Source: an uncultured Comamonas sp. (GTDB lineage: Bacteria; Pseudomonadota; Gammaproteobacteria; Burkholderiales; Burkholderiaceae_C). Taken from it: a stretch of 64,000 nt of DNA. The DNA lies in assembly GCA_947306475.1 (NCBI GenBank), contig CAMZGS010000013.1, positions 1-64,000 on the forward strand, given 5' to 3'. The notes below the pieces were generated by a model that worked only from the letters and a program-made list of their open reading frames with translations, did not search any database and was not told where the DNA came from. Shown one piece after another: positions 1-64,000 of this stretch. How positions within the stretch are numbered: position 1 is the first letter of the stretch; every line of letters starts with the position of its first letter. The position numbers and the translations under genes were made by a program.

Positions 1-135
1 GGTTGTTGGACAGCACACCCTGGGGGTTCATGATGAAGTGCTGCTGCCGGGCGTCGTGGGTCGTGCCGGTGTTGCGGATCAGGAAGTCGTAGTGGCCGTA
101 AATCAGGGCAAGTGCCTGATTGATCTGGTGGCGCA
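1..135 (-). CDS. Phage protein, partial (C-terminus outside window)
   Basis: Minus-strand open frame MRHQINQALALIYGHYDFLIRNTGTTHDARQQHFIMNPQGVLSNN... runs off the left edge. Confidence 0.45.
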
Positions 136-537
136 TCAGAACCCCCCGCCAAGGAAGAATCCGAACCACTGCCCGTCGGCATTGGGCGAGAGGAACTCAA
201 ACAGGTCAATGTGCCCCTGCGTGTAAGAAAGCACAGGCGGCACGCCGTAGGGCCAGCGCACGTTGCTGGGCCACGTCACCTTGTTGGCCCCCGTGCCCTG
301 CACCAAGGCCAGCCTGAAAGATTGGCAAGGCGCCTGAACGGCCAGCGTGCAAGCAGGTGCCGTCAGCGTCAGCACGACGATACTGGGGCTAGTCACCTCG
401 ACAACATAGTCCCAACTGGCGGCCTCGATGACGGTGAACAGCACTGCATCTTGCTTACCCGTCCGAAGTCCCTTGATGTCCGCACCGATTTCCTGCGCCA
501 GGGCGGCGATGCTGGCCGATAGGCTCTCGCCCTCCAT
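136..537 (-). CDS. Phage tail/fibre-associated protein
   Basis: 133 aa; N-terminus resembles that of the neighbouring tail-fibre-like ORF. Confidence 0.6.
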   Translation of the reverse strand: MEGESLSASIAALAQEIGADIKGLRTGKQDAVLFTVIEAASWDYVVEVTSPSIVVLTLTAPACTLAVQAPCQSFRLALVQGTGANKVTWPSNVRWPYGVPPVLSYTQGHIDLFEFLSPNADGQWFGFFLGGGF

Positions 538-539
538 GC

Positions 540-1073
540 TTACTCCTTCGCCGTGTTGTAGTCGGCCACGAAATCACGGTCGTAAGCCCCCAGCCCCGCA
601 ATCAGTCCAGACACTTCTGCTGCCGCAGCTGCGCCGATGTTTTCGCGCGCCTGGGTCTGCTGCTGGGTGGTCAGCACCTGGGCCGCGTCAAAGCGCACAC
701 GGTTGGCGATTTCACCCGCGATTGTGGTGGCAAAAGACGGATCATTGCCCAGGGCTGCAGCCAGCTCGTTCAGGGTGTCCAGCGCGGCACCCGCACCATC
801 GACCAGCTCATCTTTGACGGCAGCCTTGGCCGCCTCGATGCTGTCCAGGATCTTGGCTGCGCTCCAGGTTACCCCGGTATTGCCAGCTCCTGCGTTGTCA
901 TCGATGGCAGCACCAGCACTGCCAATCAGCGTCAGCAGCTCGTTGATAGCGGCCACCAAGCTGGTCTTGGTGGTGGTGTTCAGCGCAGACAGACTGCCTT
1001 GTGCCGTAGTCAGGGCTTTTACGTCGGCACCCATGGCCTGGGCCAGCGCGACGATGCGGGTTTCGAGAGACAT
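540..1073 (-). CDS. Phage tail fibre-like protein
   Basis: 177 aa; Ala-rich fibre-like composition (LNELAAALGNDPSFATTIAGEIANRV). Confidence 0.65.
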   Translation of the reverse strand: MSLETRIVALAQAMGADVKALTTAQGSLSALNTTTKTSLVAAINELLTLIGSAGAAIDDNAGAGNTGVTWSAAKILDSIEAAKAAVKDELVDGAGAALDTLNELAAALGNDPSFATTIAGEIANRVRFDAAQVLTTQQQTQARENIGAAAAAEVSGLIAGLGAYDRDFVADYNTAKE

Positions 1074-1097
1074 GATTTTTCCTTTCTGGTGGGGTGG

Positions 1098-1445
1098 TCA
1101 GGCCTTGGCCAGGATGTAGTAAGCGAGGGGATCAACGCTGCCCAGACCCAGATTGGCTTGGGCTTGTACTTGAGTGGCAGGGTCTGTGGCCAGCTCTGAC
1201 AGAGCATTGCTGACCAGTAGCGCGCCTGCAGCGTCCCCGATGGGGCCGGGCGGGCCGGTTTCGCCGCGTGGGCCAGGTGGTCCTGGTGGGCCTTGCATCG
1301 CTTGCTCCACAACCACCTGCTCTGATGCCTGCTGATGCACCACCACAGGAGGGCCGCACTGTGGGAGCACCACCACACTGCCAGCGATGCCCTGCACAGT
1401 GGCTTGCACCGATGCCTGCAGCGGCACAACGACAACACCAGTCAT
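1098..1445 (-). CDS. Collagen-like (GXY) phage tail protein
   Basis: GPPGPPGPRGETGPPGPIGDA tract; 115 aa. Confidence 0.65.
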   Translation of the reverse strand: MTGVVVVPLQASVQATVQGIAGSVVVLPQCGPPVVVHQQASEQVVVEQAMQGPPGPPGPRGETGPPGPIGDAAGALLVSNALSELATDPATQVQAQANLGLGSVDPLAYYILAKA

Positions 1446-1894
1446 CGCGTCACCTCGGGCGAAAGCGTAAAGCGCACCTCGTACTCGCGGCGCACTGTGC
1501 CGTCTGGGTAGGTCACTTCAAGGTGGCCTATGGCGCGCGCCCACTGGCCAGGGCCATCGCCCCATGGCAGGGCCGCCGTCTGCTCTGCGCTCAGGTTTAG
1601 GGCCGTCCAGCCATCGCTACCCAGCTCAATAAGCCCTTGCTCGGGTGTTGGCGTGGTGGAGAACTCCAGCAGCACCTCGGGCGCCTGCACCTCGGCGCGC
1701 AGCTGCATGCGGGCCGTGCAGCCGGTGTAATCGACCGGCACAAAGTCCGCAGGCGCTGCGGCCTGCCCGGTGTCAGAGCGCACCAGCTGGCCACCCTGCA
1801 GCTTCACGGCATAGGGGTAAGCGCCACGGCGCCAGGCCGCGCGGTACGTGGCGCCCTGCTGGATGGTGGTGGAAATTTTGGCTGTATCACTCAT
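1442..1894 (-). CDS. Phage structural/hypothetical protein
   Basis: MSDTAKISTTIQQGATYRAAW...; overlaps the next gene by 4 nt; the longer ORF start at 2062 overlaps the terminase-like gene. Confidence 0.55.
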   Translation of the reverse strand: MSDTAKISTTIQQGATYRAAWRRGAYPYAVKLQGGQLVRSDTGQAAAPADFVPVDYTGCTARMQLRAEVQAPEVLLEFSTTPTPEQGLIELGSDGWTALNLSAEQTAALPWGDGPGQWARAIGHLEVTYPDGTVRREYEVRFTLSPEVTR

Positions 1895-1925
1895 GCCTGC
1901 AGTGTCCGCAGATGCAACGCTTGGA

Positions 1926-2624
1926 TCAAACCCTATACGGGGGACGCAATGCCTGGGCAAGTAGCAGCAGGTCTTTGGTGCTGAGCGCTTCGACGCCTTT
2001 TTTGTCGTCGTCCGCGCCCTTGGCGTCCATGCCGAAAGCCTGACGCTCCATGTCCACAGCAATGCGCAGCGTCTCTGCTAGCGTCTTCGCCGTCTTGGCG
2101 CGCTCGGGCAAGCTGATGATCTTTCGGTACAGGTCGTTGAGCTTGTCTTGGCCGTTCTCGTCTGGATTGCGTAGCATGTCGCCCAAGTCGGCCAGCAGAG
2201 CTGCATTCTCTGGACCTACCTGCGCTTCCAGCTCCTGCATCAGGCTTTCCACGATGGCTTGCTTACGCTGGATCAGCTTCCTCTGCGCCAGCTGAACATC
2301 TGCAATCGCCCTGGCATTTGCATCCACAAGTACGCGCTCGGAAACAGAGGATTCCTTGCGTACCAAGTTGCGTACCGCCTCATTGCGTACCAGCTGATCT
2401 GCCTTTTCCTGGATGCGCTCGGACAGATCGCGTGTCCAGTCATCACGCTTTGCGCGCTTGCGTACGGCGCCTTCAGTGATGCCGTTCTCACCGGCAATCT
2501 GCCGCAGCGTCTTGATGCCCGCCCGATAGTCCAGCTCAATGCGCTCCCAGTCCACCGCCTTGGTGCCGGGAGCCTTGCCCCCTGGGGCCGGGGGCGATGG
2601 AGGGGTTTGTGGTTTCTGAGTCAT
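1926..2624 (-). CDS. Terminase small subunit-like protein
   Basis: N-terminal HTH (IELDYRAGIKTLRQIAGENGITEGAVRKRAKRDDWTRDL) typical of TerS families. Confidence 0.7.
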   Translation of the reverse strand: MTQKPQTPPSPPAPGGKAPGTKAVDWERIELDYRAGIKTLRQIAGENGITEGAVRKRAKRDDWTRDLSERIQEKADQLVRNEAVRNLVRKESSVSERVLVDANARAIADVQLAQRKLIQRKQAIVESLMQELEAQVGPENAALLADLGDMLRNPDENGQDKLNDLYRKIISLPERAKTAKTLAETLRIAVDMERQAFGMDAKGADDDKKGVEALSTKDLLLLAQALRPPYRV

Positions 2625-2712
2625 TGCCCCGGAGTGTTCCGGGGATACTTTCTAGGCGCTAACCCCAGGCGGGTGACGCGCCCCACCCTCAAGCCCTATG
2701 CTGGGGGCGCAT

Positions 2713-2733
2713 AAAAAAACCGCCCGAGGGCGG
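2713..2733 (-). terminator. Intrinsic terminator (minus strand)
   Basis: aaaaaaaccgcccgagggcggt reads as GC hairpin plus T-run on the minus strand. Confidence 0.75.
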
Positions 2734-2760
2734 TGTTGTTGGTTGGTGAAGGGGCTCAGG

Positions 2761-3018
2761 TCACCACTCAGGTAAGCCCAGTCTTTCCCCTTCGGCATCC
2801 CATTTTGCTTGCAGCGCAAGCTGTTCAGGTGTGAAGTCTTTGCTTCCGCGCCCGATGCCACGCTGGCCCAGGCGGAATGCGGGCTCATCTCCGGCCCACG
2901 TAGGGACTATATCTGCGGGGCCATATGCGCGGCCCTCGTACACAAGGACCGGCTGGCCGTAGGACGAAGCGCTGTGCTCATCCGTGAGGATGCCGTCATA
3001 AAGTTCAATGGTTGCCAT
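2761..3018 (-). CDS. Hypothetical phage protein
   Basis: MATIELYDGILTDEHSASSYGQPVLVYEG...; preceded by a promoter-like sequence. Confidence 0.55.
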   Translation of the reverse strand: MATIELYDGILTDEHSASSYGQPVLVYEGRAYGPADIVPTWAGDEPAFRLGQRGIGRGSKDFTPEQLALQAKWDAEGERLGLPEW

Positions 3019-3075
3019 GATTCTCTCCTGCCTGAATCCCCGGTTCCGCCGGGTCGGTGTGCTGTACATGGGCTC

Positions 3076-3105
3076 TATTATGTAGCCACAAAATAAGCAG
3101 CGCAA
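3076..3105 (-). promoter_or_regulatory. Promoter (TTGCGC-N17-CATAAT) with embedded 20-bp operator-like palindrome (site 1)
   Basis: TATTATGTAG|CCACAAAATA at 3076-3095; -35 at 3100-3105, -10 at 3077-3082 (minus strand). Confidence 0.6.
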
Positions 3106-3150
3106 CAGATTCCAGACCTACTTGCACGGTTATTTCGTGCGCAGCTCGAA

Positions 3151-3342
3151 CTAAAGCCGCTGATCTATCTGCTCACGCAGCCACGCCGATGCGTTTGGCA
3201 GCTTCTTGAGCTTTTCGTATTGCGCAGCAGTTACGCGCACTTTCACAATGAAGGTTTCTGGCGCCAGTGGCTTGCGGCCAGCCCCTGGCGCGCGCTTGCG
3301 CCGCTCTTGTGGCGCTGGTTTGGGTGGTGTTGCTTGAGTCAT
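3151..3342 (-). CDS. Small ribbon-helix-helix-type regulator (predicted)
   Basis: 63 aa; AGRKPLAPETFIVKVRVTAAQYEKLKKLPNASAWLREQIDQRL resembles RHH folds. Confidence 0.6.
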   Translation of the reverse strand: MTQATPPKPAPQERRKRAPGAGRKPLAPETFIVKVRVTAAQYEKLKKLPNASAWLREQIDQRL

Positions 3343-3356
3343 GCAGACATTGTATT

Positions 3357-3376
3357 TATTTCAGGCCCACAAAATA
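3357..3376. promoter_or_regulatory. Operator-like palindrome (site 3), just upstream of the RHH gene
   Basis: TATTTCAGGC|CCACAAAATA. Confidence 0.5.
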
Positions 3377-3410
3377 ACCAAGTAAAAAGTACGGGTTCTC
3401 TAAAAAATGC

Positions 3411-3440
3411 TTGCGTTGTTTATTTCAGGGCCACACAATA
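3411..3440 (+). promoter_or_regulatory. Promoter (TTGCGT-N17-CACAAT) with operator-like site 2
   Basis: -35 3411-3416, -10 3434-3439, TATTTCAGGG|CCACACAATA 3421-3440; near-copy of the site 1 promoter. Confidence 0.6.
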
Positions 3441-3474
3441 GAGCCATCAACAACCAACCACCAAGGAGAGCACC

Positions 3475-4425
3475 ATGACCACAGCACAACAATTCCAAAC
3501 CACCATCATCGAATCCGATTTCGATGGCATCGCGCCCGTGTATCAGCACTACGCTGGCCAACACCAGCCCCAACTAGCCTACATCCGTATGGATGAGGAT
3601 GGCCAAATCGACACTTGGGTAAACGGTGAAATCGGCAACGCTGTGCCAGCTTCGGTCTGGCATAACCGCACGCTGACTTGGCGCGTGCCCGCCGACGCTC
3701 GGGGCGAAGCCCTGCTGGCCTTTGTCAAAGACCACCAGCGACTGTTTGAGCGCGTTTGGCAGGGCCACAAAGTAGAGTGGAATGGAAACAACTGGGTTGG
3801 AAAGCTGACCGAAGACGCAAAAGCCGCTTACGAAGAAATCGAGGCGGCATGCAGCGACATCGAGACGATTGATGTGATCTGCATGCAAGACTGGTTGCGC
3901 GCTGGTCGCAACAACCACTTCACGGACTTCTGGGACGGCGAGTACACGCTGGACGAAGCGGCCAGCAAAGCCGAAGACGATGCACGCGAAGCCCTGAGCG
4001 AGGGTGTGTGGGTGAAAGACCCCCAGTCCGCACGAAGCGAGCTGCTGGAGTGGGCTGCAGACGAGTTCCGCAACCACCCGGAGCGCCTTTCTGCCCGCCA
4101 TTTCGAGGCGCTTATCGACGAGTGTGAAATCAGCTTCGAGGAGGCTGTAGAGGTAATCAACGACGAAGAGTTGGACATCTCTCTGCGCAGAGAGATAAAT
4201 GATGCTGGCGCGCAGGAAATCTTGGCGTTCCTGCAGGCCAGCCACAAGCGCGGCGCCGCGCTGGGCGATAAAGAGCTGGCGGCCTGGGTTGCTGACGCCG
4301 ACTTTCAGCTAGCGGAGGGGAACACCCCCTCTATTGAGGTGAGGGCTGCAGATAGTGTGCATGGGCACGCATGCACATACACAGTGAGCGATGCAGGCGT
4401 GTCCGTGCGCGCCACACAACTCTAA
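3475..4425 (+). CDS. Hypothetical accessory phage protein (316 aa)
   Basis: Long ORF with SD (caaggagagcaccATG); no family recognised. Confidence 0.7.
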   Translation: MTTAQQFQTTIIESDFDGIAPVYQHYAGQHQPQLAYIRMDEDGQIDTWVNGEIGNAVPASVWHNRTLTWRVPADARGEALLAFVKDHQRLFERVWQGHKVEWNGNNWVGKLTEDAKAAYEEIEAACSDIETIDVICMQDWLRAGRNNHFTDFWDGEYTLDEAASKAEDDAREALSEGVWVKDPQSARSELLEWAADEFRNHPERLSARHFEALIDECEISFEEAVEVINDEELDISLRREINDAGAQEILAFLQASHKRGAALGDKELAAWVADADFQLAEGNTPSIEVRAADSVHGHACTYTVSDAGVSVRATQL

Positions 4426-4484
4426 CCACCCATCGTCACACCGCGCCCCACGGGGCGCACACAAACCAGAAAAAGGAACAAACC

Positions 4485-4880
4485 ATGAGCGCAATCACTG
4501 AGCTTTACGCCCCCGCGGGCCGTCATTTCGCCCGACTGGAGCTGGCAGACCGCCAGCGTTATGAGGCGTGGCTGCTGGAATGCGGCGCACAGAAGGTGGC
4601 CGAAGAAGTGGCGGCAGAGCGCGGCCACGAGGGGCTGGCAGCAGAGTACTTTGAGGCCGGATTCAATGGCTGCAACGCCGCGGTCGTGAACCCTCGCAAG
4701 GATGGCCTGGAGCCGGTGTTCCGCGAGGGCCGCCGCGCTAAAGCCGAGAAAGGCATGGCCCAGCGGATCCGCGCTGCTGCGGCTGAACTGCGAGCCCAAG
4801 AGGGCTACAGCCTGGACGACTGGCTGGAGATTGCATATCCTTGCAGCCCAGTGCCATGGCGCTCTGCATTCGGTGGGTGA
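4485..4880 (+). CDS. Hypothetical phage protein
   Basis: MSAITELYAPAGRHFARLELADRQRYEAW...; upstream aaaaaggaac SD. Confidence 0.6.
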   Translation: MSAITELYAPAGRHFARLELADRQRYEAWLLECGAQKVAEEVAAERGHEGLAAEYFEAGFNGCNAAVVNPRKDGLEPVFREGRRAKAEKGMAQRIRAAAAELRAQEGYSLDDWLEIAYPCSPVPWRSAFGG

Positions 4881-4931
4881 GATTTTTCTGCCGCACAGGC
4901 AGCGTAAAAACAAACACAGGAGAGCACCATC

Positions 4932-5258
4932 ATGAGCGAAATCACCGCATGCAGCGTCAGCAACCCCCAACAAGAAAGCCCAGGGATATGGGCAGTGACA
5001 GTAAGTGTGGACGGAGTGCCGCACAAGCTGCGCTTCGACGTAAAGGAGTCGGTAGTTCAGGGTTTTTATGAAAACCCTGAACTACAGGCACTGCTCCCGA
5101 AAGAAAAGGGCGCGATGTTCAACTTCCAATCGATTGTTGGACGGGCGTATCGCGTCCTGCAGGATCACATAGCACCAGCGGGAGCGCCTGCCTATTCATT
5201 TAGCTATCGGCTGGCAACGGGAATTATCCGCAGGCAAGTTGAAGAATCAGCCGCCTAG
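4932..5258 (+). CDS. Hypothetical phage protein containing an internal perfect hairpin
   Basis: 108 aa ORF, SD aggagagcaccatc. Confidence 0.6.
   Translation: MSEITACSVSNPQQESPGIWAVTVSVDGVPHKLRFDVKESVVQGFYENPELQALLPKEKGAMFNFQSIVGRAYRVLQDHIAPAGAPAYSFSYRLATGIIRRQVEESAA
5052..5085. repeat. Perfect 15-bp inverted repeat, 4-nt loop, inside a coding sequence
   Basis: GTAGTTCAGGGTTTT-TATG-AAAACCCTGAACTAC. Confidence 0.95.
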
Positions 5259-5275
5259 CACCACCGCGCCACAAC

Positions 5276-5300
5276 ACCGCCCTCGGGCGGTTTTTTTTGG
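5276..5300 (+). terminator. Intrinsic terminator
   Basis: ccgccctcgggcggtttttttt. Confidence 0.85.
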
Positions 5301-5319
5301 CCCCGGCGCGTGACCTTGC

Positions 5320-5850
5320 TTACAACAATGCCCCCTGCACAGACGCCTCGGCCACCTTCAGCTTCAATTGCTGATTCTCAGCCTCCAACTCTGCCAGCCG
5401 CTGGCTCAGCTCCCGCTTGGCTGCTTTCAGCTCCAGCATCAGATCCTGCGACACCAGGCCAAACTGGTACTTCAGCTCCAGCATGGCCACCAGGGAATAG
5501 CTACCGCTCAGCCGCTCGGCAATCTTGCGTGCCACACGCGGGTCTTCCACCACCAGCTTGCCGCAGTTTTCCACTTCGATGACCAAGGAGCCATCATCCA
5601 AGTCAGAAAAGTGTACGGTCTGCATCTTGCCCACGCCCTTTACCAGCTCATACACGCCTGGGCGCACACGGCGTAGCGTGCCCTCCTCGTCCACCATGCG
5701 GCTGACGTGATCGTCAATGATGTGGTACGACAGGCCCGTGGTCGCCTGTAAATTCTCTCGTGTGATGAGATGCTCCAAGCTGGTCAGCTCCTGAATGGCA
5801 TCCAGGACGCGCTGGCGGCTTGTGCGGTTGTCTTTTGTCTGCGTCGTCAT
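5320..5850 (-). CDS. HTH-containing phage protein with C-terminal coiled coil
   Basis: MTTQTKDNRTSRQRVLDAIQELTSLEHLITRENLQATTG...; start chosen at internal Met. Confidence 0.6.
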   Translation of the reverse strand: MTTQTKDNRTSRQRVLDAIQELTSLEHLITRENLQATTGLSYHIIDDHVSRMVDEEGTLRRVRPGVYELVKGVGKMQTVHFSDLDDGSLVIEVENCGKLVVEDPRVARKIAERLSGSYSLVAMLELKYQFGLVSQDLMLELKAAKRELSQRLAELEAENQQLKLKVAEASVQGALL

Positions 5851-5930
5851 GTGATGTGCATCTCCGGTAAACTGCTGCTTGTCCAGAGCACAGCTCGGCG
5901 GGAGGCTCACTTTTGTGGGCCTTTTGCTTT

Positions 5931-6191
5931 TCAGTGGGCAGAAAGGCGCTTGAGGGTCACGTTCAGCGCATCGATTTCGTCCATCTTCTTGATCCGCCAC
6001 ATGGCACGGCCACCGTGCCAGCCGTTGTGGTCACCACGGTGGCAGCTCTCGCACAAGGCCACGCAGGTGTACTGCAACCCCTGCTTGACGTGATGTGCCT
6101 CACTGGGGCCGGGCGCATCGCACACGCTGCACGGCAAAGCCTTGACCTTGGCCAAGTGCTCGCGCTCTTTAGCGCTCAGTCTGTTCAGCAC
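5931..6191 (-). CDS. HNH/Ref-like nuclease-associated phage protein
   Basis: CSVC...EAHHVKQGLQYTCVALCESCHRGDHNGWHG Cys/His pattern. Confidence 0.65.
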   Translation of the reverse strand: MLNRLSAKEREHLAKVKALPCSVCDAPGPSEAHHVKQGLQYTCVALCESCHRGDHNGWHGGRAMWRIKKMDEIDALNVTLKRLSAH

Positions 6192-6526
6192 GGCGTCACC
6201 TCCACCAGCACCAGCCCAGCAGGCGCATCGCCTCGCTGAATACTCAAGCTCCAGTGCTTGTCGTCCACGCCCATCACGTCGGCCAGCCCGTCAAGCCCTG
6301 CTTTCATGCGCGCCAGGGCGTTGTCCAGGTCGTAGGCGCGGCGCGTCGGCGCAAAGAACGTCAGCGACAGGTGCAGCTTTTCGGCATCGATGCGCGTCAA
6401 CCCTTGAGATCGCGCCGACACCGCGCAGGCGTGTCGGTAGGCCTTCTTGGCTTTGGCCAGCTTGGCCCAGTGGATGCGCGCGTTGGGCGACAGCTCTTTC
6501 GGCGGCCATGGCAACTCAATCTGCAT
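6185..6526 (-). CDS. rusA: RusA-like Holliday junction endodeoxyribonuclease
   Basis: MQIELPWPPKELSPNARIHWAKLAKAKKAYRHAC... RusA N-terminal signature. Confidence 0.8.
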   Translation of the reverse strand: MQIELPWPPKELSPNARIHWAKLAKAKKAYRHACAVSARSQGLTRIDAEKLHLSLTFFAPTRRAYDLDNALARMKAGLDGLADVMGVDDKHWSLSIQRGDAPAGLVLVEVTPC

Positions 6527-6960
6527 CAGCGCCCCTCCTCCCATAGGTCATAAAAAACAACCCCCAGCTCAGAGGCAGCGTAGGCCTCCACCTGGGTGCA
6601 AAAGTCGGAAAACTCGGCGGTGGTCAGCCCCGTACTGCTTTTGCCAATAACAGAGCCGTCCGGCAGCTCTTCCACGCCGATGAACATGCGCTTGAAAAGC
6701 TCGTGCCACGTCTCAGCGCTGTACTGCTTGCCATTGACCACTGCTTGCTGCGCCACCTGGGCCAACACGCCATTGCCCCAGTAGCGTCGGTTCTGGGCAT
6801 TGGTGCGCTTGCGGCGCTTGACCTCCAGCACCCAACGGCCACCGCCCTGCAGCGCCTTGGCCAAAAACGGGAAAAGCTGCCCTTTGATGGCCACCCAGGC
6901 CTGCTGACGGTTGAAGAGCTCAATTTCCAGACGCATCTGTCTCCTCCTCTTGCGTGCCAC
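6526..6960 (-). CDS. ninB: NinB-like recombination protein
   Basis: RRKRTNAQNRRYWG...LAQVAQQAVVNGKQYSAETWHELFKRMF typical of NinB. Confidence 0.75.
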   Translation of the reverse strand: MARKRRRQMRLEIELFNRQQAWVAIKGQLFPFLAKALQGGGRWVLEVKRRKRTNAQNRRYWGNGVLAQVAQQAVVNGKQYSAETWHELFKRMFIGVEELPDGSVIGKSSTGLTTAEFSDFCTQVEAYAASELGVVFYDLWEEGR

Positions 6961-7044
6961 AGCGCCACACCAGCGCCATAAGCCCGACGAACACGGTCAA
7001 TGCGGCGCCACCGATGGCACCCAGGGCAACCAGCTGCCAGCCCG

Positions 7045-7260
7045 TCACTTTTCGCTCCTTTTTTCAAACCACTCCACGCGCTTTTGCACATCAGCCGCGG
7101 GCAGCGCGGAAAAGCGCAGGCAGATGCGCGGAAACGTGCCGCTGTGTGTCGTGCTCGGGTTCTTGCCCTGCCCGCAGGCGCCAAAGCCGTACCGGGCCAT
7201 GGCCGGGGCTTCGCGCAGATTCCAGTGGGCGCAGTGGATGCAGGTGATTTCTTTGTTCAT
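7045..7260 (-). CDS. Small Cys-containing phage protein
   Basis: MNKEITCIHCAHWNLREAPAMARYGFGACGQGKN... Confidence 0.55.
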   Translation of the reverse strand: MNKEITCIHCAHWNLREAPAMARYGFGACGQGKNPSTTHSGTFPRICLRFSALPAADVQKRVEWFEKRSEK

Positions 7261-8057
7261 GCGGCCACCTTCTTGCGATAGCTCTCCCAAGTGAACGGAA
7301 TCACCTTCCCACCGTCTTCGCGCAGGCGGTCCATCACGCGCTCGCCCAGGAACTCGGTCACCTCCTCCTTGGTCAAGTTGGACAAAAACAGCGTGGGCTT
7401 GCGGCGCTCGTAACGCTCATTCAGGACATCGAACATCGTGTTGCGCTCAAAATCCGAGCCAAACTGCACGCCCACCTCGTCGAGGATCAGCAGGTCTGGG
7501 GCCACAAGCGCCGCAATGGCCTGGGACTCGCTCGTCTCCGAGCCTTTGACCCAGGTGTCCTTGATCGAGCGCATGGCCCGCATCACCGTGATGAACAGCA
7601 CCGTGGCATCGTTGTGCTGCATGACGTGTTTTGCGATGCCGCACGCCAGGTGGGTCTTGCCGGTGCCAGGACGGCCCAAGAAAACGGCGCTCAGCCCTGT
7701 GCGGCGCACCTTGTCGAAGTTGGTCGCATAGTCCTTGGCAAACTGCAAGGCCGTCTCTTGGGCGCTGCTCTGGGCAACAAAGCTGTCAAGCGACCGATCC
7801 AAAAAGCGCTCAGGGATACCGGCTCTGCCCAGCGTGCGGGCGATGCTCGCCTCCTTGGCGCGGCGTGCAGCCTCGCGGCGCTGCTCTTCCTCCTGGCGCG
7901 CCACCTCCTTGGCGCACTCCGGACAGCCACTCCAGCGTTTGCCGATGAGGTGGCGTGCTTGGTACTCGCCGTGCTTGTCGCAGGTGCGCGTCTCGTAAGT
8001 CGGCGCCTGGGACAGCTTGGTCCACAGCGGATGGTTGAGGGTGCCAATTGCCTGCAT
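7257..8057 (-). CDS. DnaC-like ATPase / helicase loader
   Basis: Zn-ribbon-like N-terminus plus Walker A GRPGTGKTHLACGIA and LLILDEVG. Confidence 0.8.
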   Translation of the reverse strand: MQAIGTLNHPLWTKLSQAPTYETRTCDKHGEYQARHLIGKRWSGCPECAKEVARQEEEQRREAARRAKEASIARTLGRAGIPERFLDRSLDSFVAQSSAQETALQFAKDYATNFDKVRRTGLSAVFLGRPGTGKTHLACGIAKHVMQHNDATVLFITVMRAMRSIKDTWVKGSETSESQAIAALVAPDLLILDEVGVQFGSDFERNTMFDVLNERYERRKPTLFLSNLTKEEVTEFLGERVMDRLREDGGKVIPFTWESYRKKVAA

Positions 8058-8986
8058 CACAGTGCCTCCACGCCAGTGCCGTAGTCTTTTTCGGCAAAGT
8101 TTTCGACCTTGGGGGTGCGCTTGCCCGCAGGCCGTGTACCCCCCCCTGTGCACGCTTTCACCAGCCATGCCCTGGCGTCGGCAGGCTGGGTGACCACCGC
8201 CTCACGCACCGCCTCCAGCACTGTGTCGTTGCCGTGGTCCCGCACCAGCTTGCCCATCAGCGTGCGAGCCTGCTGCTCGTCAATGCCCTGGCCACCCAGC
8301 AGGGCAACTGCTGAGCGCCAAAGCTCCTGCTTGGCCTGCTCCTCAGGCGACTTGGCACTTGGCGCCTGCTGCAGCTGCGGCACCGCCGCCGTACCGATAG
8401 GTACGGAACTAATAGAAGATGAAGATGAAGATGAAGGGGGGGGGGTTTTTTGTTCGTTAAGGGGGGGGTTAAGGGGGGGGTTTTTTGCGTCTTCATGGGG
8501 GGGTATTTGTTTGCGTGGACGCCCCCCCTTTTTGCCGTGCTCTGCTCCTAAAAAACCAGCACTCTTTCCTTTGTGGCCGTGCTCTGCGCCCTTATGTCCA
8601 TGTGACGCACGCATGTTGCGTACCGCCTCATCTCTGACCATCCGGCGGCTATAAATAGTGCCGTCAGCCGTGCGAGAAAACACGCCCGCCTCTTCCAATT
8701 CTTTGAGGATTTTTTTCAAAAAAGTTGGAGATTCCCCGACGATTCGAGCAATCTGCTCCACCGTCATGGCCCTGCCATTGATAGACAAGTGGCCATAACG
8801 ATCGGACTCATGGGCTATGCAAAGCATCTCCATCCACAGGCCGCGCGCCGCCAGCGAGCACGCATTCAGGGATGGATCACGCCTCCAGTCACCCGGATAG
8901 AACTGAAATGATGGTCGTCGTGCTGTTGAAGCCACTTTGGGCGTTGCCTCTTCCACTGGAAACTGATAAATTTGAGCTAAGGCCAT
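8057..8986 (-). CDS. Phage replication initiator-like protein
   Basis: FQFYPGDWRRDPSLNACSLAARGLWMEML...; adjacent to helicase loader; C-tract-rich linker. Confidence 0.7.
   Translation of the reverse strand: MALAQIYQFPVEEATPKVASTARRPSFQFYPGDWRRDPSLNACSLAARGLWMEMLCIAHESDRYGHLSINGRAMTVEQIARIVGESPTFLKKILKELEEAGVFSRTADGTIYSRRMVRDEAVRNMRASHGHKGAEHGHKGKSAGFLGAEHGKKGGRPRKQIPPHEDAKNPPLNPPLNEQKTPPPSSSSSSSISSVPIGTAAVPQLQQAPSAKSPEEQAKQELWRSAVALLGGQGIDEQQARTLMGKLVRDHGNDTVLEAVREAVVTQPADARAWLVKACTGGGTRPAGKRTPKVENFAEKDYGTGVEAL
8389..8528. repeat. G10/G8/G8/G7 runs, C7 run, (GAAGAT)3 and a hairpin: G4-prone, candidate replication origin
   Basis: G-runs at 8436-8445, 8461-8468, 8473-8480, 8497-8503; CCGTACC-GATA-GGTACGG 8389-8406. 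Confidence 0.6.
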
Positions 8987-9062
8987 TTGTCCATTCCTGT
9001 TGGTTGTGGTTGTTAAAGCCCCGGCGTGTTGCGAGCACGTCGGGGTTTTGCTTTTCTGTGGG

Positions 9063-9230
9063 TTAGATCCGACTCCAGCGCATGCCGAAACGCTTTTCGG
9101 CATCACGGCGGCTGGCTTCCGCATTGATGACAATGTCAGGGCCGCGCTTGTAGCGCTGGCGCGGCTTGACGGCTGCGGCCACTTTGCTGTGGCGGGGGAT
9201 CACGAATGCGTTGGGCTTGGTGGTGCTCAT
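9063..9230 (-). CDS. Small hypothetical phage protein
   Basis: 55-aa minus-strand frame MSTTKPNAFVIPRHSKVAAAVKPRQRYKRGPDIVINAEASRRDAEKRFGMRWSRI. Confidence 0.45.
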   Translation of the reverse strand: MSTTKPNAFVIPRHSKVAAAVKPRQRYKRGPDIVINAEASRRDAEKRFGMRWSRI

Positions 9231-9541
9231 GCCTGCGGCCCTCCTTGGTTGGATTCAGGGCCCTCAAAAGACCCTATGAAGCGTGCCAAGGTCTCGATAC
9301 GCTTGGCGTCATGGTTCACCTTGTCCAACACCATCTGCTGATAGGTCTTGCCGTACACGGTCGCGTAGATGAAGTCGCGCAGAACGGAGGATGTGTCGGT
9401 GCCGCGCAAAGCGCAGTGCTGGCGCCACAGGTCGTTGGTTTGCTCGTCAATCTTGGTTTTGGCAGCCACATCAAGCTTGCCCAGAGGGCCTGCGATGCCT
9501 CGGGCAAACATCGGCAGGTCATCGTCGTGATGGATGGTCAT
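9227..9541 (-). CDS. Hypothetical phage protein
   Basis: 104 aa, overlaps the next gene by 4 nt. Confidence 0.55.
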   Translation of the reverse strand: MTIHHDDDLPMFARGIAGPLGKLDVAAKTKIDEQTNDLWRQHCALRGTDTSSVLRDFIYATVYGKTYQQMVLDKVNHDAKRIETLARFIGSFEGPESNQGGPQA

Positions 9542-9626
9542 GGGTTATGCCTCCTGGCTGTAAGGGGCGGCCAAGGTCACTTTGCAAAAATGGGAGTTCC
9601 TCAACACCCACACAAAGGCCTTGACC

Positions 9627-9911
9627 ATGGAAAAACGTCTCGAAGCGCTGGAAAAAGAAGTGCAGCAACTGAAGGCTCGCCACTTGGCAGACTTGGCATT
9701 GCTCGATACCTTGGTTCGCACGCTGCCGACAGCCCAGCTACAGGTTGTGAACGACACCTTTGCACCGCTGGCCGAGGAGCTAAACGTCAAGTTCATTTAC
9801 GGCCCCTGGTCAGAAGTCGAAAGCGAAGTTGCATCAACCAAGCTGCAAGAGTGGAAAAAAGTCCTGCAGGAGGAGCTGCAGGCTCGGCTCTCGAGTACCC
9901 AGCAGACTTAA
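9627..9911 (+). CDS. Hypothetical coiled-coil phage protein
   Basis: MEKRLEALEKEVQQLKARH... Confidence 0.45.
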   Translation: MEKRLEALEKEVQQLKARHLADLALLDTLVRTLPTAQLQVVNDTFAPLAEELNVKFIYGPWSEVESEVASTKLQEWKKVLQEELQARLSSTQQT

Positions 9912-10149
9912 GCAGGTCTTCAACTCTTACTTTTGTTGCCGGCAGGCTGGTGTACTGTGCGCATGCGCGGCCCACCGGCGCCACTGACCTAACCTCGTCC
10001 GACTGCACCGCTGCGTACAGAGCGGCAACCTCTTGGTGCAGCGCCTGGCCCTGCGCTAAAGCTGCAGCGCCACCACCCAGCGATGGCAACGGCTTCGGAG
10101 CCTCTATAGCTGCGTCAGCGGGGTTGGCGTGGGTCAACTTCTCAGCCAT
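9793..10149 (-). CDS. Hypothetical phage protein downstream of the Cro-like gene
   Basis: MAEKLTHANPADAAIEAPKPLPSLGGG...; start overlaps the end of the YdaS-like gene. Confidence 0.4.
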   Translation of the reverse strand: MAEKLTHANPADAAIEAPKPLPSLGGGAAALAQGQALHQEVAALYAAVQSDEVRSVAPVGRACAQYTSLPATKVRVEDLLKSAGYSRAEPAAPPAGLFSTLAAWLMQLRFRLLTRGRK

Positions 10150-10462
10150 GGGACACCTCAGTTTCTGTAGCCGCTCGCACAGAGCTGGTGGGCGTTGGTG
10201 GGCAAAAGTCCAGCGCAGGACGGCCCAGCGGATGCGGCCATGCCGCATCTGGGATGCGATACCAAGTCACATGCGGGAGAAGTTCCTCGCATGTCACGGC
10301 GCCACCAGTGGCGCGCTCGATAGATGGACAGCGAGCGCTTGGGATGGGGCGAGAGCCATCACTCCATTGGTGGACAGTTACCGCACTTACGCCAATGGCT
10401 GCGGCCAATCGAGACTTGCCCCGCATCGCCTCGCAAGCCACTTTGATAGCTGATCTAGTCAT
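10142..10462 (-). CDS. YdaS/Cro-like transcriptional regulator
   Basis: IKVACEAMRGKSRLAAAIGVSAVTVHQWSDGSRPIPSARCPSIERATGG; divergent from CI-like gene. Confidence 0.75.
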   Translation of the reverse strand: MTRSAIKVACEAMRGKSRLAAAIGVSAVTVHQWSDGSRPIPSARCPSIERATGGAVTCEELLPHVTWYRIPDAAWPHPLGRPALDFCPPTPTSSVRAATETEVSHG

Positions 10463-10468
10463 GCCGCA

Positions 10469-10543
10469 ATGATATGGCAATGCCTAATTTATTGCAAGGA
10501 ATTGCCTTATACGTAGCAATAGAGGAGGATTAGGCAATGCTTA
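10469..10543. promoter_or_regulatory. Repressor operator region with leftward promoter TTGCAA-N17-TATCAT
   Basis: Operator-like sites GGCAATGCC (10476-10484), AAGGAATTGCCTT (10496-10508), TAGGCAATGCTTA (10531-10543, over the repressor start). Confidence 0.6.
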
Positions 10544-10956
10544 CAGGCGAAGAACTGGGCGCAGCCATTGCGTCCGCAATTGAGAAGAAGAAAGTAAAGA
10601 AGAAGGATGTTGCGGACTTCTTCGGTGTAAAGCCGCCGTCTGTCCAGGACTGGATAAGGCGAGGAACCATCGATAAAGCAAAGCTGCCTGCGCTTTGGCA
10701 ATATTTCTCGGATGTTGTTGGGCCGGAGCATTGGGGTTTGACAACGCTATCCATCGATTCAGACCCTGCAGAAATATCGCTAGGGCAAACCCTGGCGCGG
10801 CTGGGTCAGGCGCTGGAGCGGGCCCAGCCACAGACACGCGCTGCCGTGGCCGACCTGCTCAGCCGTTACGCTCAAGACCCGGCGCAGGGTAAATCCCTTG
10901 CACAAGCTATTGAAATGCTAGTGCAGTCCGATATAGAAAAAAAAGCTGACGCATGA
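10537..10956 (+). CDS. CI-like HTH repressor without a peptidase domain
   Basis: HTH KKDVADFFGVKPPSVQDWIRRG; 139 aa, no S24-type C-terminus. Confidence 0.7.
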   Translation: MLTGEELGAAIASAIEKKKVKKKDVADFFGVKPPSVQDWIRRGTIDKAKLPALWQYFSDVVGPEHWGLTTLSIDSDPAEISLGQTLARLGQALERAQPQTRAAVADLLSRYAQDPAQGKSLAQAIEMLVQSDIEKKADA

Positions 10957-11429
10957 TTCCACCATTGGACGAGCGCGGCTTGCTGCCGCCAGGCTGCCAC
11001 CGCTGCAAAGATTGGGCTGAGCTAGAAGAAAGGTTTGCCTTCAACCCCTACCGCCAGCGTCTCCTGGAACAGGCCATGCAATTTGTGCAGTATCGCTTGA
11101 CCCCTCTGGCTAGTGGGCTCAGACTGGTGGTTGCAGGCAGTTACTTGAGCGACAAGGCACAGCCTGGCGACGTAGAGATGCTGGTGTCTTTGCCAATGCA
11201 CAGCATTGGGCAGCACGTGGGCCTGTTGGATATGTTCGATAAAGAGGGCGGCAAGCGCAGCATCTGGACAACCCACAGAGTGGACTTTTATGTTCAGTTA
11301 GAAGGCTTTGGCGGTAACGACTTGGCCCTGTTTTTCCAGTACGTTGGAGAGAAAACCGCCGCAGACAAAGGGCTAGACGCCAAGGACAAACGCGGCACAA
11401 TCGAGATCGAATCATGGACACTGCCGTAA
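10953..11429 (+). CDS. Minimal nucleotidyltransferase-like protein
   Basis: Pol-beta NTase-type motif AGSYLSDKAQPGDVEMLV plus downstream RVDFYV; ATGA overlap with repressor. Confidence 0.55.
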   Translation: MIPPLDERGLLPPGCHRCKDWAELEERFAFNPYRQRLLEQAMQFVQYRLTPLASGLRLVVAGSYLSDKAQPGDVEMLVSLPMHSIGQHVGLLDMFDKEGGKRSIWTTHRVDFYVQLEGFGGNDLALFFQYVGEKTAADKGLDAKDKRGTIEIESWTLP

Positions 11430-12403
11430 ATCACCTGCACCACCGCGCAACACTGCTGCTGCAGCAGATCGCCATGGCCATGCAGGCGCAAAGCAGCCAG
11501 GGCGTGGACATGAGCGGCTTCATTGCGGGCTACCAGCGCAAACTGCAAGAGGTGTACAGCGAAGAGCTGCCCTTGGCCATACTGCGCGATACCAGCGACA
11601 TCATTTTGCATGTTGAAGGCCCCGCCGCGCGCCACCATGCAGCAGGCAGCGGTATGGTGGCTTGGCTGTGTGGCGAGGCAGAAAAGCGCATCCGCCAGCT
11701 GGGTATGTCTGCCATCAAAACCAATGGCAGCAGCGCAGAATCGGCAGAAAGCGACTTGCGTGTGCTGCTCAATGGCTTGGCCCCTGGCAGCCTGTACTTG
11801 GGTTTCTCCGTCGATTCGGCCCAGCGTATGGCGGTGCAGCAGCAAGATGCGTTGGCGCTGCCAGATGGGGATGTCATGGCATCCATCCGTGGCGCGGTGC
11901 GCACCCTGCCGTTGGTACAGCAGTTTGTGGAAGACGAATCCATCAACCCAGCCATCTCTGAGGCCATCGCTGACGCCCAAGTGCGAGACGCCTCCCTGAT
12001 GGCTGCCTACCACCTATCGCCCACCGGGCGGCGCGGCATCCACACCATAGAGATCAGCGCCCCCGGCTCTCGTCAGATACCCGCAGCATTCACCAACCGT
12101 GAACGTGTGGTTCTGCGCGAAAGCGCCCTACGCACGCCGGTGATGCGTGCCGTGGCATCAGGCACATTTGTGGGGGAGTTGCGCGAGGTGGATCTGGATG
12201 CCAAACGCTTTCACCTACGGAACGTGCCAGGCATTGGGGGTATCCGCTGCGTGCTTGGCAACCTCAATGCAGACACTGCACGCAAACTCATTGGTCATGG
12301 CGTGCGCGTCAGTGGTGAATACGAAGCTGATGCCGACGGCAAACCCCGCCTGATGCGCGTGCAAACGGTAGAGCCATATCAAATCCAGAAATCCCTGCAA
12401 TAA
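11414..12403 (+). CDS. Unknown protein (329 aa) with beta-rich C-terminal domain
   Basis: Overlaps NTase-like gene; C-term FVGELREVDLDAKRFHLRNV...VRVSGEYEADADGKPRLMRVQ. Confidence 0.65.
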   Translation: MDTAVNHLHHRATLLLQQIAMAMQAQSSQGVDMSGFIAGYQRKLQEVYSEELPLAILRDTSDIILHVEGPAARHHAAGSGMVAWLCGEAEKRIRQLGMSAIKTNGSSAESAESDLRVLLNGLAPGSLYLGFSVDSAQRMAVQQQDALALPDGDVMASIRGAVRTLPLVQQFVEDESINPAISEAIADAQVRDASLMAAYHLSPTGRRGIHTIEISAPGSRQIPAAFTNRERVVLRESALRTPVMRAVASGTFVGELREVDLDAKRFHLRNVPGIGGIRCVLGNLNADTARKLIGHGVRVSGEYEADADGKPRLMRVQTVEPYQIQKSLQ

Positions 12404-12409
12404 TCATTC

Positions 12410-12901
12410 ATGCCTGCCATTTACAGCCCCGACATTGCCAGCATGACGCCTCTTGGCGCTCAGGCTTTTGCCGCGCGCAATCTGGATTTGCTGGCGGCCA
12501 TTGAAAACACACTCGACGGTCTCGGTGCAGATACCCAACTGCTGCGCGCCATTCATGACGGCTACCAAGAAATACAACAACGCCTCGTCGGAACCGATGG
12601 CTCCATTGACGACAGTGGTCGGATACAGGCCAAACTGGACAAAGCTAGTGCCGCCTGCGCGCGCATTTACCAAGATGCCTGCCGACGCCACCAAAGCGCC
12701 TGCAAAGACCCACAACTGTACCCTGATGACGGCGTGGCCGATGCTTACAGCGCCTTCATCGAGGCGCTGGGTCAACTGCATGACACCATAGAGGCTCTAC
12801 GTGAGTGGATTGCCACGCACGACGCCGTGCTGCAACCTACCACGGGCGCTGTGTACTCCAGTGCAGACGACTTGTTTGCCGCTTTGCTACCCAAGCAGTG
12901 A
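12410..12901 (+). CDS. Unknown alpha-helical protein (163 aa)
   Basis: 7 nt after previous stop. Confidence 0.6.
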   Translation: MPAIYSPDIASMTPLGAQAFAARNLDLLAAIENTLDGLGADTQLLRAIHDGYQEIQQRLVGTDGSIDDSGRIQAKLDKASAACARIYQDACRRHQSACKDPQLYPDDGVADAYSAFIEALGQLHDTIEALREWIATHDAVLQPTTGAVYSSADDLFAALLPKQ

Positions 12902-13173
12902 CGCACCGTATAGCAATCACCGGATTTGCTCACTCTGAGCGCTTTGCCTCAGACTTACGCAGCGCCCCGCCAGAAGTGCAGCGCGCCACCCGGGAGGCGC
13001 TCAAGCACCTGCAAGCCAACCCAAGCGCTAAGTCACTGCGCCTGCACACCTTAAGCGGCATGCCCAAGCCCACCATTTGGAAGATCGACGTGTACGCAAA
13101 CCACGCTTGGCAAGTGACATTTGAGCTAAACGGCACCATGATCGAGCACCGCAGGAGGTTTCGGAGGAAGTGA
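12898..13173 (+). CDS. RelE/ParE-superfamily-like protein (GTG start)
   Basis: GTGA overlap; MTHRIAITGFAHSERFASDLRSAPPEVQRATREALKHLQANP...WKIDVYANHAWQVTFELNGTMIEHRRRF. Confidence 0.55.
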   Translation: MTHRIAITGFAHSERFASDLRSAPPEVQRATREALKHLQANPSAKSLRLHTLSGMPKPTIWKIDVYANHAWQVTFELNGTMIEHRRRFRRK

Positions 13174-13517
13174 TGCTCAACCACAAGTCGGCTAAGTGGA
13201 GCGCGTGGTGTGGGCGTGGAATGGTAGGAAGCTTTGAGCGTCAAGGCATGTGACGCAGGAAGTGACTCCATCGCCGACCGAGCTTGGCAGGATTCGATGG
13301 TGTTTTGAGTGGTAGCTGATGCGTCAGCACCGCAGGGGGCTCGGGGCCGCTGTTCACCCCATAGGTACACGTCTCTTGGGTTGTTGTAGGTGTTGCGGGC
13401 ACCATCGGCGCGGCGAAAAGAGCTAAATTTCGCGACCAAAATCCATGTCAGGACGCCGTGCACATTTTTACACTTTAGCACTCATGAATGAAGAGTGCCA
13501 GCGTGATTGCGCTCGGT

Positions 13518-13580
13518 TACAATGGAAGTTGCCTCCAAAGAAAACGGCTACCCATTGCTGGGTAGCCGATGACTTTAGGC
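13518..13580 (+). promoter_or_regulatory. Two-tier hairpin after a TACAAT -10-like hexamer
   Basis: GCCT(CC)AAAG-AAAA-CGGCTACCCA-TTGC-TGGGTAGCCG-ATGA-CTTTAGGC, 13531-13580. Confidence 0.55.
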
Positions 13581-13727
13581 AAATCGTCGCAGTTGCGTTT
13601 GACCCTCGAAAAGTACCGCTTCTGCTTTTTTGTGTAGCCCTCGATTGTACACACGTCTATGCATTCTTGCATCAAATTTGTGTAGATAAGAGGACTGCAC
13701 GGCTACCTATGCTCGAAAGGAGCTGCT

Positions 13728-14531
13728 ATGCCGTCTCACCAATATTCACTCTCCCTCATCTCCCACCAAGTGCAGAACTCCATCGTAGAGCAGCGCGCAT
13801 CGGACGGGTACATCAACGCCACCGCCATGTGCAAGGCCGCAGATCGCAAGATCAGTCACTACTTCGATAACGATAGCTACAAAGACTTTATTCAAGCGCT
13901 TTCAGCCGATGCCGGAATTCCGGCATCGGAACTTGTGCAATCGGTAAAGGGGGGCAATCCTGCACTGCAGGGCACCTGGATTCATCCCCAAGTGGCCATC
14001 CACCTCGCGCAGTGGCTGTCCCCGCAGTTTGCTGTCCAGGTTTCCAAGTGGGTATTCGACTGGATGTCGGGCAAAGGCAAACCAACTAAGCTCCCCTACC
14101 ATCTTGAGCGCCACCTGATGAATCTGAACAAGATTCCCGTGGGCTACTTCTCCGTGTTGCAAGAGATGACGAACTTTCTTGTTGGCCCAATGGAGGCGAA
14201 TGGCTATCGTTTGCCCGAGAAGTGCATGCCTGATATCTCCCATGCCAAATTGCTGTGCAAGCACCTGCGTGATGACTACGGCGTGGACACCAACTCTCTC
14301 AGCAAGTATTCGCACCAGTTCCCTGATGGGCGGGTTGTGGCCGCGAACCTGTACCCAGTGGAATACTTGGGCGCGTTCCGCCGCCTCATGGCGGAAGTGT
14401 GGATGCCCCAGCATGCTGCAACCTACTTCAAGGCCCGCGACCCTGCCGCTTTACCTGCGCTTGACAAGATTCTCCTGTTGAGTGCCCCGCAGAATTCCGC
14501 CAATCAGCCAAGTCTCAAGCGCAAGGCATAA
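13728..14531 (+). CDS. KilA-N domain protein
   Basis: SDGYINATAMCKAADRKISHYFDNDSYKDFIQAL...GTWIHPQVAIHLAQWLSPQFAVQVSKWVFDW. Confidence 0.85.
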   Translation: MPSHQYSLSLISHQVQNSIVEQRASDGYINATAMCKAADRKISHYFDNDSYKDFIQALSADAGIPASELVQSVKGGNPALQGTWIHPQVAIHLAQWLSPQFAVQVSKWVFDWMSGKGKPTKLPYHLERHLMNLNKIPVGYFSVLQEMTNFLVGPMEANGYRLPEKCMPDISHAKLLCKHLRDDYGVDTNSLSKYSHQFPDGRVVAANLYPVEYLGAFRRLMAEVWMPQHAATYFKARDPAALPALDKILLLSAPQNSANQPSLKRKA

Positions 14532-14540
14532 CACCACCAT

Positions 14541-14564
14541 AGCGCCCGCCCCGTGCGGGCTTTC
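14541..14564 (+). terminator. Intrinsic terminator-like hairpin
   Basis: gcccgccccgtgcgggctttctc. Confidence 0.6.
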
Positions 14565-14875
14565 TCATACCCTATCCATGCCTCTCCAGCCACCGGCCGC
14601 ACCATGCGAGGCTCAATCCCACAGCACACCCCAAAGCTAATGCTGCAAGCCCCCAACCCGTTGTGGCTAGCGGCAGCACCTCCAGCATCTGCTCAGGTAG
14701 CACCATCCCAAAGCGCCCTTCTGCACGATCTAGCCTGCGCATCAAAGCCAGAGATGCAAGAAACCAGCCAGCGCAGACACTAGCCAGGAGTTGCCCGGCA
14801 ACGCGCCAGCACTTCGGGCAAGTCAACAAAATTTGAAGCAGCAATTCCATCACCGCCATGATGCACTCGCACAAC

Positions 14876-14898
14876 CGCCTTCGGGCGGTTTTTTTTAT
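14876..14898 (+). terminator. Intrinsic terminator
   Basis: accgccttcgggcggtttttttta. Confidence 0.8.
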
Positions 14899-14937
14899 CC
14901 TTTGCAATCTATACGCAATCTACGTACAATAACCCGA

Positions 14938-15276
14938 ATGAAAGCAGTCTTTGTAGAGCTACCGGCCTTTGAGCGATACCGCGCTGACTATCTGGACGAC
15001 GAGAACTTTCGCAACCTGCAAGACAGCCTGATGAAAAACCCAGAAGCCGGTGATGTGATCGAAGGCACAGGCGGCCTGCGCAAAGTACGCCACGCAGACC
15101 CTAGACGGGGCAAAGGCAAGCGCGGAGGCTTGCGAGTGATCTACTACTGGTGGGATGGCAAGAACCAGTTTTGGCTCTTCACCCTCTACGACAAAGACGA
15201 ACTTGATGACTTGAGCCCAAAGCAGAGGACTGCGCTCAAGACCATGCTCAAGGCAGAACTGGAGGCTCGACAATGA
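14938..15276 (+). CDS. HigB/RelE-like toxin
   Basis: AFERYRADYLDDENFRNLQDSLMKNPEAGDVIEGTGGLRKVRHADPRRGKGKRGGLRVIYYW. Confidence 0.8.
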   Translation: MKAVFVELPAFERYRADYLDDENFRNLQDSLMKNPEAGDVIEGTGGLRKVRHADPRRGKGKRGGLRVIYYWWDGKNQFWLFTLYDKDELDDLSPKQRTALKTMLKAELEARQ

Positions 15277-15587
15277 CCAAACGCGACATCTTTGCAGAAC
15301 TGACCGAAGGATTTGAAGCCTTAAAGGAACAGCGCACCGGTAAGCGCACCTTGCGCACCCATGAGGTGCAGATCAAGCCAGAGGTGAAAATCGAAGCAGC
15401 TGAGATCGTTTCCCTGCGGGATAGCTTGGGCCTGTCCCGCGCTGTGTTCGCTCGCTATCTACGCACCAACCCTCGCACCCTAGAAAACTGGGAACAAGGC
15501 CGGGCCAAGCCCAACGCCCAGGCTGCGCTCATCATGCGCCTGGTTGAAAAGTATCCAGACACGGTCAAGCGTCTAGCTGCCGTCTAA
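15273..15587 (+). CDS. HigA-like HTH antitoxin
   Basis: IVSLRDSLGLSRAVFARYLRTNPRTLENWEQGRAKPNAQAA; overlaps the toxin gene. Confidence 0.8.
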   Translation: MTKRDIFAELTEGFEALKEQRTGKRTLRTHEVQIKPEVKIEAAEIVSLRDSLGLSRAVFARYLRTNPRTLENWEQGRAKPNAQAALIMRLVEKYPDTVKRLAAV

Positions 15588-15622
15588 ACCAGCGCCCCCC
15601 AGGGCGGTTTTTGCCCAAAAAA

Positions 15623-15673
15623 AACCCTCTCGGCTTACGATGGAGGCTCCTCAACTTCCATCCCGAGAGGGTT
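15623..15673 (+). promoter_or_regulatory. Hairpin sequestering the SD of the downstream ORF
   Basis: AACCCTCTCGG (15623-15633) pairs with CCGAGAGGGTT (15663-15673); ATG at 15676. Confidence 0.7.
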
Positions 15674-15675
15674 CT

Positions 15676-15927
15676 ATGACACAACAGAATACTGTCGATC
15701 GCGCATACATGCTTGCCGACGAATGGATTCACACCATTCTTTCAACCAACCCCGAGCTGCTAGTCAGCAAATTGCATGGGAGTATCTCCAGCGGCGATGG
15801 TAGAGCACCCACACCCAATCTCGACGGGGCTGCAAACTTGGCGAAGACCTTGGCTGAATTTCGGTCACAGCTAGCAAATGCTCTCATCAGTCAGCACCAT
15901 CCTGACTACGACCAGTCTGACGCTTGA
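15676..15927 (+). CDS. Hypothetical phage protein
   Basis: MTQQNTVDRAYMLADEWIHTILSTNPELL... Confidence 0.55.
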   Translation: MTQQNTVDRAYMLADEWIHTILSTNPELLVSKLHGSISSGDGRAPTPNLDGAANLAKTLAEFRSQLANALISQHHPDYDQSDA

Positions 15928-16059
15928 GTTCTGCTTGGCAACCTTTGTAGGCTTGCGCCACAGCCACGCCAAGCCCCCAGCCATCTGGCTCACCACGGCA
16001 ATCCACCTTGAGCGCCGCGATCAAGGGCAGTAAAAACTTCAACATCTCATCCTCCAGAC

Positions 16060-16085
16060 CGCCCACCTTGGGCGGTTTTTTTGTG
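16060..16085 (+). terminator. Intrinsic terminator
   Basis: ccgcccaccttgggcggtttttttg. Confidence 0.8.
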
Positions 16086-16124
16086 CCCAGCCCATCCAGG
16101 CACAACGGCAGTTTAACAAAAAAT

Positions 16125-16166
16125 AAGGCTTTGCCTATTGACTTTAATTAGGCATCGCCTTACATT
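16125..16166 (+). promoter_or_regulatory. Rightward early promoter TTGACT-N17-TACATT with two repressor-type operators
   Basis: -35 16138-16143, -10 16161-16166; AAGGCTTTGCCTA 16125-16137 and TAGGCATCGCCTT 16149-16161. Confidence 0.7.
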
Positions 16167-16171
16167 ACGTC

Positions 16172-16846
16172 CATCGCAGCAAACCACTGCACTCCACTCC
16201 CCCGGAAGGAAGGCGCGCCGAAGGGGGTAAAGGCCCAGCAAGCCGGTGGAGGTCAGCAATCCAGATGTTCTGGCCCTTGCTGGCAGCAGGTGGATGCATC
16301 ACGCGATGGGCGCCAAGTGATCGGACTGACCGCCCTGGATCTTTAACAGGCAGATGTGTGATTGAGAGAGGCGGCGGCGTGGAAGGACACGCCCCATACA
16401 CCGAAGGGCCGGCCAGCCCTGAACAAGCTGGCGTCCCGTGGCTGTCACGGCTCCGAGTGGCGCGGTGGATGTGGTGATTTCGCAGCAGGTATCAAGCCCT
16501 GCCCGCCTCCCTCAATCACACGGAAGCCCCGCGAAGGATGAACAGGCGCACTTAGTAGAAAGCGCCCTGCCCCCGTGCACCACGGCAGAAGAAAAAGTGG
16601 GTGGCCGAGCCCGTTGACCTACCGGAACCGAGGCCACAAGCGAGGCGGCCTGAGCTGGCACCAGCCAGGAGATGCAGGCCGCGCCCCTGGGGTCGCAACC
16701 AAGGGAGAGAGAGTTGACGACAGGCGAGTTACCCGGTCAAGAGAAGCACTGCAGTGCACGGGGTACTTTGGGCGTGGCGAACCCTTAACGCAAGCAATCC
16801 AGCCTTCAAACACACGCTCCGAGCAATCGCGGCGGGTTTTCTTTTT
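16172..16846 (+). ncRNA. Candidate large structured RNA / structured leader
   Basis: ~700 nt without a convincing ORF; 18/19-bp long-range helix 16356-16374/16503-16521 with nested helices. Confidence 0.5.
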
Positions 16847-16885
16847 CCCCAATCACCCCAATCAAACCCCAATCACCACCCCAAT
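16847..16885 (+). repeat. Four CCCCAAT repeats running into the start codon
   Basis: CCCCAAT at 16847, 16856, 16867, 16879. Confidence 0.8.
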
Positions 16886-17294
16886 GGAGATGCCCATGCT
16901 TTTGCTTTCCCGCTTCAGCGCCCCAGCGCTGCCTGTTGAGCCGCACATCGCGGCAGCTGCTTACTACGACCGACAGGAGGAGTTGGCCGACGAGCACGAG
17001 GCACAGCAGAAGCGCGCCTACGAAACCTTGATCAAGGACTTCAGCGCATCGACGCCGGACACCTGGGCCAAGGCGCGCACGATCGGACGCGCTCGCACGT
17101 CGCCAGACGAGCTGCTGTCCGATGCCATTTATCTGCACGAAGACAAGAGCGTGCTTGATGCGTTCAAGACGCTGATGTGCAGCGAAGCCGCTGCAGAGCT
17201 GCGCGAGGCCGTGGCCAGCTACTACGCGGACAAGCACCCCGAGGACTTCGATCACAACAGCGACGATGGGGAAAAGGAGTTTCCCCATGCATGA
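16884..17294 (+). CDS. Hypothetical phage protein
   Basis: MEMPMLLLSRFSAPALPVEPHIAAAAYYDRQEELADEHEAQQ...; start chosen after the leader. Confidence 0.6.
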   Translation: MEMPMLLLSRFSAPALPVEPHIAAAAYYDRQEELADEHEAQQKRAYETLIKDFSASTPDTWAKARTIGRARTSPDELLSDAIYLHEDKSVLDAFKTLMCSEAAAELREAVASYYADKHPEDFDHNSDDGEKEFPHA

Positions 17295-17436
17295 CTGCTT
17301 CACATCAGCACTGCTGGCCCAGTTCCTGGCCGTCCAGCCAGAGCCAGAGCCCGAAATCAAGCCCCTGCCTGCGCCACCCGAGCTGGCGCGCGAGCAGCTG
17401 CAGCCCATCGAAGAACACCAGAGCGAAGCAATTTAG
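17287..17436 (+). CDS. Small hypothetical phage protein
   Basis: MHDCFTSALLAQFLAVQPEPEPEIKPLPAPPELAREQLQPIEEHQSEAI, overlaps previous. Confidence 0.4.
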   Translation: MHDCFTSALLAQFLAVQPEPEPEIKPLPAPPELAREQLQPIEEHQSEAI

Positions 17437-17444
17437 GAGGCGTC

Positions 17445-17597
17445 ATGCACAAATGCATCGTCAAAGTCACACCACCGAATGGTGCGACCATCTACTACGC
17501 CAGCCGCCACCCCAGCACGATGGATGCCGCCATTGACGCTATGGAGCGCTTCGGCCACGCGGCAAAGATCAGCGTCAGGCGACTGGAGGCTGTATGA
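17445..17597 (+). CDS. Small hypothetical phage protein
   Basis: MHKCIVKVTPPNGATIYYASRHPSTMDAAIDAMERFG...; SD aggaggcgtc. Confidence 0.5.
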   Translation: MHKCIVKVTPPNGATIYYASRHPSTMDAAIDAMERFGHAAKISVRRLEAV

Positions 17598-17935
17598 GTG
17601 CGAAACATACGCCTGGCCCGTGGGCCATTCGCTACGACTACGTGGTCCAGGCGCAATCATTCGATGGGGGCCGACTGGTCCCGGTCGCCCAGCCGTATGG
17701 GGTGAACTGCGATGGAACCGACCTGTTCGCCAACGCCCGCCTGATTGCCGCGGCGCCTGATCTGCTGGAGGCGCTACGCATGTGGATGGACATTCACGAA
17801 AAGCCCGCGGGGTTCGCTGGCAAGTACGGCAAAGCGCTCGATGCGGCAATCCACGCTCAGCAGGTGAAAGTAGATGCTGCAGCTGCTGCCGCCCGCGCAG
17901 CAATCGCCAAGGCCACCGGGGAGAAGATGCCATGA
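17594..17935 (+). CDS. Conserved-type phage hypothetical protein
   Basis: MSAKHTPGPWAIRYDY...NARLIAAAPDLLEAL, a motif familiar in phage early regions. Confidence 0.65.
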   Translation: MSAKHTPGPWAIRYDYVVQAQSFDGGRLVPVAQPYGVNCDGTDLFANARLIAAAPDLLEALRMWMDIHEKPAGFAGKYGKALDAAIHAQQVKVDAAAAAARAAIAKATGEKMP

Positions 17936-18168
17936 CGTGGACCACATCGCACGGATTCAAGGTTGAGCACCCCTTGCAGGCAGCCGGCAAGCAACCCAAA
18001 GACTGGGACGAGCGCGACAAGCAATGGGTGCAGAAATACACCCATCTCCACGAGCAGGCCATGCGCATGGATATGGAGCTTGTCACCCTTCGGGCAGAAA
18101 ACCTCCGCTTGAAGCATGAGAACGAGTTCATGCTGAGACTGATCAACGAGCGGGAGAACCAGACATGA
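17932..18168 (+). CDS. Hypothetical phage protein
   Basis: MTWTTSHGFKVEHPLQAAGKQPKDWDERDKQW... Confidence 0.5.
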   Translation: MTWTTSHGFKVEHPLQAAGKQPKDWDERDKQWVQKYTHLHEQAMRMDMELVTLRAENLRLKHENEFMLRLINERENQT

Positions 18169-18422
18169 CCGCAGACGACATCCTGCGCATAGCGCGCGAG
18201 GCTGGAATACCAGACGAAAACATAGCATCACTCGCACTCGGTCGATGCGAGACAGGGAAAGAGCTTTTGAAGCGCTTTGCCGGCCTGGTAGCCGCTGCCG
18301 AGCGCGAGGCCTGCGCGCAGATCGTGGAGAAGAACGCCGAGCTATGCGTCACGAACCGCGCAATACACGACGTGCTGCATGCCAGCGCCGTCGCCATTCG
18401 CGCCAGAGGAGGTGCAGTATGA
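18165..18422 (+). CDS. Hypothetical phage protein
   Basis: MTADDILRIAREAGIPDENIASLALGRCETGKELLKRFAGLVAAAEREAC. Confidence 0.6.
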   Translation: MTADDILRIAREAGIPDENIASLALGRCETGKELLKRFAGLVAAAEREACAQIVEKNAELCVTNRAIHDVLHASAVAIRARGGAV

Positions 18423-18556
18423 CCCCACCCATCCAATTCGCCCACGTCCCAGACCGCACCAAGCCCGCCCGCAAGCGGGCTTTGTTTTTCTGGCTGGGCC
18501 TGTCCACAGCCCTATCGACATTGGGCGCCGCCACGGTGCTGCTGGTGCTGACATGA
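18419..18556 (+). CDS. Small membrane protein (predicted TM)
   Basis: MTPPIQFAHVPDRTKPARKRALFFWLGLSTALSTLGAATVLLVLT. Confidence 0.4.
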   Translation: MTPPIQFAHVPDRTKPARKRALFFWLGLSTALSTLGAATVLLVLT

Positions 18557-18765
18557 GCAAGCGCCAGCAGTGCCCCACCGGAAAGGTGCCGCTGCTGGAA
18601 TACCAACTCGCCCAGTACCGCGCTCGCAGATCCAGCGCGCGCCACGAACGTGCCATCACGGCATACCGCTGCGCCGAATGCGGTGCGTGGCACCTGGGCG
18701 GGTCGAGCAAGCTGCGCCGCCCTCTTCCCATCATCAACAGAATCCACCACGTGAGGTTTGCATGA
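18553..18765 (+). CDS. Small Cys-motif phage protein
   Basis: AYRCAECGAWHLGG; coupled overlaps on both sides. Confidence 0.5.
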   Translation: MSKRQQCPTGKVPLLEYQLAQYRARRSSARHERAITAYRCAECGAWHLGGSSKLRRPLPIINRIHHVRFA

Positions 18766-19745
18766 ATGCACTAGCCCACCAGACCAACACAGCCCTGCGC
18801 CCGGCAGGCGGCTTCGACCTGAGTCCTCAGACTTTCGAGCAGGCGCTGACCTTCTCGCAGTACCTGGCCGACAGTGACCTGGTACCCAAGGACTTCAAGG
18901 GAAAACCCGGCAACTGCCTGATTGCCATGCAGTGGGGCAGCGAGCTGGGACTCAAGCCGCTGCAGTCTCTGCAAAACCTGGCCGTAATCAATGGCCGCCC
19001 GGCTCTCTGGGGCGATGCAGTGATTGCCTTGGTGTTGTCCAGCCCTGTGTGCGAGTACGTCACCGAGGACGACGACGGCCACACCGCATACTGCCGCGTC
19101 AAGCGCAAAGGCGCGCCCGAGCAGGTGCGCACCTTCAGCATGGACGATGCCAAGAAGGCTGGGCTGGCTGGCAAGCCCGGCCCATGGATGCAGTACCCCA
19201 AGCGCATGCGCCAGATGCGTGCCCGTGCTTTTGCCCTGCGCGACGTGTTCCCCGATGTGCTGCGCGGCATGCCTGTGGCCGAGGAGCTGCAGGACATGGA
19301 GGCCAGCAATGCAGCTGGTGCAGGTGAAAAACACATGGGCCCTGCCGAAGTGGTGCCGCCGCCGCAGCCCGAATGGCCCGCCGAGCGCTGGGCAGCAGGC
19401 CTGCCCAAGTGGATCAAGGGCATTGCCGACGGCAAGCCGCTCGATGAAGTGCTGGCCTGGCTCAAGAGCAAAGGCCGCGTCACAGCCGAACAGGAACAAC
19501 AGCTGCGTGCCGAGGCCGCAAAGGTGCAGGCCCAGCAGCAAGCACCAGCACCTACCGCACCAGCAGCAACCGGCACGCCCACAGTGGACGCTGAGCAACT
19601 GGCCAAGCGCATGCAGGCCTGCACCGACACCGAAGCCCTGTATGAGCTGGGCAACCTGATGGATGCCGTCACCGACCCAGAGCAGAACCGGCGCCTGGGT
19701 GAAATCTTCGATGCCAAGCTGGCAGAACTGGAGCAAGCACCATGA
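18762..19745 (+). CDS. recT: RecT-family recombinase
   Basis: NCLIAMQWGSELGLKPLQSLQNLAVINGRPALWGDAVIALV...RMRQMRARAFALRDVFPDVLRGM. Confidence 0.8.
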   Translation: MNALAHQTNTALRPAGGFDLSPQTFEQALTFSQYLADSDLVPKDFKGKPGNCLIAMQWGSELGLKPLQSLQNLAVINGRPALWGDAVIALVLSSPVCEYVTEDDDGHTAYCRVKRKGAPEQVRTFSMDDAKKAGLAGKPGPWMQYPKRMRQMRARAFALRDVFPDVLRGMPVAEELQDMEASNAAGAGEKHMGPAEVVPPPQPEWPAERWAAGLPKWIKGIADGKPLDEVLAWLKSKGRVTAEQEQQLRAEAAKVQAQQQAPAPTAPAATGTPTVDAEQLAKRMQACTDTEALYELGNLMDAVTDPEQNRRLGEIFDAKLAELEQAP

Positions 19746-20047
19746 ACATCAAGCAAGCACTTGACCGCCTGAATGCCATTAAAGAAGCGCAAGAGGAGGC
19801 GAGCATCCTGAGCACTCTGCTTTCTCGCCGCAATAGCCAAGCCCCGAAAGGGGTAACCGTGAAGGTCTTCACTGAAAAGTACTCCCAAGACCATGGCACA
19901 TACTGCGTAATCGATGCAGACCTGCTGCAGACGGCAATCGAGCAAACCGCAGAGCGCCACGCCGCCGAGGCGGCAAAACTGCAGCCCGTCATCGACATGG
20001 CCGAAGCAGCACTCAAAGGCATTCTGGCTACAGGAGACAGTAAATGA
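19742..20047 (+). CDS. Hypothetical phage protein
   Basis: 101 aa, 4-nt overlaps both sides. Confidence 0.55.
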   Translation: MNIKQALDRLNAIKEAQEEASILSTLLSRRNSQAPKGVTVKVFTEKYSQDHGTYCVIDADLLQTAIEQTAERHAAEAAKLQPVIDMAEAALKGILATGDSK

Positions 20048-21807
20048 GCATGCAAATCGTAAATCTCATTCAGGGCACACCCGAATGGCATGCCCACCGC
20101 AAGGCGCACTTCAATGCTTCGGACGCCCCTGCCATGATGGGCTGCAGCAGCTACAAGACCCGTTCGGAGCTGATCAAAGAGCTGGCCACCGGCCTGACTG
20201 GCGAGGTGGACGCGGCAACACAGCGTCGTTTTGACGACGGCCACCGCTTTGAAGCCTTGGCCCGCCCACTGGCAGAGGAAATCATTGGCGAGGACTTGTC
20301 GCCCTGCGTGGGCACCAATGGGAAATTCTCTGCCAGCTTTGACGGCATCACGTTCATGCACGACGTGGCCTTTGAGCACAAGACGCTCAACGACACGCTG
20401 CGCGAGGCCATGTTCGAGGGCTGCTGTGGTGACGCCCTGCCTCTGCAATACCAGATCCAGATGGAGCATCAGGCCATGGTGGCAGGCAGCATCGAGAAGG
20501 TGTTGTTCATGGCATCCAAGTGGGATGGTGACCAACTGCTGGAGGAACGCCACTGCTGGTACTACCCCAACCTTGAGCTGAGAGCCAAGATCATCGCTGG
20601 CTGGGAACAGCTGGAAAAGGACGTGGCCGCCTACAACCCCGCCGCCGAGCGCCCCGCCCCCGCCGTGGCCGCGCCCGTGGAAAGCCTGCCTGCCGTGGTG
20701 GTGCAGGTGCAAGGCGCGCTGACCGTGGGCGGCAACCTGGACGCCTTTGGCGCTGCGCTGCGTGCGTTCATCGAGCGCATCCCCAAGAAGCCCAGCACCG
20801 ACCAGGAATTTGCCGATGCCGAAGCTGCCGCCAAGGCACTCAAAAAAGCCGAGGAAGCACTGACCCAGGCCGAGGATGGCGCGCTGGCACAAATCAGCGA
20901 CGTGGAAACCATGCGCCGCACCGTGGCCGACCTCAAGAGTCTGGCGCGCAGCACCCGGCTGGCTACTGAGAAGCTGGTGGCTGCTGAGAAAGAAGCCCGC
21001 CGTACAGCCATCGTGACCGGTGCACAGGCCCAGCTGGACCAGCACATTCAAGCCCTGAACCAGCGCCTGGGTGCCAACTGGCTGCCGCGCGTTGCCGGAG
21101 GCTTTGGTGAAGTGATCAAGGGCAAGAAGTCGCTGGCCAACATGGAGGATGCCGTGGCCGTGGCCCTGACCAATGCCAAGCACGACATGAACGTGCTGGC
21201 CGAGCGCCTGGAGGCCAACCGCAAGCACCTGGTGCAAGACGGCACGGACTGGATTGCCCTGTTTGCCGACTTCGCCACCGTGGGCGCCAAGGCCGAAGAG
21301 GACTTCCAAGCCTTGGCCGCCCTGCGCATCAACCAGCACAAGCAGGCCGAAGCCGCACGCCTGGAAGCGGAACGCGAGCGAATCCGCTTGGAAGAAGAGC
21401 GCAAGGCGCAGGCTGCAGCCGAGCGTGCTGCTCAAGCAGAGCGTGAGCGCATCCGTGCCGAAGAGGCCGCCAAGCTGCAGGCCAAGGCCGCCATCGAAGC
21501 CGCAGCAAAAACAGAAGCGCCCAGCGCACAGCCTGAGCCGGTTGCAGAAGTAAAAGCAACTGAAACCGTTACCCAGCAAGCGCAGGCAGCTCCTGCAAAT
21601 GAAGCAGCGAACGGCGGAGACACCCTGACGTTGGGCCAGATCAACACCCTGCTGGCACCGCTCAAAGTGGATGCCGCTGGCCTGGAGGAGCTGGGCTTTG
21701 CGCCCTGCAAAACCATCAAGGCCGCCAAGCACTACCCGGCAAGTTCCATCCCCGCCATGGTGCAAGCCATGGTCACCCACCTGCAGGGCGTTCTCGCCAC
21801 TGCATAA
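20044..21807 (+). CDS. YqaJ-type exonuclease with long coiled-coil C-terminal extension
   Basis: GTPEWHAHRKAHFNASDAPAMMGCSSYKTRSEL...DGHRFEALAR...SASFDGITFMHDVAFEHKTLN. Confidence 0.8.
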   Translation: MSMQIVNLIQGTPEWHAHRKAHFNASDAPAMMGCSSYKTRSELIKELATGLTGEVDAATQRRFDDGHRFEALARPLAEEIIGEDLSPCVGTNGKFSASFDGITFMHDVAFEHKTLNDTLREAMFEGCCGDALPLQYQIQMEHQAMVAGSIEKVLFMASKWDGDQLLEERHCWYYPNLELRAKIIAGWEQLEKDVAAYNPAAERPAPAVAAPVESLPAVVVQVQGALTVGGNLDAFGAALRAFIERIPKKPSTDQEFADAEAAAKALKKAEEALTQAEDGALAQISDVETMRRTVADLKSLARSTRLATEKLVAAEKEARRTAIVTGAQAQLDQHIQALNQRLGANWLPRVAGGFGEVIKGKKSLANMEDAVAVALTNAKHDMNVLAERLEANRKHLVQDGTDWIALFADFATVGAKAEEDFQALAALRINQHKQAEAARLEAERERIRLEEERKAQAAAERAAQAERERIRAEEAAKLQAKAAIEAAAKTEAPSAQPEPVAEVKATETVTQQAQAAPANEAANGGDTLTLGQINTLLAPLKVDAAGLEELGFAPCKTIKAAKHYPASSIPAMVQAMVTHLQGVLATA

Positions 21808-21827
21808 CACCGAAAGGACACCACACC

Positions 21828-22103
21828 ATGACCACAAAGAAAGACCTGATTGCCGCTATCGCCAAGCGCACCGGAGAGAAGAAAGCCACTGTGGAGCACG
21901 TGTTTAACGCCACCTTGGTTGAGATCGAGAAGGCCCTGCTGATTGGTGATGCCGTCGCTATCAACGGCTTCGGCACCTTCGAGACCAAGCGGCGCGAAGC
22001 CCGCACCGGGCGCAATCCCCGCACCGGTGAGCCGGTAGAGATTGCCGCCAGCACCAGCGTTGGTTTCAAGCCCGCAAAGGCGCTCAAAGACTCGCTGAAC
22101 TGA
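21828..22103 (+). CDS. HU-family DNA-binding protein
   Basis: MTTKKDLIAAIAKRTGEKKATVEHVFNATLVEIEKAL...GFGTFETKRREARTGRNPRTGE. Confidence 0.9.
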   Translation: MTTKKDLIAAIAKRTGEKKATVEHVFNATLVEIEKALLIGDAVAINGFGTFETKRREARTGRNPRTGEPVEIAASTSVGFKPAKALKDSLN

Positions 22104-22129
22104 TTGCCTGCCAGCCTCCATCCACAACA

Positions 22130-22158
22130 AGCCCCGCACTGCCGGGGCTTTTCTTTTG
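22130..22158 (+). terminator. Intrinsic terminator
   Basis: agccccgcactgccggggcttttctttt. Confidence 0.8.
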
Positions 22159-22166
22159 CCGCAGTT

Positions 22167-22640
22167 ATGACCGACCAGACACCCGCACGCCCCAGATTCA
22201 AGGTGCAAGGCATCGCCTCCATCAAGCACATCAACGTGCGCAAAGAAGGCCCCGACGAAGAGAAAATCCTGGCCGTGGACGTGAAGCTCATGTTCAAGAA
22301 AGTGGATCGCCGCCTGTGCGATTACTTCGACGACGCCCTACAGTCATTCCTGTGGCGTGGCGATACCGATGCGCTCATTGTGCGCAACACCCACCTGTCG
22401 CCTGTGTCCTACGCAACAAGCATTCTTGGCGCCGAGGTGGAAATCGGAATGCTGAAGTTCTTTGGCTGCGACGTGCGCAAGTTCGTAATCGAACCGCAGG
22501 ATGGTGGCGTCATCACGCTGACCTGCAGCACCACGATCTACCCCGGCACCGACGAAGTGTCCAGGCTGGCCAACCTGGTGCAAGACGAAGAGCGCGTGAG
22601 CATCGAAGGGCCGCCAGACCTATTTGATAGCGCAGCATGA
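22167..22640 (+). CDS. Hypothetical phage protein
   Basis: MTDQTPARPRFKVQGIASIKHINVRKEGPDEEKILAVDVKLMFK... Confidence 0.6.
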   Translation: MTDQTPARPRFKVQGIASIKHINVRKEGPDEEKILAVDVKLMFKKVDRRLCDYFDDALQSFLWRGDTDALIVRNTHLSPVSYATSILGAEVEIGMLKFFGCDVRKFVIEPQDGGVITLTCSTTIYPGTDEVSRLANLVQDEERVSIEGPPDLFDSAA

Positions 22641-22990
22641 ACACTTGGACCCCCGCCTACGTCCGCTGGCGCATCGAGCGCCTGGAGCAGCTGCTGCGCA
22701 CAACCCCACGGCGCGAAGCGCTGGCTATCGTCGCGATAGAGGAGCGCACTCAGCCGTGGCTAGACGACCCGCGCCCAGCGCCGCCGCCATTGCCCTGGGG
22801 TGGGCCGCACGGCCTCAATCCACCACACCTGCAGCCCAAATATTTTCATGACCACAACACCAACACTCAGCCGGGAACAACGGCGCCGCGCGCAAAAGCT
22901 GCTGAGCCGCAAGGCCAAGCCGCAGCGCAAATACTCGCGCCAGCACATGCTGCACACGCAGTGGGATGTGCTCACGGCCAGTCCCGATAA
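22637..22990 (+). CDS. Hypothetical phage protein
   Basis: 4-nt overlap upstream; C-terminus overlaps the next gene, so the end is uncertain. Confidence 0.35.
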   Translation: MNTWTPAYVRWRIERLEQLLRTTPRREALAIVAIEERTQPWLDDPRPAPPPLPWGGPHGLNPPHLQPKYFHDHNTNTQPGTTAPRAKAAEPQGQAAAQILAPAHAAHAVGCAHGQSR

Positions 22991-23396
22991 ACCGATGGCG
23001 CCCGAGCGCTACCGGAATCAGCTCACCAAGATGCACCTGGCGCTTGACGCAATCGCGCGCAGCGAGCGCCCCGAGCGCAGCGACTGGCATGCACTGACCG
23101 ATGCCGTAAACCTGGTGGACACCCTTGTCCGCCAGGGCCACGCCCAGGACGCAGACGGACTGCTACAGGACGCTGTGGATAGCATGGGCAAAGCGTGGCA
23201 GCGCTTTAACGAAACAGGCCAGCCCATGCGCCTTGACGGAGTCGGGCTGGCCGCGATGCGCGCCATCCTCGCTGACTGGCACACCTGCCTACAGCAGCTG
23301 CCCGAGCGCACGATCATCTTGGCCTACATCGAGACCGAGCGCCGCATCCGCGCGATGCTGGCCAAGCCGCCGGCTGGCGTGGTGGTGATTGGATGA
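22848..23396 (+). CDS. Hypothetical phage protein
   Basis: MTTTPTLSREQRRRAQKLLSRKAKPQRKYSRQHMLHTQWDVL... Confidence 0.6.
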   Translation: MTTTPTLSREQRRRAQKLLSRKAKPQRKYSRQHMLHTQWDVLTASPDKPMAPERYRNQLTKMHLALDAIARSERPERSDWHALTDAVNLVDTLVRQGHAQDADGLLQDAVDSMGKAWQRFNETGQPMRLDGVGLAAMRAILADWHTCLQQLPERTIILAYIETERRIRAMLAKPPAGVVVIG

Positions 23397-23426
23397 CTGC
23401 GCATTCGACCACTACCGTTTTCGTAG

Positions 23427-23457
23427 CCGCTGATGCCCGCTAAGCGGGCTTTTTTGT
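23427..23457 (+). terminator. Intrinsic terminator upstream of the MTase gene
   Basis: gcccgctaagcgggcttttttg. Confidence 0.85.
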
Positions 23458-23470
23458 TTCTGGAGACACC

Positions 23471-24967
23471 ATGCTTTCCCCTCAATTCCTGCTGCCGGTG
23501 CACACCGAGCTGGTGGTGGACTTGTTCGCAGGCGGTGGCGGCGCCAGCACCGGCATCGAGCAAGCCATTGGCCGCCCGGTGGACATTGCCGTCAACCACG
23601 ACCGCGAAGCCATCAGCTTGCACACCGCGAATCACCCGCAGACGCGGCACTTTTGCAGCGACGTTTTTGAAGTTGACCCGCTGACCGTCACCGAAGGCCA
23701 GCCCGTGGGCCTGCTGTGGGCCAGCCCGGACTGCAAGCATTTCAGCAAAGCCAAGGGCGGCAAACCCGTGAGCAAGAAGATCCGCTCACTGGCCTGGGTA
23801 GTGGTCAAGTGGGCCAAGCTGGTCAAACCCCGCGTGATCTGCCTTGAGAACGTCGAGGAGTTCCAGACCTGGGGGCCGCTGGGCAAAGACCAGCGCCCAT
23901 GCCCAGAGCGCAAAGGCCAGACTTTCCAGCGCTGGGTGGCCCAGCTGCGCGGCCTGGGCTACAAGGTGGAATGGCGGGAGCTGCGCGCCTGCGACTTTGG
24001 AGCGCCCACGATCCGCAAGCGCTTGTTTTTGGTAGCGCGCCGTGACGGCTTACCCATCATCTGGCCCCAGCCCACGCACGCAAAGCCCGACGCCAAAGGC
24101 AAGGTGCCTGCTGGCATGAAGCCGTGGCGCACCGCTGCCGACTGCATCGACTGGAGCATCCCGGCGCCCAGCATCTTTGAGCGCAGCAAGCCACTGGCCG
24201 ATGCCACCTGCCGCCGCATTGCCAAGGGCATTATGCGCTACGTGGTAGAGGCCGAGCAGCCGTTCATCGTGCCAGGAACCGAGTCCGCCCCCTTTCTGAC
24301 AGAACATGCCAACGCCAGCACACAGCGCGTGTTTGACGCACAGGAACCGCTGCGCACGCAAGTTGCACAGATAAAAGGCGGGCATTTCGCCCTGGTGCAA
24401 GCCTTCTTAGCCAAGCACTACACCGGAGTGGTTGGCACCGAGCTGGCGCACCCCACAGGGACGATCACCACAGCCGACCACCACAGCCTTGTCACCGCCA
24501 ACCTGATCCACATGGGGCACGGCGAAGGCAAGGAAGGCGGCAAGCGCTGGAGCCACGGAATCCGCGATGTGCAAGACCCACTCAACACCATCACCGCGCA
24601 GGGCGCAGCCGCAGGTGTCGTGCATTCGTTCCTAGTCAAGTATTACAGCGAAGGCGGCCAGGACGCAGCCTGCACCGACCCCATGCACACCATCCCCACC
24701 AAGGACCGCATGGGCCTAGTCATGGTGCGCGGCGAACCCTACGCCATCGTGGACATCGGCCTGCGCATGCTGACCCCGCGCGAGCTGTACCGCGCCCAGG
24801 GCTTCCCGGACAGCTACCGCATCGACACCGGCGCGACTGGCGAACCCATCACAAAAACCGCCCAGGTGCGCATGTGCGGCAACAGCGTGTGCCCACCGCT
24901 TGCCCGCGCCCTGGTATCAGTCAACTACACCGAAGCCGCCATGCTGGACCAGCGAAAAGCGGCTTGA
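23471..24967 (+). CDS. DNA (cytosine-5) methyltransferase
   Basis: DLFAGGGGASTGIEQA, SPDCKHFSKAKGG, CLENVEEF, RAQGFPDSYRI, MCGNSVCPPLARAL. Confidence 0.9.
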   Translation: MLSPQFLLPVHTELVVDLFAGGGGASTGIEQAIGRPVDIAVNHDREAISLHTANHPQTRHFCSDVFEVDPLTVTEGQPVGLLWASPDCKHFSKAKGGKPVSKKIRSLAWVVVKWAKLVKPRVICLENVEEFQTWGPLGKDQRPCPERKGQTFQRWVAQLRGLGYKVEWRELRACDFGAPTIRKRLFLVARRDGLPIIWPQPTHAKPDAKGKVPAGMKPWRTAADCIDWSIPAPSIFERSKPLADATCRRIAKGIMRYVVEAEQPFIVPGTESAPFLTEHANASTQRVFDAQEPLRTQVAQIKGGHFALVQAFLAKHYTGVVGTELAHPTGTITTADHHSLVTANLIHMGHGEGKEGGKRWSHGIRDVQDPLNTITAQGAAAGVVHSFLVKYYSEGGQDAACTDPMHTIPTKDRMGLVMVRGEPYAIVDIGLRMLTPRELYRAQGFPDSYRIDTGATGEPITKTAQVRMCGNSVCPPLARALVSVNYTEAAMLDQRKAA

Positions 24968-24982
24968 GAAAGGAGCAACACC

Positions 24983-25096
24983 ATGACCCAGCAACAACCC
25001 CAACAACAACCCACACCCATCGCTCGCTGCGCCAGCTGCGGCGCACCCGTTTACAAGCGCCCAGCCGAGGGCGAAGGCCTGCCCTGCGGGCATTGA
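24983..25096 (+). CDS. Small Cys-rich protein
   Basis: MTQQQPQQQPTPIARCASCGAPVYKRPAEGEGLPCGH. Confidence 0.45.
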   Translation: MTQQQPQQQPTPIARCASCGAPVYKRPAEGEGLPCGH

Positions 25097-25099
25097 CCG

Positions 25100-25501
25100 A
25101 TGACTAAGCAAATCTGCGCGTACTGCGGCGGCCAGGCCGACCTGCTGTGTGACTACCGCCTGGGCTGGGAGCGCCTGCGCACAAAGATGCGACAAGAAGT
25201 TCCCCACCTCGCCACCCTGCCGAGCCACAACGTGCCACTGCGGTACCGGCACATACACACATGCGACACCCCGCTGTGCCACGCCTGCGCCAAGCACAGC
25301 GGGCCGATCTTCTTCTGCCTGCGCGGCGGCCACGGCTTTAGCGACTCGATCGACTACTGCCCAGACCATGACGGCCACGGCACCAGTCGGATGGAGATCA
25401 CCGGCTTGCAAGCGCGCCTGCTGCGCCAGCGCTGGGTGGCCAAGGCCAAAGCACGCTGGCAAAAGCACACACCAAGCGCAGAGCAGGCAACGCTTTTTTA
25501 A
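25100..25501 (+). CDS. Zn-finger-like phage protein
   Basis: CAYCGGQADLLC...CDTPLCHACAKH. Confidence 0.55.
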   Translation: MTKQICAYCGGQADLLCDYRLGWERLRTKMRQEVPHLATLPSHNVPLRYRHIHTCDTPLCHACAKHSGPIFFCLRGGHGFSDSIDYCPDHDGHGTSRMEITGLQARLLRQRWVAKAKARWQKHTPSAEQATLF

Positions 25502-25510
25502 GGAGAGCGC

Positions 25511-25639
25511 ATGGACATCAACCCAGCAGCAGCCTTCGAGTGGCTGCTACGCGGCTTTTTCTTTGGCGTGGGGGTGCTGGGAGGCGCATCGTGCCTTTTA
25601 TCACTCTCAAAGCTGTGCACAAAGTTGTTAAAAAGATAG
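25511..25639 (+). CDS. Small predicted membrane protein
   Basis: MDINPAAAFEWLLRGFFFGVGVLGGASCLLSLSKLCTKLLKR. Confidence 0.4.
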   Translation: MDINPAAAFEWLLRGFFFGVGVLGGASCLLSLSKLCTKLLKR

Positions 25640-25720
25640 CACCTAGCGCACGCTAGGAAACAGATACAACGCTGCCACCGCTTGAAACGCAAACCTATCA
25701 AGCGCAGGCAGCTATTTTTT
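25635..25720. repeat. Dispersed palindromic element, diverged copy A
   Basis: gatagcacctagcgca...tcaagcgcaggcagctattttttt. Confidence 0.55.
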
Positions 25721-25733
25721 TAGGAGTTAAGAC

Positions 25734-26069
25734 ATGAGCAACTACGAATCCTGGCGCATCAGCTACCAATCGAGCGAGGCCGCAGCCCGCTCGGCATGGC
25801 AAGAAATGATCCGCTTACATCATCGCGTGAATGAGCTGGAAGCCATGCTTTCCGCAATCGGCGCAGGAGGCGTGGAGCCGCTGCGCGGTTCACACCAGGC
25901 GCGTGAATGCCGCGAAGCGCTGGCTGCATGTATCAAGCTTCTGAAAAAGACGCCAAAAATCACGCAGAACATTTATGTCGGGAAAGACCGGCAGTCATGG
26001 GGTGCGCAAGCAAAGATAGTGCTTGAAGCTGCACTTGCAGCCCAAGCCAAGAAGGTAGAACAGCAATGA
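25734..26069 (+). CDS. Hypothetical phage protein
   Basis: MSNYESWRISYQSSEAAARSAWQEMIRLHHRVNELEAML...; SD taggag. Confidence 0.55.
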   Translation: MSNYESWRISYQSSEAAARSAWQEMIRLHHRVNELEAMLSAIGAGGVEPLRGSHQARECREALAACIKLLKKTPKITQNIYVGKDRQSWGAQAKIVLEAALAAQAKKVEQQ

Positions 26070-26383
26070 CATACGACGAAATCAAAGCCGCTTGGAACGT
26101 CCAGGCAGACGAACACAACCAGTGGGATGAGTTGAGTGAAGCCGAAAAGATCGAGTGGGCATTTGCCTGCGCCACTTGCCGCCCCGCCCCGCAGGGGATG
26201 GATGCGCGGGTGCAAGACAGGCTTTCCCGCCTGTATCTAGCGCTTGAGGTATGCAGCGCAGAGCTGTTCGCTCAATGCGCCGACCAAGGGCGCGCCATGA
26301 AATACGTCGATCAGGCACGCTCTGCGCTTGCAGCAGAACAATGCGCTCGCGCAGCCCAAGCCAAGCAGGGAGGTGCTGCATGA
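26066..26383 (+). CDS. Hypothetical phage protein
   Basis: MTYDEIKAAWNVQADEHNQWDELSEAEKIEWAFACA... Confidence 0.55.
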   Translation: MTYDEIKAAWNVQADEHNQWDELSEAEKIEWAFACATCRPAPQGMDARVQDRLSRLYLALEVCSAELFAQCADQGRAMKYVDQARSALAAEQCARAAQAKQGGAA

Positions 26384-26457
26384 CCCAAGCCAGCCGCCGC
26401 GCCCGCCAGCGCGGAGACAAACGAGACCGCTGGAAAGACCCCTGCGACGAAGACTGA

Positions 26458-26480
26458 CCGCCCCGCAAGGGGCTTTTTTA
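26458..26480 (+). terminator. Intrinsic terminator
   Basis: gccccgcaaggggctttttta. Confidence 0.75.
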
Positions 26481-26493
26481 TGCACGAACGGAA

Positions 26494-26697
26494 ATGGAGT
26501 ATCTCAGCAATGAAGAGCTGCGCAGCCTGACCGGCAGCGCCCAAAACAAGCGCCGTGCGCAATGGCTGACGCAGCATGGCATACCTCACCGCCAGGATGG
26601 AAACAGGATCGTCGTCTCGCGTATCCACGTCCGCAACTGGCTTGAGGGGAAAAAGAACACATCGCACAACGGCATGAACCTGGCTGCGATCAAGTAG
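26494..26697 (+). CDS. DUF4224-like / excisionase-like protein
   Basis: MEYLSNEELRSLTGSAQNKRRAQWLTQHGIPHRQDGNRIVVSR; precedes integrase. Confidence 0.7.
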   Translation: MEYLSNEELRSLTGSAQNKRRAQWLTQHGIPHRQDGNRIVVSRIHVRNWLEGKKNTSHNGMNLAAIK

Positions 26698-26708
26698 GAG
26701 GATTTGCA

Positions 26709-27734
26709 GTGCCCAAAATCACCAAGTATCCGCGCCTGCGTGCAAAGGTTTACAAGGGCCGCGCTGGGCAGGTCTATGTGTATTACGTCTATGACATGCG
26801 CTCCGAGGGCAAACAAGACATCAGGCTGGGCAAGGACTACGAAAGCGCCATTGCTCAGTGGGATGAACTGCACAACAACCGCCAGCGCATCGTCGGGCGC
26901 CTGGAAGAGGCGTTCAAGCGCTGGGAAGAGCAGGAGCTGCCAAAGTACGAGAGCGCCGAAACCCGAAAGGGCTATGCCAAGAACCTGCGCGCCATCCGTC
27001 CAGTTTTCGGGCAGATGGCGTGGGATGAAGTAACCCTGCCTGCCCTGCGCCAATACCTGGATCTGCGCAGTGCCAAGACACAGGGAAACCGGGAAATGGC
27101 ACTACTGCGCGTTATCTGGGGGAAGGCGCTGCTGTGGGGGATGACGCGCCTGCCTTGGCCAGCCACAGGCATTCGTGGCTGGAAGAACCGTGAGTCTGCG
27201 CGCACCTTTGCCGTGACTGACGATCTCTTCCGGGCGGTGTACGCACAAGCTGACCAGGTGCTGCGCGACTGCATGGACATTGCCAGCGCAACTGGCCTGC
27301 GCATCACGGACGTGCGCAATCTGCGCATGCCACAGGACGGCTACATCACCCACAAGACCAGCAAGACCAAAAAGGCCGTGCGCTATCCGGTGGCCGACTC
27401 CCCTACCCTGAGCGGCATTGTTCGGCGACGCGAGGCCATGCGGGCCTACAGCCCGATGCTGCTATGCACCAGCACAGGGCGTGCCGTCAGCATGAGCATG
27501 CTGCGTAGCCGCTGGGAAGAAGCGCGCGACAAGGCGGCGCTGCTTGCAGAGCAAGCTGGGGACGAAGAGCTTGGCCAGCGCATCAGAGCCATGTTCTTGC
27601 GCGACATGCGCAGCCTTGCTGCCGACCTGGCTGCTGACGTGGATGAAGCATCCAAGCTGCTGCTGCACAGCAGCAAGACCGTCACGGAAAAGCACTACCG
27701 CACCAAGGCGCAGACCGTGAAGCCAGTGCGCTGA
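26709..27734 (+). CDS. int: Phage tyrosine integrase
   Basis: Catalytic-type pattern ATGLRITDVRNLR...MRSLAADLA...LLHSSKTVTEKHYR; next to att site; GTG start. Confidence 0.9.
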   Translation: MPKITKYPRLRAKVYKGRAGQVYVYYVYDMRSEGKQDIRLGKDYESAIAQWDELHNNRQRIVGRLEEAFKRWEEQELPKYESAETRKGYAKNLRAIRPVFGQMAWDEVTLPALRQYLDLRSAKTQGNREMALLRVIWGKALLWGMTRLPWPATGIRGWKNRESARTFAVTDDLFRAVYAQADQVLRDCMDIASATGLRITDVRNLRMPQDGYITHKTSKTKKAVRYPVADSPTLSGIVRRREAMRAYSPMLLCTSTGRAVSMSMLRSRWEEARDKAALLAEQAGDEELGQRIRAMFLRDMRSLAADLAADVDEASKLLLHSSKTVTEKHYRTKAQTVKPVR

Positions 27735-27828
27735 TTCGTTGGCGCAAAAGAACTGCATCGCTCTTGGAAAGAACGCTTCCTTTGCGCCAAAAGTCGGGCT
27801 ACAATGCGCGCCTGTGCTGATTTCTGTC

Positions 27829-27886
27829 TGGGACTCAAAATCCCCCGCCGCAAGGCGTGCCGGTTCGATTCCGGCCCCGGGCACCA
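27829..27886 (+). pseudogene. tRNA-Leu(CAA) 3' fragment = putative attR
   Basis: GGGACTCAAAATCCC anticodon arm, variable arm, T-arm GCCGGTTCGATTCCGGC, CCCGGGCACCA; no 5' half. Confidence 0.85.
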
Positions 27887-27908
27887 GGCAAGTCAGACAT
27901 TCGATTTC

Positions 27909-27985
<77 letters not shown>

Positions 27986-27989
27986 AAAC

Positions 27990-28015
27990 AAGGCCTGCAA
28001 TCAGCAGGCCTTTTT
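27990..28015 (+). terminator. Intrinsic terminator after tRNA-fMet
   Basis: aaggcctgcaatcagcaggccttttt. Confidence 0.85.
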
Positions 28016-28217
28016 CATTCCAGGGTCACAAAAGGACGGTACCACCTCTTCTGCCACAGTGCCCTGCGCAGCGTCCCGTCTGTTGGACATCCCGCGCAGC
28101 AGGGACAAGGCCCAACCAGCCCCGCTAAACTACCAGCCCTTGCTGTCAAAGGCCGCCCTTCGCTCTCAAGGGTGGCCTTTTGCCTTGCTTACGCCTTTCG
28201 CCGCCATGCCTTCTACC

Positions 28218-29564
28218 ATGTCCACTGTCTTCAATTTCACTTTTGTTCCGTGGTTTCGCTCTGTGGCGCCGTACATGCACAAGTTCCGGCACCAGACGTT
28301 CGTCGTTGGCATCACGGGTGAAGCGATTGCGGCCGGCAAACTGCAATCGATCGTGCAGGATCTGGCCATGATCCAGGCCATGGGCGTACACATCGTGTTG
28401 GTCCATGGTTTTCGTCCGCAGGTCAATGAGCAATTGCGCCTCAAGGGGCATGTGCCACAGTACGCCAACGGGGTGCGCATCACCGACAGTGTGGCACTGG
28501 ACTGCGCGCAGGAAGCAGCCGGGCAGCTGCGCTACGAAATCGAAGCGGCCTTCAGCCAGGGGCTGCCCAACACACCGATGGCTGGAGCCCGTGTACGGGT
28601 GATTTCAGGCAATTTCCTGACGGCGCGGCCCGTTGGCATTGTGGACGGGATCGACTTTCAGCACACGGGGCTGGTGCGCAAGGTGGATGTGGAAGGAATA
28701 CGTCGTGCGCTGGATTCCGAGGCCATGGTGCTGCTGTCTCCCTTTGGCTTCTCGCCTACGGGGGAAGCCTTCAACCTGAACATGGAGGAAGTGGCCACGC
28801 GTGTGGCTGGCGAGCTGAAGGCGCACAAGCTGATTTTCCTGACCGAAGTGCCCGGTGTGCCGGTGGACCCCCTGCGCCCACCCAGCGAGGACAACCCCAT
28901 CGACACCGAGATTCCGCTGGCTACCGCGCGGCGCATGCTGGCGCAGCTGCCACCGCCCGAGAAGCCCACCGACGCAGGCTTTTATCTCCAGCATTGCGTG
29001 TGTGCCTGCGAGCACGGTGTGGAGCGCAGTCACATCCTGCCCTTCTCTGTCGATGGCGCCTTGCTGCTGGAGATTTACGTACACGATGGCATTGGCACCA
29101 TGGTCATTGATGAAAAGCTGGAGGAGCTGCGCGAGGCCACCATCGACGATGTGGCCAGCATCATTCAGCTGATCGAGCCATTCGAAAAGGATGGCACGCT
29201 GGTCAAGCGCGATCGCACGGAGATTGAGCAGGATATTGCCAACTACACCGTGATCGAGCACGACGGCGTGATCTTTGGCTGCGCCGCCCTGCACATGTAC
29301 CCGGAAGCAGAAACGGCGGAGATGGCTGCGGTGACGGTCTCACCCAAGAGCCAGGGGACGGGGGATGGGGAGAAACTGCTCAAGCGCATTGAGCAGCGTG
29401 CCAGGGCTGCGGGTGCCAGGACCTTGTTTGTGCTGACCACCCGCACCATGCACTGGTTCATCAAGCGCGGCTTCGAGCCCGTCAGTCCGGACTGGCTGCC
29501 CCAGGCGCGCAAGGACAAGTACAACTGGAACCGAAAGAGTCAGGTGCTGGTCAAGCAGTTGTGA
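28218..29564 (+). CDS. argA: N-acetylglutamate synthase (ArgA)
   Basis: MSTVFNFTFVPWFRSVAPYMHKFRHQTFVVGITGEAI... amino-acid kinase plus GNAT domains. Confidence 0.92.
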   Translation: MSTVFNFTFVPWFRSVAPYMHKFRHQTFVVGITGEAIAAGKLQSIVQDLAMIQAMGVHIVLVHGFRPQVNEQLRLKGHVPQYANGVRITDSVALDCAQEAAGQLRYEIEAAFSQGLPNTPMAGARVRVISGNFLTARPVGIVDGIDFQHTGLVRKVDVEGIRRALDSEAMVLLSPFGFSPTGEAFNLNMEEVATRVAGELKAHKLIFLTEVPGVPVDPLRPPSEDNPIDTEIPLATARRMLAQLPPPEKPTDAGFYLQHCVCACEHGVERSHILPFSVDGALLLEIYVHDGIGTMVIDEKLEELREATIDDVASIIQLIEPFEKDGTLVKRDRTEIEQDIANYTVIEHDGVIFGCAALHMYPEAETAEMAAVTVSPKSQGTGDGEKLLKRIEQRARAAGARTLFVLTTRTMHWFIKRGFEPVSPDWLPQARKDKYNWNRKSQVLVKQL

Positions 29565-29808
29565 GCGAGAGCTGACGCAGGTGGGTGCGCAACTCGTTGT
29601 AGCCGCCCACATAGGCCTCGCCCTCCTCGGTGCGAACGAAGATCTGCGGCAGGCTGCGCACGGGCTGGCCTACCAGTTCCTGCAGTGCTTCTGCAGTGAT
29701 GTCGGAGCCAACCAGCAGGTACTGAAAGGCCAGCGACTGGATCTGGCACAGCATGCGGGTCTTGTCGCATTCGATGCAGCCCGCCTTGCCGTAAATGATG
29801 ACTTCCAT
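29551..29808 (-). CDS. Glutaredoxin-like protein
   Basis: MEVIIYGKAGCIECDKTRML...SLPQIFV; CxxC; downstream of nrdB. Confidence 0.75.
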   Translation of the reverse strand: MEVIIYGKAGCIECDKTRMLCQIQSLAFQYLLVGSDITAEALQELVGQPVRSLPQIFVRTEEGEAYVGGYNELRTHLRQLSLTTA

Positions 29809-29848
29809 GAAAACGCTCCTCTCCTGATGACAACAAAAAAATGGGGGG

Positions 29849-30946
29849 TCAGAAATCCACGTCGAACACCTGGTTCTCGTCGGTGCGACGCATGACGCCG
29901 ACCTTGTAGGCGGCGATGTCCTGTTCCTGCGGCGAGGCCTGGGTCTTGGAGATGTTGAGCCACTTCTCCATGAACTTCAGCGGATTGTTCGCCGGCAGGT
30001 TGTACTTGCTGGTGCTCAGGCCAAAGAGCTGGTACACGTCCCTGGCGCAGTACAGCGTCCAGGCAGAGAGGCGGTCGGCATTCATGCCGACCAGCTCGCG
30101 CCCTTCGGAGAAGAGGTAGTTGATCCAGCGCAGCTCACTGTCGATCACCTCCTCGATCATCTTCTCGATGCTGCTGCGGCACTGGGCAAAGGCGACCTGG
30201 CCGCGCTCGGTGCTCAGCTCGTGCTTCAGCACGGTGCGGTCCAGTTCGACGTGAATTTCCAGCTCGTCCTGGGCAATTTTCTGAATGGCCTTGCCAATCG
30301 GCTGAAACAGGCCGGTGTCGCAAATGGCAAAGGTGACGGCAAAGCTGGCCATGAACTGGATGCGCTCCATGCACAGCAGGGCCACGATGGTCATGAAAAC
30401 GGTGTTGTAGGTGTTCTGGTCGTTGGGCAGCTGGCCGATGGCGTACTTGTGCGCAGCTTCATAACCTGCGGAAAAGGCCCGCGCCACCTCCTGCAGACGC
30501 TGGTGCGCTTCCTGCACGCGCAGGATTTCGTCCAGGATGACGCTCGGGTCATCGAAAGAATTGCGCACGATTTCCGAATAGGTGGCGGCGTGCACCACTT
30601 CGTTGTCCGAGATGCGTTGCCAGGCGGCCCACAACTCACTGGAGGTGATGAAGGGCGCCAGTACCGGAGCAATGGCGCGCGAAGCGACCGAGTCGGCTTC
30701 CCATTGCCAGGCCAGCGTCTTGATCATCATGTCGTAGGTGGCACGGGAACAAGACTTGAAGTCGGCATTGCAGGAGGAGTAATCGAATTCGTTTTCATCC
30801 CAATCCAGCGATTTTTGAGCCTTGTACAGCTTCCAGATGTCGGGATAGTGACGATGGACGGTGTCGAACAACCCGGGCGACTGGCCCAGCAGCAGTTGAG
30901 GCTTCTGGTAATCGGTCTTGTCGTAGTTGAAAACGGTATTGGTCAT
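29849..30946 (-). CDS. nrdB: Ribonucleoside-diphosphate reductase beta subunit
   Basis: ISDNEVVHAATYSEIV, LAWQWEADSVASRAI. Confidence 0.92.
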   Translation of the reverse strand: MTNTVFNYDKTDYQKPQLLLGQSPGLFDTVHRHYPDIWKLYKAQKSLDWDENEFDYSSCNADFKSCSRATYDMMIKTLAWQWEADSVASRAIAPVLAPFITSSELWAAWQRISDNEVVHAATYSEIVRNSFDDPSVILDEILRVQEAHQRLQEVARAFSAGYEAAHKYAIGQLPNDQNTYNTVFMTIVALLCMERIQFMASFAVTFAICDTGLFQPIGKAIQKIAQDELEIHVELDRTVLKHELSTERGQVAFAQCRSSIEKMIEEVIDSELRWINYLFSEGRELVGMNADRLSAWTLYCARDVYQLFGLSTSKYNLPANNPLKFMEKWLNISKTQASPQEQDIAAYKVGVMRRTDENQVFDVDF

Positions 30947-30989
30947 GACTCGCTGTTCCTTGCCATTGCCCAGCCAGGAAGCTTGCAGT

Positions 30990-33440
30990 TCAGAGCTTGC
31001 AGGCTTCGCAGTCGGTTTCGGGTTCGTTGTTGGTGCTGATGGAGCCAGCCGCAGATGCTGGCGTATCTTCCACGCGGCGCATGCCGTTGGAGGTCTTCTG
31101 ATTCATGTAGTACTTGGACTTCAACCCCAGCTTGACGCGATAGAGGTAGTCCTCGATCAGCTCGGATGAAGAGATGGACGCATCGCCAATGACACGGCGG
31201 TAGAAGTCGGCGGAAATGCCCTGATCGGTCCACTTCTGCACGATGGCGTACATCTCCGTCATGTCGCGGGTGGGGATGTCCCAGGCCGATTCATACTGCT
31301 CGGCCAGCGTGTCGCTGTCGGGCGCAGCCCAGTAGTTCACACGCTGGTTGTCCGTCTTGATGAGCGTGAGCTCGCGCACGGGGTACAGACCGTTGGTGGT
31401 GCCGGAAGCATTGGCCGAGGTTTCGGTCGGCATGTGCGCCACCAGCACCGAGTTGCGGATGCCGCCGTTGGCCACGATTTCCCGGCGCAGGGCTTCCCAG
31501 TCGTAGCGCAGCGTAAACGGTGCAATCTTGTCCACGTGCGGATTGCAGGTGTCCAGCGGCAACCAACCTTCGGGCCAGCGGGTCTTGTGCATCCAGGGGG
31601 CGTTGCCCAGTTCCTTGCCCAGCCGCAGGCTGGCCCTGAGCAGGTGGTAGTAGTGGCGCTCGGCCACTTCGTGGATGAACTGCTTGCCTTCCTGGGTGGT
31701 GTAGCGCTTGCCATTTTTGGCCATCAGGTGCGCCAGCCCCAGGATGCCGACGCCGGCATTCAGACGCTTGCGCGAGGTCACGCCCACCTGCGGCAGTTCG
31801 TAATGCGCCAGGTGGATGCACTTGTCGATCATCAACAGGGCGTAATAGGCCACCTCGGCGTACTGCTCTTCGGACTCCACGTTGGAGACCACAATGCCGG
31901 CCAGATTGCAGGTAGCCACTTCCGGTGCCGAGCGCTCCACAATGACATCGATGGGCACACCGTCCAGCGCATCACCCGGTTGCAGGTCGTCGGGCCACAT
32001 CATGCGCACCTGCGAGCCGCGCTGCACCTGCACCTGATCCTTGCCAGGCAGGGTACGGATCCTGCCGTCGGCCAGCTGCACGCGCACGTAGGAGATGTCG
32101 TCCTCGGCGTACAGCTCCATCACGTGGTTGTAGGGCGCGGTAGGCAGGGCAATTTCCGAGCACAGGTTGGAGCTGTAGATCGTGTCCTTGAACGGCGTGT
32201 GGCGGTTCATCTCCGAGATGTTGTGCTCATACACACGGCCCGTTTCGTTCCATTCGTTGCTGGCGGTCAGCAGCAGCTCCCGGGCACTGACCCAGGTCTT
32301 GGGGAAGTTGTCGTCCTTTTCGTAGCGGGCGTAGATCTCTTCAAACCGCGCTTCGTCGCCGCTGTACAGCGCCTGGTACAGATCGGGCGCAGTGAAGCAG
32401 TTGAACAGGAAGATGTTCTCGTTGCGTGCCACCTTGCGGGCAAAGAAGCGGTTGCCTCCCCACGAGTAGTCCATGCCCCGGATCTTCTTGTCCTCGGTGG
32501 ACATGGGGTTCTTCAGGCGCAGCAGCGTGTCCACTTCCGGATCGAAGATGGGGAAATAGGTGGTGCAGGCACCGCCACGGCCGTTTTGCAGGTTGGATTT
32601 CACCTCTGCCACCAGTGCGCGGTAGTACGGCAGCTTGCCCTGGTGGCGGATCACGCCGCCGCGCACCGGGTCGTTGATGGAGCGCGTGGCCATGTGGGCG
32701 CCAATGCCGGCGCTCATGTAGGTCATGGTGTTGGCAATGTGGTTGCCAACGGCAATCGAGCGCGCGTTGTCCCCCACGGTGTACAGGCAGCAGCTGGCAT
32801 AGCCGCGCAGCGGGGTGCCCAGATTCACGTGGTTGGGGGTTGGTGCGTTGATGCGGTTCTTGGACAGGTGTTCATAAAAGCGCTGCACATCGTGCATGCG
32901 GCGCTCGCGCGGCTGGTCCACGGACAGGGCCATGGCCATGCGCATGTAGATGAACTGGGGCGACTCGTAATACACGCCCTTGACCCGGTCGGCAATGGCG
33001 TACTTGGTCAGGTGGGTGTGCAGCTGATAGTGCGCGTATTCGAAGTCGCGCTCGTGGTCGATCCAGCCCTGGACCTGTTCGTACTCGGCTTCGGAATAGT
33101 CCAGCGCCTCCATGAAGCCCAGCTGTTGCAGCTTGCGGTGCAGCTCCAGCACCGTCGGGTGCTGGTTGCGATACAGGTCCTTGCGGATCAAGGTGGCGTA
33201 CAGGCGCCCGGCCATGCGGTTGTACGACCACGTATCGAAATTCAGACAGGTGCGGATGAGCTGCTGCTGCAACTCCCGCGACGTGGCCGTGCTGGACATG
33301 GCAGAGACGGTTTCCAGCACCGCCGAGGGCCAATCCACCGCATCACCCAGCGACTGCGCGGCCCACTCCCCCCATTGGTTGAGTTTGGAAGGGGTGAACG
33401 GTTCTGTGCGACCGTCGCGCTTGATGATGAATTCCAGCAT
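30990..33440 (-). CDS. nrdA: Ribonucleoside-diphosphate reductase alpha subunit
   Basis: ATP-cone N-terminus, LCSEIALPT, NGLYPVRE, C-terminal CEACKL. Confidence 0.95.
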   Translation of the reverse strand: MLEFIIKRDGRTEPFTPSKLNQWGEWAAQSLGDAVDWPSAVLETVSAMSSTATSRELQQQLIRTCLNFDTWSYNRMAGRLYATLIRKDLYRNQHPTVLELHRKLQQLGFMEALDYSEAEYEQVQGWIDHERDFEYAHYQLHTHLTKYAIADRVKGVYYESPQFIYMRMAMALSVDQPRERRMHDVQRFYEHLSKNRINAPTPNHVNLGTPLRGYASCCLYTVGDNARSIAVGNHIANTMTYMSAGIGAHMATRSINDPVRGGVIRHQGKLPYYRALVAEVKSNLQNGRGGACTTYFPIFDPEVDTLLRLKNPMSTEDKKIRGMDYSWGGNRFFARKVARNENIFLFNCFTAPDLYQALYSGDEARFEEIYARYEKDDNFPKTWVSARELLLTASNEWNETGRVYEHNISEMNRHTPFKDTIYSSNLCSEIALPTAPYNHVMELYAEDDISYVRVQLADGRIRTLPGKDQVQVQRGSQVRMMWPDDLQPGDALDGVPIDVIVERSAPEVATCNLAGIVVSNVESEEQYAEVAYYALLMIDKCIHLAHYELPQVGVTSRKRLNAGVGILGLAHLMAKNGKRYTTQEGKQFIHEVAERHYYHLLRASLRLGKELGNAPWMHKTRWPEGWLPLDTCNPHVDKIAPFTLRYDWEALRREIVANGGIRNSVLVAHMPTETSANASGTTNGLYPVRELTLIKTDNQRVNYWAAPDSDTLAEQYESAWDIPTRDMTEMYAIVQKWTDQGISADFYRRVIGDASISSSELIEDYLYRVKLGLKSKYYMNQKTSNGMRRVEDTPASAAGSISTNNEPETDCEACKL

Positions 33441-33519
33441 GGTACGGATGGCTCCACTAAACGACTAAACACCACACGCCGCACAAGAGCAAAAGCACGA
33501 CATATGGTGTTTAGGAAGG

Positions 33520-33539
33520 CTAGATGGTACTACATCTAG
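33520..33539. promoter_or_regulatory. Dyad upstream of nrdA
   Basis: CTAGATG-N6-CATCTAG. Confidence 0.5.
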
Positions 33540-34479
33540 CGTGTGACGAATTTCTCTTGGACTAACGACCACAGGCGTTCTATGTCTATCCGGGTGACTG
33601 CGAAAGTGTGTAAAAAACGCAACCAGGCCGGTAAAAAGAACGCCAACAGCCCCTGCTTCATGGCAAGGGGCTGAGCAAAGGTGGCGGGGGATTGAACAAG
33701 CAGTGCAAATGGAAAGGCGCCGCAGCATGTTGGCCGCAGCGCCCAAAGACTGACCGTGTGATGCCAGTGCGGGCGATTTTACTGCGGTTTGGCAGGGTGC
33801 TTTCCGCTGTGGGTGAGCAGCGCTGTCAGGGTGGTAGCCGCACCGCACATCTAAAAATAAATAATATTCCGGTGGAAAAATATAAATATATGCAATAATG
33901 CACGGACTGCATCGGCAACGCCACAGCATCATCGCTGTCAGCACGCCGCCAGCCTTGGAGCGACAGACGTCCTCCCGGGCAACGCTTTTTCTGCGACCTT
34001 GGTCGCCCCGCTGGCCTGAAGAGCTGCAGCCAGCGCGGTTTCCCTCACAGCTCGCGCAGCACCGCCCGAGCGGGTTGCTGCTTCTGATTGCTTCGTATTT
34101 CTCCCCTTTCCATTCCCATGGGCCAGTTTGTCGTCTCGCCCGCGACACATCAGACCGCCTGCGGTCGCTTCACCGCCTCCTTTGCCGTACACCGTGCCAG
34201 GAGCGATGGCCGCAAACGTCGCGTTTTTCGGTTTGATGCAACTTTTGCCTCACGCGAAGCCGCCCGCATTTTTGCGGTCACCCAAGGCTGGCTGCAAACC
34301 TGCACTTCCTCGGCCTCCGTCTTTCAGTAAGAGCAGGCACCCGGACCGTGCTTGCACCCGTCCATCCACTTTCACGTTCTGCGTACCCCGCCAGCTGCCC
34401 TGGGCACATCGACGATCGCGCAGCATTCCCCTCCCCTTGTGTGCGCCAACCGGCGCGCCACCTTTAACAAGACACACCC

Positions 34480-34815
34480 ATGAACAGCAAAATTTATGTG
34501 GGCAACCTGCCCTACTCCGTCACCGATGACAGCCTGGAAAGTAATTTTTCCGCCTTCGGCCCCGTTGCATCCGCCAAGGTCATGATGGACCGCGATACCG
34601 GGCGCTCCAAAGGCTTTGGCTTTGTGGAAATGGCTTCCGCAGAAGCCGCACAGGCCGCCATTGACGGGCTCAATGGCATCTCGGTGCAAGGCCGTGCCAT
34701 CGTCGTGAATCTGGCCCGCCCGCGCGAAGAAGGCCGCAGCGCAGGCGGCTACCGCTCCAGTCAGCGTTCTGACGTGGGCTATGGTTCGGGCGGCTATGGT
34801 GGCGGTCGCTATTGA
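34480..34815 (+). CDS. RRM RNA-binding protein with Gly-rich tail
   Basis: KIYVGNLPYSVTDDSL (RNP2), GRSKGFGFVEM (RNP1). Confidence 0.93.
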   Translation: MNSKIYVGNLPYSVTDDSLESNFSAFGPVASAKVMMDRDTGRSKGFGFVEMASAEAAQAAIDGLNGISVQGRAIVVNLARPREEGRSAGGYRSSQRSDVGYGSGGYGGGRY

Positions 34816-34877
34816 TCGCAAATGACCAGGGGCGACTGGCCGTGCGCTTGACCGCCCGCAGCTTGCTTCACAAAAAG

Positions 34878-34956
34878 AAGCTGCTTGCGCTTGTTTGGCA
34901 AAGATTTCAGAATGAAAATCACCTATAAACCAAGCGTAAAGCGCGCAAGCAGCTCT
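34878..34956. repeat. Dispersed palindromic element, copy B
   Basis: aagctgcttgcgcttg...gcgcgcaagcagctctt. Confidence 0.75.
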
Positions 34957-35084
34957 TGAAATTGAAGTGCAGACACGGCCCCGCATCAGCGGGGCTTTTT
35001 TACGCCCGCATGGGCGCCGGGGTTTTATTGGTGGGGGCGCAGGCCACGCAATCGCAGACGGCAGACTGCGTGCGGCACAAACGA

Positions 35085-35115
35085 AAGGGGTCAGGTCCGT
35101 AAGACCTGACCCCTT
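35085..35115. repeat. REP-like perfect hairpin
   Basis: AAGGGGTCAGGTC-CGTAA-GACCTGACCCCTT. Confidence 0.85.
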
Positions 35116-35122
35116 GATTCAT

Positions 35123-35199
35123 TGGTCGGAGCGGCGGGATTCGAACTCGCGACCCTCTGCTCCCAAAGCAGATGCGCTACCAGGCTGCGCTACGCTCCG
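35123..35199 (-). tRNA. tRNA-Pro (TGG)
   Basis: Cloverleaf CGGAGCGTAGCGCAGCCTGGTAGCGCATCTGCTTTGGGAGCAGAGGGTCGCGAGTTCGAATCCCGCCGCTCCGACCA. Confidence 0.95.
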
Positions 35200-35211
35200 A
35201 CGAAGCGGCAA

Positions 35212-38079
35212 TTATATACCGGATTGGAAGCGGCTTTTCTGGTGCTCGGACATGGGGGCCAGTTGCTGCTCTGCCAGGCGTTCGGTGAAGGCCTGCGCCG
35301 GCACGGGGCGACAGTACCAGTAGCCCTGTCCATAGTCGCAACCGGCCTCCAGCAGGATCTGGTGCTGCTCCTGGGTTTCCACGCCTTCGGCGACGACCTG
35401 GATGCCCAGCTGGTGCGCCATCACGATGATGGCCTGGCACAGAGCGACGTCTTCGGAGCCGCGATGCAGGTTGCAGACAAAGCTGCGATCGATCTTGATG
35501 TAGTCGATGTCAAAGCGCTTGAGGTAGGACAGCGACGAGTAGCCGGTGCCAAAGTCGTCCAGTGCCAGCTGCATGCCGGTCTCCTGCAGCTGCTGTATCT
35601 TGGCATCGCTGGCGGCATCGGCTTCCAGCAGCACCCGCTCGGTGATTTCCAGCACCAGGGACTCCCCGACCACGCCGCTGGTCCGCAGGGCGCTCAGCCA
35701 GCGCTCGTGGTTGGGCTCGGTGCTGTGCAGCTGTACGGGCGACACGTTCACGCTCAGGACAAAGTCCGGGACAAATTCCTTGCGCCAGGCAGCCACCTGT
35801 CTGGTGGCCTCTTCAATGATCCAGTCGCCCAGTGGCACGATCAGGCCGGACTCTTCTGCCAGGGGAATGAAGTCGCCCGGGTCCACGCGCCCGCGCACCG
35901 GCTGGTCCCAGCGCAGCAGGGCCTCGGCCTTGGCAATGCGTCCGGTGCGCATCTCGACGATCGGCTGGTAATGCAGGCGGAATTCTTTCTTTTCCAGGCC
36001 CTTTTGCAGATCCCGCAACAGCAGGCGACGGCTCTGGGCCTCTTCTTCCATGCTGGGATCGAAGACGCAGTATTGATTGCGCCCCTTGTCCTTGGCGGCA
36101 TACATCGCCAGATCGGCGTGGCGCAGCAGATCCACGCCCGTGGTGCCGTCCTTGGGGTAGAAGGTGACCCCGGCACTGACGGAGATCTGCGCAGTGTTGC
36201 TGCCCAGGACATAAGGCTGGGCGACTGCGTGCAGGACCTTTTCGCACACCGGCGCCACATCTTCGGGGTGCCGGATGTCGTGCAGGATCAGGATGAACTC
36301 GTCGCCGCCCAGGCGGGCGACCAGATCCGTGCTGCGCACGCACGACTGCAGGCGCGATGCCACCTGACGCAACAGCTCGTCGCCCTCGTCGTGGCCGAAG
36401 GTGTCGTTGACTTCCTTGAAAAAATCCAGATCCAGAAACACCAGGGCAAAGATCTTTTGGGCCCGCCGCGATTCATCGATGCTGCGCAGCAGGGTTTCCT
36501 GAAACATCTGCCGGTTGGGCAACTGGGTCAGGTGGTCGTAGTGGGCCTGCCGCCAGATCGTGGCTTCGCGCTGTCGCAGCTTGGTGACGTCGGTGAACAG
36601 TCCGATATGGCTATTGACGCTGCCGTCCTCGTTGTAGGAGGTGGTGATCGTCAGGCGCTCGATGAACTCTTCCCCGTTCTTGCGGCGGTTGATGATGTCT
36701 CCCGACCAGCGGCCATGCTGTTGCAGGGCCTCCCACATTTCCTGATAGAAGCCCAGGTCGTGCCGCCCGGAGCTCAGGATGTTCAGGCGTCGCCCCAGCA
36801 CTTCGTGGGCTTCGTAGCCCGTGATGGCGGTGAACGCCGGGTTGATGTCCTGCACCACGCCCTGGGCATCGGCCACCACCATGGCTTCGCTGGTATGGGC
36901 ATACACCAGGGCTGCGCGGCGCATGGAGGCTTCGGAGCGCTTGCGCGCCGAGATGTCGATGAGCATGCCGATGATGGCCGGCGCCCCCTGGTAATGCATG
37001 CCCGAGCTGAACACCTCGACATCGATCTTGCTGCCGTCGGCACGGTTCATGCTCAGCTCATAGCGCGCTGTCTGGATGTGGCCGCAGAGGCGGTCGGCCT
37101 CCCGGGCGCGGATGGCATCCCAGTCGTCATCGGCAATCAGGCGCTTCAAGGGGAAATGATCGGACAGCTGCTCCCGGGGGTATCCCGTCATCTGCGCCAG
37201 TTGCTCGTTGGCGTAGATGAAGCACATGTTGGCGTCCAGCATGTAGATGCCGGTCACCGAGTTGTTGGCCAGTCCGTTGAACATGGCCTGTATCTGGGCT
37301 ACGGCGCTGCGCTCCTGGGCAACATCGTGCAGCAGCTGCTCAATGTGGCTTGCCGAATGGTTGAGTGCCAGGGCCAGCTCGCCCAGCTCATCGCTGGCAC
37401 AGATGTGGTTGTGTGTGCTGTAGTTGCCCTGGGTCATTTCGCGGCACTGTTCCGCCAGGATGCGAATCGGGTGCAGCACCCGCCGCTCGATCAGCATGTA
37501 GCCCAGAACCAGGAGCAGCGCGTCCAGGGCGAAAAGCACCAGGCTGGCCGTCAAGGCCCGTTGCTGCACGGTCTCGGAGTGCTCCACCAGGCGGTTGAGC
37601 AGAAATTCGGTCTCGGCCCACAGCAGGTCGCTGGCGGCCATCACCTGCACCACCTCGGCGCGCGTGACCGACGCTTCATTTTGCAAGGCTGCGTGGGCCG
37701 TATCGATGGCCTGCCGGTACTCCTGCCAGCGGGTGTATATGTTCTCCAGGGCTGGAATCAGAAAGGGTGCAACGGGTTGCACCTGCAGGCCGTAGGCGGT
37801 GCCCCCGTTGCGCAAGGCGTGGTAGGCGATCTCGAAGTCCTCATAGCGCCGCTGGACGGCGGGCCAGTCCCCGCCAGGGGCCAGTTGTTCGGCCAGGGTT
37901 TCCAGGGCAATGCGCTGGCTGAGCATGCGCATGTTGCTGGCCACGCTGAGTGTGGTTGCGACATTGTCCGCACCGCGCAGCAGCAACTGCAAGGTGACCA
38001 CATTCCCTATGGCGAGCAGCGCAATCAGGACAACGACCCCGACGGCTTTGAGTCTCAAGGTACGCGGCCAGAACGACAT
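35212..38079 (-). CDS. PilJ/NarX-like sensor - HAMP - PAS - GGDEF - EAL protein
   Basis: SNMRMLSQRIALETLA, two PAS-like segments, LARLGGDEFILIL, KAEALLRW. Confidence 0.9.
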   Translation of the reverse strand: MSFWPRTLRLKAVGVVVLIALLAIGNVVTLQLLLRGADNVATTLSVASNMRMLSQRIALETLAEQLAPGGDWPAVQRRYEDFEIAYHALRNGGTAYGLQVQPVAPFLIPALENIYTRWQEYRQAIDTAHAALQNEASVTRAEVVQVMAASDLLWAETEFLLNRLVEHSETVQQRALTASLVLFALDALLLVLGYMLIERRVLHPIRILAEQCREMTQGNYSTHNHICASDELGELALALNHSASHIEQLLHDVAQERSAVAQIQAMFNGLANNSVTGIYMLDANMCFIYANEQLAQMTGYPREQLSDHFPLKRLIADDDWDAIRAREADRLCGHIQTARYELSMNRADGSKIDVEVFSSGMHYQGAPAIIGMLIDISARKRSEASMRRAALVYAHTSEAMVVADAQGVVQDINPAFTAITGYEAHEVLGRRLNILSSGRHDLGFYQEMWEALQQHGRWSGDIINRRKNGEEFIERLTITTSYNEDGSVNSHIGLFTDVTKLRQREATIWRQAHYDHLTQLPNRQMFQETLLRSIDESRRAQKIFALVFLDLDFFKEVNDTFGHDEGDELLRQVASRLQSCVRSTDLVARLGGDEFILILHDIRHPEDVAPVCEKVLHAVAQPYVLGSNTAQISVSAGVTFYPKDGTTGVDLLRHADLAMYAAKDKGRNQYCVFDPSMEEEAQSRRLLLRDLQKGLEKKEFRLHYQPIVEMRTGRIAKAEALLRWDQPVRGRVDPGDFIPLAEESGLIVPLGDWIIEEATRQVAAWRKEFVPDFVLSVNVSPVQLHSTEPNHERWLSALRTSGVVGESLVLEITERVLLEADAASDAKIQQLQETGMQLALDDFGTGYSSLSYLKRFDIDYIKIDRSFVCNLHRGSEDVALCQAIIVMAHQLGIQVVAEGVETQEQHQILLEAGCDYGQGYWYCRPVPAQAFTERLAEQQLAPMSEHQKSRFQSGI

Positions 38080-38271
38080 AGTGAAAACATCCACGCGGTG
38101 GTTATATCTGTTTCGCAGTGTACACATCTACAACCAGTGGTAAGCGAAAGCTTGCCCAGGGGAATGCTTGCGAGGTGGGCTTTGGGGCCTACAAGATCGA
38201 GCGGGCGGCGACCGTGGTAGGCCGGCAGCGGCACTGGCGGCATTGCTTGTTTAAAGATAACTCATGAACTC

Positions 38272-38285
38272 TTGATTTAACTCAA
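38272..38285. promoter_or_regulatory. FNR/Dnr/NnrR-type box upstream of norC
   Basis: TTGATTTAACTCAA vs TTGAT-N4-ATCAA. Confidence 0.7.
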
Positions 38286-38343
38286 TGTTTCTCGCCCTTC
38301 TAAAGATGAAGATGAAATCATTCTTTACCAGGAGGGTTCACGC

Positions 38344-38778
38344 ATGAGCCAGGCACACAGCGGGTTTACCAAGCAAATGGCCCGCAACATGTTCTACGGC
38401 GGCGCCGTTTTTTTCGGGCTGGTGTTTGCCGGATTGATCTTCGACAGCGAGCGGCGCATCCCCGAGCGCTCCAACGCCCAGAACATCACCCAGGCGGTGA
38501 TCAATGGCAAACACATCTGGGAGACCAACAACTGCATCGGCTGCCACTCCCTGCTGGGTGAAGGCGCCTATTTCGCACCCGAGCTGGGCAATGTGTACAA
38601 GCGCCGCGGCCCGGACTTCATCAAGGCCTGGATGCAGGCCATGCCCACCAACGCCGCAGGACGTCGCCAGATGCCGCAGTTCAACCTGAACGAGCAGCAG
38701 CTCAACGACCTGGTCGAGTTTCTCAAGTGGACCAGCGAGATCGACACCGAGAACTGGCCGCCCAACATCGAAGGCTGA
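38344..38778 (+). CDS. norC: Nitric oxide reductase subunit C
   Basis: NNCIGCHSLLGEGAYFAPELGNVYKRRG. Confidence 0.95.
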   Translation: MSQAHSGFTKQMARNMFYGGAVFFGLVFAGLIFDSERRIPERSNAQNITQAVINGKHIWETNNCIGCHSLLGEGAYFAPELGNVYKRRGPDFIKAWMQAMPTNAAGRRQMPQFNLNEQQLNDLVEFLKWTSEIDTENWPPNIEG

Positions 38779-40230
<1,452 letters not shown>

Positions 40231-40271
40231 GCAACGTCCAACACCACCTGAGAAAGCGAAAAGGCCCCGTC

Positions 40272-41099
40272 ATGGACCAGAGCGAAGCCCGCAACCTGCT
40301 TGCGGCGCAGGATGTCCCCTACTACGCCGAGCACGGCGCAGAAGCGGCCCTGTTCGAGCACGCCTACCGGCAGCAGCTGCCGGTGCTGATCAAGGGCCCG
40401 ACCGGGTGCGGCAAGACCCGCTTTGTCGAGCATATGGCCGCCCGCCTGGGGCGGGCGCTCATCACGGTGAGCTGCCATGACGACCTCTCGGCAGCCGATC
40501 TGGTGGGGCGTCACTTGCTGTGCGAGACGGGCACCACCTGGTCGGACGGCCCCCTGACCCGCGCCGTGCGCCAGGGCGCCATCTGCTACCTGGACGAAGT
40601 GGTCGAGGCCCGCAAGGACACCACGGTCGTGCTGCACCCGCTGGCCGATGACCGCCGGGTGTTGCCCATCGAGCGCACGGGAGAGCTCATCCACGCCGCC
40701 CCCGGCTTCATGCTGGTGGTGAGCTACAACCCCGGCTACCAGAACGTGCTCAAAAGCCTCAAGCCCAGCACGCGCCAGCGCTTCATTGCGCTGAATTTCG
40801 ACTACCCCCGCCCGGACGTCGAGCTGCGCATCGTGCAGCACGAAGCCGGGGTGGAGGCCCCCACCGCCCAGAAGCTGGTGGCCCTGGCCCAGGCCCTGCG
40901 CCGTCTGACGGAGCAGGACCTGGAAGAAACCGTCAGCACCCGCCTGCTGGTCATGGCCGGACGGCTGATTGCCAGCGGCGTTGCGCTGCGCACAGCCTGC
41001 CAGGCCGCCATCGTCGATGCCCTGACGGACGATGCCGATACCGCAGCCGCCCTGGCCGAGGTGGTGGCAGCCATCCTGGGGCCAACGGAGGTTGCATAA
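40272..41099 (+). CDS. norQ: NorQ MoxR-type AAA ATPase
   Basis: KGPTGCGKTRFVEHMAA. Confidence 0.93.
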   Translation: MDQSEARNLLAAQDVPYYAEHGAEAALFEHAYRQQLPVLIKGPTGCGKTRFVEHMAARLGRALITVSCHDDLSAADLVGRHLLCETGTTWSDGPLTRAVRQGAICYLDEVVEARKDTTVVLHPLADDRRVLPIERTGELIHAAPGFMLVVSYNPGYQNVLKSLKPSTRQRFIALNFDYPRPDVELRIVQHEAGVEAPTAQKLVALAQALRRLTEQDLEETVSTRLLVMAGRLIASGVALRTACQAAIVDALTDDADTAAALAEVVAAILGPTEVA

Positions 41100-41103
41100 A
41101 CAG

Positions 41104-41187
41104 GAGCTGCCTGCGCTGTACAGACAAGGACTTCAGATATCTTTCCATCTGAATCTTCGTAATGACAAGCGCAGGCAGCTACTTTTT
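41104..41187. repeat. Dispersed palindromic element, copy C (norQ-norD intergenic)
   Basis: agctgcctgcgctgt...acaagcgcaggcagct, inner TTCAGAT/ATCTGAA. Confidence 0.85.
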
Positions 41188-41216
41188 TGGTAGTTACCGA
41201 CGAAGGAGCCCCCACA

Positions 41217-43052
41217 ATGGAAGAATGGGTTGGCGTGCAATGGCACCGCTTGATCACCCGCGCTGCCGACGGCAAGGCCAGCCACGCCGCTGCCGTGCAC
41301 CTGGCCGATGTGCAGCGCAGCATCGGCCTGCTCTTTCGCGCCGGGGGCGGAGCGGCGGCAGTGCGCCTGGCTGCGGCCAACACCACCCGCGTCGGCGGAC
41401 CGCGCAGCCTGCTCCAGCGCCTTGCCGGCAGTGGCACACACGCCCACCTGGGGCAGTGGCAGGAAGATGTGCTCAGCCTGCCCCCGACGATCGGCGTCTT
41501 CGACGACCCAGCGTGCAACCGCCGCCTGTACCTGTGGCTGGCCGCCCTGGCCGCGCAGATGCACACCGTGGAGCCCGGCAGCGCTTGGCTGCACAGCCAG
41601 ATGGCGGCCACCCAGGCGGCGCTGCACGCCTTCCCGGGCCTGCGCGCTGCCTACGACGAACTGTGTGCCGCCCAACTGGCCCAGCGTCCCGCAGTGGGCC
41701 AGCTGCGTGGCCTGGCTGCCGCCGCGGAACATGCCGTGCAGTGCGCCCTGCGTGGCCAGCCGCTGCCGGCGGACTGCCCCGCCATCGGTCCGGCCGATGT
41801 CGCACCCGTCTGGCTGTGGCTCACCCGGGCGGCGCCCTCCAGGGACGGTACCCGCCCGGACGGCGCCCAGCAGGGCGACGAGCACGGCCCGCAAAACCTC
41901 TCGGCCAACGACAAGCGCCGCCGCGCGGCCCAGGCCATTCGCGACGAACGCAACGACGCGCCCTTCATGATGATGGTCCGGGCCGAGTCCTTCATGTCGT
42001 GGGCCGAATTCACCAAGGTCAATCGCGCCGACGACGATGAGGACGACGGCCGGCAGCTGGCCGCCGCCAACAACATGGACGAACTGGCCATTGCCCCCGA
42101 TGGGCAGAACAGCGCCGCGCGCGTGAAGTTCGATCTAGATCTGCCCAGCGCCGCGCACGACGATCTGCCCCTGGGCCCCGGTCTGCGCTATCCCGAATGG
42201 GACTACCAGATGGGCCGCCTGCGTCCCGAGCATTGCAGCGTGCAGACCTACGTCGCCCGCCATGCCCCGCCCTACACCCCGCCCCCTGCCCTGCGCGCCG
42301 TGGCGCGGCGCATGCGCAAGCGCCTGGAGGCATTGCGCGCGGCCCAGGGCTGGCTGCGTGGGCAAAGCGATGGCGAAGAAATCGACATGGATGCCTGGAT
42401 CCGCTACCGCAGCAGCCAGGGCCCGCGCGATAGCGCGCCGCCCATCCACATGCGCCGCGCGCGCACCGAGCGCAGTCTGGCGACGCTGCTGCTGGCCGAC
42501 CTGTCGCTGTCCACCGAAGCCCATGCCACCGAGGAAGCGCGCGTCATCGACGTGATCCGCGATGCCCTGCATGTGTTTGGCGAGGCACTCAGCGCCGGGG
42601 GCGATCCGTTTGCCATGCTGGGCTTTTCCTCCGTGCGCCGCAGCAAGGTGCGCATCCAGCACCTCAAGGGCTTTGATGAGTCCTGGAGCGCCGCCATCGT
42701 CGCGCGCATCAACGCCATCACGCCTGGCTACTACACGCGCATGGGCGCCGCCATACGCCACGCCAGCGCGCAGCTGGCCACACGCAGCGAAAGCCAGCGT
42801 CTGCTGCTGATCCTGACCGATGGCAAACCCAACGATCTGGACGTGTACGAAGGCCGGTACGGGCTGGAAGACACGCGCCAGGCCGTGCGCGAGGCGCGCG
42901 CCGCCGGTCTGCTGCCGTTTTGCGTCACCATCGACGCCGATGCCCACGACTACCTGCCGCACCTGTTTGGCGCCCAGGGCTATGCCCTGGTGCATCGGCC
43001 GCAGGACCTGGTGCGCCGCCTGGCCCTGGTGTATGCGGGATTGACGCGCTGA
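41217..43052 (+). CDS. norD: NorD VWA-domain protein
   Basis: LLLADLSLSTEAHA, LILTDGKPND. Confidence 0.92.
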   Translation: MEEWVGVQWHRLITRAADGKASHAAAVHLADVQRSIGLLFRAGGGAAAVRLAAANTTRVGGPRSLLQRLAGSGTHAHLGQWQEDVLSLPPTIGVFDDPACNRRLYLWLAALAAQMHTVEPGSAWLHSQMAATQAALHAFPGLRAAYDELCAAQLAQRPAVGQLRGLAAAAEHAVQCALRGQPLPADCPAIGPADVAPVWLWLTRAAPSRDGTRPDGAQQGDEHGPQNLSANDKRRRAAQAIRDERNDAPFMMMVRAESFMSWAEFTKVNRADDDEDDGRQLAAANNMDELAIAPDGQNSAARVKFDLDLPSAAHDDLPLGPGLRYPEWDYQMGRLRPEHCSVQTYVARHAPPYTPPPALRAVARRMRKRLEALRAAQGWLRGQSDGEEIDMDAWIRYRSSQGPRDSAPPIHMRRARTERSLATLLLADLSLSTEAHATEEARVIDVIRDALHVFGEALSAGGDPFAMLGFSSVRRSKVRIQHLKGFDESWSAAIVARINAITPGYYTRMGAAIRHASAQLATRSESQRLLLILTDGKPNDLDVYEGRYGLEDTRQAVREARAAGLLPFCVTIDADAHDYLPHLFGAQGYALVHRPQDLVRRLALVYAGLTR

Positions 43053-43083
43053 ATACCGTTTGTCTGGAGCGGCGCCGCAAGCT

Positions 43084-43689
43084 TCAGGGCTGCAACACCC
43101 CGATGGCGCGCAGCAGTTGCGCCGTCTCGAACAGCGGCAGGCCCATGATGCCGCTGTAGCTGCCCTGCATGTGGGCAATGTAGGCTGCAGCCCGCCCCTG
43201 GATACCGTAGGCACCGGCCTTGCCCATGGGCTCGCCGCTGGCCACGTAGGCGGCAATCTGCGCCGGCGTCATGGCGGCAAAGCGCACGCTGGAGACCGAC
43301 AGCGCCGCCAGCCGCTGCGCGCCGTGGGCCAGGACCACGGCGGTGAACACCTGGTGCTCCTGCCCGGCCAGCTCGGCCAGCATGCGCTCAGCATCGGCAG
43401 CGTCCTGTGGCTTGCCCAGAATGCGTGCGCCCAGGGCGACGGTGGTGTCGGCGCACAGGATGGGCGCAGGCGTCGTGCCACGCCGGGCCAGGCGCTCCAC
43501 GGCCGCATCCAGCTTCAGGCGCGTGACACGCTGCACGTAGTCGATCGGAGCCTCGCCGGGCAGCTCGGCCTCCAGGCTTTCGGCATCTTCGGCGGCATCG
43601 GGCAGCAGCAGCTCATGGGCCACGCCCAGCTGTTGCAGCAACTGACTGCGCCGGGGGCTTTGCGAGGCAAGGTAAATCCAGGAGGACAT
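43084..43689 (-). CDS. maf: Maf-family nucleotide pyrophosphatase
   Basis: [18 protein letters not shown]. Confidence 0.93.
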
Positions 43690-43708
43690 GGGAAACTATC
43701 GAAAATGA

Positions 43709-43793
43709 AGTGGCTGGCGCTTGCCAGGCAAGGACTTCAAGGTGTTTCTTGCATGAAATTCTTGCAGGGAAAGCGCCAGCAGCTCTCTTTTTT
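43709..43793. repeat. Dispersed palindromic element, copy D
   Basis: gctggcgctt...aagcgccagc outer arms. Confidence 0.75.
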
Positions 43794-44259
43794 ATTCGCG
43801 GTGGTAGGGATGACCGGCGTTGACCGACCAGGCGCGGTAGAGCTGCTCGATCAGCAGCACGCGCACCATGGCGTGCGGCAAGGTCAGGTCAGAGAGGCGG
43901 ATGCGCTCGTGCGCGGCCTGTTTGAATTCGGGGTCCAGCCCATCGGGCCCGCCGATGATCAGGGCCACGTCGTCCCCTTCGAGCTGCCAGTGCTTCAGGC
44001 GCTGCGCCAGTGCCTGGGTGCGCAGCGCGCTGCCGTGCTCATCCAGCACGACGATGCGGCAGCCTTTGGGGATGGCTGCTTCGATGCGCTTGCGCTCGGC
44101 GGCATACAGCGTGGCCAGGGTCTTGGAGCCGCGCGGCTCGGTCTTGACGGCCTTGAGCTCCACCTTCAGCTCGGGCGGAAAGCGCTTGGCGTAATCGTCG
44201 TAGGCTGTCTGCGCCCAGTCGGGCACATGCTGACCCACGGCGACAATGAACAGCTTCAT
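43792..44259 (-). CDS. rlmH: 23S rRNA pseudouridine methyltransferase RlmH
   Basis: [28 protein letters not shown]...[11 protein letters not shown]. Confidence 0.95.
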
Positions 44260-44960
44260 GCCTTCCTGGCCGCTGCCGCGCGGGTGGCACCCGGCTTCCT
44301 GGCCGCACCACGGGCGGTGGTGGGTTTGATGACCACGGTCTTGACCGGCGCGTCGGCCTTGGGGGCTGCGCGCTTGCGTGCCGGGGCTTTGTCGGGGGCC
44401 GTGCCGTCGGCGGCGGTCTTGGCAGCGGCCTTTTTCGCAGGCGCCTTTTTGGCAGCGGTCTTGGCGGTTGTACTGGTAGCCGCCGTGCCGGCAGCCTTCT
44501 TCGCCACGGTCTTGCGTGCGGCGGGGGCTGCGGCTTCGCCTTCTGCGCTGGCATCTTCCGAGGCGGTGCGCCTGGAGACCTTGGCGCCGCCCAGCTTGAC
44601 GCGCACGGACTTGCCACCCCAGATTTCCTCCAGACGGTAGTACTGGCGGATGTTGGGCTGCATGATGTGCACCACGCAGCGGTCGCAGTCCACGATGATC
44701 CACTCGCCGTTGTCCTCGCCCTCATGGCGCGGCACGGCAAAGCCGGCCTGCTTGACGGACTCGCGCACGCTGGACGCCAGGGCCTTGGTCTGGCGGTTGG
44801 AGGTGCCGCTGGCGATGATCACGCGCTCGAACAGCGGGGTCAGGTGCTCGGTGTCGAAGACCTGAATGTCGTGTGCCTTCACATCCTCCAGCCCATCGAT
44901 GATGGCGCGTTGCAGTTTGGTCAGTTCTCTTTTGGCGGCGGTGTCTTGGGTGGTGCTCAT
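44256..44960 (-). CDS. rsfS: Ribosome silencing factor RsfS with Lys/Ala-rich C-terminal tail
   Basis: RsfS core [37 protein letters not shown] plus H1-like [14 protein letters not shown] tail. Confidence 0.92.
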
Positions 44961-45053
44961 CAGGCAAAGGGGCGACAGGCGCCCCGGAAAAAAATTCGGA
45001 TCAGGTAAAAAATACCCCAGCGCAACAATGGGCCGGGGCGAAAAATTATAGGT

Positions 45054-45986
45054 TTAGCCGTTAATCCAGTCGCGGCGCACCAGGTATTTGCTCAGCAGCT
45101 CGGCCTCGGGACTGCCCGGCGGATCCTGGCGCTGGTAGCTCCAGTCGGCGTGCAGCGGCATGGACAGCAGGATGGACTCCGTGCGCCCGCCCGATTGCAG
45201 GCCAAAGTGCGTGCCCCGGTCCCACACCAGGTTGAACTCGACGTAACGGCCCCGGCGGTAGCGCTGGAATTGCACCTCGCGCTCGCCATAAGGGGTGCCC
45301 TGGCGCCACTCGACGATGGGCAGGTACGCCTGCAGGAAGGCATCGCCCACGCTTTGCAGCATGGCAAAGCCCTGCTCCTGGCCCAGCTCGGCAAAGTCGT
45401 CAAAGAAGATGCCTCCAATGCCGCGCTGTTCCTGGCGGTGCTTGAGGTAGAAGTACTCGTCGCACCACAGCTTGAAACGCGGGTACAGGTCTGCGCCAAA
45501 CGGTGCCAGGGCCTGGTGGCAGACGCGGTGAAAGTGCCGGGCATCTTCCTCAAAGCCATAGACGGGTGTCAGGTCCATGCCACCGCCGAACCAGCTCACC
45601 GCCTCGCGCCCTTGGGGCATGGCGCTGATCATGCGCACATTCATGTGCACGGTGGGCACGTAGGGGTTGACCGGGTGGAACACGAGCGAGACACCCATGG
45701 CCTCGAAAGGCGCGCCGGCCAGCTCCGGGCGGTGCTGGGTGGCCGAGGGTGGCAGCTGCGCACCGCGCACGTGGGAAAAACCACAACCAGCACGCTCAAA
45801 CACTTGGCCGCGCTCCAGGATCTTGGTCACGCCATCGCCCTGCAGGCGCTCCTGCGGCCCCTTTTCCCAGGCATCACGCAAAAAGCGCGCGCCTTGCGCA
45901 CCTTCGAGGTGCTCCAGCGCGCCAGTGATGCGTTCCTGCAGGTCCAGCAGGTATGCGCGCACGCTGCTGCTTTCCAGTGCGCTCAT
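45054..45986 (-). CDS. hemF: Oxygen-dependent coproporphyrinogen III oxidase
   Basis: [49 protein letters not shown]. Confidence 0.95.
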
Positions 45987-45989
45987 GGC

Positions 45990-47276
45990 TCAGCTCTTGA
46001 TGGCACGGTAGCCAATGTCGCTGCGGTACTGCATGCCATCGAAATGGATGCCGCGCACCACGTCGTACACACGCTGCTGGGCCAGACGCAGGCTGTCGGC
46101 CAGGGCAGTGACGCACAGCACGCGCCCGCCGCTGGTGCGGGGCTTGCCATCTGCGTCCAGCTGGCTGCCAGCGTGAAAGACCATGGCATCGTCGGCCTCG
46201 GCCGGCAGGCCAGTAATGACGTCGCCCTTGCGCGGTGCTTCGGGGTAGCTGGCCGCGGCCATGACCACACCCAGTGCCGGGCGGCGGTCCCACTCCAGCT
46301 CGACCTGGTCGAGCTTGCCGTCCACGGCAGCGAGCAGCACCTCCACCAGATCGGTCTTCAGGCGCATCATGATGGGCTGGGTTTCCGGATCGCCCATGCG
46401 GGTGTTGAATTCCAGCGTCTTGGGCTGACCCTGGGCATCGATCATCAGGCCGGCGTACAGGAAGCCGCTGAAGGGCACGCCGTCCTTTTCCATGCCGCGC
46501 ACGGTCGGCAGGATGATTTCGCGCATCACGCGGGCATGCACATCGGCAGTGACCACCGGTGCGGGCGAATAGGCGCCCATGCCGCCGGTGTTCGGGCCTG
46601 CGTCGCCGTCCTTGAGGCGCTTGTGGTCCTGACTGGTGGCCAGGGCGCAGACGTTCTTGCCGTCCACCAGGACGATGAAGCTGGCCTCTTCCCCGCTCAG
46701 GAACTCTTCGATCACGACGCGCGCGCCGCCCTCGTTGTGCTGCACGCCAAACTTGTTGTCCACCAGCATGAAGTCCACGGCCTCGTGGGCTTCCTGCAGC
46801 GTCATGGCCACCACCACGCCCTTGCCGGCAGCCAGGCCGTCGGCCTTGACCACGATGGGGGCGCCCAGCTTGTCGATGTAGGCGTGGGCAGCAGCAGGAT
46901 CGGTAAAGGTTTCGTAGGCTGCGGTCGGGATGCCGTGGCGCTTCATGAAGGCCTTGGAGAAGGCCTTGGAGCTTTCCAGCTGGGCAGCCGCCCTGGTGGG
47001 ACCAAAGATCTTCAGGCCGTGGGCGCGGAATTCATCGACCACGCCGGCTGCCAGCGGTGCCTCCGGGCCAACCACGGTCAGCCCGACCTTTTCCTCCTGC
47101 GCCCATTCGCGCAGGGCCACCACGTCGGTGATGGGCAGGTTTTCCAGCTTGCCGCCAGCCAGGGCCGTGCCGCCATTGCCGGGGGCAACAAACACCTTCG
47201 TCGCCTTGGGCGACTGCGCCAGTTTCCACGCCAGGGCGTGTTCGCGGCCACCGCCGCCGATGACAAGTATCTTCAT
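45990..47276 (-). CDS. purD: Phosphoribosylamine-glycine ligase
   Basis: [23 protein letters not shown]. Confidence 0.96.
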
Positions 47277-47992
47277 AGTTCTGCGTTGTGATAGACGTTC
47301 TGCACGTCGTCCAGGTCTTCGAGCACGTCAAGCAGTTTCTGCATGCGCTCTGCATCTTCTCCCGTCAGGGCAATGGTGTTCTCGGCGCGCATGGTCACCT
47401 CAGCCATTTCGGGCGTCAGGCCGGCAGCTTCCAGGGCTTTCTTCACAGCCTCGAAGTCACCGGGGGTGGTCAGCACCTCGATGGCGCCATCCTCGTCGGT
47501 GATCACGTCCTCGGCACCGGCCTCCAGGGCAACTTCCATCACCTGGTCCTCGCTGGTGCCGGGGGCAAAGATCAGCTGCCCCACATGCTTGAACTGGAAG
47601 GCCACCGAGCCTTCGGTGCCCATGTTGCCGCCGTACTTGTTGAAGGCGTGCCGCACTTCGGCCACCGTGCGCACACGGTTGTCGGTCATGGTGTCCACGA
47701 TGATGGCGGCACCGCCAATGCCGTAGCCCTCGTAGCGGATTTCCTCGTAGCTGACGCCTTCGAGGTTGCCCGTGGCCTTGTCGATGTTGCGCTTGATGTT
47801 TTCGGCGGGCATGTTGGCTGCCTTGGCCTTTTCAACGGCCAGGCGCAGACGCGGGTTGGCGTCCAGGTCCCCCCCACCTTGGCGCGCTGCCACCATGATT
47901 TCACGAATAATGCGCGTCCAGATACGGCCACGCTTTTCATCCTGGCGACCTTTGCGGTGCTGGATGTTGGCCCATTTGCTGTGTCCTGCCAC
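47273..47992 (-). CDS. YebC/PmpR-family regulatory protein
   Basis: [32 protein letters not shown]. Confidence 0.95.
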
Positions 47993-48074
47993 AAGAAGTC
48001 CTTTTGTCTTGGTTTAATCTCGGGAACGCACGATTCTACGTTTGACAGCCCCCCCTGCGAGAGGAAACCCGAAT

Positions 48075-49568
48075 ATGGCCTTGTCTCTGCCTATCGCCCA
48101 AAGTACCAGCGGCCCCTGTGAACTGCTTCTGCCGCTGGTCAATCGCCACGGACTGATCACCGGAGCCACCGGCACGGGCAAGACGGTTACTCTGCAAAAG
48201 ATAGCAGAAAGTCTATCGCTGGCAGGCGTTCCCGTCTTCATGGCCGACATCAAAGGGGACCTGAGCGGCATCAGTCAGAGTGGCCACATCGGCGACAGGA
48301 TGGCCGCCACCCTGGCCGAGCGTGGCATCGCCACCCCGGAGCCTGTGGCCTGTCCCGTTCAGCTGTGGGACGTTTTCGGTGAGCAAGGCCACCCGGTGCG
48401 GGCCACGATTTCCGACATGGGGCCGCAGCTCATCGGGCGCATGCTGGGGCTCAACGACACACAGATGGGCGTGCTGAACGTCGTCTTCAAAGTGGCGGAC
48501 GACAACGGCCTGTTGCTGCTGGACCTGAAGGATCTGCGTTCCATGCTGCAGTACGTGGGCGACAACGCCCGCCAGTTCACCACCGACTACGGCAATATCT
48601 CCGCAGCCAGCGTGGGCGCCATTCAGCGTGGCTTGCTGCAACTGGAAACCCAGGGCGGTGACGTGTTCTTTGGCGAGCCCATGCTCAACATCGACGATCT
48701 GATGCAGACCGACGCCCAGGGCAAGGGCATGGTGAACATCCTCGCTGCCGACCGGTTGATGCAGTCGCCACGGCTGTACTCCACCTTCCTGCTGTGGCTG
48801 CTCTCGGAACTGTACGAGCGCCTGCCGGAAGTCGGCGACCTGGACAAGCCCAAACTGGCCTTTTTCTTTGACGAGGCGCACCTGCTGTTCAACGACGCCC
48901 CCAAGGTATTGCTGGAGCGCATTGAGCTGGTGGTGCGCCTGATCCGCTCCAAGGGCGTGGGGGTGTACTTCGTCACCCAGGTGCCGACGGACATCCCGGA
49001 CAGCGTGCTGGCCCAGCTGGGCAACCGTGTGCAGCACGCCCTGCGCGCCTTCACACCCAAAGACCAGAAAGCCGTCAAGGCCACGGCGCAGACCATGCGC
49101 CCCAATCCAGGGCTGGATATTGAGGCAGCCATCACCGAACTGGCGGTGGGCGAGGCGCTGGTGAGCTTCCTGGATGAAAAGGGCCGCCCCGGCGTGACCC
49201 AGCGTGCCTTCATCGCCCCGCCGGGCAGCCAGATTGGCCCGATCACCCAGGAGCAGCGCCTGGCGCTGATCAGGAACTCCCTCGTCGCCGGGGTGTACGA
49301 GTCTGCCGTGGATCGTGAATCGGCCTTTGAAATCCTGCGCGACCGTGCCAATGCCGCAGCGCAGGCGGAACAGACCGGGGTACAACCCTCCTCCAGCCTG
49401 GTGCAGGGCCTGAACGAATTCCTGTTTGGCAGTACCGGCCCGCGCGGCGGCAAAAGGGACGGCCTGGTACAGAGCGTGGCCAGATCTACGGCGCGTTCCA
49501 TGCTGAACAAGGCCGCCGGCCAGCTGTTGCGCGGTGCGCTGGGCACGCTGCTGGGCGGCAAGAAGTAG
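48075..49568 (+). CDS. HerA-like / DUF853 ATPase
   Basis: [40 protein letters not shown]. Confidence 0.88.
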
Positions 49569-49695
49569 GTGCACCGTGTGCAAAAGGCACAGAAAGCACG
49601 GCAACGCCTTTTCGGGCCTGCAGGCCTTTTAGAATCGCGGGGTTATGTCCGCAGCGCGCGGCTTGCCCCACTTGAGTTTTTAGCGAAAGAACGCC

Positions 49696-50403
49696 ATGAA
49701 TTTGCCTTTGAACAGCCTGGTTGACCCTAGCGATGCCACCGAGCATGCACGCTACAACATGGTGGAACAACAGATCCGCCCCTGGAACGTCCACAACGAG
49801 GCAGTCCTGGAAGCGCTGCACACCCTGCGCCGTGAAGACTTCGTGCCCCCCACGCACTACCAGAAAGCCTTCATGGACGTCGAAATCCCGCTGCGCGACG
49901 ACGCGTTTGCGCTGGAGCGTGGCCACTGCATGCTGGCGCCCAAGATCGATGCCCGCCTGGCCAACGACCTGCAGCTGCAACCGCACGAGCGCGTGCTGGA
50001 GATTGGCACCGGCTCGGGCTACATGGCGGGCCTGCTCTCGCGCCTGTGCAAGGAAGTGATCACGCTGGAAATCGATACCGAGCTGGCTGAGGCCGCACGC
50101 GAGAACCTGGCCAGCGCTGGTTGCGACAACGTCACCGTGCGGGTGGCCGACGGCAGCAAGGCGGGACTGCCCGATGGTCCGTTCGACGCCATCGTGCTCA
50201 GTGGCTCGGTGCCCGAGGTACCCCAGCTCCTGCTGGAGCAGCTCAAGGACGGTGGCCGCCTGATCGCCATCGTGGGCGATCTGCCCGTGATGCGCGTGAC
50301 CCTGGTGCAGAAAAACGGCAGCCAGTACAGCACCACCACGCCGTGGGACACGGTGGCACCGCGCCTGCAGGGCTTCGGCGGCGCGTCGAAGTTCGTGTTC
50401 TAG
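49696..50403 (+). CDS. pcm: Protein-L-isoaspartate O-methyltransferase-like
   Basis: NMVEQQIRPW, VLEIGTGSGYMAGLLSRL. Confidence 0.85.
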   Translation: MNLPLNSLVDPSDATEHARYNMVEQQIRPWNVHNEAVLEALHTLRREDFVPPTHYQKAFMDVEIPLRDDAFALERGHCMLAPKIDARLANDLQLQPHERVLEIGTGSGYMAGLLSRLCKEVITLEIDTELAEAARENLASAGCDNVTVRVADGSKAGLPDGPFDAIVLSGSVPEVPQLLLEQLKDGGRLIAIVGDLPVMRVTLVQKNGSQYSTTTPWDTVAPRLQGFGGASKFVF

Positions 50404-50422
50404 GCAGCCCCCGCTGTACGCG

Positions 50423-50770
50423 ATGTTCCACCAGGTAGGCCCCGCCCAGTTGGACGCATGGCTGGCGCAGTGCGCCGATGCGGGCCGTGCGGCGGTACTC
50501 CTGGACGTGCGCGAGCCCTGGGAGCACCAGCTGGTCAATGCCACGACAGATGCACGCTTTGAGCACGTGCACATACCCATGGCGCAGGTGCATGCGCACC
50601 TGAATCAGCTCGATCCACAGCGCCCGATTGCCTGCCTGTGCCACCATGGCGTGCGCAGCATGCACGTTGCCGCCTATCTGGCCCAGCAGGGCTTTGCCCA
50701 GGTGGCCAACATCGTGGGCGGTATCGATGCCTGGGCCGCCGAATGTGCGCCCGACATGGCGCGCTACTGA
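50423..50770 (+). CDS. Rhodanese-like protein
   Basis: LLDVREPWEHQLV, IACLCHHGVRSMHVA. Confidence 0.88.
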   Translation: MFHQVGPAQLDAWLAQCADAGRAAVLLDVREPWEHQLVNATTDARFEHVHIPMAQVHAHLNQLDPQRPIACLCHHGVRSMHVAAYLAQQGFAQVANIVGGIDAWAAECAPDMARY

Positions 50771-50798
50771 CTGCGCCGCAAAGGACGGACCTGCTGCC

Positions 50799-52166
50799 AT
50801 GCCCCGCCCCCCTCTTCCTTCCCTGGTGTCTGCCCTGGTGCTGTGCTGCAGTTTCGGCAGCGCCCAGGCGCAAAGCCTGCTGGCACTGACGGAGCAGACC
50901 CTGGCCCACGATGCCCAATGGCAGGCCCAGGCGCTGGAAGTGCAGGCGGCCGACCACCGACGGCTGCAGGCGCGGGCCGCCCTGTTGCCGCAGGTGGGCC
51001 TGCAGGCCAGCAGTCAGTACAGCGACAGCCGCGTGCGCGCCGAGCTGCCGCAGCTGGGCATGCAGACCCAGAACCTGCATGCCCGCCAGGAAAGCGCTGG
51101 CGTGCAGTTGGTGCAGCCCCTATACGCCCCGGCGCTGCATCTGCAGTACCGCGAAGGCAAGCAGGCACTGGAGCTGACCCATGCCCAACTGGAGGCCGCA
51201 CGCCAGAGCCTGTTGCTGCGCGTGGCACAGGCCTATTTCGAGGCACTGATGGCGCGCGATGCCCTGGCTGTGCAGGAGACGCTGGTGGGGGCTGTCAGCA
51301 CGCAGGCCCAGCTGGCACAGCGCAATTTCGATCTGGGGCTGACCACCATCACCGACGTACGCGAGGCGCAGGCGCGCCTGGATCTGGCGCAGGCGCAGCG
51401 CCTGGGGCTGGAAAACCAATGGCGCAGCGCCGTTCTGGCGCTGGAAAAGCTCAGTGGCCAGAGTGATCCAAGCCTGTGGACCCTGCCCACCGAGGCAGAA
51501 CTGCCCCTGCTGGATACGGCCCTGCAAGACCAGTGGCTGCAGGAGCTGCCCGAGACGCATCCGCTGCTGCAGCAGGCCGATATTGCGCGCCGTCTGGCAG
51601 AGCTACGTACGCGCAAGGCCAAGGCGGGCCATTTGCCCACGGTGGAACTGCAGGCCAGCTATGGCCGCCAGCGCAACCCCGATGGCAGCCTGACCACCCC
51701 CTACCCCCACCGCACCACAGTGGGCACCATCGGCGTGCAGGCGCAGTTGCCGCTGTTTGCCGGTTTTGCCATTGAGCACCGGGTGCGTGAAGCATTGACC
51801 CAGGAAGAACAGGCGCATGCGCAGTGGCTGGACACCCTGCGCGGCCTGGAGCAGGCCGTGCGCCAGGCCTGGCTGGGGCTGGAAGCGGCCCAGCAGCAAA
51901 GCATCGCCCTGAAGCAGGCCGTGGCCTCCAGCCAGACTGCGCTGCAGGCCACACAAACCGGCTACCGCGTGGGGGTACGCATCAACGTCGATGTTCTGAA
52001 CGCCCAGGTGCAGTTGCACAACGCACGCAAGGACTGGCTGCGTGCGCGTTACCAGGTGCTGCTGGGGCAATTGCAGCTGCTGCAGGCAGCCGGACGCTTG
52101 CACCTGCAGGATGTGGAAGCCATCAGCGCCCTGCTTCGCCCTGCCACCGGGCAACCCGACCCCTGA
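50799..52166 (+). CDS. tolC: TolC-family outer membrane protein
   Basis: Signal peptide plus OEP repeats; NFDLGLTTITDVREAQARLDLAQAQ. Confidence 0.88.
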   Translation: MPRPPLPSLVSALVLCCSFGSAQAQSLLALTEQTLAHDAQWQAQALEVQAADHRRLQARAALLPQVGLQASSQYSDSRVRAELPQLGMQTQNLHARQESAGVQLVQPLYAPALHLQYREGKQALELTHAQLEAARQSLLLRVAQAYFEALMARDALAVQETLVGAVSTQAQLAQRNFDLGLTTITDVREAQARLDLAQAQRLGLENQWRSAVLALEKLSGQSDPSLWTLPTEAELPLLDTALQDQWLQELPETHPLLQQADIARRLAELRTRKAKAGHLPTVELQASYGRQRNPDGSLTTPYPHRTTVGTIGVQAQLPLFAGFAIEHRVREALTQEEQAHAQWLDTLRGLEQAVRQAWLGLEAAQQQSIALKQAVASSQTALQATQTGYRVGVRINVDVLNAQVQLHNARKDWLRARYQVLLGQLQLLQAAGRLHLQDVEAISALLRPATGQPDP

Positions 52167-52177
52167 TCCCTCCCCCC

Positions 52178-53143
52178 CTAGCGTCGCCCCAGGCGCTGGC
52201 TGCGCTGCGACAGCGCTCGCCGTTGCAACGATGTGCCGCTGCGTCCACCGCTGACAACCTCCCCGGCCCGCTGCTGGCGCAGCAATTGCTCCTTGAGCGC
52301 CTGGGCACGCTCCTGCGCAGCTGCCAGTGCCTGGACGGTTTGCAAGTGGGTCTGGCGCTCCTGTAGCCATTCGGCTTCCTGCTCGGCCATGCGCGCCTGC
52401 AAGGCCTCGTAGCGCTGCTGGGCGCTGGCCAGTGCGTCCTGTTGCTGCTTGCGTGCCTTTTCCAGTTCCTGGCGACTGCGATCCAGCTCCGTGAGCCAGC
52501 GCTTTTCATTGCCCGAGAACTGTTCGACCAGGCGTTGCCGCTCCTGTGCTGCTGCCTGCAGCTGGACGTTGTGCTCCTGCCGTTCGGCTTCGCGCTGCGC
52601 CTGGACGGCGTCGGCATCGGCGTGCAGCTGGGCGATGGTGGCATCGCGCTGCTGCAACTGCTGCTCCAGTCCTTCCAGGCGCTGCATCAGGTCGGCCTGC
52701 TGCGCCTGGGCCAGACGCCAGGCTTCTTCCATGGCTGCTTTCTGCTGGGTCAGTGCTTCGGCCTGGCGCTGCAGTTGCGCCTGTTCCTGTTCCAGCGCTG
52801 CCCGGGCGGCGCCCAGCTGGGCGTGCGCCTCGGCCAGGGCGGCTTCGGCAGCGTCCTGTGCCTGCTGTTGGGCGGTCTGCCACAGCGTGCGCATGGCATC
52901 AAGCACGGCGGCCGGCAGACCGGCAGTGCGTTGTTCTGCCTGTTTTTCCTGCGTCAGTCGCTCGCCCAGGTGCGCAAACCAGCTCTCCAGCATCGGGCCA
53001 ACGGTATTGGGCGAACCACGTCCCAGTTGTTGGCGTACACGCTCGATGGTGGGGCGCTGCCCCTGTGCCAGCACTGCATCGGCAGCAGCCCAGACATCCT
53101 GCTCCTGCACGCCTCGCGTGGTTTTGGGGGTGATGTAAGACAT
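52178..53143 (-). CDS. KfrA-like DNA-binding coiled-coil protein
   Basis: VWAAADAVLAQGQRPTIERVRQQLGRGSPNTVGPML N-terminus plus long coiled coil. Confidence 0.82.
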   Translation of the reverse strand: MSYITPKTTRGVQEQDVWAAADAVLAQGQRPTIERVRQQLGRGSPNTVGPMLESWFAHLGERLTQEKQAEQRTAGLPAAVLDAMRTLWQTAQQQAQDAAEAALAEAHAQLGAARAALEQEQAQLQRQAEALTQQKAAMEEAWRLAQAQQADLMQRLEGLEQQLQQRDATIAQLHADADAVQAQREAERQEHNVQLQAAAQERQRLVEQFSGNEKRWLTELDRSRQELEKARKQQQDALASAQQRYEALQARMAEQEAEWLQERQTHLQTVQALAAAQERAQALKEQLLRQQRAGEVVSGGRSGTSLQRRALSQRSQRLGRR

Positions 53144-53147
53144 AGGC

Positions 53148-53239
53148 GATAATTTACTTGTGATAAGTGATGCTTATCGGAAATTATAACAGAATTTTGT
53201 TTAACAACAATTGTATTACATATTACACAATACAAATTG
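53148..53239. promoter_or_regulatory. Divergent intergenic region with two inverted repeats
   Basis: GATAATTT..GATAAG-N5-CTTATC..AAATTAT (53148-53187); CAATTGTATT-N11-AATACAAATTG (53208-53239). Confidence 0.6.
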
Positions 53240-54412
53240 ATGAAAAAATATCGCATTTCTCCCGTGTACACCGCTTCGCCACCCTCTTCTGCGCTGTACA
53301 CACCTGGGCAGGTAGCGAAACAAGCCGACCCTGCGCCCGACACACTGGCCAGCCTGAGCGCTGCCACCCTGCAGGCCCTGCAGGACCTGTTGCGCCAGGG
53401 CGAGGCGGAAAACACGCTGCGCAGCTACGCCAGTGCCATGCGGTACTGGGCCGGCTGGATGCAGTTGCGCCTGGGGCAGACCATCGCCCTGCCCCTGTCG
53501 GTGGAGGTGGTGTTGCAGTTCATTGCCGACCATGCCCCGCGTCAGACGGCCAGCGGATTGCGCACGGAACTGCCCCCGCAGGTGGATGCCGCCCTGGTGC
53601 AATCGGGCTGCAAGAGCAAGCTGGGGGCGCCAGCACATGCCACCCTGGTGCATCGGCTGGCCGTGCTCTCCAAGGCGCACCAGAGCCGCAACCTGCCCAA
53701 CCCTTGCCAGGATCCGCGCGTGCGCGAGGTGCTGGCGCGTGCACGCAAGGCCTATGCACGCCAGGGGGGGCGGGTGCAGAAAAAGGCGGCGTTGACCAAG
53801 GATTTGCTGCAGCGGCTGCTCGATACCTGTGACGACAGCCTGATCGGCCTGCGCGATCGCGCCCTGCTGCTGTTTGCCTGGAGCAGCGGCGGACGCCGCC
53901 GCTCAGAGGTGGCGCAGGCCGACATGCGCTTTCTGCGCCGCCTGGGGCCGGGGCGCTTTGTCTATGAGCTGCTGCACAGCAAGACCAATCAGACCGGGCG
54001 CGCCAGCCCGGACAACCACAAGCCCGTGCTGGGCGCTGCTGGCGCGGCACTGGAGGCCTGGCTGACGGCCAGTGGCATTCAGGAGGGGGCGATCTTTCGG
54101 CGCATCCGCAAGGGGGGCTGTCTGGACGCCAGCGGCGCAGGGCTCTCGGCCGAAGCGGTGCGCCTGATCGTGCAGGAGCGCTGTCGCCTGGCAGGGCTGG
54201 ACGGGGACTTCTCCGCGCACTCGCTGCGTTCGGGCTTTGTCACCGAGGCCGGGCGGCGCAATATCTCTCTGGCGCAGACCATGGCGCTGACCGGGCACCA
54301 GAGCGTACCCACAGTGCTGGGCTACTTCCGCGCCGAGGCCGCCATCCACAACCCAGCTGCCCATCTGATGGATGACGAGGATGGCAGCAGCACGCCAGAT
54401 GCAAAAAAATGA
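53240..54412 (+). CDS. Chromosomal tyrosine recombinase
   Basis: WSSGGRRRSEV, HSKTNQTG, SAHSLRSGFVTEAG, LTGHQSVPTVLGYFR. Confidence 0.88.
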   Translation: MKKYRISPVYTASPPSSALYTPGQVAKQADPAPDTLASLSAATLQALQDLLRQGEAENTLRSYASAMRYWAGWMQLRLGQTIALPLSVEVVLQFIADHAPRQTASGLRTELPPQVDAALVQSGCKSKLGAPAHATLVHRLAVLSKAHQSRNLPNPCQDPRVREVLARARKAYARQGGRVQKKAALTKDLLQRLLDTCDDSLIGLRDRALLLFAWSSGGRRRSEVAQADMRFLRRLGPGRFVYELLHSKTNQTGRASPDNHKPVLGAAGAALEAWLTASGIQEGAIFRRIRKGGCLDASGAGLSAEAVRLIVQERCRLAGLDGDFSAHSLRSGFVTEAGRRNISLAQTMALTGHQSVPTVLGYFRAEAAIHNPAAHLMDDEDGSSTPDAKK

Positions 54413-54496
54413 GCTGCTTGCGCTTGATGGACAGTCATTTCAGATGCTTTTATATCTGAAATCCTTGGCCAGCAAGCGCAAGCAGCTCTGTTTTTT
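54411..54496. repeat. Dispersed palindromic element, copy E
   Basis: Perfect 16-bp arms GAGCTGCTTGCGCTTG/CAAGCGCAAGCAGCTC, inner hairpin ATTTCAGAT/ATCTGAAAT, T-run. Confidence 0.95.
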
Positions 54497-54502
54497 ATCA
54501 AA

Positions 54503-54841
54503 CTACAGCGAAGCGCGAAAGGCATCGCTGGCGGCAGCGGCCTGCTCCAGCCGGCGGGCGATGCTGCCACACACCAGATCGCACAGCGCATCGACCGAAT
54601 CGTCGGCCAGGCGGTAGTACACGCAGGTGCCGCGCCCTTCGCGGGTGACCATGCCCTGTTTGGTCATCAGCGACAGGTGGCGCGAGATGTTGGCTGCCGT
54701 ATAGCCGCATGCTTGTGCCAGTTCACCCACGTTGTATTCCCGCTTGCGCAGCAGATTCAGGATCTGCAGTCGGGTCGGTTCGGCCAGCACGTGAAAGTAG
54801 GCAGCAACTTGTTCCAGGGCTTGGGGTGGCAGGTCTTTCAT
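54503..54841 (-). CDS. ArsR-family transcriptional regulator
   Basis: LAEPTRLQILNLLRKREYNVGELAQACGYTAANISRHLSLMTKQGMV. Confidence 0.88.
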   Translation of the reverse strand: MKDLPPQALEQVAAYFHVLAEPTRLQILNLLRKREYNVGELAQACGYTAANISRHLSLMTKQGMVTREGRGTCVYYRLADDSVDALCDLVCGSIARRLEQAAAASDAFRASL

Positions 54842-54887
54842 GGCAAACAACTTCGAGGTGTAGGCAGGCGAGACGACGCATGATACA

Positions 54888-54925
54888 TTATTGAATTATT
54901 GAGCGATTGGTTAAATAAGCAATAA
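54888..54925. promoter_or_regulatory. Inverted repeat between ArsR and RND genes
   Basis: TTATTGaaTTATT...AATAAgCAATAA. Confidence 0.65.
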
Positions 54926-54934
54926 GGAATCAAT

Positions 54935-56029
54935 ATGCCCATCTCTTCCTGGAGGCGCTGGCTTGGCCCTGCCCTGCTGACCACCGCCTGGAATCTGGCA
55001 GGAGCGCAGGCCCCGACACCCACATTCGTCGCCCCTGCCGCCGCGCAGTACCACACCGTACAGGCCGCCGACCGCGCGGGCCTGAGCAGCCACGAGGCCC
55101 GGGTCGAGGCGGTGCGCGACGCGCTGCTGGCCGCGCAGGTGCCCGGGGCCATTGTCGCCTTGCAGGTGCAGGCCGGCGACCGGGTGCAGAAAGGCCAGAC
55201 CCTGCTGCGCATCGATGCGCGCATGGCCAGCCAGGGCGCCAGCGCCAGCCGGGCCCAGGTGGCCGCAGCCCAGGCCCAGCTGGCTGTGGCGCGCAAGGAA
55301 TACGAACGCCAGCAGCAGCTTTTTGCCAAGCGTTACATCAGTCAGGCGGCGCTGGACAGTGCCCAGGCCCAGTGGCAGGCCGCGCAGGCCCAGGTACAGG
55401 CCCTGCAGGCGCAGGCGGGCGTGGCCGCCACGCAGGCGCATCTGCACACAGTGCAAGCGCCTTTTGCCGGGGTGGTGGCGCGGGTGCCTGTCACCCTGGG
55501 GGATATGGCCATGCCCGGCACGCCGCTGCTGGCCCTGTACGACCCCGGTGCCCTGCGTGTGACGGCGCATGTCTCCAGCGCCCAGGCAGCGGCCCTGCGC
55601 CAGGCGGCCAGTGTGGAGGTGGAGCTGGTGGACAGCCCCGGCAGCCCGCGTCTGACGGTGACGGCTGCGCACATTCAGGTGTTGCCCACCGCCGATGCCC
55701 ATGCCCACACCGTACCGGTGCGCGTGGCCCTGCCTGCCGACCTGCCCGATGTGGTGCCCGGCATGTTTGCCCGCCTGTGGCTGCCTGATGTTCGGGATGC
55801 GGGGGCCACAGATGCCGCTGGCATGGCGCCGCGCCTGTGGATTCCCGCCCGGGCCGTGGTGCGCCGCGCGGAGATGACGGGGGTTTACGTGCAGGGTGCC
55901 AACGGCCTGCCGCAGCTGCGGCAGGTACGCCTGGGGGTGCAGCGGGGTGAGCAGGTGGAAGTGCTCAGCGGCGTGCGCGTGGGAGAACAGGTGGCCCTTG
56001 AGCCCGACAAGGCCATCCGGGAGCGCTGA
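54935..56029 (+). CDS. RND efflux periplasmic adaptor
   Basis: HlyD-like: GAIVALQVQAGDRVQKGQTLLRID, VQAPFAGVVARVPVTLGDM. Confidence 0.9.
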   Translation: MPISSWRRWLGPALLTTAWNLAGAQAPTPTFVAPAAAQYHTVQAADRAGLSSHEARVEAVRDALLAAQVPGAIVALQVQAGDRVQKGQTLLRIDARMASQGASASRAQVAAAQAQLAVARKEYERQQQLFAKRYISQAALDSAQAQWQAAQAQVQALQAQAGVAATQAHLHTVQAPFAGVVARVPVTLGDMAMPGTPLLALYDPGALRVTAHVSSAQAAALRQAASVEVELVDSPGSPRLTVTAAHIQVLPTADAHAHTVPVRVALPADLPDVVPGMFARLWLPDVRDAGATDAAGMAPRLWIPARAVVRRAEMTGVYVQGANGLPQLRQVRLGVQRGEQVEVLSGVRVGEQVALEPDKAIRER

Positions 56030-56030
56030 C

Positions 56031-59000
56031 ATGGATCGACCACAGCATCACAACCTGGGGATTTCCGGGCGCATTGCCGCCGCTTTTCAGGGGGCACAGA
56101 TCACCCCCCTGCTGGCCCTGCTGGCGCTGCTGCTGGGGCTGTTTGCCGTCTTCGTCACCCCGCGTGAGGAAGAGCCACAGATCGACGTGACCATGGCCAA
56201 CGTCATCGTGCCGTTTCCGGGCGCGTCGGTGGCCGATGTGGAGCAGATGATTGCCACGCCCGCCGAGCAGGTGCTCGCGCAAATGCTGGGCGTGGAGCAT
56301 GTGAGCTCGCTCTCGCGCCCCGGCATGGCGGTGCTGACGGTGCAGTTCCAGGTGGGCGTGCCGCGCACCGAGGCGCTGGTGCGCCTGCACGACACGCTGC
56401 GCAGCAACGCCGACTGGCTGCCGCGCGGCCTGGGGGCTCTGGAGCCCATCATCCGCCCCAAGGGCATCGACGATGTGCCGGCGGTCACGCTGACGCTGTT
56501 CAGCGAGGACCCGGACACCGGCGCCTTTGCCCTGGAGCGCGTGGCGCACAGCATGGAAGTGGAGCTGATGCGCGTGCCCGGTGCCCGCACCGTCACCACC
56601 ATTGGCGGCCCGGGGCGGGCGGTGCGTGTGCAGCTGGATGCGGCGCGCATGGCCGGCAGCGGCATCACGGTGGATGATCTGCGCGCGGCCCTGCAATCGG
56701 CCAACCAGGGGCTGCCTGTGGGCGAGCTGCTGGGGGGCAACCAGTCGGTGACGCTGCACAGCGGGCCGTTCCTGGCCCATGCGCAGGAGGTGGCCGACAT
56801 TCTGGTGGGCACACGCAACGGCAAGCCGGTGCTGCTCAAGGACGTTGCCAGCGTGGAAGACGGGCCGCTGCCGGCGCAGCACTACGTCTGGCACGGCGTG
56901 GTGCAGGATGGTCAGGCCAGGGAATACCCCGCCGTGACCCTGGCCGTGACCAAAAAGGCCGGGGCCAATGCCATCGACGTGGCGCGTGCGGTGACGCAGC
57001 GCGTGCAGCAGCTGCGCAACACCATCCTGCCGGCCGAGGTGCAGGTGACGCAAACGCGCGACTATGGCGCCACGGCCAACGACAAGGCGCAGCAGCTCAT
57101 CCAGAAGCTGCTGTTTGCCACGGCCAGCGTGGTGGCCCTGGTCTTCTTTGCCCTGGGGCGGCGCGAGGCGCTGATCGTGGGCGTTGCCGTGGGCCTGACG
57201 CTGGCGGCCACGCTGTTTGCCTCTTGGGCCTGGGGCTTCACGCTCAACCGGGTGTCGCTGTTTGCGCTGATCTTTTCCATCGGCATCCTGGTGGATGACG
57301 CCATTGTGGTGGTGGAGAACATCCACCGCCACCAGGCGCTGCATCCGGAAAAAACGCTGCTGCAACTCATCCCCGGTGCGGTGGATGAAGTGGGCGGCCC
57401 CACCATCCTGGCCACCTTCACGGTGATTGCCGCGTTGCTGCCCATGGCCTTTGTCAGCGGCCTGATGGGGCCGTACATGGCTCCCATCCCCATCAATGCC
57501 AGCATGGGCATGGTGCTTTCGCTGGCGGTGGCCTTCACCGTCACCCCCTGGCTGGCGCGGCTGTGGATGCAGGGGGGGCATGCTGGCAGTGCTGCACCAC
57601 AGGCGCACACCTCGGGCCTGACGGCCCGGCTGGCCCCCTGGTTCGAGCGCATCTTCACCCCCTTGCTGGATGCGCAGCGCGGCCAGCGCAACCGGCGCCT
57701 GCTTGGTCTGGCGGTGCTGGTGTTGATTGCCCTGTCCATGGCGCTGCCGGTGCTGGGCTGGGTGCAGCTCAAGATGCTGCCCTTTGACAACAAGAGCGAG
57801 TTCCAGGTGGTGGTCGATATGCCTGCCGGCACCCCGCCCGAAGCCACCGCCGCCGTGCTGCACGAGCTGGCCGCGCATCTGGCCACCGTACCGGAGGTGA
57901 CCGACTATCAGGCCTACGCCGGCACGGCCGGGCCGATCAACTTCAACGGCCTGGTGCGACAGTACGACCTGCGCGCCGGTGGCGAGGTGGGCGACATCCA
58001 GGTCAACCTGAAGGACAAAAGCCAGCGCAAGCTGCAAAGCCACGCCATCGCCATGCGCGAGCGCCCTGCCCTGCAAGCCATCGGCGCGCGGCTGGGGGCC
58101 AATGTGAAGGTGGTGGAGGTGCCACCCGGCCCGCCGGTGCTCTCGCCCATCGTGGCAGAAATCTACGGTCCGGATGCCGAAGGCCGCCGCCAGGTGGCAC
58201 TGGCCGTACGCCAGGCACTGGCCCGCACGGCAGGCATTGTCGATCTGGACGACTCCTCCATCGCTGCCGCACCGCGCCAGCTGGTACTGGTTGATCAGCG
58301 CAAGGCGGCGCTGCTGGGTGTGCCACAAAGCGCCATCGTCAGCGCCCTGCACGCCGGCCTGAGCGGCGAAGCCGCCACCTGGCTGCGCGATGCCCACAGC
58401 AAATACCCCACCCCGGTGGTGCTGCAGCTGCCGGCGCAACACCACGGCGATCTGCAGGCGCTGCTGCAACTGCCGGTGCGCACAGCCAGCGGTGACACCG
58501 TGGCCATTCGCGACCTGGTCAACATCACCGACTCGCTGCGCGAGCAGCCCATCTACCACAAGGACCTGCTGCCCGTGAACCTGGTGGTGGCCGACATGGC
58601 GGGCCAGGTCGATAGCCCGCTTTACGGCATGTTTGCCGCCCGGGCGGCGATCGGCCAGATCATTGCCCCCGATGGTGGGCCGCTGCAGGAGTATTTCATC
58701 CAGCAGCCGCAGGACCCCTACCGTGGCTACGCCCTCAAGTGGGATGGCGAGTGGCAGATCACCTATGAGACCTTCCGCGACATGGGCGCCGCCTACGCCG
58801 TGGGGCTGATCCTGATCTACCTGCTGGTGGTGGCGCACTTTGGCTCGTACCTGACGCCGCTCATCATCATGGCGCCCATTGCGCTGACCATCATCGGCGT
58901 CATGCCCGGTCACGCCCTGCTGGGCGCGCAGTACACCGCCACCAGCATGATCGGCATGATTGCGCTGGCCGGCATCATCGTGCGCAACTCCATCCTGCTG

Positions 59001-59291
59001 GTGGACTTCATCCGCCTGCAGGTGCGGGCGGGCGGCCAGTTTGAGCACGCCATCATCGACTCGGCCATCACCCGTGCCCAGCCCATCATGCTCACCGGGC
59101 TGGCGGCCATGCTGGGAGCATTCTTCATTCTGGACGATCCCATCTTCAACGGGCTGGCGATCTCGCTCATCTTCGGCATTGCGGTCTCCACCGTGCTGAC
59201 GCTGGTCGTCATCCCCACCCTGTACTACGTCGCCTACCGCAACCGCCTGGATGCGGTGCGCGGCCAGAGCTCCCAAGGAGATGCCCCATGA
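56031..59291 (+). CDS. RND efflux inner-membrane transporter
   Basis: ACR-type permease: IFSIGILVDDAIVVVENIHRH, GIIVRNSILLVDF. Confidence 0.92.
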   Translation: MDRPQHHNLGISGRIAAAFQGAQITPLLALLALLLGLFAVFVTPREEEPQIDVTMANVIVPFPGASVADVEQMIATPAEQVLAQMLGVEHVSSLSRPGMAVLTVQFQVGVPRTEALVRLHDTLRSNADWLPRGLGALEPIIRPKGIDDVPAVTLTLFSEDPDTGAFALERVAHSMEVELMRVPGARTVTTIGGPGRAVRVQLDAARMAGSGITVDDLRAALQSANQGLPVGELLGGNQSVTLHSGPFLAHAQEVADILVGTRNGKPVLLKDVASVEDGPLPAQHYVWHGVVQDGQAREYPAVTLAVTKKAGANAIDVARAVTQRVQQLRNTILPAEVQVTQTRDYGATANDKAQQLIQKLLFATASVVALVFFALGRREALIVGVAVGLTLAATLFASWAWGFTLNRVSLFALIFSIGILVDDAIVVVENIHRHQALHPEKTLLQLIPGAVDEVGGPTILATFTVIAALLPMAFVSGLMGPYMAPIPINASMGMVLSLAVAFTVTPWLARLWMQGGHAGSAAPQAHTSGLTARLAPWFERIFTPLLDAQRGQRNRRLLGLAVLVLIALSMALPVLGWVQLKMLPFDNKSEFQVVVDMPAGTPPEATAAVLHELAAHLATVPEVTDYQAYAGTAGPINFNGLVRQYDLRAGGEVGDIQVNLKDKSQRKLQSHAIAMRERPALQAIGARLGANVKVVEVPPGPPVLSPIVAEIYGPDAEGRRQVALAVRQALARTAGIVDLDDSSIAAAPRQLVLVDQRKAALLGVPQSAIVSALHAGLSGEAATWLRDAHSKYPTPVVLQLPAQHHGDLQALLQLPVRTASGDTVAIRDLVNITDSLREQPIYHKDLLPVNLVVADMAGQVDSPLYGMFAARAAIGQIIAPDGGPLQEYFIQQPQDPYRGYALKWDGEWQITYETFRDMGAAYAVGLILIYLLVVAHFGSYLTPLIIMAPIALTIIGVMPGHALLGAQYTATSMIGMIALAGIIVRNSILLVDFIRLQVRAGGQFEHAIIDSAITRAQPIMLTGLAAMLGAFFILDDPIFNGLAISLIFGIAVSTVLTLVVIPTLYYVAYRNRLDAVRGQSSQGDAP

Positions 59292-60730
59292 CTACGATAA
59301 AAAGAGCTTTTGGCGCAGGCGTGACAAGGGCTAAAGGCCGATTTGGCTCAAAATTCTTCCGTCTGGCACCGCTGGCTTTCAGCCTGGCGCTGTGGGCCGC
59401 TTCCCCGGCGCAGGCCACGGATTTGCTCCAGGTCTGGCAAGCCGCGCAGCACCATGATCGCACCCTGCTGGCGGCCCAGGCAGCGCATGGCACGGCCCAG
59501 CCGCAGCGTGCCCAGGCACGTGCCCTGTGGCGCCCCAGCGTGGGCCTGCAGGCCAGCGCCGGACGGGGCTATGGCCAGACACACATGCAAGGGGCCCAGT
59601 TCAGCGCCCCGGGCATGGGCACCCACGACGGGGTGGACTTCGGCACCTCCGTCACCCACGGCCACGTCACCCAGGTGGGGGTGCAGGCCGTCCAGCCGCT
59701 GATCGATCCACAGCGCCGCGCCCGGCAGCAGCAATTGCGGCTGAGCGCCGACATGGGCGATCTGCAATGGCAGGCGGCCCGGCAGGCGGCCATGCTGCGT
59801 GTTGTCGAGCAATACCTGGATCTGGCCGTGGCGCAAGAGGCGCTGCAGGTGCTGGAGCAGCAACTGCAGGCCGTGGACCGCGCCCTGGCCGAGGCCCAGG
59901 AGCGCTTCGATCTGGGAGCGGCCCCGATCACGGCGGTGCACGAGGCCCGCGCCCACCAGGCCCAGCTGCAGGCCCGCCACCTGGCCGCCCAGGCCGATCT
60001 GCAGGTGCAGCAGCGCAAGCTGCAGGACAGCACCGGGCTGCCAGCCAACGCGCTGCAGCCGCGCCTGCCCGGCAACGTCGCCGCGCAAGGCCTGGCGCTG
60101 GAGCTGTGGCAGGAGCGCGCGGCAGCGCAGAACTTCAGCATCCGCCTGCAGCAGCTGGCCACCGATGTGGCACAGGCCGAAGCCGACAGGCAACGCGCCA
60201 GCGCTGCCGCACGGGTGGACATCGTGGCCCAGGCCCAGCAGCAGCGCCTCTCGGGCCGGGGCGACTACAGCCAGCATGCCCGCAACAAGGAGACCCAGGC
60301 CGCCATCGGCGTGCAGCTGACCGTGCCGCTGTACACCGGCGGCTACCGCTCGGCCCGGGAGCAGGAAGCCGTGGCGCAGTGGCAGGCTGCCCTGGCGCAG
60401 CTGGAGGCCACCCGACAGCAGGTGGCCCAGCAGGTGCATGCCGCCTGGCTGGGTGAGCAGACCGGTGCCCGACAGGTGCAGGCGCTGGAAGCGGCCCTGC
60501 AGGCCAGTGCCGCACGGCAGGATGCCACGCGCACCGGTCATGCGGTGGGCCACCGCACCGTGCTGGATGTGCTGCAGGCCGACAGCGAGCACGCCAACAC
60601 CCAGCTGGCCCTGGCCCAGGCACGCAGCCGCCTGCTGCTGGCTCAGCTGCAACTGGCGCAACTGGCCGGGGCACTGGATGAGAGCGCCCTGCACCAGGCC
60701 AACCGGCAGCTGCTGGCCAAAAGCCATTAA
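59288..60730 (+). CDS. TolC-family outer membrane efflux protein
   Basis: Signal peptide LAFSLALWAASPAQA, OEP repeats. Confidence 0.88.
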   Translation: MTTIKRAFGAGVTRAKGRFGSKFFRLAPLAFSLALWAASPAQATDLLQVWQAAQHHDRTLLAAQAAHGTAQPQRAQARALWRPSVGLQASAGRGYGQTHMQGAQFSAPGMGTHDGVDFGTSVTHGHVTQVGVQAVQPLIDPQRRARQQQLRLSADMGDLQWQAARQAAMLRVVEQYLDLAVAQEALQVLEQQLQAVDRALAEAQERFDLGAAPITAVHEARAHQAQLQARHLAAQADLQVQQRKLQDSTGLPANALQPRLPGNVAAQGLALELWQERAAAQNFSIRLQQLATDVAQAEADRQRASAAARVDIVAQAQQQRLSGRGDYSQHARNKETQAAIGVQLTVPLYTGGYRSAREQEAVAQWQAALAQLEATRQQVAQQVHAAWLGEQTGARQVQALEAALQASAARQDATRTGHAVGHRTVLDVLQADSEHANTQLALAQARSRLLLAQLQLAQLAGALDESALHQANRQLLAKSH

Positions 60731-60734
60731 AAAC

Positions 60735-60780
60735 CATAGCTGCAAGCGCTTGTGTATAAAGCGCTTGAGCCGTATTTTTA
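60735..60780. repeat. Dispersed palindromic element, half-copy F
   Basis: atagctgcaagcgcttgtgtataaagcgcttgagccgtattttta. Confidence 0.6.
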
Positions 60781-60810
60781 TCTTAAACCCTCAATACAAG
60801 GAGCATCACC

Positions 60811-61020
60811 ATGACCTCTTGGCAAATCGTGCGTTTGTTTGCCGGCACCTTCATTCTTCTGTCCCTGGCGCTGGGCATTCCCGGCAGTCCGGTGTTCGTC
60901 AGCGAATGGTTCCTGGCCTTCACGGCCTTTGTGGGGGCCAATCTGCTGCAAAGCGGCCTGACGAAGTGGTGCCTGCTGGAGAGCATTCTGCGCAAGCTGG
61001 GCGTCACGCCAGGCTGCTGA
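60811..61020 (+). CDS. DUF2892/YgaP-like small membrane protein
   Basis: IVRLFAGTFILLSLALGIPGSPVFVSEWFLAFTAFVGANLLQSGLTKWC. Confidence 0.8.
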   Translation: MTSWQIVRLFAGTFILLSLALGIPGSPVFVSEWFLAFTAFVGANLLQSGLTKWCLLESILRKLGVTPGC

Positions 61021-61050
61021 TACCGGGCGTGACGGGCTGGTCGGCGTGTC

Positions 61051-62613
61051 TTACGGCACGTAATTGACCCAGGAAGAGTTCTTGCCCGAGCGCATCAGGT
61101 AGTTGCCCTGGGGGGGGCGCATCATCACCACGTCGGCGTTTTCCGAGACGAAGTCCGTGGCCTGCAGCTGCTGCAAGCGCTGCTCCAGCGAGGGCGAGCC
61201 GGCATTGAGCGGACTGTCCCGCAGCAGGTCCAGCACCAGGGCGTTGACGCCGTAGTAGCTCACCGGGGTGTTGTTGACGATGGTCGAGCCCGTGCCCGCA
61301 CCGGGCATGCCAATGAGCTTCATGCCCACCGGCACCAGGGTGATGCGCGGGTTGGGAATCTCGCGCATCCCGGAGATCTGGAAGCGGTCGCCCCGCAGGG
61401 CGGCGCCGTGCTCGGGGATGAGCAGCAGCAGCACCGGGCGGCCGGTGCTTTCCAGCTCGGAGATGAACTGATCAAAGTCGGCCAGCAGTTTGCTCAGGCG
61501 TGGCTTGTAGGTATCCAGGCTGGAGCGCGAGGCAATGCCTTCCACATGGTTGCCGTCGTGCAGCGAAACCGTGTTGTAGTACAGCGCTGCGGGCTGCGAG
61601 CCCTGGCTCTGGCGCTGTTGCCACCAGCGGCGCAGCAGGGCAATGTCGGAAAAGATCGGCGAGCCGTCGAAATTGCGCATGGCAATGGGCGCATTGCTTG
61701 GCAGCTCCAGGCGCCCGGCCATGCCGGCGCGCGCTTCCAGCATCCTGGCAAATTCATCGAACTTGCCGTCGTGGTTGAGCAGCCCCTGGACCTTGTAGCC
61801 CAGCTGCTCCAGGCTGGGGAACAGGTAGCAGGCCGGGTCAACGCCTTCGTACAGATCTTGGTGCGAGGTCTGGCCGCAGGAGCCACGCGTCAGCCGCAGC
61901 GCCGCCGGGCCGCTGTAGCTGGCCGCGCTGTTGAACTGGGTGAAGACCACATCGAAGCGCCGAAACAGGGGGTGGTCGCGCAGACCGACAAACTCCAGGT
62001 CGTCCCAGGAGAGCGAGCACACCTGCAGCACAACGATGTCAAACGGCGGGGTGGCCCCGCCCAGCGAGAACGAGAGCTTGCGCTGCGCCTCATTAGCGTA
62101 GAACGCCTGCAGCTGCGCATCGGGCGTCTGGGCGGTGGCCGCCCCACCCTCCTGGCCAGGCACCGGCGCCCCCACGGACACTGGCACGGATTCCACCGGA
62201 GAAGCAAGCAGCGCCGCCGAGATGGGGACGCTGAAAATGCCGGCAAACGCCAGCGGGGTGAACCGAATGCGTCGTGCCAGCAGCAGGTACAGCACAAACA
62301 CGGCCAGCCCACCCAGCAGGGCGCGCCCATCAACCACGCGGCCCAGCAGCTCCATGAGGTAGTCCAGCCGGAAGTTGGCCAGTGACGAGACTTGGGAGAG
62401 CACGCGCTCCAGCGAGGGCAGGAAGGAGTCGTAGTACAGCAGCCCCAGCGCCAGGGGCCAGGCCAGCCAGGCACGCACGGTCTGCAGCCGGCCAGGGGCC
62501 AGCGGCCACAGCAAAAAGAGGGCCAGCAGCAGGTTTTCGCGCCAGTGGAAATTCAACCGGTCGCTGTAAAACAGGGCCAGCTTGGCAAAAAAGTAGAAGC
62601 TCCAGTGCCGCAT
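61051..62613 (-). CDS. bcsG: Cellulose biosynthesis protein BcsG
   Basis: TM N-terminus plus alkaline-phosphatase-like domain; next to bcsA. Confidence 0.85.
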   Translation of the reverse strand: MRHWSFYFFAKLALFYSDRLNFHWRENLLLALFLLWPLAPGRLQTVRAWLAWPLALGLLYYDSFLPSLERVLSQVSSLANFRLDYLMELLGRVVDGRALLGGLAVFVLYLLLARRIRFTPLAFAGIFSVPISAALLASPVESVPVSVGAPVPGQEGGAATAQTPDAQLQAFYANEAQRKLSFSLGGATPPFDIVVLQVCSLSWDDLEFVGLRDHPLFRRFDVVFTQFNSAASYSGPAALRLTRGSCGQTSHQDLYEGVDPACYLFPSLEQLGYKVQGLLNHDGKFDEFARMLEARAGMAGRLELPSNAPIAMRNFDGSPIFSDIALLRRWWQQRQSQGSQPAALYYNTVSLHDGNHVEGIASRSSLDTYKPRLSKLLADFDQFISELESTGRPVLLLLIPEHGAALRGDRFQISGMREIPNPRITLVPVGMKLIGMPGAGTGSTIVNNTPVSYYGVNALVLDLLRDSPLNAGSPSLEQRLQQLQATDFVSENADVVMMRPPQGNYLMRSGKNSSWVNYVP

Positions 62614-62618
62614 GGGTG

Positions 62619-64000
62619 TCAGGATGGGTAGGAGGCGGCATTGCGCCTTTTGAAGGTGTGCTCACGCCAGCGTTGCTGCAGCGCCTGCCACAGGGTGCGA
62701 TAGCCTGTCAGGCCCAGCTGCACGATTTCCTGCAGCCCCAGAAGGGGACGATCGTCCGCCTGTTCGGTATTCCAGCTCGTCCAGGAGTCGGGGCGGGCAA
62801 AGGTGCACTGCACCAGTGCAATCTGCTCGTCGCGCGAGAGCTCGTTGAACTGCAGCCCCAGCGTTCCGTGCCCGTGGTCCAGCACCACTGTGGCGGGAAA
62901 GGCGTGTTCGCAGTCGTCCCACCACAGCCCTACGTGCACGGGTGTGTTCATCGGCAACGGCTGCCAGTTGACGGTATCGAGCTGCTGCAGCCGCAGGCCC
63001 AGCCCGCTCATGGAGTAATCGGTGCAGGTGGCACGCAGCGCCCGGCCATCTTCCAGGTACAACGTCGCCGGCAGGGACGCGGCCACCCGGTGCATGCGCC
63101 GCACCTGCCGGGACTCTGCCGCCACGCCGATGGCCGCGCCCAGCATGCACAGACTGTAGGTGGTCCAGATCAGGTTCATCAGTACGGTGGCCGTCTCATC
63201 GGTGTTCCACCAGAACAGGCGCACGATGCCAAAGACAAACGCCGCCATGTTCAGCAGCACCAGCACCGTGTAGGGCAAGGAGGTGGACCAGTCGAAGTAC
63301 GAGCGCTCCACCAGCCCCCCTTTGGCGGTGACGTTGAACTTGCCCAGCTTGGGGTTGACCATGGCCAGCGTGGTGGGCAAGGCGACGTACCAGGCCAGCA
63401 CGGTCTCATAGACCTCGGCCCAGAAGGTGTGACGGAACTTGCCCTGGATGTGCGTGTTGGCAATGCTCGACTGCAGGATGTAGGGCAGCACGTACAGCGC
63501 CAGCAGGGCCGCGTGTGCGTGGATGATGTAGATGTGGAAGAAAAGGTAGGCCATGGGCGCGGTGAGAAACACCAGGCGTGGCAGGCCAAAGAAGAAGTGC
63601 AGCATGGCATTGCTGTAGCAGATGCGCTGCCACAGCGTCAGCCCCTTGCCGAGCAGGGGGTTGTCCGTGCGGAAGATCTGCGCCATGCCGCGCGCCCAGC
63701 GGATGCGCTGGCCCACGTGGGCGGACAGACTCTCGGTGGCCAGGCCGGCCGCCTGGGCCAGATTGATGTAGGCGGTGCTGTAGCCGCGCCGGTGCAGCTT
63801 GAGTGCGGTGTGCGCGTCCTCGGTCACCGTCTCCGCGGCAATACCGCCCACTTCCATCAGTGGCCCACGGCGAATGACGGCGCAGGAGCCGCAGAAGAAG
63901 GTGGCATTCCAGAAGTCGTTGCCATCCTGCACCAGCCCGTAGAACAGCGCGCCCTCGTTGGGCACGCGCCGGAAGGTGCCCAGATTGCGCTCGAATGGAT
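62619..64000 (-). CDS. bcsA: Cellulose synthase catalytic subunit, partial
   Basis: GT2 core (TEDAHTALKLHRRGYSTAYI, QRIRWARGMAQI), PilZ region (DYSMSGLGLRL); N-terminus beyond right edge. Confidence 0.92.
   Translation of the reverse strand, partial: PFERNLGTFRRVPNEGALFYGLVQDGNDFWNATFFCGSCAVIRRGPLMEVGGIAAETVTEDAHTALKLHRRGYSTAYINLAQAAGLATESLSAHVGQRIRWARGMAQIFRTDNPLLGKGLTLWQRICYSNAMLHFFFGLPRLVFLTAPMAYLFFHIYIIHAHAALLALYVLPYILQSSIANTHIQGKFRHTFWAEVYETVLAWYVALPTTLAMVNPKLGKFNVTAKGGLVERSYFDWSTSLPYTVLVLLNMAAFVFGIVRLFWWNTDETATVLMNLIWTTYSLCMLGAAIGVAAESRQVRRMHRVAASLPATLYLEDGRALRATCTDYSMSGLGLRLQQLDTVNWQPLPMNTPVHVGLWWDDCEHAFPATVVLDHGHGTLGLQFNELSRDEQIALVQCTFARPDSWTSWNTEQADDRPLLGLQEIVQLGLTGYRTLWQALQQRWREHTFKRRNAASYPS

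Follow-up and report, generated by a model that had tools for sequence, protein, structure and literature searches.

A DUF6932 nucleotidyltransferase and its partner behind the repressor of a Comamonas prophage: candidate lysogen-expressed defence cargo

The 64,000-nucleotide stretch of DNA analysed here (the window) belongs to a Comamonas genome; among its relatives, the MAG Comamonas sp. STD2_78 was the closest found. The region of interest is a Comamonas prophage. Its left side carries a terminase small subunit gene and tail genes, replication genes occupy 7257-9133, RecT is encoded at 18570, and an integrase gene at 26709 adjoins a tRNA-Met gene; attL was not found, and the sole other tRNA-Met match is on C8. 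Positions 10142-10956 belong to the immunity region. Here a Cro-like HTH regulator (10142..10480, minus strand; phrog_35, transcriptional repressor, E 4e-13) diverges from a RacR-like HTH repressor (gene 1; 10537..10956, plus strand), a layout that recurs in L004, L049 and named phages. Between both regulators and overlapping the repressor start, at 10471..10543, lie repeats, GCAATGCCTAAT and ATTAGGCAATGC (direct pair 81%, inverted pair 92%), that we propose from sequence alone as candidate operators. The repressor lacks an S24 protease domain, scores 106.8 bits against the NCBIfam RacR model over residues 1-124, short of the cut-off of 200, and is 53-65% identical in its N-terminal part to CI repressors of Pseudomonas phages; the CI-like repressor of the original prediction is borne out as to its HTH type and its place in the immunity region of a prophage. 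The repressor gene is a mosaic when set against that of the sister prophage (L005): its DNA-binding half (10537-10769) is unrelated, its C-terminal tail common to both. Homology begins at 10769, and the tail and everything behind it to 13147 are 93% identical, which puts a recombination point within this gene. The idea that the tail is specific to the downstream module was dropped; it aligns with the tails of the RacR family.

Four genes follow the repressor on the plus strand, and all the coordinates and overlaps claimed for them at the outset hold. The repressor gene overlaps the start of gene 2, which encodes a nucleotidyltransferase (NTase; 10953-11429), in an ATGA at 10953; the NTase gene overlaps gene 3 (11414-12403) by 16 nt; 6 nt separate gene 3 from the start of gene 4 (12410-12901); and gene 5 starts at a GTG at 12898 that overlaps the TGA of gene 4. 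No plus-strand intrinsic terminator was found ahead of 14544, and the suggested co-transcription with the repressor is therefore plausible. The NTase and gene-3 reading frames overlap, by 4, 7 or 16 nt, in 17/17 distinct loci measured, and between the window and the sister genome both genes are under strong purifying selection (dN/dS 0.04 for the NTase, 0.06 for gene 3). Given this selection and recurrence, the arrangement is not a matter of chance.

The NTase (10953..11429, plus strand, 158 aa) is of the minimal Pol-beta type and belongs to DUF6932 (PF22014, E 1.8e-18, 67.7 bits against a cut-off of 27), with further matches to DNA_pol_B_palm (E 0.001) and to the PADLOC model PDC-M63A (E 3e-5). 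Its motif, G62-S63-x9-D73-V-E75 (GSYLSDKAQPGDVE), with a third acid, D111, in VDFYV, carries the superfamily pattern G[SG]x9-13DxD/E plus third acid and yields the triad D73, E75, D111; the minimal NTase originally recognised from the motif is upheld as DUF6932. The GS and DxD/E positions are kept in 17/17 gene-3 loci, with D or E at the third position; in the Mycobacterium abscessus homologue described below, the third acid is absent at the aligned place. A sequence search of the PDB with the NTase profile returned nothing significant.

Gene 3 (11414..12403, plus strand) encodes a protein of 329 aa for which Pfam, PADLOC, NCBIfam and PHROGs gave no match, and by sequence comparison it represents a new family. 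Its relatives were gathered by successive profile searches of viral contigs, to which L003, L043 and the sister locus were added. Fourteen viral contigs carry such relatives, at 35-74% identity, and in 18/18 gene-3 loci examined the gene immediately upstream is DUF6932, its end overlapping the gene-3 start. The family is rare in genomes (1/369 sampled from the class, that one being the window's own). Three further candidates in other genomes, L012, L013 and L015, had appeared with an early profile (E 3e-4 to 5e-3); these are long chemoreceptor-like ORFs and were rejected as chance matches. The PDB held nothing significant for a sequence search with the gene-3 profile. An AlphaFold model (AF2) from 15 sequences, made after an earlier 3-sequence model had reached a pLDDT of 38, has a pLDDT of 79.9 and a pTM of 0.75, and predicts a helical N-terminal part, an alpha/beta section in the middle and, at the C-terminus, a part with the order beta-beta-beta-alpha-beta-beta. 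Foldseek matched this last part to OB folds, for example those of SSB, RPA, PriB and LysRS (E 1e-3 to 3e-2, ~85 columns), which suggests an OB-like fold for the C-terminus; there was no PDB match to the model below E 0.001, and in BFVD the best fold match over the whole length is from Leptospira phage LE1.

DUF6932 also occurs with partners outside the gene-3 family. Sampled genomes supplied 33 intact DUF6932 loci: the partner measures 300-340 aa in 28 of them and is an HTH-IrrE protein in four, and one has none evident. The four (L018, L022, L023, L029), in which DUF6932 precedes an HTH plus IrrE/ImmA-like protein, represent a different DUF6932 architecture; in phage MissE1, DUF6932 lies near an ImmA gene, and the DUF6932 gene of L028 is the one without an evident partner. 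The 28 partners comprise 5 PDC-M63B types, 19 of a second class and 4 gene-3 types. The second class is homologous to the PDC-M63B types (hhalign E 1e-8), and gene 3 aligns collinearly with the combined profile of these 24 partners (hhalign probability 76%, E 2.2e-5; reversed controls P 0.026-0.44); the M. abscessus partner aligns with the combined profile at E 8e-6. The PADLOC PDC-M63B model, by comparison, did not match gene 3 of the window, the best of its 15 relatives reaching E 0.036. Gene 3 is thus probably a remote, highly diverged relative of the PDC-M63B partner, on the strength of profile comparison. PDC-M63, an unvalidated candidate system in PADLOC, resembles the pair described here in that DUF6932 is followed by a partner of ~310 aa with an overlapping or adjacent start, in its frequent position behind a phage repressor and in its identical NTase motif; it differs in that a sequence relation between M63B and gene 3 is seen solely at the profile-profile level. 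In AbiE, too, an NTase gene has a partner gene and a link to phage defence. There, however, the antitoxin gene comes first and the NTase gene second, whereas in the window the partner gene follows it, and AbiE models were absent among the PADLOC matches.

Genes 4 and 5 have a history of their own. Gene 4 (12410..12901, plus strand, 163 aa), which pairs with gene 5, has no significant family matches. In L070, gene 4 (78% identity) and gene 5 stand without DUF6932 or gene 3, downstream of an S24-type repressor, and we therefore regard them as a second, separate module; they are absent beside gene 3 in L003, L004 and the other loci. The single five-gene functional unit of the original prediction is not supported by this comparison, which indicates instead that the five genes are a composite whose core is the conserved pair of NTase and gene 3. 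Gene 5 (12898..13173, plus strand) is possibly RelE/ParE-like, the best sensible match being RelE3 (3bpq) at an E of 0.15, a weak basis for that identity, and it does not appear intact: it is 90% identical to the sister over residues 1-86 and then diverges, the last ~18 codons of its relatives being replaced here, so that its 3' end differs after about 13147. At that point begins a segment missing from the sister locus (13147..14871; sister homology resumes at 14872). It contains a gene for a BstA-like KilA-N protein (13728-14531; phrog_6287, E 3.3e-55), so that where the sister has gene 5 followed by a terminator and a HigBA-like pair, the window has the BstA-like gene in between. This gene, which shares the rex position, is likely a second defence gene; apart from a 9-nt pair at 13734/13761, it showed no clear aba-like repeat. 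Farther on, at 14935-15587, come two overlapping genes, one RelE/HigB-like and the other resembling an HTH antitoxin, with matches to PF06296 (E 6e-5) and HTH_3; this stretch is colinear in the sister prophage.

The pair lies directly behind the repressor on the same strand with no terminator in between, as expected of the rex position, and an HTH/CI repressor overlaps the NTase gene or lies <=145 nt upstream of it in 12/17 gene-3 loci (0.7-1.9 kb upstream in 3/17; none in view in 2/17). Pairs of the M63 type occupy the same place in E. coli mEpX1 and PhiR30_1 and in Erwinia phage vB_EhrS_59, mEpX1 having an intact DUF6932 pair, gp42-gp41, behind its CI gene, and in M. abscessus prophiGD21-3 a DUF6932 pair lies directly behind CI with 4-nt overlaps. 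The lambda rexAB genes are defence genes at the site downstream of cI. BstA (PMC8585504) and RexABpp (PMC12894663) are defence genes at this site as well. The pair resembles all three in its place directly behind a prophage repressor, where expression in the lysogen would be expected, but its proteins are unrelated to theirs. Its neighbours elsewhere also belong to defence. In five type I restriction operons (L007, L021, L034, L038, L041), hsdS is immediately followed by a second-class pair, and the DUF6932 pair may be part of some restriction-modification (RM) operons; in L043 (86-2909), outside any obvious prophage, two ThsB-TIR genes lie upstream of, and adjoin, a DUF6932/gene-3 pair.

Our findings describe an obligate, co-inherited NTase/gene-3 pair with a full set of catalytic acids that moves as one unit among unrelated phages and is found repeatedly behind phage repressors, and its position and neighbours make an anti-phage function likely. 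We read the locus as immunity-region cargo, in which the NTase and its OB-domain partner are followed by the independent gene 4/gene 5 pair and the inserted BstA-like gene, and which would serve as lysogen-expressed defence; we give this reading a probability of about one half. The proposed mechanism runs as follows. The pair would be expressed together with the repressor in the lysogen, and the NTase and gene 3 would bind each other as a complex, with the OB domain binding or sensing a nucleic acid or a phage protein. Infection by another phage would release or activate the NTase, which would add a nucleotide to cellular RNA or protein and so stop phage growth, a mode of action like that of a toxin-antitoxin or abortive-infection system. 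The superinfection-immunity cargo first suggested for this locus stands as the best reading of position and neighbourhood, though the one published test found for a related system gave no protection: deletion of PDC-M63AB from E. coli NILS69, challenged with virulent dsDNA phages only, revealed no defence (PMC12409345).

The main rival to defence cargo, which we consider unlikely, is a type VII-like toxin-antitoxin system in which the NTase is an antitoxin that nucleotidylates gene 3 as the toxin, stabilising the prophage with or without an effect on other phages. Adjacency, co-translation, a minimal NTase and tight co-inheritance are what such a system would show, and two published reports provide the precedent of MNT covalently nucleotidylating HEPN (PMC7641770, PMC11586414). 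MNT-HEPN and the present pair share a minimal NTase with a co-translated partner; they differ in that gene 3 is predicted to be alpha/beta plus OB-like and not the all-helical HEPN type, and in that DUF6932 carries an N-terminal motif specific to it, IPPLDxRGLLPxGxH. The original prediction had seen no RX4-6H motif and concluded that the genes do not fit MNT-HEPN. Such strings do occur, at residues 290-295 of gene 3 and 131-137 of gene 4, but the relatives of gene 3 do not conserve the string found in it, and the conclusion stands, the partner not being HEPN-type. The DUF6932 gene without an evident partner in L028 also speaks against an antitoxin, and the association with hsdS and ThsB favours defence over addiction.

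An improbable alternative is that the pair controls lysogeny, modifying or reading the repressor, which here has no S24 self-cleavage domain, and so setting induction. ATGA coupling of repressor and NTase genes in the window, L003, L005 and L051-L053 is compatible with this, as is the HTH-ImmA/IrrE neighbour of DUF6932 in L018, L022, L023 and L029 and the nearby ImmA gene in MissE1. The evidence from co-inheritance points the other way. NTase distances follow gene-3 distances (Mantel r 0.87, p 0.0005) but not those of the repressor DNA-binding domain (r 0.07, p 0.23), both p values being rough since the loci are not independent. The pair thus stays in place while repressors change, which favours cargo and disfavours a dedicated modifier of the repressor. 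Moreover, DUF6932 pairs follow S24 repressors, which are expected to cleave themselves, and occur in type I RM operons without any repressor. A moron with a role in host fitness unrelated to phage defence is very unlikely; the published PDC-M63AB deletion, with its lack of a phage phenotype, would suit it, but the recurrence of such pairs in type I RM operons and at the rex position would not. Least probable of all is a five-gene operon whose products all cooperate, with RelE/ParE-like gene 5 as toxin, since the tight spacing of all five genes and their linkage in the sister prophage are set against the separate occurrence of both pairs and the altered 3' end of gene 5.

Returning to defence cargo, we tentatively extend it to a broad class of immunity carried by phages, one whose function is undescribed. 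Formed by DUF6932 and an OB-domain partner, it may ride the prophage repressor promoter in proteobacterial and actinobacterial phages and occur in type I RM operons as well, with the gene-3 family as a new branch. The laboratory phage mEpX1 has an intact pair behind CI, and the question is therefore testable in E. coli K-12. If this reading is true, DUF6932 would be a defence family open to a definite test, and the temperate phages of very different bacteria would keep the same NTase pair at the site of lambda's rexAB, freely exchanging their repressors but retaining the cargo behind them.

Follow-up and report, generated by a model that had tools for sequence, protein, structure and literature searches.

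The long non-coding stretch that opens the early genes of the prophage described here is a real structured RNA, and the long-range helix at its centre proved to be the stem of a separate, very widespread tRNA-like element. This central domain apparently represents an RNA family without an earlier description. It borrows the building plan of tRNA, yet it is neither a tRNA nor a tmRNA by the features that define them. Both the structure and the novelty are well supported. The statement as a whole, that the element is a tRNA mimic or scaffold acting early in infection, we hold to be evenly balanced.

The leader of the early operon

The window, the 64,000-nt stretch of DNA analysed here, is taken from contig 13 of a 2.9-Mb genome. 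The initial annotation had proposed a near-consensus promoter (TTGACT-N17-TACATT) at 16138-16166, and a site scan confirmed it as the sole sigma-70-like site within 15900-17300, with 9 of 12 matches where 0.3 such sites are expected from shuffles. Transcription of the leader would start at about 16172-16174. The description of this promoter as repressor-controlled is supported by an inverted repeat whose arms, TAAGGCTTTGCCTA (16124-16137) and TAGGCATCGCCTTA (16149-16162), straddle it; similar repeats were seen by eye around the leader promoters of L048, L012 and L030. The upstream unit is closed by a terminator at 16056-16078, and no terminators were found inside the leader. A RelE-like/HTH toxin-antitoxin pair (14956-15587) lies just upstream of the leader promoter, with the terminator in between. 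The features of the leader, all on the plus strand, are as follows.

16124-16162, plus strand: operator-like inverted repeat TAAGGCTTTGCCTA / TAGGCATCGCCTTA, straddling the -35 box
16138-16166, plus strand: sigma-70 promoter of the leader, TTGACT-N17-TACATT (site scan; promoter equally placed in homologous leaders)
16172-16308, plus strand: 5' domain starting with CATCGCAGCAA, closed by CATCGC (16172-16177) and GCGATG (16303-16308), pairing by eye
16356-16521, plus strand: tRNA-like domain (module C), including the extended 18/19-bp outer helix P1 (model R1, covariation)
16368-16374, plus strand: 5' strand of the inner 7 bp of P1, partner 16503-16509 (family-wide conserved helix, 94-100% paired)
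16375-16376, plus strand: two-nucleotide linker CG (CG in 187 and CA in 16 of 203 copies)
16377-16392, plus strand: P2 hairpin GCGTG-GAAGGA-CACGC, D-arm-like, with GG in the loop (stem covariation in copies found via P3 only)
16393-16484, plus strand: 92-nt variable insert replacing the anticodon arm and ending in a conserved A (16484)
16485-16502, plus strand: P3 hairpin GCAGG-TATCAAGC-CCTGC, T-arm-like, flush on P1 (pair changes, loop conservation)
16533-16703, plus strand: middle domains, comprising module B and later hairpins that include GTGGCC/GGCCAC and GCGGCCTG/CAGGCCGC (homologous DNA in L011, L014 and L435)
16714-16804, plus strand: conserved 3' domain (module A), with a TTGAC/GTCAA helix, a variable hairpin, a GGG/CCC helix and UACCC/GGGUA (13-sequence alignment, pair counts)
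16884-17294, plus strand: first early gene after the leader, 136 aa, phrog_35287, a putative protein without assigned function

About 715 nt without a convincing gene separate the promoter from the ATG at 16884, in agreement with the ORF-poor stretch of about 700 nt reported initially. Several ORFs do overlap the leader, among them a GTG-started frame (16575-17294) that is in the same frame as the ATG at 16884 and crosses the leader's 3' part; related leaders show no evident conservation of it. Homologous leaders, which differ by whole domains and indels, have no evident common reading frame; a coding leader was rejected on this ground. The prophage early genes 3' of the leader encode a RecT-like annealing protein, a RecE-like exonuclease and a C5 DNA methylase.

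A blastn search of the leader against 401 genomes of the family, the follow-up that had been suggested, gave matches in 7 genomes, in pieces, and further leaders were found in viral contigs via the string AGGCGAGTTACCCGG. Together, these genome matches and viral contigs supplied 12 further copies of the 3' domain (module A) in viruses and prophages. The 12 related leaders have a common layout of a repressible promoter, exchangeable structured domains, the conserved 3' domain and a first early gene, with a ribosome site and the early gene placed 3' of module A. Upstream of the related module A copies there is typically a promoter, in many cases with operator-like repeats, and a start near CATCGCAGCAA, a string that lies 3' of the promoter in L012, L014, L030 and L048. 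Since these 12 leaders keep module A while the domains preceding it differ, the leader is a mosaic of structured domains that can be exchanged, a property that the initial annotation had missed along with the separate nature of the element to which the long-range helix belongs. A blastn search with the whole leader found no match among phages and plasmids, because the domains are exchanged and the insert is unique; searches with short conserved strings worked.

The folding energy of the whole leader is not exceptional (z = -1.5, with 3 of 20 shuffles equally good) and therefore does not prove its structure; the proof is supplied by covariation among homologues. All helices listed in the initial annotation were found within one base of the positions given there, and its view of a structured leader was borne out in two domains. 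The covariation score reached 0.558 for the domain at 16356-16521, against 0.126 in shuffled and 0.066-0.139 in slid controls (alignment A1, which was chosen partly by P1 and P3 pairing, so that its counts are favourable by construction), and 0.183 for module A, against 0.051 shuffled and at most 0.049 slid (13-sequence alignment). Module A also contains UACCC/GGGUA, a candidate pseudoknot whose invariance speaks neither for nor against pairing. The mid-leader helices appear compensatory by eye, in too few sequences for a formal test: L011, L014 and L435 have other complementary pairs in place of GTGGCC/GGCCAC and GCGGCCTG/CAGGCCGC. Of two DNA patterns for module B searched in viral contigs, the first returned 0 matches and the second 4 records, 2 of them real leaders.

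Further domains and conserved sequences were observed in the related DNA. In L013 (9100-9400) and L048 (600-850, leader orientation), the slot of the tRNA-like domain is occupied by different structured domains whose closing stems are long and similar (GTGAGATGTGATGGGTG.../...CACCCTTCACATCTCA). After module A, a conserved domain GAGCCTCAGAGCGTCATAGCTTGGGC...GGAGCCGGA..GTAACCGG is present in L010 (about 5330-5450), L013, L028 and L048 and absent in the window. The intergenic spaces after the first early genes of L012 and L014 both contain GATGGTGAAxGxGCAGTTGCGATGCGC..GTGTCTAGGG(A/G)ACTGGAAGCGGCCAC.., with several unrelated cores between CCATCAT and ATGATGG stems; further RNA elements without a name are likely.

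Anatomy and covariation of the tRNA-like domain

The domain enclosed by the long helix (16356-16374/16503-16521) has a far wider distribution than the leader. A home-made model (R1), built from 62 copies and giving rough E-values, detected this domain in the window at 16363-16514 with 78 bits and an E-value of 3.5e-15. Throughout the family the order is P1, CG, the P2 hairpin, the insert, A, the P3 hairpin and, flush with it, the return strand of P1.

P1 was evaluated without bias in 203 copies defined by P2 and P3 only. Pairing at positions 1-7 amounts to 0.95, 0.99, 0.99, 0.98, 1.0, 0.97 and 0.94, followed by 0.78, 0.62 and 0.51, so that P1 is conserved as a helix for exactly 7 bp and falls towards background beyond; a swapped-partner control at positions 5-7 gave pairing of 0.39-0.43. 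P2 stems vary yet pair (GCGTG/CACGC, GCACG/CGTGC, GCGTT/AACGC, GCGCT/AGCGC, TCGAT/ATCGA and ACCGC/GCGGT), while the P2 loop, GAWGGA, is nearly constant in copies found via P3 only. In P3, all 5 pairs are changed on both sides in alignment A1, and the loop is UAUCAAGC or variants of it (U-N-UCRAGY), with the U54-, U55-, C56-, R57-, A58- and Y60-like positions kept. All three helices covary strongly; a tabulation of P2-P3 kissing-loop pairing gave no covariation. Among pairs 2-7 of P1, G-U occurs 31 times and A-C 6 times, an excess which indicates that the element acts as RNA of this strand.

The frame has the topology and dimensions of tRNA. The 7-bp stem and the flush 5-bp hairpin give a 12-bp coaxial rod and probably an elbow, the latter of which would form between the D-loop-like and T-loop-like hairpin loops. 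About a quarter of the copies, including that of the window, have 10-24-bp stems, a length expected to impede RNase P. Since its stem is extended to 18/19 bp, the window copy probably stays in the leader as a fixed domain instead of being cut out as a free RNA. In L056, L361 and L011 an extra hairpin stands in the P2 loop right before the GG (e.g. GGAGCGAAAGCATAAGGA), an addition that the variable part of a tRNA D-loop could accommodate.

In place of an anticodon arm, the family carries an insert of 43-190 nt (median about 80), and 187 of 210 inserts have no relative among the others. Copies with identical P1 may have unrelated inserts (L058, L068 and L076); the window and L030 have P1 in common, and the L030 insert is common to L138. 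The ordinary folding energy of the inserts is barely below that of shuffles (mean z -0.3). A terminal helix ending right at the conserved A is strongly favoured (z = -7.4), a signal that fades strongly or vanishes deeper in the insert, and a pseudoknot in which an early hairpin loop pairs with a strand of the terminal helix scores z = -5.8, compared with -2.7 for nested structures. Inserts are often predicted to be pseudoknotted, and on these folding predictions the fast-changing insert in place of the anticodon arm is probably a pseudoknotted one. Its hypervariability suggests diversifying selection or exchange of cargo, as phage-host conflict would predict.

Distribution and genomic context

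The string CGGCGTGGAWGGACACGC was searched in viral contigs and in GTDB genomes, copies being counted among the matches listed; with two strings taken from the other hairpin, 29 and at least 120 viral stretches were obtained. The element was found in more than 200 loci among the matches listed, a lower bound. The viral contigs are often fragments. Its carriers are phages and prophages of Proteobacteria, Acidobacteria, Planctomycetes, Verrucomicrobia, Chloroflexi and Cyanobacteria. Copies in GTDB genomes were counted as real above 40 bits, with many matches of 23-33 bits excluded as chance occurrences of an 18-nt string; among the matches listed, they come from Bordetella, Chromobacterium, Comamonas, Janthinobacterium, Acetobacter, Methylobacterium, Sphingomonas and Humidesulfovibrio and from assemblies labelled Anaerolineales, Acidobacteria, Phycisphaerales and Verrucomicrobiota. 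Random genome samples contained the element in 7 of 301 genomes of the family and 3 of 399 of the phylum, a rarity expected of a phage feature.

Isolated phages with the element are Caulobacter phage DMCA, Pseudanabaena phage Pan3, Acidovorax phage AP1, Alcaligenes phage QDWS595 and Komagataeibacter phages phiKX1 and phiKX2, and in every case the copy lies in unannotated intergenic space. Bordetella phage PHB04 gave a partial match only. In this phage (L332), a 1.5-kb gap without annotated genes (3661-5166) surrounds an element-like motif on which the full model fails to score, and a gene for an RtcB RNA ligase is situated about 4-5 kb upstream. Our own gene caller is unreliable on short ORFs in GC-rich DNA, so that long ORFs and the annotated isolates were used to evaluate coding overlap: 28 of 211 copies overlap an ORF of at least 150 aa, compared with 57% of random segments.

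A tRNA or tmRNA gene lies within 500 nt of 34 of the 211 copies, where 10.3 are expected, and 33 of these 34 are on the same strand. Nine copies are located 5-13 nt upstream of a tRNA, some are in tRNA arrays and two adjoin a tmRNA gene. Predicted promoters peak immediately before the stem, with 8 sites whose -10 box ends 5-9 nt 5' of the 7-bp stem against about 0.7 per 5-nt bin elsewhere. This peak, some 6 nt before the stem, suggests that some copies are genes in their own right, with the stem as their 5' end. A minority of all copies lie in tRNA arrays or have a promoter of their own; other contexts include operon ends and convergent genes. In L113, the Rfam Burkholderiales-2 RNA (RF02917, 93.5 bits, 1542-1615) was detected, with a tRNA-like element copy about 900 nt away.

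Possible function, alternatives and relation to known RNAs

The structural part of the reading we favour, a tRNA-shaped frame with a variable insert, is very probable; the functional part is tentative. A host factor able to read the tRNA elbow or the 12-bp rod would recognise or mature the constant frame, candidates being RNase P, tRNA-modifying enzymes and a tRNA-targeting defence nuclease. The insert, as the part that diversifies, would bind or block its target, and the RNA may act early as a decoy or scaffold, presenting variable cargo to a host tRNA-handling factor. Recognition by readers of the elbow or rod is suggested by the constancy of the frame, and a target under diversification by the changing insert. 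It is conceivable, though less likely than not, that a natural tRNA scaffold is in use among phages of many phyla: its constant frame would be recognised by the host tRNA machinery or by tRNA-targeting immunity, and it would display interchangeable, fast-diversifying, pseudoknotted cargo that blocks or decoys host factors. If true, this would be a general RNA system of counter-defence or control, overlooked since sequence searches fail on the insert. Represented by more than 200 copies in isolated phages and metagenomes, the element is a testable object where phage annotation is blank; the conserved frame says where to look, namely among the readers of the tRNA elbow, and culturable carriers (Caulobacter DMCA, Komagataeibacter phiKX1 and phiKX2, Alcaligenes QDWS595 and Pseudanabaena Pan3) allow testing.

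The main rival for the whole leader, which we consider unlikely, is antitermination of the early operon: by analogy with HK022 put, the leader would bind and modify RNA polymerase so that early-operon terminators are read through, its domains being alternative versions of the site. HK022 put acts as RNA behind early promoters, and the related leaders likewise lie directly behind a repressible early promoter, with exchangeable structured domains in fixed order and, in the window, a leader free of terminators. However, the element is also found by itself, behind a promoter of its own, and within tRNA arrays, where early-operon antitermination is unexpected; the 7 + 5 bp tRNA geometry is no known feature of put, and the hypervariability of the insert is left unexplained. 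A cis-acting attenuator or riboregulator that senses a metabolite, tRNA or protein on behalf of the adjacent gene seems quite improbable. It would suit the start codon and ribosome site that inspection of the flanks placed soon 3' of many copies, this leader included, but not the diversity of contexts (tRNA arrays, operon ends, convergent genes); an alternative terminator was not found in this leader, and a sensor should keep a conserved pocket rather than a hypervariable insert.

The initial annotation had also suggested a GOLLD/ROOL-like ornate RNA, of a kind that assembles into a large homo-oligomer. Its structured, ORF-poor leader behind a repressible early promoter stands, while membership in this class is now very improbable. 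The leader is long, phage-borne, structured and multi-domain, and GOLLD and ROOL are structured RNAs that form homo-oligomers according to PMC12286853; yet an Rfam scan that included both families gave no match at gathering score on the window and nothing useful even at E<=10 on 15950-17000, the domains are exchanged freely and the tRNA-like domain also occurs alone. Identity with GOLLD or ROOL was accordingly rejected on homology. Equally remote is an element acting at the level of DNA (an attachment site, an attC-like recombination site or a remnant of tRNA-targeting integration), which would account for the integrase genes near the copies in Caulobacter phage DMCA and Komagataeibacter phage phiKX2, for the T-arm-like motif and for the exchange of inserts. 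An attC or attachment site was rejected because of the excess of G-U over A-C (31 vs 6), the promoters placed to fire at the stem, the same-strand bias with tRNAs and the covariation of three separate helices.

No family of Rfam 15 matches the element, ARAGORN gives no call, and a search of open-access papers yielded nothing on the conserved strings or on phage tRNA-like RNA. On the window, the Rfam tRNA model and ARAGORN call only the genes for tRNA-Met (27909-27985, plus strand) and tRNA-Pro (35123-35199, minus strand), and on 13 element loci only separate tRNA genes. The element shares with tRNA a 7-bp acceptor-like stem (P1, 94-100% paired), a 2-nt linker, a D-arm-like hairpin with an A-x-GG-A loop (A14, G18, G19 and A21), a T-arm-like 5-bp hairpin flush on the acceptor (P3, 5 of 5 pairs covarying) with a U(N)UCRANY loop (T54, T55, C56, R57, A58 and Y60, with an extra base after T54), and a place in tRNA arrays. 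It differs in that an insert of 43-190 nt without common sequence replaces the anticodon arm, position 8 is C rather than U (linker CG or CA), Y48 is missing (the base before the T-arm-like hairpin is A), the D stem has 5 bp, the P3 loop has 8 nt (T-loop + 1) and the stem is sometimes much longer; an encoded CCA is missing, being no commoner after the stem of family copies than elsewhere.

tmRNA likewise combines a tRNA-like frame with a long pseudoknotted insert in place of the anticodon region, but the inserts found here are far too short and variable for a tag ORF plus four pseudoknots, the D-arm-like hairpin is truly stemmed, and neither Rfam nor ARAGORN calls the element a tmRNA. Bacterial Y RNA (YrlA) is a small RNA that imitates tRNA and has some phage or tRNA-array contexts; it resembles the element in these respects and differs from its three-helix frame and hypervariable insert. 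The Rfam search gave no match of a Y-RNA model to the element, in a library that possibly lacks a YrlA model. GOLLD, ROOL and OLE are, as the leader is, large structured RNAs without ORFs, GOLLD and ROOL being partly in phages, whereas the leader matches them in neither sequence nor structure and is built of exchangeable small domains. HK022 put is also a structured RNA directly 3' of a phage early promoter, but is not known to have a tRNA-like geometry. In engineered tRNA scaffolds, cargo RNA replaces the anticodon arm of a tRNA frame for RNA expression; these are man-made, and the element would be their natural counterpart.
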